Below the pieces are notes generated by a model. The model saw only the letters and a program-made list of their open reading frames with translations. It was not told the origin of the DNA and did not search any database. A DNA stretch of 34,062 nt from Cytophagales bacterium (GTDB lineage Bacteria > Bacteroidota > Bacteroidia > Cytophagales > UBA9547), in the NCBI GenBank assembly GCA_014376535.1, contig JACMRH010000089.1, forward strand, positions 1 through 34,062, read 5' to 3'. This document shows positions 1 through 34,062 of this stretch, piece by piece. How positions within the stretch are numbered: position 1 is the stretch's first letter; each line of letters opens with the position of its first letter. Both the position numbers and the translations under genes were made by a program.

Positions 1-31
1 ATGTTATAATCAGGATTCTTCTAATACTTAT

Positions 32-68
32 AAAACCAGGCTCGATATTTTCTAGCCTGGTTTTTTTT
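32..68 (+). terminator. Rho-independent terminator-like hairpin for a gene upstream of the window
   Basis: AAAACCAGGCT ... AGCCTGGTTTTTTTT: GC-containing stem followed by an uninterrupted T tract. Confidence 0.75.
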
Positions 69-149
69 ATTAAAGGTCAGCCAGACTTAATTAATTTCCA
101 TTTCTAAAAACTTAAAATTTAAGGATCATTTTAAACTTTAAACAGAATG

Positions 150-512
150 CTATTTCCTACTCAAAATAAAATTGTAAGTAAATAAGGCATTACCTACTGC
201 ACATTCATCAAAAGAGACGACCTCATAACCCATTTGCTGATATTTATTAACTACACTCATTACTAATGTAATATTTGATTCATCGTCTTCCCAAATACCC
301 TCTTTTGTAAATGGGTACTGAACTTCTGAAGTACCATCTGGTTTAAATATTTTTATATAGGACCTCTTTTTCCAGGTAGATCCTCCCCCAGCCAGTTTGG
401 CTTTGATGATTATATTAGAACTTGAGGTATCAGCGTTCTTAAAAGCCATTAAACCTGAAAGTAAACTGACACTTATAACTGAGATTAAAATAACAATAAT
501 TGATTTTTTCAT
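150..512 (-). CDS. Small exported hypothetical protein
   Basis: Supplied ORF 150..584. The internal Met at 512 starts a signal-peptide-like segment, MKKSIIVILISVISVSLLSGLMAF. Confidence 0.55.
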   Translation of the reverse strand: MKKSIIVILISVISVSLLSGLMAFKNADTSSSNIIIKAKLAGGGSTWKKRSYIKIFKPDGTSEVQYPFTKEGIWEDDESNITLVMSVVNKYQQMGYEVVSFDECAVGNALFTYNFILSRK

Positions 513-795
513 TACATAAAATTTTGGTTCTACAAATTTAGTTTTTGTTCTAAAAAATTTGCGATGGATCAGAATTAAATCCAAGCCTCATTTCATTAAT
601 TCACCTTATTACCAATTTATTTTTTTCTGCAAAAGAACTTGGATACAAAATATTATCCCTGGCAGTGTAATTGATAAAATAGAAATAGCCTTCCTGACAT
701 AACTACCTGTTTGGCAAGTGTATTTTAACTTGGTAATTCTAAACTGGCGGGCAAAAAGAAATTATTATTTACAACATCAGGCAGTTTAAATTAAA

Positions 796-1683
796 TTAAT
801 TCCTACCCTTAGAAAACATCTCCTTTACTGATGTCCATTTAATTTCTGGATACCGGCCATTGTCATAGTGGTCCATCCTGGCCTTTCCTTGCATCATATC
901 CCGCATGTATTGCATGCCCTGCCAGGCAGGGTAAAGCTTGTTTTTTCCAGAACTTAAAAATCTTGTAACCTTAATCAAAATATTAAGCAAACCGACTCCT
1001 CCGGGCCTTAATAGTTTAAATTTATGATTACTTAATTCAGACATGATGTCTGCCATTTGAATTGGACTTAACCTATCACCTGCTACTTTCAGATATCGGG
1101 GACTCGAATCATCCAGGGCAACACAGGCAGTGAATTCAGCTACATTATCCATCGTAGTGAAGTCAAGAGTCTGGTGTTTATTGCCCCAATAAAATATTCG
1201 CTTCTTTTTGAAGAGAATCATAGGCATTTCTTCTTTCAAAAGTTCCATAAATGCTCCATTAAAAATGGTAGTAGCAGAAATAGTAGAATTTTCAAGATGG
1301 GAATGAAATTCTCTCCTCAAATCCAGGTTTCTGTTTGTTCCTGGTGTCAGGTTTGTAAAATCCAGGGAAAAATCAGACGGAATAAATCTGGGAACCTGAG
1401 CTTTTATTGCAGCATCCAATAATACTTTTTGAGTTTCAATAATAACAGGTCTTAAACCCGATAAAGCAGAGATAACACAAGTGGCACCTTTGCATGCTTC
1501 AGTCACTTCTTGAAGGTTAAGCATATTGATCTTAACTATTTTAATTCCCAGGCTTTCTAATTGACTTAAAGCCTGAGGATTACTTTCATGTCTGACGATG
1601 GCTGTCAGATTTACACCTTTCTTTATCAAGGATTTAGATATTCTCCCACCTAAATTTCCTGTTGCTCCTGCGATTACTATCAT
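796..1683 (-). CDS. NmrA-like / NAD(P)-binding Rossmann family oxidoreductase
   Basis: N-terminal MIVIAGATGNLGGRISKSL is a GxxGxxG dinucleotide-binding motif; the remainder is NmrA-like (aromatic alcohol reductase type). Confidence 0.85.
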   Translation of the reverse strand: MIVIAGATGNLGGRISKSLIKKGVNLTAIVRHESNPQALSQLESLGIKIVKINMLNLQEVTEACKGATCVISALSGLRPVIIETQKVLLDAAIKAQVPRFIPSDFSLDFTNLTPGTNRNLDLRREFHSHLENSTISATTIFNGAFMELLKEEMPMILFKKKRIFYWGNKHQTLDFTTMDNVAEFTACVALDDSSPRYLKVAGDRLSPIQMADIMSELSNHKFKLLRPGGVGLLNILIKVTRFLSSGKNKLYPAWQGMQYMRDMMQGKARMDHYDNGRYPEIKWTSVKEMFSKGRN

Positions 1684-1896
1684 AGCTAGTATTAGTGTCA
1701 CCTATTTAAAAAATCAAACAACTCCATATTGAATTTGTTTAATTTAGATAAAATGATTCGAATGAGGATATATTTATATTCTTTCTAGGTGACTTAATAA
1801 AAATGGGGAACCATTTCATTGTATTATTCCCAAAATCAATTGCATAAAACAATTAAATAATTTAAATTTATACTACTTTAAATTTCTAATAATTCT

Positions 1897-3537
1897 ATGA
1901 AATCAACTTTTACAAATTTGTGTCTGGTATTTAGCCTGTTCATATGCAATACATTAAACGCGCAAAAAATAGAGGCTGAAAGCGGTGTTTTGGACGGCGG
2001 TGCCGTTGTTGTTACAAATGCTTCAAGTTCAGGAGGGAAGTATGTTACAACCAATGCAGGTAATATTACTATTTCTACATCAACTGCAACTACAGGTTTT
2101 TACAATGTATATATTTATGTTGCAGCACCCTATGGCGACAAACAGAACAATTTTATTTTAGATGGCAATTCTGCTGTGTTTGCTACACCGCTTAACACAA
2201 ACTATATCAGATTAAAAGTAATTAGCTCACAAAAGGTTAATGCTGGGTCTCATACAATAAAAATAACCAATTCCTGGGGATACATAAATGTGGATTACAT
2301 TGAATTTGAAGCAGTTGATGCGTCCAGCAGGTTCAATGTTAATAAAACACTTGTTACTCCAAATCCAACCAAAGAAGCTGCTTGCCTTTATCAATTTTTA
2401 TATGATAACTATGGCAAAAAAATTCTTTCCGGCGTCATGACTTTAAATAGTTTTGATGAATCAAACTTTCTGAAACAAAATACAGGAAAAGAACCTGTTG
2501 TATTGGGGATTGACTTTTTACATACAAACAGAAAATATACATGGTACAATGACCAAACTCCAGTAGATGATGCAAAAGCATGGTCTGCCAAGAATGGTAT
2601 CCCTGTTTTCTGCTGGCATTGGAGAGATCCGTCAAGAGCAACGGAATCTTTTTATACCCAAAAAGGGAATGCAACCACTTATACAACTTTTGATATCAAG
2701 AAAATCAACGATCCAGCGTCCACAGAATACAAGGCAATGTTAAGCGATATTGATTACACAGCAACCCTTCTAAAAAGTCTTCAAACTGCCAACATCCCGG
2801 TGATTTGGAGGCCATTACATGAAGCAGCAGGTGGATGGTTTTGGTGGGGTGCTGATGGGGCTTCCTGCAAAAAACTTTATCAGATCATGTATGACAGAAT
2901 GGTTAATTTTCATGGGCTCAAAAACCTGATATGGGTTTGGACCAGGGAACCAAATGACGAAGCCTTTTACCCGGGTGATGCCTATGTAGACATAGTTGGA
3001 AGAGACATTTACAAAGATGGTGACCACGGTTCACAGGTTATTGAATTTAATAATCTTAATACTTTATATGGAGGCAAAAAGATGATCACGATCAGCGAAT
3101 CTGGTTCTTTTCCTGATGTAACAAACCTGATTAATGATGGAGCAGGTTGGTCATGGTGGATGCCCTGGTATGGTGGATACACTGAATCAGCCACGTATAA
3201 TTCACTTGATTTGTGGAAAAAAATGTTTGCCAGTGATTATGTAATTACACTTGATGAGATGCCTAATTATAAGAACTGTACTTTGGTTTCAGGAATAGAA
3301 GAAGAAGTATCAGAATCTAAGGGATTAAAAATATACTTCTCAGAAGCTACAGGGAATGTAATAGTTAACAGTCCAGAGGTAATTGGCCAGTTAACAATAT
3401 TTAATACTTTAGGAGAAATTGTGATTCAAAAATCTGTTAATTCGACAAATATAGAAGTTCCGGCACTTAACTTGAAATCAGGTATATACTTAGTAAAAGC
3501 TGATAACAAAAATCCGGTAAAGATTTTTAAACAATAG
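1897..3537 (+). CDS. GH26 family beta-mannanase-like protein with N-terminal CBM (CBM35/CBM6-like) and type A T9SS sorting domain
   Basis: Signal peptide; 'EAESGVLDGG...' CBM; GH26 motifs RPLHEAAGGWFWWG (acid/base Glu) and ITISESG (nucleophile Glu); C-terminal LTIFNTLGEIV...LNLKSGIYLVKADNK is typical of T9SS type A. Confidence 0.9.
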   Translation: MKSTFTNLCLVFSLFICNTLNAQKIEAESGVLDGGAVVVTNASSSGGKYVTTNAGNITISTSTATTGFYNVYIYVAAPYGDKQNNFILDGNSAVFATPLNTNYIRLKVISSQKVNAGSHTIKITNSWGYINVDYIEFEAVDASSRFNVNKTLVTPNPTKEAACLYQFLYDNYGKKILSGVMTLNSFDESNFLKQNTGKEPVVLGIDFLHTNRKYTWYNDQTPVDDAKAWSAKNGIPVFCWHWRDPSRATESFYTQKGNATTYTTFDIKKINDPASTEYKAMLSDIDYTATLLKSLQTANIPVIWRPLHEAAGGWFWWGADGASCKKLYQIMYDRMVNFHGLKNLIWVWTREPNDEAFYPGDAYVDIVGRDIYKDGDHGSQVIEFNNLNTLYGGKKMITISESGSFPDVTNLINDGAGWSWWMPWYGGYTESATYNSLDLWKKMFASDYVITLDEMPNYKNCTLVSGIEEEVSESKGLKIYFSEATGNVIVNSPEVIGQLTIFNTLGEIVIQKSVNSTNIEVPALNLKSGIYLVKADNKNPVKIFKQ

Positions 3538-3553
3538 AAATTTTTTTTCTCAG

Positions 3554-3592
3554 AAAGGACTAAATACTTATTTGTATTTAGTCCTTTTTTTA
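3554..3592. terminator. Bidirectional terminator between convergent genes
   Basis: Perfect 14-bp inverted repeat AAAGGACTAAATAC / GTATTTAGTCCTTT with a 6-nt loop and flanking T/A tracts, at the convergent 3' ends of the 1897 (+) and 3590 (-) genes. Confidence 0.85.
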
Positions 3593-3913
3593 TTCCATAT
3601 CGTGCAAATAGCCAATTGCATACTTTTGCCTGTATTGGTCTAGTGTTCCAATAAAATCGTCATTTTCCTGTATAGATTTGACATAAATTTCCAACTCTGC
3701 ATCTGGAACCTGGTCCAATATATTTCTTACAGTTTCGGGATTATCTAAAATTTCATTTAAGCTTAAGTTGCTAATATCACTTACTGATTCAGCCTTCTGC
3801 ATAAAAGCTTTATAATCTGGCTCCTTTTTTGGTGCAATGAAGCTTATAAATGGAGTACCTTCTAATCTTTTCGAGATACTTAAATGGATATGAGATATTT
3901 GGTCATAGGTCAT
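3590..3913 (-). CDS. Hypothetical protein, second gene of an overlapping pair
   Basis: 107 aa ORF. Its start overlaps the upstream stop by 4 bp (ATGA at 3910-3913). Confidence 0.65.
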   Translation of the reverse strand: MTYDQISHIHLSISKRLEGTPFISFIAPKKEPDYKAFMQKAESVSDISNLSLNEILDNPETVRNILDQVPDAELEIYVKSIQENDDFIGTLDQYRQKYAIGYLHDME

Positions 3914-4380
3914 AAGTGCTGATTTATATACGGTAATGTAAACAAAACAAATAATGCCACCGATGCTCCAATAGAACCAAGAGACACCGCTATTATAAGT
4001 ATCGAGCTAGCTGTTTTGTGAGGACTAGAATTTTGATTATCAAATAAGTTTCTAAACAAGTGGGATTCTTTATTGTTCAAAAATTCATTTCCGAATTTCA
4101 AACCCATATCCTTTGTCTTAATTAACCGCCTTTCATAATTTCTATTCCAAATAAAAAAAATCACACCTAGCAAGCCATTAATCATCATTACGATACTTGT
4201 TATTGCAGAAAGAAAGCCTCCTTGTGCTATCAGGCAATAACAGGTGGAAACATGCACTGCAATGACAACAAAATACCCTGCAAGCATTGCCTGTTTGGAC
4301 AACAGCAGAAAACGGTATTGATTAATTATTTGTTGGAATTGCTCTGCTTTTGAAAAAATATCCTCCTGGAAATCGGCCAT
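3910..4380 (-). CDS. Small multi-pass membrane protein of unknown function
   Basis: 156 aa ORF with about 4 hydrophobic segments (AMLAGYFVVIAVHV, AITSIVMMINGLLGVIFFIW, SILIIAVSLGSIGASVALFVLFTL). Confidence 0.65.
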   Translation of the reverse strand: MADFQEDIFSKAEQFQQIINQYRFLLLSKQAMLAGYFVVIAVHVSTCYCLIAQGGFLSAITSIVMMINGLLGVIFFIWNRNYERRLIKTKDMGLKFGNEFLNNKESHLFRNLFDNQNSSPHKTASSILIIAVSLGSIGASVALFVLFTLPYINQHL

Positions 4381-4411
4381 TGCTTAAAGGCAAAAATTCT
4401 ATACCAGAAAA

Positions 4412-7375
4412 TTAAAAATTTCTTTTCAGGTCAGGAAATACAGAAGTAGAAGAAAAATTAGTTGTTTTCTGATCCACGATAGCCTCATAAGCAGCATCAT
4501 GAATTTTAGTTCTGATATTTTGCAACACAAGCTTCTTATTTTCAGCTGTGGGAAAGGTTCTGTTTGAAAGAAATATGTAAATCAATTGTTTCTCAGGATC
4601 GGCCCAAAAGCATGTACCAGTAAATCCAGTATGTCCAAAAGTTGAATGAGAAGCATAAAAAGATGTAGGTCCGTTTTTTTCCATGGAAGGTTTATCCCAG
4701 CCTAAGCCCCTTCTGTTGTAGAAATAATGCGCCCTGGTAAATTCCTGGATCGTTTCTTTCTTGAAATAACGGATTCCATTGTATTCTCCACCATTCAGTA
4801 ACATCTGTATGATGATAGCCAGGTCGTTTGCATTTGAAAACAAACCTGCGTGTCCACCAATACCTCCTAACATCGCAGCTCCCTGGTCATGAACAGTTCC
4901 CCGAATTTCCTGGAACCTGAAATAATTATCCATTTCTGTTGGAGCTATTTGGGAAGCTGGAATTCTGTCTAATGGCCTAAATCCTAAGTATTTAACATCA
5001 AGTGGCTTGTAAAACTTCTGGTTAAGGAAATCATTAATAGGCACATTTAGAATTCTTTCGCAAATGGCTTTCATGATGTAAAAACCGAGATCGCTGTATA
5101 CATACCCATAACATTCCTGACCATCCTTTTTCATCAAGGTATTTGACTGAATGGTCCATTTCCACATTGAATCAGCAAGGGCCAAATCAGCATACATTGA
5201 GGGAGTTACGGGAAGACAATAGCTACCGTATTTTTCATTACAATAAACATTATCTTTTGGCATTTTAATATTAAGAGTACGTTTCCAATGTTCGATAAAC
5301 GCAATTAAACCAGCCTGATGACTCAATACTTCCTGCACATTCAGGTTTTCCTTATTGGTTCCGATAAATTCAGGTAAATAAACACTCACCGTACTATCTA
5401 AAGAAATTTTGCCTGTTTCATACAAGTGCATCACTGCCAGGGTCGTCGCAGCGACTTTTGTTATTGATGCCAGGTCATAAACCGTATTTTCATTTACTGA
5501 ATCTTTCCCTTCGTAATTTAAATATCCAAAGGTTTTGTTATAAACGATTGTTCCGTTTTTTGCCAGTAAGATCTGGCACCCTGGCATGGCTTTGTCCTTG
5601 ATAGCGGCCAAGGCTATAGTATCAATTTTACTAAGTTTATAAGTGCTCATTCCAACACTTTCAGGAATAGAATATTTAAAGATGTCGTTTCTGGCTGTGG
5701 TATCTCCCAAACCTTCTTTGATTGTGGCAGAGGCACTTACCGGCAGTTTTCCAGTAGCCTGAATTGCGCCAAAAATAATCTGGGGGATAATCTTTTTGGT
5801 AGTAAAATTATCTTCGTATCCACATATGAGGTAATCTACTTTTTCAAAGTTTTTAAGGCTATATGCATTCCCAGAAATGGAAACTACAACTTTGGTTTTC
5901 CTTGATAAACGATTGACCATTTCAAGTGCGCCGGCAGGTATATTGTAATTTTTGCTTCTCTGATTATTCATCTCATGAAAACTGATTACAACAACCTTGA
6001 ATTTGCTTAGCGAATCGCCCAATTTGGTGTAATTGAAATCAGACATCTCCTTTCTTGGAACTGAATAATTTCTAAATGCTGCATACTTATTAAGCGTGGA
6101 TTGCACTATATTATCCTTATCCAAACCGATTGTTACAGATGCGAAGGACAAAGAATCTTTTCTTTTTATTGGTATAAAATTGTTTTTGTTTTTTACAACT
6201 GTAAAAGCCTTCTCATAAAGCTTTACTCTCAAAGCCTGAGCATCAGCATTATTCAAATCCTGAAAAAGGCTATCCGTTTTAATGACTTGAGGTGAAGTTA
6301 GCTTAAGCCAATACTTTGTTGTCAGTATTTTTTTTACGGTTTTGTCTATTTCCTTTTGAAAACTTTTCTTTTTAGCAGCCTCCTTAATTAGCTCAATAGC
6401 TTTTGGAACATTTTCAGAAAACAACAAAACATCATTTCCAGCCTGCAAAGCTTTTAAGTCTACTTCTCCAGGTTTATTGAATTTGCTAACACCTTTCATA
6501 TTCAGTGCGTCAGTAAAAATAATCCCGGTAAAAATCATTTTATCTTTAAGCAAATCAGTCACTACTTCGGGCGACAAAGTGGTAGCGCGGTTTGGAGTAT
6601 TATCATAAGCAGGTATGTGCATGTGGGCAACCATCACACTACCTACACTGTCTTTAAACAATCTTTTAAAAGGATATAAATCAATACTTTCGATTCTTTT
6701 CTTGTCATTATTAACTACAGGTAAGGTTAGATGTGAATCTGAATCAGTATCGCCATGGCCAGGAAAATGTTTTGCACAGGCAAGCACTTTTCCATCCTGC
6801 AGACCCTTCATGTAGGCAACACCCTTATCAGCCACTTTCTCTTTGTCTTCACCAAATGAACGGTTGCCAATGACAGGATTGTCCGGGTTGCTGTTAACAT
6901 CTACAACAGGCGAAAAACTAACATGAACCCCAAGTCTACGGCATTGATATGCAATCTCCCTTCCCATTTGATAAATCAAAGTATTATCTGCCAGGGCACC
7001 TAAAGTCATTTGTTTGGGAAAACTAACGGTACTGTCCAGCCTCATTCCCAAACCCCATTCAGCATCCATTCCTATCCAAAGAGGGATTTTAGAGAGGGCC
7101 TGATATCGGTTTGTTAACCTTGCCTGTCTTAATGGTCCACCCTGGAAAAATATTAATCCACCAAGGTTATATTTCACAATTAAAGAATCTATCTGAGCAT
7201 AATGTTCTTCCGTTTTATTGGAATATGCGGCAACCATAAATAACTGGCCAAGCCTTTGATCGGCTGTCATGGATTCGAAAACGCTATCAACCCATTGTTT
7301 TTGAGAAAGTTGGGTTTGGGCTAAAGAGTTTATTGAAAGCAAAAAGGCTATGATAAGCCCGGAATACTTATTCAA
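4412..7375 (-). CDS. GH3 (NagZ-like beta-N-acetylglucosaminidase) fused to a serine hydrolase / class C beta-lactamase-like domain
   Basis: GH3 motifs KHFPGHGDTDSDSH and IFTDALNMKGV in the N-terminal half; the C-terminal half has SxxK (SITK in DLASITKVAAT), YSDLG and HTGFTG. Confidence 0.93.
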   Translation of the reverse strand: MNKYSGLIIAFLLSINSLAQTQLSQKQWVDSVFESMTADQRLGQLFMVAAYSNKTEEHYAQIDSLIVKYNLGGLIFFQGGPLRQARLTNRYQALSKIPLWIGMDAEWGLGMRLDSTVSFPKQMTLGALADNTLIYQMGREIAYQCRRLGVHVSFSPVVDVNSNPDNPVIGNRSFGEDKEKVADKGVAYMKGLQDGKVLACAKHFPGHGDTDSDSHLTLPVVNNDKKRIESIDLYPFKRLFKDSVGSVMVAHMHIPAYDNTPNRATTLSPEVVTDLLKDKMIFTGIIFTDALNMKGVSKFNKPGEVDLKALQAGNDVLLFSENVPKAIELIKEAAKKKSFQKEIDKTVKKILTTKYWLKLTSPQVIKTDSLFQDLNNADAQALRVKLYEKAFTVVKNKNNFIPIKRKDSLSFASVTIGLDKDNIVQSTLNKYAAFRNYSVPRKEMSDFNYTKLGDSLSKFKVVVISFHEMNNQRSKNYNIPAGALEMVNRLSRKTKVVVSISGNAYSLKNFEKVDYLICGYEDNFTTKKIIPQIIFGAIQATGKLPVSASATIKEGLGDTTARNDIFKYSIPESVGMSTYKLSKIDTIALAAIKDKAMPGCQILLAKNGTIVYNKTFGYLNYEGKDSVNENTVYDLASITKVAATTLAVMHLYETGKISLDSTVSVYLPEFIGTNKENLNVQEVLSHQAGLIAFIEHWKRTLNIKMPKDNVYCNEKYGSYCLPVTPSMYADLALADSMWKWTIQSNTLMKKDGQECYGYVYSDLGFYIMKAICERILNVPINDFLNQKFYKPLDVKYLGFRPLDRIPASQIAPTEMDNYFRFQEIRGTVHDQGAAMLGGIGGHAGLFSNANDLAIIIQMLLNGGEYNGIRYFKKETIQEFTRAHYFYNRRGLGWDKPSMEKNGPTSFYASHSTFGHTGFTGTCFWADPEKQLIYIFLSNRTFPTAENKKLVLQNIRTKIHDAAYEAIVDQKTTNFSSTSVFPDLKRNF

Positions 7376-7449
7376 AAGGAAAGGTTTAATGGTTCAACAA
7401 CTTAAAATTAAAGATTAATAGTAATGATTGGATCAATTGGAGTTTAAAT

Positions 7450-7827
7450 CTAAGATAAAGATTTGCCAATGGCCAAAGCAATTAATATCCATCCGGCAAT
7501 CAAACAAAGGCCGCCTATGGGGGTAATGGCTCCAAGCCAGCGGTATCCGCTCAAACATAATATATACAGGCTTCCTGAAAATATGAGCATGCCCAGCATA
7601 TAACTGTAACCGGCGTATTCCAAAAATTTATGCTGAACATGAAACATTAAAATTCCAAGAAGGAACAAGGCCAAAGAATGGTAAAACTGATATTTAACTG
7701 CTGTTTCGAAAGTATCCATCCTTCCGTTTTCTTCCAGGAATTTCCTTAAACCATGTGCACCAAAGGCTCCTATCATTACCGAAATTGCTCCTGAAATACT
7801 GGCTGTTAATAGAAATAGTTTTTGCAT
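7450..7827 (-). CDS. DUF423 family membrane protein
   Basis: SGAISVMIGAFGAHGLRKFL...QFYHSLALFLLGIL...FSGSLYILCLSGYRWLGAITPIGGLCLIAGW is characteristic of DUF423 (YgdD-like). Confidence 0.92.
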   Translation of the reverse strand: MQKLFLLTASISGAISVMIGAFGAHGLRKFLEENGRMDTFETAVKYQFYHSLALFLLGILMFHVQHKFLEYAGYSYMLGMLIFSGSLYILCLSGYRWLGAITPIGGLCLIAGWILIALAIGKSLS

Positions 7828-7879
7828 AATTAAATAGATAGCGTTTTAAAACTTTACTTTATGATTTCTTTATCAAATC

Positions 7880-8671
7880 TTACTTTAGCATAATTCCAGC
7901 AGCAAACCTGCCTGTTTTGTTTTTAAAATACCTGGCTGAATAAAATTTATCAGGATTTGAAAATGTACAAATTCCTGCAACCTCAATGTTATTTTCCTTC
8001 AAACCAAAATTTAATCCCTGGTCTTTATTTGCCTCCCATAAATCTGGGAAGTACTTATCAGTGATTTTGTTGTGTTTAAAATACTTTTTTGAACCATCTC
8101 CCTGTAATTCAAGAAAAGATTGATAAACATCCTCTCCTACTTCATATTTCTCCTGAGATATAGATGGGCCAACCGACAATATTATATCTTCCGGCTGACT
8201 TCCAAAATTATCTGCCATGGTTTGCAATGTTTTTAATGTGATTGAAGATGCAGTTCCCCGCCAGCCGGCATGAATTGCTGCAACTACCTGTTTTTTAGCA
8301 TCATAAGCAAGTAAAGGAACACAGTCAGCACCCATAACACATATACAGATTCCTTTAACATTGGTGACCAGTGCGTCAGCTTTTGATGGATTTCCATCAT
8401 ATTTTTCAGACACTATTAGGACTTTATCTGAATGATACTGGCTAACAAAAAACAATTGATCAGGTTTTATATCAAGAGAACCTGCAAGTAAAGACCTGTT
8501 TTCTTTTACATGCTGATCTATGTCTCCAACAGAAAAGCCAAGGTTCAAACCTGCCAATTCGGCTAAGCTTATTCCACCATCTTTTCCAGAAACAAAATGT
8601 TGAATTTTATCCTGAGTTGAAAAATTTTGAAACTTCCAAAGAGAAATGCCTTTTGAATTCGTAAGGAACAT
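7880..8671 (-). CDS. pgeF: Peptidoglycan editing factor PgeF (multicopper polyphenol oxidase/laccase-domain, YfiH family)
   Basis: Motifs VMGADCVPLLAYD, AAIHAGWRGTASSI, SVGPSISQEKYEVG. Confidence 0.95.
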   Translation of the reverse strand: MFLTNSKGISLWKFQNFSTQDKIQHFVSGKDGGISLAELAGLNLGFSVGDIDQHVKENRSLLAGSLDIKPDQLFFVSQYHSDKVLIVSEKYDGNPSKADALVTNVKGICICVMGADCVPLLAYDAKKQVVAAIHAGWRGTASSITLKTLQTMADNFGSQPEDIILSVGPSISQEKYEVGEDVYQSFLELQGDGSKKYFKHNKITDKYFPDLWEANKDQGLNFGLKENNIEVAGICTFSNPDKFYSARYFKNKTGRFAAGIMLK

Positions 8672-8774
8672 TGTAGAATATGATTGATATAAATTTAACA
8701 GAATTGAATATATTTTTTGAGATTTACAGCTAAAAATAAATGGTGATGTTAAGGAATTTACAGCTTGAAATTAA

Positions 8775-9929
8775 ATGAGAAAAAAGATCCTCATCATTGA
8801 CGATGAAATGGCAATCAGATCTTCCCTTCGGGAGATTCTGGAATATGAAAAACACGAAGTAGATGAAGCTTTTGATGGAGAAGATGGCTTGAAAAAGCTT
8901 GGATCGAGGGATTATGATCTGGTGTTATGTGATATAAAAATGCCCAGAGTAGATGGAATGGAAGTTCTTCAAAAGGCCAGTTCCGGAGAAAACTGCCCAC
9001 CTTTTATCATGATCTCGGCACATGCGACTATTGAAATTGCAGTTGAGGCCACAAAAAAAGGTGCATTTGATTTCCTGGTCAAACCTCCTGATTTGAACAG
9101 ATTGCTCTTATCCGTAAAAAATGCATTGGAGAAAAATGTTCTTGTTAAAGAAACAAAATTTCTGAAAGAGAAAGCAAACAAAAAATACGAAATAATTGGC
9201 GAAAGTGCTGCAATAAAAGAAGTCAAACTATTAATTGAAAAAGTGGCGCCTACAGAAGCAAGGGTGCTTATAACCGGGCCAAATGGTGCAGGGAAAGAAC
9301 TTGTGGCAAGACAACTTCACGCTTTAAGCAACAGGGTCTCGGCACCTTTCGTTGAAGTGAATTGTGCAGCAATCCCATCAGAATTAATTGAAAGTGAACT
9401 ATTTGGGCATGAAAAAGGCTCTTTTACGTCTGCTGTTAAACAAAGGATCGGCAAATTTGAACAAGCTGATGGAGGAACAATATTTTTAGATGAAATAGGC
9501 GATATGAGTCTTTCGGCACAAGCCAAAGTTTTGAGGGTGCTTCAGGAAAATAAACTTTCAAGGGTTGGAGGAGAAAAAGATATTAACGTAGATGTAAGAA
9601 TTCTAGCAGCAACTAATAAAGACCTCAGAAAAGAATTTGAAGAAGGCCGTTTCAGAGAAGACCTTTATCATAGATTGAGTGTAATAATCATAAAAGTCCC
9701 ATCATTAAAAGCCAGGCCAGAAGACATTCCATCTCTTACGCTTTATTTTTTACAAGCTATTGCCAAAGAACAAGGCACAAAGGCTAAAATGATAAATGAT
9801 GATGCACTTGATTACTTAAAAACCCTTAATTGGACAGGAAATATTCGTGAATTAAGAAATGTAATTGAAAGATTAGTCATCCTTAGTGGCGAAAAAATCG
9901 TATTAGAAGATAGTAAAAAATATGCTTAG
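8775..9929 (+). CDS. Sigma-54-interacting response regulator (REC-AAA+), without a C-terminal Fis-type HTH
   Basis: REC domain ILIIDDEMAIRSSLREIL...DIKMPRVDG; Walker A ITGPNGAGKE; sigma-54 contact loop ELFGHEKGSFTSA; ends shortly after GNIRELRNVIERLVIL. Confidence 0.93.
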   Translation: MRKKILIIDDEMAIRSSLREILEYEKHEVDEAFDGEDGLKKLGSRDYDLVLCDIKMPRVDGMEVLQKASSGENCPPFIMISAHATIEIAVEATKKGAFDFLVKPPDLNRLLLSVKNALEKNVLVKETKFLKEKANKKYEIIGESAAIKEVKLLIEKVAPTEARVLITGPNGAGKELVARQLHALSNRVSAPFVEVNCAAIPSELIESELFGHEKGSFTSAVKQRIGKFEQADGGTIFLDEIGDMSLSAQAKVLRVLQENKLSRVGGEKDINVDVRILAATNKDLRKEFEEGRFREDLYHRLSVIIIKVPSLKARPEDIPSLTLYFLQAIAKEQGTKAKMINDDALDYLKTLNWTGNIRELRNVIERLVILSGEKIVLEDSKKYA

Positions 9930-9981
9930 AAGAAAGAATTGTATTTTTCTTTAAATTAATATCACTTTAACAGTTTTTGGC

Positions 9982-10401
9982 ATGAAATTCAATATTATGT
10001 ATTTGCGTATGGTTAAGAAGATTGCTTGTACGTTCGTTCTTTTAACAGTAGTAGTAAGTTTTGCAAGTGCGCAGGATGATATTGTGAAATGCCTTAAATC
10101 CAGTTTTAAAAGTGGAAACATTAAGGAATTATCACAATATATGGGTTCGCGAACTGAGATCGCCTTTAATGGTGATAAGAAAATTTACGAAAAAGCATCG
10201 GCTGAACAAATCCTGGGTAATTTTCTACTTGAAAATAAGCCTAAAGATTTTCAAATTCTCCATCAGGGGGCTTCAAAAGAAGGTTTGAAGTTTTACATAG
10301 GAGAAATGACTGCTGCAACCGGGATACACCGAGTATTGGTTTATCTTAGAAACAATGATGGAAAAGTCTTAATTGAGACGATAGATATAAGTAAAGAGTA
10401 A
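9982..10401 (+). CDS. DUF4783 domain-containing exported protein
   Basis: Signal peptide ending SFASAQ; DIVKCLKSSFKSGNIKELSQYMG...GDKKIYEKASAEQILGNFL resembles DUF4783. Confidence 0.8.
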   Translation: MKFNIMYLRMVKKIACTFVLLTVVVSFASAQDDIVKCLKSSFKSGNIKELSQYMGSRTEIAFNGDKKIYEKASAEQILGNFLLENKPKDFQILHQGASKEGLKFYIGEMTAATGIHRVLVYLRNNDGKVLIETIDISKE

Positions 10402-10435
10402 TTTTGGTTTAAGTTTAGTGTTTAATGTTTATCGC

Positions 10436-10470
10436 AAAAAGCCCCGGTCATGCCGGGGCTTTTTGTTTTT
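10436..10470. terminator. Rho-independent terminator
   Basis: AAAAAGCCCCGG TCAT GCCGGGGCTTTTTGTTTTT: strong GC stem with a T tract. Confidence 0.9.
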
Positions 10471-10572
10471 ATTTTTTTGTACTTGGTACTGAGTATTTTG
10501 TACTTAGATGGGAGCTTTCAGACAATAGTTTAGCTAAAACTATTAACTTTTAACTATTAACTATAGACTAAT

Positions 10573-11265
10573 TCAAGATTGTATCCACCTGGCAATGATG
10601 TAGGCTGCTGAAGAGGCAAGTGCTCCTATAAATAAGACCCGAAAAGCTCCGATTAAAGGAGGTTGGCCAGTAAGTTTGCTTTTGTAATATCCGAATAGGA
10701 ACAAACAAATAAGTGTTATTGCTGAAGATATTAGCAGTCCATCCAGTGGAGTATTGGTAAAATAATATCCTGAAAGAGGAATAATTCCACCTACAACATA
10801 TGCAGTTGCAATGGTGAACCCACTTTTAGAAGCCCGGTTTGGGTCAGGTTTTTCAAGTCCTAACTCAAACTTCATCATAAATTCAATCCACTTATTCTTG
10901 TCCTTAATTATCTCTTCCGTGGCCGCTTCGCTGGAATCTTTAGAAAGGCCCATTTCTAAAAATACATCTAAAACTTCTTGCCTTTCAAAATCAGGGACAA
11001 TTTCTACTTCGCGTCTTTCACGCTCATATTCACCCTCATAGTGTTCTACTTGGGTTTTTCCTGCCAGATATCCACCCAAGCCCATGGCAATTGAGCCCGC
11101 CACTACTTCTGCAATTCCAGCTGTAATGATTATAGTGTTTGAATCTACAGCTCCACTTAAACCAGCTGCTAATGCAAAGGGAACAGTTAAGCCATCTGAC
11201 ATCCCTATCACAACGTCCCTTACGGTTTCTGACGAGGTGAAATGTTCTTCTTTGTGACCGTGCAT
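10573..11265 (-). CDS. VIT1/CCC1 family (vacuolar iron/manganese transporter-like) membrane protein
   Basis: RDVVIGMSDGLTVPFALAAGLSGA...AEVVAGSIAMGLGGYLA and the C-terminal TM segments match the VIT family. Confidence 0.93.
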   Translation of the reverse strand: MHGHKEEHFTSSETVRDVVIGMSDGLTVPFALAAGLSGAVDSNTIIITAGIAEVVAGSIAMGLGGYLAGKTQVEHYEGEYERERREVEIVPDFERQEVLDVFLEMGLSKDSSEAATEEIIKDKNKWIEFMMKFELGLEKPDPNRASKSGFTIATAYVVGGIIPLSGYYFTNTPLDGLLISSAITLICLFLFGYYKSKLTGQPPLIGAFRVLFIGALASSAAYIIARWIQS

Positions 11266-11493
11266 TATTGATTCTAATTATTATCCAGTTTGGAAACAAG
11301 TTATAATAATTAATTAGATTTTCGGAATGAGATAAATGCCGTTGGAAATAAATTGACATATATGCAATCAATAAAATCTGCCCATGATTTCTCATAAAAA
11401 AAATCGCCCAAGACAACAATCAAGTCTTAGGGCCAAAAGGATTTTAATTAAGAGATCAACTTTAGCGGATAATTAGGCTTCATTTCACGTTTA

Positions 11494-12318
11494 TCATATT
11501 GCCTTTAAATTAACAGAATAAATTCCTGCTGGTAAATTTTCTTATAAAATGGTTCTATTACCTGCAAATGGGCCTAGTTCTTCCAAGGCAATTTTTCCCT
11601 CACTATTCATCATGGAATACTCTTCAAATACAATATCTCCTGTTTGAATTATCACCTGGTCTATGGCTGGATTTGGATAGATTTTAATCCCGATTTGCCA
11701 GACTAAAAACAAATTTATTTACAATAAACTCCTTCTGGTCAATATAATAGCGGAGGATATGCTGGACTGCTGAAAGATTAATATTCTTGCTTACTGTAGC
11801 CCAGGTTTGCCAGCCTCCTGTATTAGGAGCCGTTAAGATTCCGCTTATGTTATTGCCATCTAATTCCAGGTGAAATCTTCCTCCTACTGTGGAAGCCAGG
11901 CAAATATCAACCTGGTAAGTGCCAGATGATGCTACAGAAACTGTATACGCCTGCCACTCTCTCGTATTTGACTAGCCAATATTATATCCTCCTTCTACAC
12001 AAGGTTCAATATCAACACCTTCAGTTCTGTAGGCTCCACCAAGGTTTGTAGCATCTGCATCGTGGCAGGATACTGTTTCTCCTCCTTTACCAAAGTTTTC
12101 TGCTTCTATGGTGCCTGGAATTTTATGTGGTGTACCAAAATATGGTGACTGAGAAACAATGCCAGTTGATTTGAATTGATAATTAAATCTTCTATCAGGG
12201 GCGGCATCTCCATTTATAAAAAAGCCACTAATGTCAGTCAGGTATTTGAATGGAACTTTATATTTAAATCTTCCTGTAACCCTCCCTAAAAGTAGTACTG
12301 TTATTAAGCAACGAAAAT
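11494..12318 (-). pseudogene. Decayed 3' portion of a secreted glycan-active protein: CBM6-like module plus T9SS type A sorting domain
   Basis: Minus strand reads ...STGIVSQSPYFGTPHKIPGTIEAENFGKGGETVSCHDADATNLGGAYRTEGVDIEPCVEGGYNIG*SNTREWQAYTVSVASSGTYQVDICLAS... (in-frame TAG at 11972-11974). A +1 frame change then leads to GIKIYPNPAIDQVIIQ...NRTIL*ENLPAGIYSVNLKA. Confidence 0.8.
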
Positions 12319-12473
12319 TAAATCATTTGTCTCACAAAACGATGATAAAATGTTTTATGAAAATAGATCAAGATTAATGCGAAATTAAATCTTGTTAAAT
12401 CTAAATTCAATAACATAAATTTAACAATAGGGAAATTTAGGGTTTGTTTTTTTGCAAAAAAATAAACCCTAAA

Positions 12474-15400
12474 ATGAAAAAACTTATCCCTCTTTTAATT
12501 CTTTACTTTTTTCAAGTATCAACAGGTTTGTGCCAGATTACCAGTTCAAATATTAGCGGTAATGTAAAATCTACCAGTGGTGAAGGTCTAATTGGCGTAG
12601 CTATACAGGCAACCCATAAGCCTACAGGAACAAATTATATTGTTGAAAGCGATATTAGTGGTAACTACTATATTGCCAATATGCAACCAGGCGGGCCTTA
12701 TGTCATTAAAATGGCATATACAGGCTATAAACCACAGCAAAAGGACAGTATTTACCTTCAGCTAGGTGAAACTTTGAGCCTTGACCTAAAGATGGTAGAT
12801 GAAAGCGTACAAACAGAAGAAGTTGTTGTTACAGGAAACCAGGAAATAAAAACGGGTACAGGTACTACAATTAGTAACGTACAAATACGAGAACTTCCTA
12901 CCATATCAAGAAGTATCACTGACTTTACAAGGCTTACCCCCCAATCAAGTAATAATTCTTTTGCAGGTACTAATTTTCGTTATAATAATATAACGGTGGA
13001 CGGAGCCATTAATAACGATGCGATTGGTTTTAGTCCATCGCTTGGTGGTGTTGGTAGCACTTCAGGTATGCCGGGGAGTAGTACCCGGACCCAGCCCTTG
13101 AGCTTAGATGCAATCGAGACAGTGTCTGCGCAAATTGCCCCGTATGATACCAAAATAGGTAATTTTACTGGAGGAAGTATCAATGCAGTTACAAGGAGAG
13201 GTACAAATGATGTTACTGGTTCTGTCTATGCATTTGGAAGAAATGCATCTATTACTGGTCCCAACAATGTGAGCGGTGACAAATCTAAAATGCCATCATC
13301 TTATTATGATTACCAAACTGGGTTTAGGGTTGGTTTTCCTTTAGTAAAGGACAAGTTGTTCTTTTTTACAAATGAAGAAATTACCCGTCGCCAGGAACCA
13401 CAGTTTTTTGGGGCTGGTACCAGTAACTCAGTATTATCTGGAGCACAGGCACAGCGGATCACAGATAGTTTAATGAGCCCTACATTTATGCCAACCACAC
13501 AGTATGATCCAAAAGGCACATACAATCCTGGCACTTATGGTGATTATAATATTTATTCAAACAGCACTAAATTTTTTAACCGGTTGGACTGGAACATTAC
13601 CAATAAGCACCAATTCTTGATCCGGAATAATTATGTTACCTCTGAAGCAACAAACCTTGACCGCACGCAAACCCAATTCCAGTTTGGGGGATATGACTGG
13701 TTACAAAAAAATACACAGGTAAGCACAGTAGCGGAACTAAAAAGCAGGTTTAGCAACAGGTTTTCTAATGATGCTATTATTGGTTATACAAATATTCATG
13801 ACTATAGGGACCCAGGTGCAATTGCCCCAATTTTTCCCCAAATAGAAATAAACAATGTAAATGGAGGCGGCCAGGTGTTTTTAGGTACCAACAGAGAAGC
13901 AGGTATATTTAACACCCGTCAAAAAACCCTGGAAATAACCAATAACCTTAGCTACTACCGCGGCAAACATGCATTTACACTAGGGACACATAACGAACTC
14001 TACACAATTGATTATGGTTTTATAAATTCCTGGAACGGAAGAATTTCCTATAACACCCTAAGCGACTTTTACAGCAATAACATGTCCAGGTTCAGGACAT
14101 TTTATAACCTTGGGACTGACAATACACGTGATTATAATTTTAATAATCCTTCCGCTTCTTTTAAAATCAACATGTACAGCTTATACCTGCAGGACGAGTG
14201 GACAGTTAACAGCCGGTTAAAAGTAATGCCTGGCATAAGGGCAGATATGACAAGTATCCCTCACAATCCAATTTACAACGAACAATTAAGGAATTTTGAT
14301 CCAGGAACCAATTTAAATTCTTCCTATGAGCTTAATAACCAGGTAAACCAGGTGGACAGTAAGCTTTTCGGGCAAACAATGATATCCCCAAGACTTGGGT
14401 TTAACTGGGACGTGGCTGGCAACAAAAAACTTATTGTAAGGGGTGGAAGTGGAGTATTTACAGGAAGGATCCCGTTTGCATGGCTTGGCTACGCATATTA
14501 TAATAATGGTGTAAGTTATGGGGCCATTGATTCAAAGGTAGTCCCTAAAGGAACAAATATCCCTACAGATCCAACACAGTTTCAGGCAGCGGCAGGCTCT
14601 GGATATTTAGGCCCACAAGCCAAAGTCTCACAAAAGGTTGAAGAGGACCTGATCGACAATAATTTTAAGATGCCCCGTACATGGAGAAGCAGCCTTGCTT
14701 TTGACATCATGTTACCAGGCAATTATAAATTAACATTGGAAGGTATTTATACTAAAGTGATTAATGATGTGAAACTTCAAAATGCCAACCTTAATGACGG
14801 GCAGGGCAAGGTGACCTATTATGGATATGATGTAAACCATGAACAACCAATCTATTCAGGGAATTTATCAAACAACAATTATTCCAATATTTATATTTTA
14901 AGTAACACAAACCAAGGGTACCGTTATAACCTTACAACACAGATCCAGAAGACCTATAGCAACGGGATAAACTTTATGGCTGCTTATACTTATAGCGAAT
15001 CTAAAGATATATTGAACGGTATTAGGAATTCTCCGGAATCTGGCTGGCAGTTAAACCAGGCACTAAGCCCAAACAGTCCTAAATTATCTTATTCCAATTT
15101 TAACATTCCACATAGGTTTGTAGTCTCTGCGGGGTATAAAAAAGACTGGAACAAAGCCCTAACTAGCTATGTTTCCATGATCTTCACTGCCGAATCTGGA
15201 CAACCTTTTACCTGGGGAAATATAGAGAACAAGTACACAAATAATGGTCAGCAAGTAAACCTGGCCTTCATCCCCCAGGACAGGTCACAGATACATTTAA
15301 TTGATTATGCCCTAGGAACTGACGGAACTATTACCGCCTCAGACAATGCAGGATATAATAAGGCCCTAGCAGGAGGTGCAACAGTCGTAACTGCAGATCA

Positions 15401-15809
15401 GCAATGGCAGGGGTTGGATAATTTCGTTTCCTCTGACAAATACTTAAGTGCAAGAAGAGGTAATTTTACAGAGCGCAATGCAGCCCATACTCCTTGGAAC
15501 AACCGCCTGGATTTGAGGTTAATGCAGGACTTTAATTTTTATGCTGGCAAAAATGCGAGAAAACAAACATTTCAGGTTTCTTTTGACATCATAAACCTGA
15601 CCAATTTGCTTAACCCTAAATGGGGTTGGTCATATTATGCCTCTAATACTTTTAATAATACTGTATTTACTGGTATTGCTTCAACTGGAAATGTGGACAA
15701 AGCCAGTAATAACCCAAATGTATATTTTGTACAACCAAAATCTACCTATAATGTGGATTACCTTCAATCACGTTTTCAATGCCAGCTAGGCGTAAGGTAT
15801 TTATTCTAG
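12474..15809 (+). CDS. TonB-dependent receptor with carboxypeptidase-regulatory-like N-terminal domain (Oar-like)
   Basis: Signal peptide; SGNVKSTSGEGLIGVAIQATHKPTGTNY regulatory-like domain; plug region VQIRELPTISRSITDFTRLTPQ; C-terminal beta-barrel ending in YLF. Confidence 0.92.
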   Translation: MKKLIPLLILYFFQVSTGLCQITSSNISGNVKSTSGEGLIGVAIQATHKPTGTNYIVESDISGNYYIANMQPGGPYVIKMAYTGYKPQQKDSIYLQLGETLSLDLKMVDESVQTEEVVVTGNQEIKTGTGTTISNVQIRELPTISRSITDFTRLTPQSSNNSFAGTNFRYNNITVDGAINNDAIGFSPSLGGVGSTSGMPGSSTRTQPLSLDAIETVSAQIAPYDTKIGNFTGGSINAVTRRGTNDVTGSVYAFGRNASITGPNNVSGDKSKMPSSYYDYQTGFRVGFPLVKDKLFFFTNEEITRRQEPQFFGAGTSNSVLSGAQAQRITDSLMSPTFMPTTQYDPKGTYNPGTYGDYNIYSNSTKFFNRLDWNITNKHQFLIRNNYVTSEATNLDRTQTQFQFGGYDWLQKNTQVSTVAELKSRFSNRFSNDAIIGYTNIHDYRDPGAIAPIFPQIEINNVNGGGQVFLGTNREAGIFNTRQKTLEITNNLSYYRGKHAFTLGTHNELYTIDYGFINSWNGRISYNTLSDFYSNNMSRFRTFYNLGTDNTRDYNFNNPSASFKINMYSLYLQDEWTVNSRLKVMPGIRADMTSIPHNPIYNEQLRNFDPGTNLNSSYELNNQVNQVDSKLFGQTMISPRLGFNWDVAGNKKLIVRGGSGVFTGRIPFAWLGYAYYNNGVSYGAIDSKVVPKGTNIPTDPTQFQAAAGSGYLGPQAKVSQKVEEDLIDNNFKMPRTWRSSLAFDIMLPGNYKLTLEGIYTKVINDVKLQNANLNDGQGKVTYYGYDVNHEQPIYSGNLSNNNYSNIYILSNTNQGYRYNLTTQIQKTYSNGINFMAAYTYSESKDILNGIRNSPESGWQLNQALSPNSPKLSYSNFNIPHRFVVSAGYKKDWNKALTSYVSMIFTAESGQPFTWGNIENKYTNNGQQVNLAFIPQDRSQIHLIDYALGTDGTITASDNAGYNKALAGGATVVTADQQWQGLDNFVSSDKYLSARRGNFTERNAAHTPWNNRLDLRLMQDFNFYAGKNARKQTFQVSFDIINLTNLLNPKWGWSYYASNTFNNTVFTGIASTGNVDKASNNPNVYFVQPKSTYNVDYLQSRFQCQLGVRYLF

Positions 15810-15885
15810 GCTTAAAAGTGTTATTATTTAAAGACCTGTCCATTTTAGTCAGGTTTTTTTTTGAAGGACTTTTACATTGAACCAT

Positions 15886-15925
15886 AATAAAAAGCCCCAT
15901 TATCTTTCGGTAACGGGGCTTTAAA
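15886..15925. terminator. Terminator hairpin between convergent genes
   Basis: AAAAAGCCCCATTA TCTTTCGG TAACGGGGCTTTAAAA inverted repeat. Confidence 0.75.
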
Positions 15926-15942
15926 ATTGAATGGAACTTTTT

Positions 15943-16167
15943 CTATTTGATCGTGAGGGCATACTGGGAAGTATTTATATTGAATTTTGTACCACTCACA
16001 CTTTCAAAAGAGGTTATGGTGTTGTTTTGTTCATCTTTATGGGTTTCTATTTTCCCAGACACATGGAAAGTTTTAGTCTTCTCACCATTACTTACTATTA
16101 CTTTTTTTGAGCATGCACTTGTTAACACGATCATACCAATTGCTAATGGAACTACTAATTTTTTCAT
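15943..16167 (-). CDS. Small putative lipoprotein
   Basis: 74 aa; N-terminus MKKLVVPLAIGMIVLTSACSKK has a lipobox-like LTSAC. Confidence 0.65.
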   Translation of the reverse strand: MKKLVVPLAIGMIVLTSACSKKVIVSNGEKTKTFHVSGKIETHKDEQNNTITSFESVSGTKFNINTSQYALTIK

Positions 16168-16741
16168 CTTTTTTATAATTAAATTGTGTAATTCAAATAT
16201 ACGAAAACAACAATCAATATGTTAACAATTTGGTAACATTAAAAGCTTATTTTAAATAATATAATACGTAAATATTTAATTTTTAAGCCATTATAAAAAT
16301 AATATTTAACAATTAGATAATATAGTTTCATTATAAGAATCCTACTTAACCGAATTGGAAAGATGCTTTCCACTTTATTTCATCGCCACCTCTCACCTAA
16401 GTTTCCAGTCACAATTATCTATAACCTTACCTTGGTAATAAAATTAAACTAATGGTTCAAATGAGAAAAATAAGATTCTATTCATTTAAGAAACTATGGG
16501 AAGGAATCTGATCAATTTTAAAAAACAAAATGCCAGAAAATAGTTGGTCAAGGGCAACATTTAAAGATGAGCTAGTTTTAATGGTTTCAAAAACTGAATA
16601 ATCAAACTTAATCCTTTTTTTAATCCTATTATTAATTCATTCTCTCAGTTTAGCCGTAAATTTATAGTAGTAACAGCAAGAGAATGTTGACGTTAGAAAT
16701 ACCTAAAAAAAAAGAAGTTCTTATAATTTGGAGAATGGAAA

Positions 16742-17021
16742 ACCAGTAATCCTAACATTTCTGAAATCTCTTTTGAACTTACAGCTTCTGGTTGTTCAAT
16801 TAAAGAAAAGGGAACGAATGGTGAATGTAAAAATGCATTTAGTATTCCTTGTATTATTGGGAAATAAGGACGCTAAAAAACTTGAGTTCCTTTTTATGCC
16901 GCTTGAAAGTTTCAACAATAAATCAAGTTTTATTGTTGAAACAGGACGAAGAAGATGGTATCAAACTAACTGGTGTAACAGACAAATGCTTTGTTTCAGG
17001 TTTGCCAAGGTTTGGAAATAA
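16742..17021 (+). pseudogene. Possible multiply frameshifted remnant of an unidentified gene
   Basis: Coding-like segments in three successive frames: TSNPNISEISFELTASGCSIKEKGTNGECKNAFSIPCIIGK, then DAKKLEFLFMPLESFNNKSSFIVET, then DEEDGIKLTGVTDKCFVSGLPRFGNN. A terminator follows. No family recognised. Confidence 0.35.
16909..16942. repeat. Perfect 14-bp inverted repeat with 6-nt loop
   Basis: GTTTCAACAATAAA (16909-16922), loop TCAAGT, TTTATTGTTGAAAC (16929-16942). Confidence 0.9.
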
Positions 17022-17043
17022 CTCTTTATTAATATACAGGTAT

Positions 17044-17078
17044 AAAAAAAGCAGGCTTTTCGGCCTGCTTTTTTTATT
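17044..17078 (+). terminator. Rho-independent terminator
   Basis: AAAAAAAGCAGGC TTTTCG GCCTGCTTTTTTTATT. Confidence 0.88.
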
Positions 17079-17373
17079 TGGATCTGGGCAAAATGATTTA
17101 GAGAAAGAACCTATGGGACAGAAAACAGATAAACAGGTTTCCAAAGATCTTAGGAGCAAGTTCCACCGACATGACTGGTTCTCTATTACCAATTTAAAGG
17201 CCTGATGCCTGTTTTATTCTTATTTTTCAATTTTTTCACAAGCTGTTACCCTTTGTAGTTTATCCTGGATCCAGCATTAAGCTCGAGATATGTTAATGAA
17301 AGTACTGGAAAAACTATCTTTACAGCATTTGGTTTACCCTCTACGGTTGAGAATATAACGGTTCAACATTAGG

Positions 17374-17419
17374 AAAAAAATGGTTTACAAAGCCTGACCA
17401 TTATATTCAGGCTTTGTAA
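17374..17419 (-). terminator. Terminator-like hairpin for the small minus-strand ORF at 17436-17618
   Basis: Perfect 13-bp inverted repeat TTACAAAGCCTGA (17385-17397) / TCAGGCTTTGTAA (17407-17419). On the minus strand it is followed by a T-rich tract. Confidence 0.6.
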
Positions 17420-17435
17420 CAAACCTTCCAATATG

Positions 17436-17618
17436 TTAAATATCGTTTCCAATAATTAAGAAAACTGTTATCCATCCCAATACAAAAACTCCCATTATAG
17501 AAAGGAACAATAGAAATCCCTTTGATATGGTGTTAACTAAAGAAAAAGGATTCCAAATGGAAATTATAATTATCAATGCTGTAAAAGTGAAAGCAATAAT
17601 TGTCATCTTTCCGACCAT
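17436..17618 (-). CDS. Possible 60-aa two-TM small membrane protein
   Basis: Hydrophobic ORF MVGKMTIIAFTFTALIIIISIW...FLLFLSIMGVFVLGWITVFLIIG with a terminator-like hairpin just downstream. Confidence 0.4.
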   Translation of the reverse strand: MVGKMTIIAFTFTALIIIISIWNPFSLVNTISKGFLLFLSIMGVFVLGWITVFLIIGNDI

Positions 17619-18054
17619 AGTAACTCGATATCATCAGAATAAAATTAGCCATCTTGCTTAATACTTTAGTTAAGGATTGATTAAACTTATTAGTCTAAAA
17701 TATGGAGAAAAACATATATTAATAAACGATGAAAACTATTTTAGTAAATAACTATTTTAGAGGAAATCTAGAAACAAAACATAAATATTCAAACCTAAAA
17801 AAGCATGGATGCTTGGGTTATTAAAATTCAAAATCAGATAATTGATGCTGATGAAAAAGCTGGTCAATAAATTCCGAATGGTTCTTCTCACTGCCCCCTG
17901 CTTCCCAGTTTGATATAATTTTGCCGTCTTTCCTTATATGTTTAATTCGGGCTGCTTTTAGTCTAACCAAACGATAAAACTAATGATTCAAGCTTATGGA
18001 TCTAAATAAGTAATGTATTGAAGGAAAGATTATAAGTTCAAAGCATTTGTTGTG

Positions 18055-18651
18055 CTACTTAAAGGAAAGATCTGTGTCTTGCGAGTTTATATTTTCGAGC
18101 CAGGTTCGAAATTGTAAAAATGTAGCGCAGGCAGTAGAGATGATCTGATCATCCTCTTGAAATTTCTGATTATAAGTAGTTAAGGATTCACAAAATATTT
18201 TCCACTTAGTACTTGTGTCCATCCCATAACCATAAAAAAAAGACCCACCCGATTCAGGTCCAATGTTCAATTTTTCCTGTAGAACTGCAGATATAAATTT
18301 TCCCCCTAAGGTCGAACCTTCCATTACATACAGTGCACCAAACGATTCGCTTAAACTGCTGATTTTGGGAACGACATTAGCATTAGTCATTTGAATTTTC
18401 TGACCTAAAAACTTTAAATCCCCTATAAGTAAAGCTGCTTTTCTTCTGTCTATATAATCAACTAAAACATGTTCAATTCCAGTATGTTCCAACTGTTTTT
18501 CAAGTTGAGAAAAAAAAGTATAAAACTTTTTTAAGATGGTTATGTAGGCTTCAATAGTAATATCTTTTGTCCTGAAATGACCTAATAAAGGTGTATTCTC
18601 AAGCATGGAATGCATTTTTAAAGTACTTTCCTTTAAATGTTGTAAGATCAT
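18055..18651 (-). CDS. bphO: Biliverdin-producing heme oxygenase (BphO-like)
   Basis: MILQHLKESTLKMHSMLENTPLL..., SFGALYVMEGSTLGGKFI, and position directly downstream of the phytochrome. Confidence 0.85.
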   Translation of the reverse strand: MILQHLKESTLKMHSMLENTPLLGHFRTKDITIEAYITILKKFYTFFSQLEKQLEHTGIEHVLVDYIDRRKAALLIGDLKFLGQKIQMTNANVVPKISSLSESFGALYVMEGSTLGGKFISAVLQEKLNIGPESGGSFFYGYGMDTSTKWKIFCESLTTYNQKFQEDDQIISTACATFLQFRTWLENINSQDTDLSFK

Positions 18652-18702
18652 TTTCTATTAAAAATTTGTAAAAAAATAATAACAATATTTCAAAGTCTCA
18701 AA

Positions 18703-21291
18703 TTAAATTGTCCATTCAAATTTGAATAATGCTCCATGTCCTGGCTCTGATTCGACCCAAATGCGTCCATTATTTTTTTCAATCAGGGATTTTGTAGTAT
18801 GGAGCCCAATGCCGGTACTGTTATTTTCTTTTCCGGTATCGTACAAGTTAAAAATTCGCTGATGGTATTCTTTTGAAATCCCATAACCGTTATCTTTCAC
18901 AAAAAACTGTATAAAAGTGTCATGCATTTCAGAGATCCCTATTTCAATCTCACATATACCCTCCTTATTACAGCCATAGCGGATAGCATTGCTTATTAAA
19001 TTTGAAAACACTTGTTGTAGTGTATTTTTATTGGTTTGAATCACTGGCATATTCTTTTCTAATGAATATTTAATCCTGCTTTTATCCGGATTTAACCATT
19101 TGAAAACATCTTCTAAAAGAATATTTAAATCAACCTCAGATAATTCAATTCGATGTTGTTTTGCCTGAGACAATAAGCTTGAGATAAATAAATCCATCTT
19201 TGAAATAGACTCCCTGATCAAACTAAAGACTTCAGTATTTTCCTCATGTTTAACAAAATCTGTATTTTCTTCCAAAACATTGATTAATCCCTCAATGCCT
19301 TTAATTGGTGCTTTTAAATCGTGAGCAACTAAATTAGTGTAGTCATCCAGCTGTTCATTTATACTTGCTAATACGTTAGATTTTTCTTTCATTTTGGTAA
19401 CATCCGTACCAATGATTATATACTTATACTTTTGTTTGTCGATATTTTTCACTCTGGATACATTGAAATTAAGGTAAGTACCTTTATCTTCTCTGTGTAG
19501 CAAAATATCAGTTTTAAAGGCACTTCTTTTTACATTACCTTTAGATTTTGAGTCAGTCACAATTATAATGTTTTCAGACGATTTCAAGATCTCAGCAAAG
19601 GTTTTACCAGTAACATCTTTTAGTTGCATTCCTGAATAATCGGAAAAGGACTGATTTACCCATTCCACTCGCCCGTGCTGGTTCAATGTGAGAACTGCAT
19701 TTCCTGTTCTTTGAGCAATGATAGATAATTTGTAAACTTCTTCTTCTGCAATTATCCGTTTTAGGATTTGGGATCGCAGTATTATTTCTAGAATGGATTT
19801 AAGCAGGTTGTGGGCTATTTCTATTTCTATATTAGTCCATTTAAGACTGTTGTGCCGTTTTTTTTCTATATAAAGGCCAAATGAATTTCTAGGATGTAAT
19901 GCCGCCAGGTCATTTGGAAGGCCACTGGCGTAACCTGGATCTCCCGCCCATTTGATGGTTTGGACGTATTCTTTTCTAAATCCGATAATATAATATTTAT
20001 GATCTCCGGAGAGGGGCAGAAAGATCACGCCACTTGCCAAGTTTGAATACTCTTGTGCTGGCGGGAATATATTAGCTAATTCGTGAGAGAAAAAAAATTG
20101 CTGGGGATGAGCATTTTTATACCATTCCATCATCTCCTCCACAAATTTCTTTGGAGGTGTAGCACCTATACGATTATAAGTGTTTTCGTACAATATAACC
20201 GCTCCTGTTAGATTCAGCAATTGTAGAATGTTTACTTTTCCATCTGATAAGCCTGAAACAAAATCGCCTGTATAAGACATAAATCTTGTCATTTCCCCCA
20301 ATTTGTCAAAAAGTTCTATTCGTTTTGTCAGCAAATAATGGCTTTCCCGCGTAGTGACCAATTCTGAGATAAGATTAGATAACAATCCAAACACCGTTCT
20401 TAATTCATAAGATAAATGCTTAGGTGTATTGTGATGACATGCGATTATTCCCCAAAGCTGTTGATCTTTAACAATTGGCACTGACATAGATGCTTGTACA
20501 CCCATTTTTTTCAAATATTCTAAATGGACACTGGCGACACTTCTCAGATTGCAATCGGATAAGTCAGTAATGCCATTAATTGATTTGTTTATAGGAGGTA
20601 TAAGCTGCTGATCTTTATCATTGATATCCGGTATCATGCGATAAGGATTTTTCAAGTAAAGTTGTCTTGCTTGCCTGGGAATATCTGAAGAAGGGAAATG
20701 AAAGCCTAAATACTCCTGTTTCCCGTTTACAGAAGCTTCACCCAGAACCTGGCCATTCCAGTCTTCATCAAACCGATAAATCATTACCCTGTCAAAAGAG
20801 GACAATGACATTAGATTTTCTGCTGCCTTTTGACAGATCTCTTCCATTGACCCTGCTACCTTTAAGACGGCAGAGAAATATTCTATCTCCTGGTAAAGTT
20901 TTGTGAATGATAGGGTATTATCATTGTTACTTTCTTCAAGTTCAAAGAGAACATATTTATCCTTAATATGCAGAGTGGCCCTAAATCGGGTAAAATGTTG
21001 TTTTAAAACAATATCAAGATCAATCGAAATATGATCCTCTACATTTTTATTCTCAATTTTCTTTCTGACTTCTTCATACTGAGTGACTGATAAAAAATCT
21101 TTAAAATTCCGTCCCTCAAAGTCTGTATTTGTTAATTTTAAAAGCACCAGAAAGTTCTCAGACCATTGAAGGATTTTTAAATTATAATCGGTGACCAAAA
21201 GGTATCCATATCCTTGTATTAAATTAGTGAAGTTTAGAGGAATGTTTTCACAAACTTCAGAATCAAACTTCCCCTTAATGTCTATGTGCAT
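18703..21291 (-). CDS. bphP: Bacteriophytochrome histidine kinase (PAS-GAF-PHY-PAS-HisKA-HATPase)
   Basis: N-terminal Cys in SEVCENIPLNFTNLIQ; FPSSDIPRQARQLYLKNPYRMIPDI; LRSVASVHLEYLKKMGVQASMSVPI; WGIIACHHNTPKHLSY; PHY tongue motif WAGDP...HPRNSFGLYIE; H-box VAHDLKAPIKGI; NLISNAIRYG; DNGYGI; GIGL. Confidence 0.95.
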   Translation of the reverse strand: MHIDIKGKFDSEVCENIPLNFTNLIQGYGYLLVTDYNLKILQWSENFLVLLKLTNTDFEGRNFKDFLSVTQYEEVRKKIENKNVEDHISIDLDIVLKQHFTRFRATLHIKDKYVLFELEESNNDNTLSFTKLYQEIEYFSAVLKVAGSMEEICQKAAENLMSLSSFDRVMIYRFDEDWNGQVLGEASVNGKQEYLGFHFPSSDIPRQARQLYLKNPYRMIPDINDKDQQLIPPINKSINGITDLSDCNLRSVASVHLEYLKKMGVQASMSVPIVKDQQLWGIIACHHNTPKHLSYELRTVFGLLSNLISELVTTRESHYLLTKRIELFDKLGEMTRFMSYTGDFVSGLSDGKVNILQLLNLTGAVILYENTYNRIGATPPKKFVEEMMEWYKNAHPQQFFFSHELANIFPPAQEYSNLASGVIFLPLSGDHKYYIIGFRKEYVQTIKWAGDPGYASGLPNDLAALHPRNSFGLYIEKKRHNSLKWTNIEIEIAHNLLKSILEIILRSQILKRIIAEEEVYKLSIIAQRTGNAVLTLNQHGRVEWVNQSFSDYSGMQLKDVTGKTFAEILKSSENIIIVTDSKSKGNVKRSAFKTDILLHREDKGTYLNFNVSRVKNIDKQKYKYIIIGTDVTKMKEKSNVLASINEQLDDYTNLVAHDLKAPIKGIEGLINVLEENTDFVKHEENTEVFSLIRESISKMDLFISSLLSQAKQHRIELSEVDLNILLEDVFKWLNPDKSRIKYSLEKNMPVIQTNKNTLQQVFSNLISNAIRYGCNKEGICEIEIGISEMHDTFIQFFVKDNGYGISKEYHQRIFNLYDTGKENNSTGIGLHTTKSLIEKNNGRIWVESEPGHGALFKFEWTI

Positions 21292-21568
21292 TAGCTAATG
21301 ATAACAAGGGTTTGTAAATGAAAGTATAAGTAGTTAGAAAGTAATTATTCTGTGAAAGGCAAAAGATTTGGAGTGAAAGTATTGAAGTTACCACAATAGC
21401 CGTGAGTAAGCTATTTAATTCTGTATATTAACTCAGAGTTAATGTTTCAAGAAACAACGAGGCCTTTGGTGTTCCCATAGATTTGTCGTTGTTGCGACTT
21501 TTGACAAACAACTTTCAATATCGTGAAAGTGTTTATTCCGCGATAGAAACAAATGCCTTTCTTCTCAG

Positions 21569-22023
21569 ATAAAGGAAAAAACCAGGGAGCTGGAAGCTGA
21601 AAAAGATCAAGTCATTCAGCAACAGAAGCAAATTTTAATGAAGAAAGAGCAATTAGAAGAAAGTAATGAAAAGCTGACCGAATGGAGCCAGAAATAGAAA
21701 CCGGAATCCGAAATAATGGTTTTGCTGGCCTCAGAATTACAGATTTTGGAAATGGCTTTGATGCAGAAAAAGTTAATAAGTTAATACAGGGAGAAGCATT
21801 TAAGGGAATGAAAGATAGTTCTCTGAAAGAAATTGCCGGATTGGGTCTTGCCATTTGTTATGCCATGATGAAGCGATCAGGCGGATGGACAGAAGCAGCA
21901 TCATTGCCTGGTAGTGGGGCCACATTTTTTGTTTACCTTCCTTTTGTATTTGAAAAAGATAACAGCTTAAAAAAGAAATTTGAAAATACTTGTAATATCA
22001 TGCCTAATGATATTATTCTCTAA
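21569..22023 (+). pseudogene. Decayed histidine kinase: coiled-coil segment plus out-of-frame C-terminal HATPase fragment
   Basis: IKEKTRELEAEKDQVIQQQKQILMKKEQLEESNEKLTEWSQK* (21569-21697) overlaps, in another frame, the ORF at 21682: ...AGLGLAICYAMMKRSGGWTEAASLPGSGATFFVYLPF (G2-box-like end of an HATPase). Confidence 0.75.
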
Positions 22024-22083
22024 ATAGATAGCTAAAAGTTTGTTAAGCATCATTATAAAACGGAGTATAAATCTAAAGAAAGT

Positions 22084-22617
22084 CTAATTATTACAATTTA
22101 TCTTTACAGTTTCGTTACCTTTTTTAAAAATGAGCGTGCGGTTTTCACCATTCAACAGAGGTGTATTCAAGATATTTATCTGTTCGGAAACAGACATAAA
22201 TAAGGTATTTTTAATTTCAATATAATGTATTTGTGATGTATTTGAAGATAAAAAGGAGACCTCCATATTGATCATAGCATGATCAGATGACTGTGTGCCT
22301 TTTACCCAATATGCCTTTTTAAGTTTTAAAGTTAAGCGCTTGTTATTCACGGTCAATAGTAGGTGCATTTTGAAATAGGATTCTATTATCCTTAGAAGCT
22401 CATTATTAAACACCTCTTCATCATAATCAAAGATTATATTCTTATGGGTAAAATTATTAAGGCTTGATCGAAGGCCTTCTTCCAGGCATTTAACTTTTAT
22501 GTTAATGCTTCTTTCCTGAAAAGTTAAGTCCCCTACACTCAGGCTTTCTATTGGATGTCTGGTAAAAGAGACTAAAGGCAGAAATATACTTAAAAGAAAT
22601 ACGAAAGCTTGTTTCAT
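22084..22617 (-). CDS. Exported hypothetical protein, DUF6702-like
   Basis: Signal peptide, then HPIESLSVGDLTFQERSINIKVKCLEEGLRSSLNN...; the pattern resembles DUF6702 proteins of Bacteroidota (tentative). Confidence 0.55.
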   Translation of the reverse strand: MKQAFVFLLSIFLPLVSFTRHPIESLSVGDLTFQERSINIKVKCLEEGLRSSLNNFTHKNIIFDYDEEVFNNELLRIIESYFKMHLLLTVNNKRLTLKLKKAYWVKGTQSSDHAMINMEVSFLSSNTSQIHYIEIKNTLFMSVSEQINILNTPLLNGENRTLIFKKGNETVKINCNN

Positions 22618-22684
22618 GCAGAAGGTTAAAATACCTGATGCAGAAGCTCTTCAAAGTCCCGCATCAGGTATACAATTAGTGAAA

Positions 22685-25600
22685 TTATTTTTTAACTATT
22701 CTATGCACAATCGCACTAGATTGGGTTTTTACATGTACGAAATAAACTCCCGCATTATAATTATCGCCAAATTGACTAAAGTTTAAAGTTCCAAGATCAT
22801 CAATTAATACACCTTGCATATTATAGACCTGAACCTCAGATACATCTGGCAGTTGCAGATTGAACCCTTTTGTGGAAGGATTAGGATAAAGCAAGGTTGC
22901 ATGACTGAATACTTCTTCATTCAAACTAAGTACGGGTGGACATATACCTGCACTTATCCCTGCACTGACATAGTTTATCTGGTCGATATTGCTTAAACCT
23001 ACAGCAGTAGTTGATTTTAACTCCAGGACATTGTTTCCCTGCAAAAGTTGAACCTGAACATCTTTAGGTTCCCATTCTTCCCATGTACCAGTTGGCAAAA
23101 AATTGATGATAGCGGGGATAACAATTCCGTTTACAGTTAATTGAGCGGGCCTGTCGCCTGCTGAAGATCCGTTGGCATAAAGAAAACTGATGGCATAAGC
23201 ACCTGCAACCTGGGCAGTAACTGCAAATTTAACATAAGCACCTATAATATTTGGCCCATCCAAAAAGCCGGTTCCTTTGTAACCATCATGCGTGTCAAGA
23301 TTATCCCCGTCAAAACTACAGGCATCTTCTGCTTCAGTCATGGTAGTACAAGCTGTTTTACCAGTTAAACCGCCTACACATCTTTCACATTTGTCAAGAA
23401 GAGCCGTTCCATTTGCTGTACCGTTGCAATCTCTTGGGAAGTCTGCTACTACAATATCAATAACGGCTGAAGTGTCAGTTGCCCCACCGTTATCTGTTGC
23501 GACTGCTTTCAGTTCATAAGACCCTGCAACTACATTCGTCCAGATAAAACTATAAGTTGAAGTATTGTCTGTTCCAATAAGTGTCGATCCATTATAGAAA
23601 TCAACTTTCGTAATTGTTCCTCCTACATCAGAAGCCGTAGCATTTATTGTAATTGTGGCAGGTACCCCCAAAATAATTGCATCTTGAATGGGAGATGTAA
23701 TGCTTACAGAAGGCGGATTATTAACTGCTGTCACAATCACTTTTACAATTGCAGAAGTTGTGGACGTGGCATCGTCATCAAATGCTTTTGCAGAAAGGTT
23801 ATACGTCCCTCCGCCAACATTTGACCAGATAAAGCTGTAAGGGGCTGTATTGTCTGTACCAATCAGGGTTGCACCATTGTAATACTCCACTTTTGTTATA
23901 ATTCCATCTGCATCACCGGCTGTTGCGTTTATGCTAATAGAAGCAGGTGCGTTGTATGAGGCATTGTTTAATGGTGACGTAATGGAAATTGTTGGAGCAA
24001 TGTTAGCAGCCGTCACTCCCACAAGTTTAATTTTTGGTGCTGGTGGAGTTGCCATTCCATCACCCAAATAATAATCAACCATATTTCCCTGATAATATCC
24101 TTTGCAGGTCATATCGGCACGGTATTTAGGGTTATGTGCCATGGTGTAAATTCTTGTGCTACTGGCATACGGTGTTGTAAATACCCTGATTGCCCTGTTG
24201 TCGATCCGGGTGTAAATAGCTTCTTCACGCCAGTCGCCGACGAGGTCGGTCAATAAACCAGGAGTTTTAGGACCTACCTGATAAACTCCCTGCGCAGTGT
24301 ATTGTCTACCTTCTCCAGACGAAGCATAATTCCATTTATTGAATTTACCATTATCCAGGCACTCGCTCAAGACATCTCCATCCCACCAGATCCGCAAATT
24401 TGGATAAGAACCTGTAATGAAGTTTGATGTTTTGCCTCCAGCTACATTGTAAATCCCATCAGTGAAAGTAAAAAATTCATATCCTGGAAAACGGGGATCA
24501 AGGTCTCCTGCATACCCCCTTGCCAAATCAACAATGGGAACTGTTCCGTCAGGATTTTTTAAATATTGGCTGTGGATGATCTTGCCGTCTTTCGCATCGT
24601 AATACAGCCAGGCAAGGCCGCTTTCATTGTTTTGCTGAATTGCATAGCCTTCCAAACCTGGACGTTTTGGGTCCATATCAGCTATAAAGAAGCGGTCTCC
24701 ATGTACCACTCCCTGTGCATCCTGGCCCCAAAGTATTTTACCATTATCGTCCAAACAAAAACCAAAAGGGATCACTTCATCTTTTCCATCTCCGTCCACA
24801 TCGGCAATACGCATGTTGTGCCCGTCAGGTCCGCTGCCACTTCCCCTTTTGTACTTCCAGGTCAATACCATTGCTCCATTTACCCAGCTATAAGCAGACA
24901 CGTTCATATTAAATGATTTATCGCTATTTCTGTTTTTAGCTGACCATACCAAAGAAGGGTTTACTCCATCCAAATAGGCAATGCCAAACATGCCGTTCAA
25001 TTGTCCGACAGAGGCGAAATCATTTGCCAGCTGGCAACGGGAAATTTCATTTCCTGTTACTCCATTCAAAACTGAAACATATTGCACAGCGTTATTGGTA
25101 TTTGTTACAACTTTTCCATCAGGAAATTTAACACCATTCGCAGTTTTAAGCAGGACTTCAGCCTTGCCGTCGTTATTTATATCATAAACAGTTATTCCAT
25201 CTCCATGCCCAATATCAATGGCAGAAGAACCTGGTGTAATGTTGTAACGGTTCACAGAGTTTGGGCCGCAATCTACTCTCCACAAAAACTGGCCTTTGCT
25301 TGTAACAGCTTCTACTACAATAGGATCTGTAACTATAGAAGGTTGACGGTCATAAACAAAATCAAATTCACCATCACCATTCAAATCTCCTGTCCAGATG
25401 AACTTTACGGAATAATTGGGCAATTCCGGAATGGGCACATCATAAAATGGCTGTGTGGGAGTGTTCGCTGCTAATGTAAAAGATGCACTGGCGGCACTTT
25501 CTCTCCCGTTACTTACAGAAGTAACATAATAGGAGTTAGCGACGGTAAAATTGGCCGTTTTATCTTCAAAGTTTGTCCCAGCTGTCAATACATTAGCATT

Positions 25601-25876
25601 AAGTTTAACAGCAGAGGCTGCTACGGTTTTTCTGTAAAGGTTAAAACCAAGGGTATTGGGATCAGTTCCAAATAACCGCCAGCTTACAAGGGCAGTGTTG
25701 TTTGCCGTTTTAGTAGCAACAACTCCTCTGTTTAGATTTTCCATCCAGCGCTGAGCGTGAAGGGAGCCAATACTAAAGAAGCATATCAATGCTGCCAGGA
25801 AAGTTGCTTTGGCCAACCCGCAGCCGGTTAAAGTGTTTTTTGTAATTCCTGTTTTCATATTTAAATCCATTTTCAA
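22685..25876 (-). CDS. PL11-like rhamnogalacturonan lyase with two bacterial Ig-like domains, CBM35-like module and type A T9SS sorting domain
   Basis: RWMENLNRGVVATKTANNTALVSWRLFGTDPNTLGFNLYRK; DLNGDGEFDFVYDRQP; DLVGDWREEAIYTR; tandem PTISITSPLNNASY.../PSVSITSPIQDAII...; AEDACSFDGDNLDTHDGYKGTGFLD; C-terminal LLYPNPSTKGFNLQ...YNAGVYFVHVKTQ. The alternative start at 25858 is equally plausible. Confidence 0.92.
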   Translation of the reverse strand: MKMDLNMKTGITKNTLTGCGLAKATFLAALICFFSIGSLHAQRWMENLNRGVVATKTANNTALVSWRLFGTDPNTLGFNLYRKTVAASAVKLNANVLTAGTNFEDKTANFTVANSYYVTSVSNGRESAASASFTLAANTPTQPFYDVPIPELPNYSVKFIWTGDLNGDGEFDFVYDRQPSIVTDPIVVEAVTSKGQFLWRVDCGPNSVNRYNITPGSSAIDIGHGDGITVYDINNDGKAEVLLKTANGVKFPDGKVVTNTNNAVQYVSVLNGVTGNEISRCQLANDFASVGQLNGMFGIAYLDGVNPSLVWSAKNRNSDKSFNMNVSAYSWVNGAMVLTWKYKRGSGSGPDGHNMRIADVDGDGKDEVIPFGFCLDDNGKILWGQDAQGVVHGDRFFIADMDPKRPGLEGYAIQQNNESGLAWLYYDAKDGKIIHSQYLKNPDGTVPIVDLARGYAGDLDPRFPGYEFFTFTDGIYNVAGGKTSNFITGSYPNLRIWWDGDVLSECLDNGKFNKWNYASSGEGRQYTAQGVYQVGPKTPGLLTDLVGDWREEAIYTRIDNRAIRVFTTPYASSTRIYTMAHNPKYRADMTCKGYYQGNMVDYYLGDGMATPPAPKIKLVGVTAANIAPTISITSPLNNASYNAPASISINATAGDADGIITKVEYYNGATLIGTDNTAPYSFIWSNVGGGTYNLSAKAFDDDATSTTSAIVKVIVTAVNNPPSVSITSPIQDAIILGVPATITINATASDVGGTITKVDFYNGSTLIGTDNTSTYSFIWTNVVAGSYELKAVATDNGGATDTSAVIDIVVADFPRDCNGTANGTALLDKCERCVGGLTGKTACTTMTEAEDACSFDGDNLDTHDGYKGTGFLDGPNIIGAYVKFAVTAQVAGAYAISFLYANGSSAGDRPAQLTVNGIVIPAIINFLPTGTWEEWEPKDVQVQLLQGNNVLELKSTTAVGLSNIDQINYVSAGISAGICPPVLSLNEEVFSHATLLYPNPSTKGFNLQLPDVSEVQVYNMQGVLIDDLGTLNFSQFGDNYNAGVYFVHVKTQSSAIVHRIVKK

Positions 25877-26051
25877 GTTTTAAATGGGCTAAGATTGATG
25901 ATAGCCAAATTATGTAAACCCAGTACCCACAACAGAAACAGGATGTAACGGGATCTTTAAAAATTTTATTAGAAAAGTAAAAATTGAAATTAACGACCGA
26001 TTGAACCAAACAGAGATACCTGAAATCAGCTATATAGAACGCTTTTGAAAA

Positions 26052-26924
26052 TCAATGCAAAACATACCCCACCCCTAGCTCAATAGAATTCTGGAAAGCA
26101 GGGACCAATTTAAAAAAGGAAGAGTTATAATTAAATGTGATGTTAATCCGGTCCGTTTCAGAATCAAGAGAAAATTCAGTATACAATGAAATTCCGGAAT
26201 TGGAACGGTAAATAGAACCAATCCCAATACGTTCCCTATAAAATATAGAGCTTCCAACAAGAAACTCATCCGGGATCAATGGCAAAATCCTGTACAAACC
26301 ATAATACTTCCATTTCCAGTTTATATCAAGGTCCGATTCGTCGGAAATATGGACATGATAATACCGTTTTGCTTCAAGCTGCCCAGCATACGGCCTTGCT
26401 TTAGAATTCAATAATTGCAAGCCTGCAAACCCAAACTGCAACCTGTTCCATTTCAGCACACTACCAGCTGAAGCATCAGGAAGAAAAAAATTGATATTTC
26501 CTGCCGCAGAAACACCCGTGTAGTGCATACTTATAAAACCACCTGCAACTCCAACAGCGAGTTTTACAGTCTCCCCAAGTGGCACCTCTAATGCATAGTT
26601 GGCATATCCTCTGGGACTTGAAATATATGGCCCTTGCTTTTCATTGGAAGCAGTTAAACGAATGGAATGGACTGAATTATTTTTCTGAGTATAAAGTTTC
26701 GCTGCTGAACATGTCAAAGTAGCAACTTCAGTAAATTCACCTGTTTGAAATTTGTAGTAGGCAGTAAGGTCAGTTTTGGCGTTGTCTGGTAGATAAGCTG
26801 CATTTACCATGTACATATTTACATCATATCTTGAATAAAGGTCTGGACTAATCACATTGGTAAGCTGGCACCAGCCAGGGCGCAGAAAAAAAACAAAAAA
26901 GATGATGAATAATATTCTTGACAA
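26052..26924 (-). CDS. PorP/SprF family type IX secretion-associated outer-membrane protein
   Basis: Signal peptide ending PGWCQ; SPDLYSRYDVNMYMVNAAYLP at the N-terminus; beta-strand-rich sequence ending IELGVGYVLH. Confidence 0.75.
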   Translation of the reverse strand: MSRILFIIFFVFFLRPGWCQLTNVISPDLYSRYDVNMYMVNAAYLPDNAKTDLTAYYKFQTGEFTEVATLTCSAAKLYTQKNNSVHSIRLTASNEKQGPYISSPRGYANYALEVPLGETVKLAVGVAGGFISMHYTGVSAAGNINFFLPDASAGSVLKWNRLQFGFAGLQLLNSKARPYAGQLEAKRYYHVHISDESDLDINWKWKYYGLYRILPLIPDEFLVGSSIFYRERIGIGSIYRSNSGISLYTEFSLDSETDRINITFNYNSSFFKLVPAFQNSIELGVGYVLH

Positions 26925-27045
26925 GCTTAGACCAAATTTTTATATCAAATTTATATTTTAAACTTTATTCCGTTACAAATAACTTAACCGCTGGGTATTG
27001 GAACTAAACGTTGGAATTTGGGCAATGACAGCAAATAAATTTTGA

Positions 27046-27621
27046 GTGAAGGTAACAGAAAATAATATCGCTGAACTAATAAGAAATGGAAATGATAAAG
27101 AGGCGATTCAGTGCTTGTATAAAAATGTACTGCCCAACTTTAAAAGATTTGTAAAAAACAATAATGGTCCAGCTGAAGATGCCTTTGACATATTTCAGGA
27201 TGCCTTAATCGCTTTTTACCAAAGTGTGATAAATGGAAAGTTCGATCCGCAATACAAGGTTTATGGTTACGTCTACAAACTTTGTATTTACAGGTGGATA
27301 AATAAAATGACCCGGGAAAAGCTACAGTTCAAAGACGAACTTCCAGACATACAAATGGAAACACCAGTATATTGGTTCTCAGAAAATAGTATAAAAGACG
27401 AACAAGTTTTGCTAAAGGAACTTTTCTCTTCGATTGGTGAAAAATGTTTAGAGCTGTTGAATTATACTATTTTTAAAGAAATTCAGATGGAAGATATCAT
27501 GTTGCGGATGAATTTTCCGTCCGAAACTTCTGTAAGGATGCAGAATATGCGCTGTAAAGAAAAACTGGTACTGGAAATAGAACGCAATCCCGGATTGCTA
27601 TCCAAACTGAGAAAATTATGA
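27046..27621 (+). CDS. RNA polymerase sigma-70 family (ECF) sigma factor
   Basis: GTG start; EDAFDIFQDALIAFYQSVINGKFDPQYKVYGYVYKLCIYRWINKMTRE is a sigma region 2 pattern; C-terminal region 4-like segment. Confidence 0.85.
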   Translation: MKVTENNIAELIRNGNDKEAIQCLYKNVLPNFKRFVKNNNGPAEDAFDIFQDALIAFYQSVINGKFDPQYKVYGYVYKLCIYRWINKMTREKLQFKDELPDIQMETPVYWFSENSIKDEQVLLKELFSSIGEKCLELLNYTIFKEIQMEDIMLRMNFPSETSVRMQNMRCKEKLVLEIERNPGLLSKLRKL

Positions 27622-28706
27622 ACGAGAAAGACCTTAATATAAAGATTGAAAGCTATCTCAATAGGAATATGCCCGACGATGAGATAATTGGTTTTGAGTC
27701 AGAAATCTCTCAAAACCAAACGCTTGCGGATAAGGTTGAGACATTTCGCCTTGCAAATCTGGCATTGACCAGAAATAAATTGTGGGTAGTAAAAAATATT
27801 TCCAATGCTATAAACGACGAACACATAAAAGCTTCTAAAATTAAGAAAACGGTTCTTATTCTTTCGGCTCTCACACTTTTGGGAATCGGAATCGCATCTG
27901 CAATTTTAATTAAAGAAGAAAAACCAAATGAAATTATAAAAAGCAATTCGAAAATATCGAAGGTTGAAACTACCAAAACTGAAAACAAGCAAGCTATAAC
28001 ACAAAACCTTCAAACAAAAAAGACAAACAAACCAGCTAGAAAAGAACTTCAAAATTTAGTACGTCCTACTAAAATAAAGGAAAACAATATTGTATATACT
28101 CCTGCTGAAGTAGAAAATAAAACTGTGGTGCCGCAAAAAACAGCTGACATTAGTAAATCTATGATTCCGGCATATAAGCAAAAACCTGAAGATTCCCGAC
28201 CTGATAACATATGCAGGACCATTTCTATTGATGCCTTTATTTCTGCCGAAAAAGCATGCTTTAATGAACAAAATGGAAGAATTTCAGTCTCCGGTTTTAA
28301 AGGAGGATCAGAACCATACATATATAAAGTTCTCGACCAGGCGAAACAAAATATTTCCTCAACCAAACTTGCAGCGGGAATTTATTCTGTAATCATAACT
28401 GACAGCCGCAATTGTCAGAAATTAATTGAAGGTATTATTATAAAGGAAGAAAACTGTAAAAGGGATCTGGAACTGAATGCTTCAAACGGAGACGAAGTAG
28501 AATTCGGAACCGCAGATCAGGAAGTTTCATTTACGGTTTATGACAAAGGGGGAAATATATATTTTGATGGACAGTTTGCCTCCGGAGAAAAAATTAAATG
28601 GAACGGCATTTCCGCAAAAGGGGAAATTAAAAGTGGCTATTTTATCTTTACTTTGAAATACCAGGATGGAAAAATTCATAAAGGATCAATCACTGTGATT
28701 AAATAA
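27618..28706 (+). CDS. Single-TM putative anti-sigma factor with SprB-repeat-like and type-B T9SS (CHU_C-like) C-terminal region
   Basis: ATGA overlap with the sigma gene; short N-terminal soluble domain; TM VLILSALTLLGIGIASAILI; Lys/Thr-rich linker; CFNEQNGRISVSGFKGGSEPYIYKV...TKLAAGIYSVIITDSRNCQKLIEGIIIKEE (SprB-like); VSFTVYDKGGNIYFDG...SGYFIFTLKYQDGKIHKGSITVIK (CHU_C-like). Confidence 0.75.
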   Translation: MNEKDLNIKIESYLNRNMPDDEIIGFESEISQNQTLADKVETFRLANLALTRNKLWVVKNISNAINDEHIKASKIKKTVLILSALTLLGIGIASAILIKEEKPNEIIKSNSKISKVETTKTENKQAITQNLQTKKTNKPARKELQNLVRPTKIKENNIVYTPAEVENKTVVPQKTADISKSMIPAYKQKPEDSRPDNICRTISIDAFISAEKACFNEQNGRISVSGFKGGSEPYIYKVLDQAKQNISSTKLAAGIYSVIITDSRNCQKLIEGIIIKEENCKRDLELNASNGDEVEFGTADQEVSFTVYDKGGNIYFDGQFASGEKIKWNGISAKGEIKSGYFIFTLKYQDGKIHKGSITVIK

Positions 28707-28713
28707 TGACCTT

Positions 28714-30345
28714 ATGAAACTCATACATTTACTTAAAAATAGTTGGAGAGAACAAATGGTCTTGTTCAATTTAATAGTTTGCTCCACCCTTTCTTACGGA
28801 CAAACTGTTTCTTTGCCAGACACCAATTTCCGTAATTTTCTAAAAAAAAATTATCCAGTTCTGATAGATTTTAATGGTGACTTAATTATTGCTGAAGCAG
28901 GAAAAGTAACGGGTGAAATAATCGGCTACAGCCAGAAAATTTCTAGTTTGGAGGGTATCCAATTCTTCACTAAAATTCAGGGCCTGAACTTTTCAAAGAA
29001 TAATTTAAAGTCAATACCTGATATCAATGCTATGAAAAATCTGGAAGTGCTAAATATTTCGAACAATAAGCTCGAAAACCTTCCATCACTCTCAGGCTTA
29101 AAAAAGATTAAAGCACTTATTGTACCTGTTAACTTTTTACAAAGGCTCCCCGATTTATCTTTAAATGATTCTTTGGTTAGATTAGACCTTCATTCTAACC
29201 TCATTGACACACTAACAGATCTTAGTAAACTTGTTCGTCTGGACTACCTGAATATTTTGAATAACCAGGTACGGTACATACCCGGCCTTGATAAATTGGT
29301 TTTGCTCGATACTCTTATTATCTGGAGGAATAATTTGCTAAAACTACCATCACTTGAAAATATAAATAAACTGGCGAAACTGGATGCTTCACAAAACAAG
29401 CTTGACAAGGTTCCAGATTTTGGCTCAGAACCTGCTGTCCAAATACTTCTACTGGATAGAAATAACCTCAGCACATTACCCGACTTTTCTATTTATAAAA
29501 AGCTTTCAAAAGTAAATATTTATGGCAATAAGCTAAGTTTCAAAGAACTGACTAAATTAACTTTCAAGGCAGGTTATGACACACTTTTCGATATCTCACC
29601 TCAGCAAACATTTCTGGTAGGAAAGAAACTGCAATCAATAGAAGGTGAAAAAACTATATTAAGCACAGGCATAGACCAGAATACTGCAGGTGTTACGTAT
29701 GAATGGTTTAAAAACGGGTTCTCATTCAGTACAGTTACCAATGACAGTCTTAAAATTATTAACACTTCTTTTCAGGATTCAGGAAAATATATCTGTGTAA
29801 TAAAACATCCTTCGTTCCCAAATTTTGCATTACAAACAGACACTTTTGTCGTTTCTGTAAAATCATGTGTGGATGTGCAGTCATTATCAACCTCAGTAAC
29901 TGATATAATCTGCAAAAAGGCCGGAAGCTTGTTTGTTATGGCCCCTTCAAAGAATAAATATACTTATGAATTAAAAAGCCCTGTTACACAAAAAATCTTT
30001 ACATCAACTACAGGCCGTTTCGATGGCTTGACAGAACCTGTTTATAAGTTAAGTGTCAAAACCTCGACAGGATGTAGCAAGGCCTATCCTGTTGATATAA
30101 AAATTCCTGGATCCAGTTGCAAAGATTACCTCATAACACCTGACAACGATGGCAACATGGATACCTTCTTTTTTGAGGCAAGCGGAAAAGTAGAAATCTT
30201 CGACAAAAGAGGAAACATGGTCAAAAGATTAAGCATTCCTTCAGAGTGGGATTGTTCTTCTGACAAAGGAAAAGTGGCTAGCGGTTATTATATCGCCAAT
30301 ATCAACGATGGAGAATCTCAAATAGGCTTGAGTATTGTTTATTAA
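28714..30345 (+). CDS. Secreted leucine-rich-repeat protein with Ig-like domain and type-B T9SS (CHU_C-like) C-terminal domain
   Basis: Signal peptide; about 8-10 LRRs (e.g. LEVLNISNNKLENLPSLSGLKKI); Ig-like GVTYEWFKNGFSF...DSGKYICVI; C-terminal YLITPDNDGNMDTFFFEASGKVEIFDKRGNMVKRL...SGYYIANINDGESQIGLSIVY. Confidence 0.85.
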   Translation: MKLIHLLKNSWREQMVLFNLIVCSTLSYGQTVSLPDTNFRNFLKKNYPVLIDFNGDLIIAEAGKVTGEIIGYSQKISSLEGIQFFTKIQGLNFSKNNLKSIPDINAMKNLEVLNISNNKLENLPSLSGLKKIKALIVPVNFLQRLPDLSLNDSLVRLDLHSNLIDTLTDLSKLVRLDYLNILNNQVRYIPGLDKLVLLDTLIIWRNNLLKLPSLENINKLAKLDASQNKLDKVPDFGSEPAVQILLLDRNNLSTLPDFSIYKKLSKVNIYGNKLSFKELTKLTFKAGYDTLFDISPQQTFLVGKKLQSIEGEKTILSTGIDQNTAGVTYEWFKNGFSFSTVTNDSLKIINTSFQDSGKYICVIKHPSFPNFALQTDTFVVSVKSCVDVQSLSTSVTDIICKKAGSLFVMAPSKNKYTYELKSPVTQKIFTSTTGRFDGLTEPVYKLSVKTSTGCSKAYPVDIKIPGSSCKDYLITPDNDGNMDTFFFEASGKVEIFDKRGNMVKRLSIPSEWDCSSDKGKVASGYYIANINDGESQIGLSIVY

Positions 30346-30371
30346 CTCAAAGAAGTTTATTTAGCCAGATG

Positions 30372-30540
30372 CGAGGGGTAATAGAACCAGGAATACGGAA
30401 AGAGGGTTTTGCTGGACTGTAAGACTTGCCATTTGATATGACATGATGAAGCGATCAGGTGGATGGACTGAAGCTGCATCTTTGCCTGCTAGTAGTGTAA
30501 CATTTTTTGTTTATCTGACTTACTTAGAGAGTTTAAAAAC
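30372..30540 (+). pseudogene. Second decayed copy of the HATPase fragment at 21.7-21.9 kb, with an internal deletion
   Basis: ATAGAACCAGGAATACGGAAAGAGGGTTTTGCTGGACT joined to CTTGCCATTTGATATGACATGATGAAGCGATCAGGTGGATGGACTGAAGCTGCATC, matching the two ends of the 21.7-21.9 kb copy. Confidence 0.75.
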
Positions 30541-30775
30541 ACAAACAATAGATTTAATGAAATATACCGAGAATAGACAATCTTAATAAATTGGCTTTAC
30601 TGTGTAGTTGTCATAAATGTTAAACATTACACATGTATATTCAATCTAATAGACCGTATTTTATATATTAAACAATGCTTGAAGTTCTTTCGTTATTGTT
30701 AATAAGTATCTAGATTTAGCTTTCGGTTAGCTAATTAAAGGATTATACTTCAAGCTTTTATATGAAGGAAAAGAT

Positions 30776-31127
30776 CTGGTATATGCCCTTTTATCAGAAA
30801 CAGAAGAGCTTGCCGGTATGGGAAGCTGGGAGAACAACCTTCTTACAGGTGATTTAACCTGGTCAGACAAGCTTTACGAAATTTTTGGACTTTCAAAAGG
30901 AAATCCATTAAATGTAGATTCCTTAACAGAACAGATACTTCCAGAAGACGGTGATTGAATAAATGAAAGTATTACCCAACTTTACGCAAACTGTAGAAGG
31001 CACACGTATAGGAATGTACATTGTAAAAAGAATAGTTGAACAAACAGGTGGAAGGATTGAAATCAAAAGCAAAATTGGAACAGGAACTACTTTCCTTGTT
31101 TATATACCGGAATTAGCAACAACATAA
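30776..31127 (+). pseudogene. Histidine kinase remnant: PAS fragment abutting an HATPase C-terminal fragment
   Basis: LLSETEELAGMGSWENNLLTGDLTWSDKLYEIFGLSKGNPLNVDSLTEQILPEDGD* (PAS-like), then EGTRIGMYIVKRIVEQTGGRIEIKSKIGTGTTFLVYIPELATT* (HATPase end). Confidence 0.75.
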
Positions 31128-31353
31128 TTACCATTTGTTAAGCTGCATAGCTTAAAATTCAGACAGTAAAACTCCTTTAAAATTGTTGATGTGCGGCAAA
31201 CTCCGCGTATTTTTTAAAACTTAAGGTGATTTCCTAAACCTATAAAAAAAAGTTCCGTTAGATAATTGAGAATCTGTAATCTTATTGTTATCTTATATCC
31301 GATTACAAATATTAGAAGAGTTCTACTTTGCATTTTATTCAGTCAATATAAAA

Positions 31354-32826
31354 ATGAATACTATTTCATTAATATACAGGTCATTTACAACTTTAATTGT
31401 TTTGACTATTTCACCATTTCTCTTTGCCCAGAATTTGTACAACAATGTTCAATTAACGGTAAACGGAACATCAACTTTGTTTGTAGCTAATCAATTTACC
31501 AACGAAACATCTGCTGTTTATGTAAATGATGCTACCGTTACTATAAATGGAGATATTACAAATAATCAAACTACTGCAATGACAGGAGCAGGACTAACCA
31601 ACGTTTTAGGTACGTCTGCTCAGCAGTTTCTTGGTAATCAAACCTTTTTCACAAACAATCTTATTTTAAATAATACATCTGCAGGTACCAGTAATTTTTT
31701 ATTTAATGGTTCCAACAATTTTACAGTTGGTAACTCTGCAACATTTACAGATGGTATTATTGTAACAAATACTAATAATATCACTTTTAATAATAACGCT
31801 ACTCACTCAGGTGCAGGCAATGTATCTCATGTAAAAGGTTTTGTTAAAAAAATTGGAAATCAATCTTTTGTGTATCCTGTAGGAGATGGGACTACTTTAA
31901 GGACAGCCGCAATTTCGGCTCCTTCATTGTCTACAGATGCATTTACTGGTAAATACATTCAAGCTAATCCCAATACCGCTTCTTTCAACCCGGCAAGCAA
32001 ACAACCCGTCTTGGATGTTGTATCCACTTGTGAATATTGGACAATAGACAGGACCACTGGTTCGAGCAATGTTTCTGTCACACTCTCCTGGCTTAATAGC
32101 AGCCCATATAATTGTCTGGGAACTGTTGCACCTACCGATTATTATACTGCCCGATGGGATACGGATAGTACAAAATGGATTAGCCATGGCAATGGTTCTA
32201 ACACCGGTACAAGCGCAAGTGGAACTATTACAACAAATTCGCTTCCAACTAAATTTGGGCCTTTTACCCTCGCTGTGCGAAATATTCCTCTGCCAATATC
32301 TCTGACTTATTTTAATGGCAAAATTACCAACGAGGGCAATCGGCTTTTCTGGAAAGTATCAGTAGAAGAGAATACAAAGAAATATTCTGTTGAAAAAAGC
32401 TGCGATGGAAAAAATTGGAATACGGTAGGCTTCGTACCTGCCAGTGGCACTCACTCGGCTAAAGATTATTCATTAACAGATACTGATCCTTGTGAAGGTT
32501 TAAATTATTACAAATTGGTTGAGTTTTCAGGAAATGATATCCGGGAAGAATACGCAGTAATTAGTATTATAAATGATAAAGTTTTAAAAGCTGATTTTCA
32601 GATATTCCCAAATCCTAATAGTGGAACCTTTAGCGTATTTATAAATGGGGAAGAAAAGCTTAGTTACCAAATGGAAATGATTGACGTGGTAGGGAAAATT
32701 GTAAGTAAAAAGTCCTTACAGAATGGGTTAAATATCATCGAATGTTCCGATTTGGCATCAGGAGTTTATTTCTCACAATTTAAATTGGGCAAAAACAAAA
32801 TAACAAAGAAAATTGTAGTCAACTGA
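31354..32826 (+). CDS. Secreted Asn/Thr-rich protein with type A T9SS sorting domain
   Basis: Signal peptide MNTISLIYRSFTTLIVLTISPFLFAQ; C-terminal ADFQIFPNPNSGTFSVFING...LASGVYFSQFKLGKNKITKKIVVN. Confidence 0.85.
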   Translation: MNTISLIYRSFTTLIVLTISPFLFAQNLYNNVQLTVNGTSTLFVANQFTNETSAVYVNDATVTINGDITNNQTTAMTGAGLTNVLGTSAQQFLGNQTFFTNNLILNNTSAGTSNFLFNGSNNFTVGNSATFTDGIIVTNTNNITFNNNATHSGAGNVSHVKGFVKKIGNQSFVYPVGDGTTLRTAAISAPSLSTDAFTGKYIQANPNTASFNPASKQPVLDVVSTCEYWTIDRTTGSSNVSVTLSWLNSSPYNCLGTVAPTDYYTARWDTDSTKWISHGNGSNTGTSASGTITTNSLPTKFGPFTLAVRNIPLPISLTYFNGKITNEGNRLFWKVSVEENTKKYSVEKSCDGKNWNTVGFVPASGTHSAKDYSLTDTDPCEGLNYYKLVEFSGNDIREEYAVISIINDKVLKADFQIFPNPNSGTFSVFINGEEKLSYQMEMIDVVGKIVSKKSLQNGLNIIECSDLASGVYFSQFKLGKNKITKKIVVN

Positions 32827-33225
32827 TCTCTGCAATTTTAAAAGGATTCTTCAGGCTTATTTTTATTTTTAATTCATATCCCTCAATAGGATAAATTCCA
32901 TCTTTTGATAAACTCTGGAAACGTAGATTTTAACGGTTAGCTGTGTAAGTTATTAGTTTTGTATCAGTCAAAAGTGTATTCTATGGCTGTCATCTCCGTG
33001 TTGGACATATATCAGTAGGATGGAGTGAGAATATCACCAGCACCTAAACATCCAGAGTCGAGCAGCTTGTGAGCACTAACCAATAATCCGTGAAAGAGCA
33101 CTCGAGATTTATACTTAAACAAGGGAAATACAGAGTAAAAAAGATTCGACATTGATAAGTTCCCGACACAAAGGATGCGAAAACGACTTTTTATCACCTG
33201 AAAATAAAGCTTTACCTAAAAAAGG

Positions 33226-33273
33226 GTTTTTAAAAAACCTCCTCAGCGAAGATTAATCTTGCTGGGGGAGGTT
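33226..33273 (-). terminator. Terminator hairpin downstream of the minus-strand S74 gene
   Basis: Read on the minus strand: AACCTCCCCCAGCAAGATTAATCTTCGCTGAGGAGGTTTTTTA, an imperfect stem followed by a T tract. Confidence 0.7.
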
Positions 33274-33292
33274 GATGTTGATAATAAATGAA

Positions 33293-34062
33293 TTACTTAG
33301 AATTTTTAGCTGCTGAAGCTTCAGTTGACAACAGTTTTTTTATCTCTGAAATTTCATATTGTAAAGTCTGGATTGATTTAAGTTCTTCCTTTTGTATTGC
33401 ATTTTCAGCTTTTAATACATCTATCTGTGCCTTCAGTTCTTTTACAGAATTTATAAGCATATAGGTCAAAGAAGAACCATCGTATTTCAAAAGAGTAGTT
33501 TCTGATTTATCATTTTGATCAAGCTTCATTGAAAATGTCTCAACCGTATAAGGTGCTACTTTTTTAATTTCTTGCGCTATAACTCCAATATATTCTGATG
33601 TAGTGTCTTTATATGGTCCTTTGCCATTGTACTTAAATTTTACGGGATGTATCTGAAGCAGTGCAGATAATCCATCATTATAATCTAGAATGTCCTTCTT
33701 TAGGCGCTTGTCAGAAAAAGTTCCCCAAGTACCTCCTCCAGCCTTGTCTGCAGTTCCGTTTACACTCAAAAGTGAAGTAGGTGCTGTAGTATTTATTCCA
33801 ACGTTACCAGATGATTTTAAAATACTTACCGCTTCCATTACACCAGTATTGGCAGCATTAGGAACATATATTGCCGCTCTGACACTGGAAAGCGCATCAT
33901 CAACTCCACCAAAACCTGCATAAGTATTTGCTGCCATTCCTGACCATGGTCTTATTTTATATCCAAGAATTTTCCCTGCACCACCGGTGCTTTCCAGCAA
34001 AACATACGGTGCAGTACCATTATAAATATGCAATCTTTCTGTAGGTGTGGCAGTTCCAATAC
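33293..34062 (-). CDS. Tail-fibre-like protein with C-terminal S74 intramolecular chaperone (chaperone of endosialidase) domain; 5' end outside the window
   Basis: FSDKRLKKDILDYNDGLSALLQIHPVKFKYNGKG...SEYIGVIAQEIKKVAPYTV; C-terminal coiled coil. The frame stays open to the window edge (IGTATPTERLHIYNG...). Confidence 0.88.
   Translation of the reverse strand, partial: IGTATPTERLHIYNGTAPYVLLESTGGAGKILGYKIRPWSGMAANTYAGFGGVDDALSSVRAAIYVPNAANTGVMEAVSILKSSGNVGINTTAPTSLLSVNGTADKAGGGTWGTFSDKRLKKDILDYNDGLSALLQIHPVKFKYNGKGPYKDTTSEYIGVIAQEIKKVAPYTVETFSMKLDQNDKSETTLLKYDGSSLTYMLINSVKELKAQIDVLKAENAIQKEELKSIQTLQYEISEIKKLLSTEASAAKNSK

Follow-up and report, generated by a model that had tools for sequence, protein, structure and literature searches.

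What does a PorP/SprF family outer-membrane protein, a kind of protein that serves type-B CTD proteins as a cognate shuttle (PMC9143113, PMC12618676), do next to an operon encoding an ECF sigma factor, its anti-sigma factor and an LRR-Ig surface protein? We addressed this question for a locus within a 34,062-nucleotide stretch of DNA, referred to here as the window. Comparison of sequences makes us lean, by a small degree, towards a T9SS-linked cell-surface signalling module, in which the tail of the anti-sigma factor would be located at PorP and the sigma factor would drive its own operon and the neighbouring secreted enzymes; we infer both the contact between PorP and the tail and the direction of the signal.

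Gene arrangement and encoded proteins

The PorP/SprF gene is divergent from the sigma factor gene, at a distance of 121 bp; the sigma and anti-sigma genes overlap at ATGA, and a 7-nt gap separates the latter from the LRR gene (Table 1). A recheck of this four-gene layout reproduced every coordinate, overlap and gap given in a preliminary description of the DNA. The PorP protein (290 aa) scores 86.2 bits against PF11751, above the cut-off of 22.3, and its match to TIGR03519 (1.1e-15) lies below the cut-off of that model. A search of PDB sequences found no PorP homologue with a solved structure. The T9SS translocon SprA is present.

The sigma protein stays under the curated cut-offs for both TIGR02937 (8e-8, 32 bits vs 42.9) and Sigma70_r2 (18 bits vs 24); the genome encodes at least nine paralogues of it, and this well-supported family context favours its assignment to the ECF sigma factors. 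In the LRR protein, the LRR and Ig domains are clear from the domain profile search, and the N-terminus forms a hydrophobic, signal-peptide-like helix in the AF2 model. Its CTD is sub-threshold for CHU_C (20.2 bits vs 27) and TIGR04131 (15.7 vs 35), whereas substrates in sister modules exceed the CHU_C cut-off, with 31-36 bits.

Table 1. Features of the locus, with the positions in the window, strand and supporting evidence
Position	Strand	Feature	Evidence
22685..25876	-	Rhamnogalacturonan lyase PL11, type-A CTD, predicted sigma target	PF21348 1.9e-73, Por_Secre_tail
25920..25951	-	Promoter-like element CCGTTAC-N17-GGTACTGG upstream of lyase gene	Exact site
26052..26924	-	PorP/SprF family outer-membrane protein gene	PF11751 3.6e-24, TIGR03519 1.1e-15
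26970..27001	+	Promoter-like element CCGTTAC-N17-GGTATTGG upstream of sigma operon	Exact site; GTTAC-type enrichment
27046..27621	+	ECF sigma factor gene, GTG start	TIGR02937 8e-8; sigma paralogue alignment
27618..28706	+	Anti-sigma factor, whole gene, CTD-like tail	ORF coordinates, AF2
27618..27845	+	Putative sigma-binding domain, helical and cytoplasmic, aa 1-76	AF2 helices; N-terminal part common to tail-less anti-sigmas
27855..27911	+	Single TM segment, ~aa 80-98, N-in by charge	Hydropathy, flanking charge
27918..28226	+	Disordered tether, ~aa 101-203	AF2 pLDDT ~50 over most of the stretch
28227..28442	+	SprB-repeat-like Ig domain, aa 204-275	SprB in 30/58 relatives; AF2
28461..28703	+	Type-B CTD-like domain without PNGDG-type motif, aa 282-362	CHU_C in 40/58 relatives; GhpA match
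28714..30345	+	LRR-Ig surface protein, signal-peptide-like start, type-B CTD	Domain profiles, AF2, family alignments
30124..30342	+	Type-B CTD of LRR protein, aa 471-543	Sub-threshold CHU_C; hhalign to anti-sigma tail

A CTD-like tail on the anti-sigma factor

The AF2 model of the anti-sigma factor orders it into helices, one TM segment, a tether of ~100 aa, an Ig domain and a CTD-like domain. The two C-terminal domains are homologous to the cassette of SprB-like Ig and type-B CTD in the LRR protein (hhalign E 1.3e-19), and a profile of the anti-sigma factors of this genome matches the C-terminus of the T9SS-type protein GhpA at 1e-27. Against CHU_C the window protein itself reaches 17.2 bits (cut-off 27); this domain is found in 40 of 58 relatives at E up to 0.01, with the best match at 1.8e-9. 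Such a tail gives a physical rationale for the adjoining PorP gene. The preliminary description had named a putative anti-sigma factor with a single TM segment, and overlooked the tail, the central feature; the sigma-binding N-terminal domain expected in this protein has a counterpart in the helical domain ahead of the TM segment and in matches of anti-sigma profiles to 9 of the 58 relatives, sigma binding itself being putative.

A PNGDG-type motif opens the CTD in 32 of 47 partner proteins but in none of 59 anti-sigma tails. Each conserved type-B motif tested was required for secretion or shuttle recognition (PMC12618676), so that any binding of the tail to PorP might differ from the usual mode. 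The same absence bears on the idea that the anti-sigma factor is a T9SS client, with the tail exported through SprA and lodged from outside in PorP, so that the protein would cross the envelope like Dma and export or pulling would be the signal. The CTD-like end, a tether long enough to span the periplasm, and the example of the Dma proteins, anti-sigma factors that extend as far as the outer membrane (PMC13088901), all fit this idea; however, besides the missing motif, a cleavable signal peptide is not expected in a protein whose cytoplasmic domain precedes the TM segment, and we regard export of the tail as improbable.

Distribution of the module and linkage to PorP

The window genome contains about ten copies of the module, and one relative at least 12. 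For the scan of contigs, the ten paralogues aligned together proved too divergent, and the better conserved sigma factor served as the query. Judged from the named matches, the modules are mostly confined to one order, Cytophagales. They are also present in one complete genome of 4,433,218 bp, where a copy at ~0.88 Mb flanks a GH9 cellulase. Since the four-gene arrangement recurs some ten times in the window genome and also in other genomes, it is not a product of chance; this multi-copy nature had escaped the preliminary description, which treated a single locus. In 11 modules, some of which sit at contig ends, no separate type-B substrate was found within 5 kb, which weighs against the signalling module that we favour.

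We compared 119 loci of the window sigma family. PorP/SprF adjoins 56 of the 59 loci with a tailed anti-sigma factor, compared to none of the 60 tail-less ones, and the proposed synteny is therefore conserved; the one clear tailed exception without PorP is locus L149. The tailed loci form essentially one sigma clade, so the co-occurrence with PorP does not represent many independent gains. Mirror-tree analysis gave a partial correlation of 0.30 between PorP and the tail, and similarity of cognate CTDs reached p 0.03 only. Both results are positive, and we rejected them as proof of a PorP-tail contact for want of specificity, as the N-terminus of the anti-sigma factor correlates with PorP equally (0.31).

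This lack of specificity would be expected if the tail were a generic periplasmic Ig domain with the FlgD-like fold that makes no contact with PorP, the PorP and CTD proteins were simply co-regulated, and the anti-sigma factor sensed some other periplasmic cue. FlgD_ig matches in 31 of the 58 relatives, Foldseek results against PDB and viral models, which are chiefly generic Ig domains, and the missing PNGDG-type motif point the same way. Yet the matches to the T9SS-type C-terminus and to the neighbouring substrate cassette are far stronger (1e-27 and 1.3e-19, respectively), and the tail goes with PorP, whereas tail-less relatives lack it. A generic Ig tail thus appears rather unlikely to us.

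Candidate promoter and predicted targets

A GTTAC-type element is enriched upstream of the window sigma family. The sequence CCGTTAC-N17-GGTAYTGG has exactly two exact sites in the genome, one before the sigma operon and the other before the gene of a T9SS-secreted lyase. Across modules, the sigma operon and the flanking genes have a promoter-like element in common in a module-specific manner (permutation p 5e-5; combined p 1.8e-9). The control of the locus or of other surface genes by the sigma factor, as proposed in the preliminary description, is supported to this extent. A wider regulon was rejected: with two mismatches allowed, 8 sites were found, whereas the control with the reversed pattern gave 9, and hence we make no claim beyond the two exact sites. 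The flanking enzymes with a type-A CTD across modules include PL11, GH26, GH5, GH43, GH8, pectate lyase and GH9.

These targets also help to weigh a system of export supply and demand, in which the tail would monitor free PorP, and PorP, by being filled or empty, would release or capture it, matching the substrate operon to the shuttle capacity. The substrate gene indeed lies within the sigma operon, beside the sigma factor's own element; the tail could compete with the substrate CTD, to which it is homologous; and type-B shuttles are scarce relative to an overproduced substrate (PMC12618676). On the other hand, the predicted targets include the flanking type-A CTD enzymes, which do not use shuttles of the PorP/SprF type, and PorP itself has no matching promoter element, sigma-type elements on the PorP strand being at background level, a result that also weighs against the module we favour. 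Moreover, an LRR or other variable substrate domain at the surface is more in keeping with sensing. Capacity matching is, in our opinion, unlikely.

Proposed mechanism and comparison with known systems

In the signalling module that we favour, the LRR protein would be exported and anchored by PorP via its type-B CTD, like in other PorP/type-B pairs. The PorP barrel would hold the surface receptor, the anti-sigma tail, or both, and the tail may dock at, or compete for, the same PorP in the outer membrane; once docked there, its tether would connect the outer membrane to the sigma factor. A shift in the ligand state of the receptor or in PorP occupancy would displace or pull the tail, after which the anti-sigma factor would be inactivated, probably through regulated proteolysis. 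The freed sigma factor would transcribe its own operon and the neighbouring secreted enzymes, often polysaccharide-degrading, and every copy of the module would act as a circuit of its own, with a particular receptor, sigma factor and variant of the promoter.

Several known systems share parts of this design. Dma (PMC13088901) resembles the window anti-sigma factor in having a sigma-binding domain (putative and helical here), a single TM segment and a long disordered tether, as seen from AF2 and hydropathy, as well as a C-terminal part with a role at the outer membrane (presumed here), and both are multi-member families in Bacteroidota. However, Dma carries its own C-terminal beta-barrel, whereas the AF2 model has in the same chain two Ig-like domains instead, the Ig and the CTD-like one, the barrel is encoded apart, by a PorP/SprF gene, and the operon also encodes a surface CTD protein. 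The FecI/FecR/FecA system (PMC9249621) likewise has a co-encoded outer-membrane barrel, inner-membrane anti-sigma factor and ECF sigma factor and controls a surface locus (in our case by prediction). In contrast, the module has no TonB-dependent transducer: the window barrel is PorP_SprF only, without an N-terminal signalling domain, and the FecR domain has no matches among 58 members of the anti-sigma family. We therefore assign the anti-sigma factor to neither the FecR nor the Dma family, whose defining features it lacks.

A PorP-like gene linked to that of a type-B CTD surface protein is familiar from pairs of PorP/SprF and their substrates (PMC9143113, PMC12618676), but here the pair is part of a sigma operon of the ECF type, whose anti-sigma factor bears a homologous CTD-like tail. 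In the PorA-PorXY-SigP system of Porphyromonas gingivalis (PMC7712824), a T9SS-linked ECF sigma factor is under the influence of a surface protein with a CTD, as proposed for the module; there, however, the effect runs through a two-component system and the controlled genes are those of the T9SS machinery, with neither a CTD-tailed anti-sigma factor nor such a PorP-linked operon. No prior description of the module was found among the papers searched on ECF/anti-sigma factors with PorP/T9SS, a set outside which many subscription papers fall.

A broader generalization, which we put forward tentatively and hold to be somewhat less likely than its opposite, is an outer-membrane-to-sigma system built from T9SS parts, with PorP/SprF barrels as signal transducers, CTD proteins of the surface, with LRRs or of other kinds, as exchangeable subunits that bind the ligand, and a captive CTD mimic in the form of the anti-sigma factor; some Cytophagales would run from ~5 to 12 or more such promoter-specific circuits in parallel, controlling T9SS-secreted polysaccharide-degrading enzymes. 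The module probably lets the cell switch on secreted plant-polymer-degrading enzymes when a stimulus reaches its surface receptor. In Bacteroides, a comparable role is filled by SusC/FecIR-type systems. The module offers a concrete predicted promoter. If our reading is true, T9SS shuttle proteins, so far viewed as exporters and anchors, would join a signalling pathway, the idea of Dma would be extended to a split, two-protein design, and the module would point to a way in which gliding bacteria that degrade polysaccharides with little recourse to SusC/D could perceive fibres on the cell surface.

The module and the C-terminal part of its anti-sigma factor

Re-examination of the window bore out the positions that the preliminary description had assigned to the four genes of the module, which comprises a PorP/SprF gene, the genes of an ECF sigma factor and its anti-sigma factor, and the gene of a surface protein with a T9SS C-terminal domain (CTD). 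The PorP_SprF assignment is clear (PF11751, 3.6e-24), the sigma factor was recognised by a profile match below the curated cut-off together with its family context, and the LRR-Ig-CTD protein was recognised through LRR and Ig profiles, its CHU_C match being sub-threshold. The anti-sigma gene had been placed correctly, but its SprB/CHU_C-like C-terminal part (the tail) had been overlooked. In the window protein the final 160 residues contain SprB-repeat-like and CHU_C-like stretches, with profile matches that are weak for a single sequence; the sequence assignment is made solid by ten own-genome paralogues and the 58-sequence set that includes them, in which CHU_C was matched by 40 anti-sigma factors (best 1.8e-9), SprB by 30, TIGR04131 by 23, and an anti-sigma profile by 9. 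The ten-paralogue profile also matches the last 70 residues of GhpA, a giant T9SS-type protein of Aureispira (PDB 9flp), at 1e-27, and a profile-profile comparison (E 1.3e-19) pairs anti-sigma residues 194-361 with LRR protein residues 380-542. The AF2 model of the anti-sigma factor has helices at 3-100, including the TM segment, disorder to about 195, and two confident Ig-like domains (205-275 and 282-361). The LRR protein model consists of a hydrophobic N-terminal helix, LRR, Ig, and a two-domain end as in the anti-sigma factor.

Coordinates of module genes and other features in the window, its genome (G000) and further sigma loci
Feature	Location	Strand
GH26 with CBM35 and type-A T9SS CTD, a further secreted polysaccharide-degrading enzyme	window:1897-3537	+
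987-aa protein, fused GH3 beta-glucosidase and beta-lactamase-family domain	window:4412-7375	-
Bacteriophytochrome-type histidine kinase, PAS_2-GAF-PHY-PAS-HATPase	window:18703-21291	-
Rhamnogalacturonan lyase PL11, type-A CTD	window:22685-25876	-
PorP/SprF	window:26052-26924	-
ECF sigma factor	window:27046-27621	+
Anti-sigma factor	window:27618-28706	+
LRR protein	window:28714-30345	+
Peptidase_S74 (endosialidase chaperone) domain, C-terminal protein part, truncated by window end	window:33293-34060	-
523-aa protein directly downstream of an ECF-like sigma gene	L062:6402-8606 (G000:C327)	
1467-aa LRR protein adjoining a module	L112:3-4403	
SprA-like open frame	G000:C339:4-5313	
SprA-like open frame, one internal stop codon	G000:C451:2-4258	

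Genomic association of PorP with the tail

Among 119 loci of this sigma family (duplicates removed), PorP lies within 3.5 kb of 56/59 tailed and 0/60 tail-less loci, tails being called by CTD profiles made from the same family, which a very diverged tail could escape. Orientation is divergent at 52 of the 56 and co-directional at four. At two of the three PorP-less tailed loci the contig leaves just 343 and 1,715 bp upstream of sigma; the third, L149 (G027:C9), is a genuine exception with ample flanks and neither PorP nor a type-B partner nearby, possibly an orphan anti-sigma factor using a distant PorP. Tailed loci form essentially one clade of the sigma tree, so the Fisher value of 8e-31 is not to be taken as independent events; the co-occurrence shows that the two have stayed tightly together in many copies that have diverged. 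Of the 59 tailed loci, 48 have a separate gene for a type-B CTD protein within 5 kb.

Export and anchoring of type-B CTD proteins proceed with cognate PorP/SprF shuttles (PMC9143113, PMC12618676), and the homologous tail of the anti-sigma factor would engage the PorP, or the complex, that these proteins use. A mirror-tree analysis of PorP-tail contact gave a signal that was not specific. Since the PNGDG-type motif is absent from the tails (0/59 anti-sigma factors, versus 32/47 partner proteins with it), we consider the tail more likely to be a mimic that faces the periplasm than a client that is exported. The closest working analogues are the Dma factors (PMC13088901) and FecIRA (PMC9249621); by the respective membership tests the anti-sigma factor is not a Dma factor and the present system is not a FecIRA system. 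The host genome also encodes a protein that looks, by sequence, like a Dma-type anti-sigma factor (L062), with a sub-threshold match to the outer-membrane beta-barrel PF13568.

Copies and distribution

The 551-contig host assembly contains about ten module copies (C422, the window; C128; two on C77; C23, C118, C116, C152, C383 and C550), and the relative G002 at least 12. In some copies a different CTD protein, with no LRRs recognised, replaces the LRR protein. Named matches fall in uncultured Cytophagales, Sporocytophaga, one Cytophagaceae MAG and one unplaced Bacteroidota MAG; beyond the order the module is rare, with one full-length match when about 95 further genomes from the class were scanned and 20 candidates scored in each. 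We found no description of it in the open-access papers searched. The two long SprA-like frames of the host assembly are either a second copy of the translocon or contaminant sequence (the assembly's contamination is 5.55%).

Promoter-like elements and candidate sigma targets

Module flanks often encode secreted type-A CTD enzymes: PL11 (window), GH26 and GH5, GH43 twice, GH8, pectate lyases, and GH9. Such a gene lies near 6/9 evaluable own-genome modules (rough p 0.002, against a background of at least 150 type-A genes in 4.68 Mb, a lower bound since the scoring covered 150 candidates). The window sigma operon is preceded by CCGTTAC-N17-GGTATTGG. Beyond PorP, the lyase gene is preceded by CCGTTAC-N17-GGTACTGG, which has an identical spacer and lies nearly as far from the annotated start. 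The 4.68-Mb genome has no exact site other than these two; the pattern was defined after both had been seen, and sharing was therefore tested generally across modules. Across 28 modules, including two near-duplicates, the own sigma element was matched better by the cognate flank than by the flanks of other modules (permutation p 5e-5), and in a dinucleotide-shuffle test 10/27 modules had p<0.05 (window 0.001; combined 1.8e-9, duplicate removed). This supports, short of proof, module-specific sigma control of flanking genes. The LRR protein gene at L112 carries a near-exact copy of the adjoining module's element (AGGTTAC..TGTGTAATGC) and is another predicted target.

Upstream of sigma, GTTAC with a GTA-like triplet 15-19 bases further on occurs in 19/50 modules (1.7 in shuffles); GTTAC without regard to the triplet occurs in 26/50 (5.3 in shuffles). 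The element also precedes 44/62 tail-less sigma genes and thus characterises the sigma family more widely; it suggests autoregulation.

Follow-up and report, generated by a model that had tools for sequence, protein, structure and literature searches.

The closest described relatives of the system considered here fall into two groups, i.e. regulatory systems built around an ECF sigma factor and pairs of T9SS cargos with their outer-membrane carriers. Among the former, the Dma proteins of Bacteroidota (PMC13088901) combine an N-terminal anti-sigma domain, one transmembrane helix, a long disordered tether and a C-terminal outer-membrane-related module with an adjacent ECF sigma factor, whilst Fec-type signalling (FecA-FecR-FecI; PMC9249621) joins a co-encoded outer-membrane barrel, membrane-bound anti-sigma factor and ECF sigma factor. 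In Porphyromonas gingivalis, an ECF sigma factor is under the influence of a T9SS protein that bears a CTD, by way of PorA-PorXY-SigP, a two-component route that controls T9SS machinery genes (PMC7712824). Cognate PorP/SprF carriers recognise type B CTDs and keep hold of them at the surface (PMC12618676, PMC9143113, PMC12635249), known pairs being SprB-SprF, Fjoh_3952-3951 and PG1035-PorP (PMC12618676, PMC9143113). Little is understood of how Bacteroidota cells are informed about the proteins that the T9SS has placed on their surface, the known link, PorXY-SigP, governing the secretion machinery and not single cargos.

The locus described here lies in a window of 34,062 nucleotides from a Cytophagales bacterium (contig JACMRH010000089.1) and shares features with each of these systems. 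Its anti-sigma factor shows the Dma elements listed above, the N-terminal anti-sigma domain being a putative one, but where Dma proteins have a C-terminal beta-barrel of their own it ends in two beta-sandwich-like domains of T9SS-cargo type, the barrel (PorP) being a separate gene; membership of the Dma family was rejected because the AF2 model has no barrel on the anti-sigma chain. The likeness to Fec-type signalling is a mechanistic analogy, in which PorP/SprF replaces the TonB-dependent receptor and the extracytoplasmic module is T9SS-cargo-like; the Pfam hits reported for the window protein and 38 relatives include no match to the FecR domain, and the barrel gene beside sigma is a PorP/SprF and not a TonB receptor partner, so that a Fec-type receptor system was likewise set aside. 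PorA-PorXY-SigP differs in that the CTD does not belong to an anti-sigma factor. As in the type B pairs, an SprB-like plus CHU_C-like tail is found with a PorP/SprF gene nearby, and the LRR protein encoded next to the anti-sigma factor fits as an ordinary cargo of this kind; unlike such cargos, the anti-sigma factor is anchored in the inner membrane, lacks a cleavable signal peptide and a sorting motif, and has an ECF sigma factor attached. The open-access literature, a scope that leaves out most subscription journals and bioRxiv, yielded no published description of a sigma/anti-sigma/PorP/cargo cassette; its novelty is provisional, and we suggest that in gliding soil and water bacteria it is an undescribed way to monitor a surface protein complex.

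The sigma/anti-sigma pair and its cassette

The ECF sigma factor (27046-27621, + strand) was identified by profiles (TIGR02937, E 8.3e-8). The Pfam match to sigma region 2 is weak for the window protein alone, Sigma70_r2 being present in 19 of 19 relatives, and the family profile matches the SigW structure (E 1.3e-8) as well as other ECF sigma structures. The stop of this gene overlaps by 4 bases with the start of the anti-sigma factor (27618-28706, + strand; an open reading frame of 362 aa), for which AF2, using 38 relatives, predicts helices at residues 3-14, 20-32 and 34-98, such that the helical part runs through the transmembrane segment. This prediction, the overlap with sigma and a weak match of the NCBIfam 'anti-sigma factor' model to 5 of the 38 relatives (best 2.5e-4) point to residues 1-79 (27618-27854, + strand) as a putative sigma-binding cytoplasmic domain, which would sequester sigma. 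Residues 80-98 (27855-27911, + strand) constitute a single transmembrane helix, at the same position in relatives, with a mean Kyte-Doolittle value of 2.51 against 0.67 for the next best segment. Four K/R residues precede this helix and three follow it, an inside-positive signal that is slight in the window protein alone and clearer in most relatives. No cleavable N-terminal signal peptide is present in the window protein, helix 80-98 being its sole hydrophobic helix.

Gene neighbourhoods were read at 38 loci and then at 40 more in the Cytophaga-Sporocytophaga family, giving 78 distinct anti-sigma sequences; the presence of PorP played no part in locus selection. An ECF sigma gene adjoins the anti-sigma gene in 78/78 loci. 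The first-pass annotation of 27618-28706 as a putative anti-sigma factor anchored in the membrane is supported, its partner being an ECF sigma factor. On the far side of sigma, 75/78 loci have a PorP/SprF gene (71 divergent, 4 on the same strand), and a homologous cargo lies directly downstream of the anti-sigma gene in 61/78, no cargo being recognised in that position in the other 17. In the window, the PorP/SprF-family outer-membrane barrel is divergently encoded at 26052-26924 (- strand; PF11751, E 3.6e-24). The C-terminal Cys-x-Cys motif, which ties SprF to the gliding track (PMC12635249), is found in 0/70 cassette PorPs, suggesting that these belong to static complexes. At one locus (L042:3170-4044) the cassette PorP is split into two same-strand open reading frames (122 and 167 aa), possibly by a frameshift or an assembly error.

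The region upstream of sigma contains a GTTAC (26972-26976, + strand) that is a candidate -35 element of an ECF promoter, on enrichment grounds that are weak for this one site: the motif occurs in 14/38 such regions against about 3.9 expected, and TTACTT in 17/38 against 3.4 expected. These counts suggest that a promoter before sigma is conserved and perhaps autoregulated. No enrichment of a matching sigma-type promoter was found facing porP.

The genome that the window comes from yields nine matches, the window protein included, and many further matches come from other Cytophagales (named ones include Cytophaga aurantiaca and Sporocytophaga); genome G446 has five such genes. The window's genome also has, at L032 (G000:C77:500-11500), a pair of adjoining sigma/anti-sigma/PorP cassettes, both complete, which suggests a recent local duplication. 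Paralogous sigma/anti-sigma sets whose anti-sigma factors bear extracytoplasmic modules are familiar from RsgI/SigI. That system, from cellulolytic clostridia, is Gram-positive and uses carbohydrate-binding modules, with no outer membrane, PorP or T9SS (PMC6056542). Outside Cytophagales a tailed anti-sigma factor was found once, in genome G486 from another order of the class, although absence outside the order is weakly tested by phylum and class searches that scored 5-6 candidates per genome. In G486 (locus L184) a single same-strand run comprises the tailed anti-sigma factor, its sigma, PorP and a small CTD protein that carries TPNDDG, so that the association persists although cargo and gene order are different.

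In five sigma/anti-sigma pairs whose N-domain is related but whose tail is of another kind (L074, L077, L078, L185, L186), no PorP was seen in the stretches read, three of which are about 3.5 kb. Four of these (L074, L077, L078 and L186), from other families of the order, have anti-sigma factors of ~285-300 aa and adjoin an FtsX-like gene; such a pair may be the ancestral scaffold that received the CTD-like tail. The fifth (L185:4015-5601), from another order, is a 528-aa anti-sigma-like protein with a very different long C-terminal part.

A tail homologous to that of the neighbouring cargo

Beyond the helix, residues 99-198 (27912-28211, + strand) form a disordered tether, with AF2 pLDDT about 40 from residue ~100 to ~185-192. 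The linker remarked upon in the first-pass annotation as K/T-rich is, at the level of the family, rich in K, S, T, E and P; an NCBIfam 'LAPAL' match to it was taken for low-complexity chance. The tether measures 104±9 aa in 69 relatives, and its pairwise identity (28.4%) equals that of a shuffled-tether control (27.9%), so that it is conserved in length and not in sequence. By our own estimate this length is in principle sufficient to cross the periplasm.

The remainder of the protein is predicted as two beta domains of ~80 residues each (195-280 and 282-361), mostly with pLDDT >90. The first, an SprB-like beta domain at residues 199-280 (28212-28457, + strand), is assigned from Pfam SprB matches in relatives and from the alignment of four conserved cysteines that set its bounds; the second, residues 281-362 (28458-28703, + strand), is a CHU_C/type B CTD-like domain from which the TPNGDG sorting motif is missing, as judged by Pfam, hhalign and motif counts. 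For the window protein alone, both Pfam matches are below the curated cut-offs, namely SprB (PF13573) at 213-239 with E 0.014 and CHU_C at 301-360 with E 0.0056 (6e-4 with only the tail as query), the latter starting at profile position 27 of 86. Among the relatives, CHU_C is matched in 27/38 (best 4.4e-9) and SprB in 22/38 (best 9.9e-8), 14/38 match the type B sorting domain TIGR04131, and a six-frame whole-genome search placed several members of the anti-sigma family above the Pfam CHU_C cut-off. Compared by hhalign with a canonical CHU_C profile, itself built from only 7 domains, the family CTD profile gave a probability of 98.2 (E 5.8e-14), whereas the N-domain control reached only 0.3; in the PDB, the best match by sequence is to the C-terminal end of GhpA, a surface adhesin of Aureispira (E 2.4e-26). 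These family-level profiles rule out chance resemblance, and the initial description of the tail as SprB plus CHU_C-like is upheld. Three shorter relatives (L038, L053 and L068; 305-310 aa) are without the SprB-like domain and keep the CHU_C-like end, marking the CTD-like domain as the constant part.

The gene directly downstream (28714-30345, + strand) encodes, on Pfam and AF2 evidence, a secreted LRR-Ig protein with a signal-peptide-like N-terminus, LRRs (LRR_4, E 9.3e-14), an Ig domain (Ig_3, E 3.7e-5) and an SprB-like plus type B CTD tail (CHU_C, E 6.7e-4), and is modelled with pLDDT 91.8. We would expect this cargo to be exported by the T9SS and anchored on the cassette PorP at the surface; the presence of a T9SS follows from that of SprA in the same genome, where three separate SprA_N matches (contigs C451, C339 and C9) perhaps stem from two or more T9SS translocons, or from an assembly that is fragmented or mixed. 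Comparison of the two tails, as the first-pass annotation had recommended, aligned the families over the last 170 residues by hhalign with a probability of 99.3 (E 2.5e-20, 151 columns), the cargo part corresponding to residues 385-543 (29866-30342, + strand) and containing a TPDNDG motif. Four cysteines align one to one (199, 214, 266 and 280 in the anti-sigma factor; 385, 400, 454 and 469 in the cargo), with conservation of 0.90-0.95 in the anti-sigma factors and at least 0.87 in both sets. On the strength of these alignments the anti-sigma tail is a homologue of its neighbour's tail over both domains.

This homology bears on the possibility that the protein is an ordinary ligand sensor, whose Ig-like periplasmic domain binds a glycan or envelope component while PorP and cargo are regulated genes that never touch it. 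Such folds are indeed generic, FlgD_ig also being matched in 18/38 relatives and a structure search with the anti-sigma model, which adds little, returning Ig-like folds of unrelated proteins; regulators and their target genes are, moreover, often neighbours. We nevertheless regard this explanation as unlikely in view of the specific relationship to the two-domain tail of the cargo, including all four cysteines, and of the occurrence of PorP with tailed anti-sigma factors and its absence, in the stretches read, beside five related ones with other tails.

The two tails differ at the start of the CTD, where a sorting motif of the TPN-x-DG (TPNGDG) type is found in 46/61 neighbouring cargos and in 0/78 anti-sigma factors, FNPxxGExW standing in its place across the anti-sigma family; the missing start first noticed in the window protein is thus a family-wide property. 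With no sorting motif in 78/78, the tail is unlikely to be a working secretion signal. The same count weighs on an arrangement, improbable in our judgement, in which the T9SS carries the tail to the cell surface, where PorP retains it, the anti-sigma factor spanning both membranes by means of a tether that is, as estimated above, in principle long enough. Up to the tether the layout is that of the Dma proteins (PMC13088901), but the missing motif is joined by a result from F. johnsoniae, in which secretion was blocked whenever one of five conserved type B motifs was mutated (PMC12618676). By our own reasoning, the SprA channel could also hardly release a chain with an inner-membrane anchor.

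Possible coupling of the carrier to the sigma factor

A cargo-type tail, a tether long enough for the outer membrane and a private PorP together suggest that the anti-sigma factor reads the state of the carrier. Our leading interpretation, to which we assign a probability of about 0.45, is accordingly of a trans-envelope sigma/anti-sigma system wired to a type B T9SS carrier, in which the tail would inform sigma of the condition of the cognate PorP-cargo complex. Docking and signalling are what we infer from the observed linkage and tail homology, and might proceed as follows. The tail would be a non-secreted copy of the cargo docking domain, not exported because the sorting motif has been lost, that extends to the outer membrane from its periplasmic side and touches, as a captive look-alike, the same PorP as the cargo or the PorP-cargo complex. 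This contact could be altered as cargo is loaded or lost, or as the LRR domain binds a ligand, with the anti-sigma factor placed under tension or exposed to proteolysis as a result, and the sigma factor so freed would transcribe its own operon (sigma, anti-sigma, cargo).

In favour of this scheme are the 78-locus cassette, the tail homology, the arrangement at L184, the lack of PorP, in the stretches read, beside the five related pairs with another tail, the fixed tether length without sequence conservation, the loss of the motif in 78/78, the published recognition of type B CTDs by cognate PorP/SprF carriers (PMC12618676, PMC9143113) and the promoter-like element. Against it, the carrier is likely, although not certain, to meet the CTD on the extracellular side (PMC9143113), so that a tail docking from the periplasm would have to use a different face of the barrel, and 17/78 loci have no recognised downstream cargo. 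Nor does a mirror-tree analysis single out the tail-PorP contact: the residual tail-PorP correlation (0.21-0.26) is not above that of N-domain versus PorP (0.21), and covariation was therefore rejected as proof of docking, being insufficiently specific. The cassette evolves as a unit, and gene co-inheritance explains most of the agreement between trees.

The residual distance correlation between cargo CTD and anti-sigma CTD is 0.24-0.28, which would also suit a periplasmic cargo sensor, i.e. a tail that associates with the tail of unexported cargo and signals stalled export, PorP being there only for the needs of the cargo. The two homologous tails do resemble a duplicated, potentially self-associating module. 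This seems to us unlikely, given that PorP is kept in 75/78 loci while 17/78 are without a recognised cargo directly downstream, and that L038, L053 and L068 have dispensed with the SprB-like domain.

Returning to docking on the carrier, the notion of a cargo mimic put forward in the first-pass annotation survives insofar as the tail is homologous to a type B T9SS cargo tail, specifically that of 28714-30345, whereas its docking is still conjectural; likewise the partners then proposed, PorP/SprF and the LRR protein, are co-encoded in dozens of loci, their contact with the tail being a matter of inference. 'Secretion load', the signal suggested at that stage, is one of several readings, and the pattern of one PorP to each cassette makes the sensing of one cognate PorP-cargo pair a better fit than the sensing of general T9SS load. 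A little more tentatively, T9SS surface complexes may be monitored one by one in a new class of trans-envelope signalling, each PorP and LRR cargo having a private ECF sigma factor and an anti-sigma factor with a captive, non-secreted copy of the docking tail, in ~5-11 copies in several Cytophagales genomes. Such docking, if it occurs, would give every surface complex a separate feedback route to transcription, and studies of type B carrier recognition would find in each cassette a ready specificity set (tail, cargo CTD and PorP).

Elsewhere in the window, the protein encoded at 31285-32826 (+ strand) carries a T9SS sorting tail of type A (PF18962, E 8.4e-13) and is an ordinary type A cargo. 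On the opposite strand, a heme oxygenase-like open reading frame (18055-18651) lies beside one resembling a bacteriophytochrome histidine kinase (18703-21291), both recognised by eye within 18055-21291.
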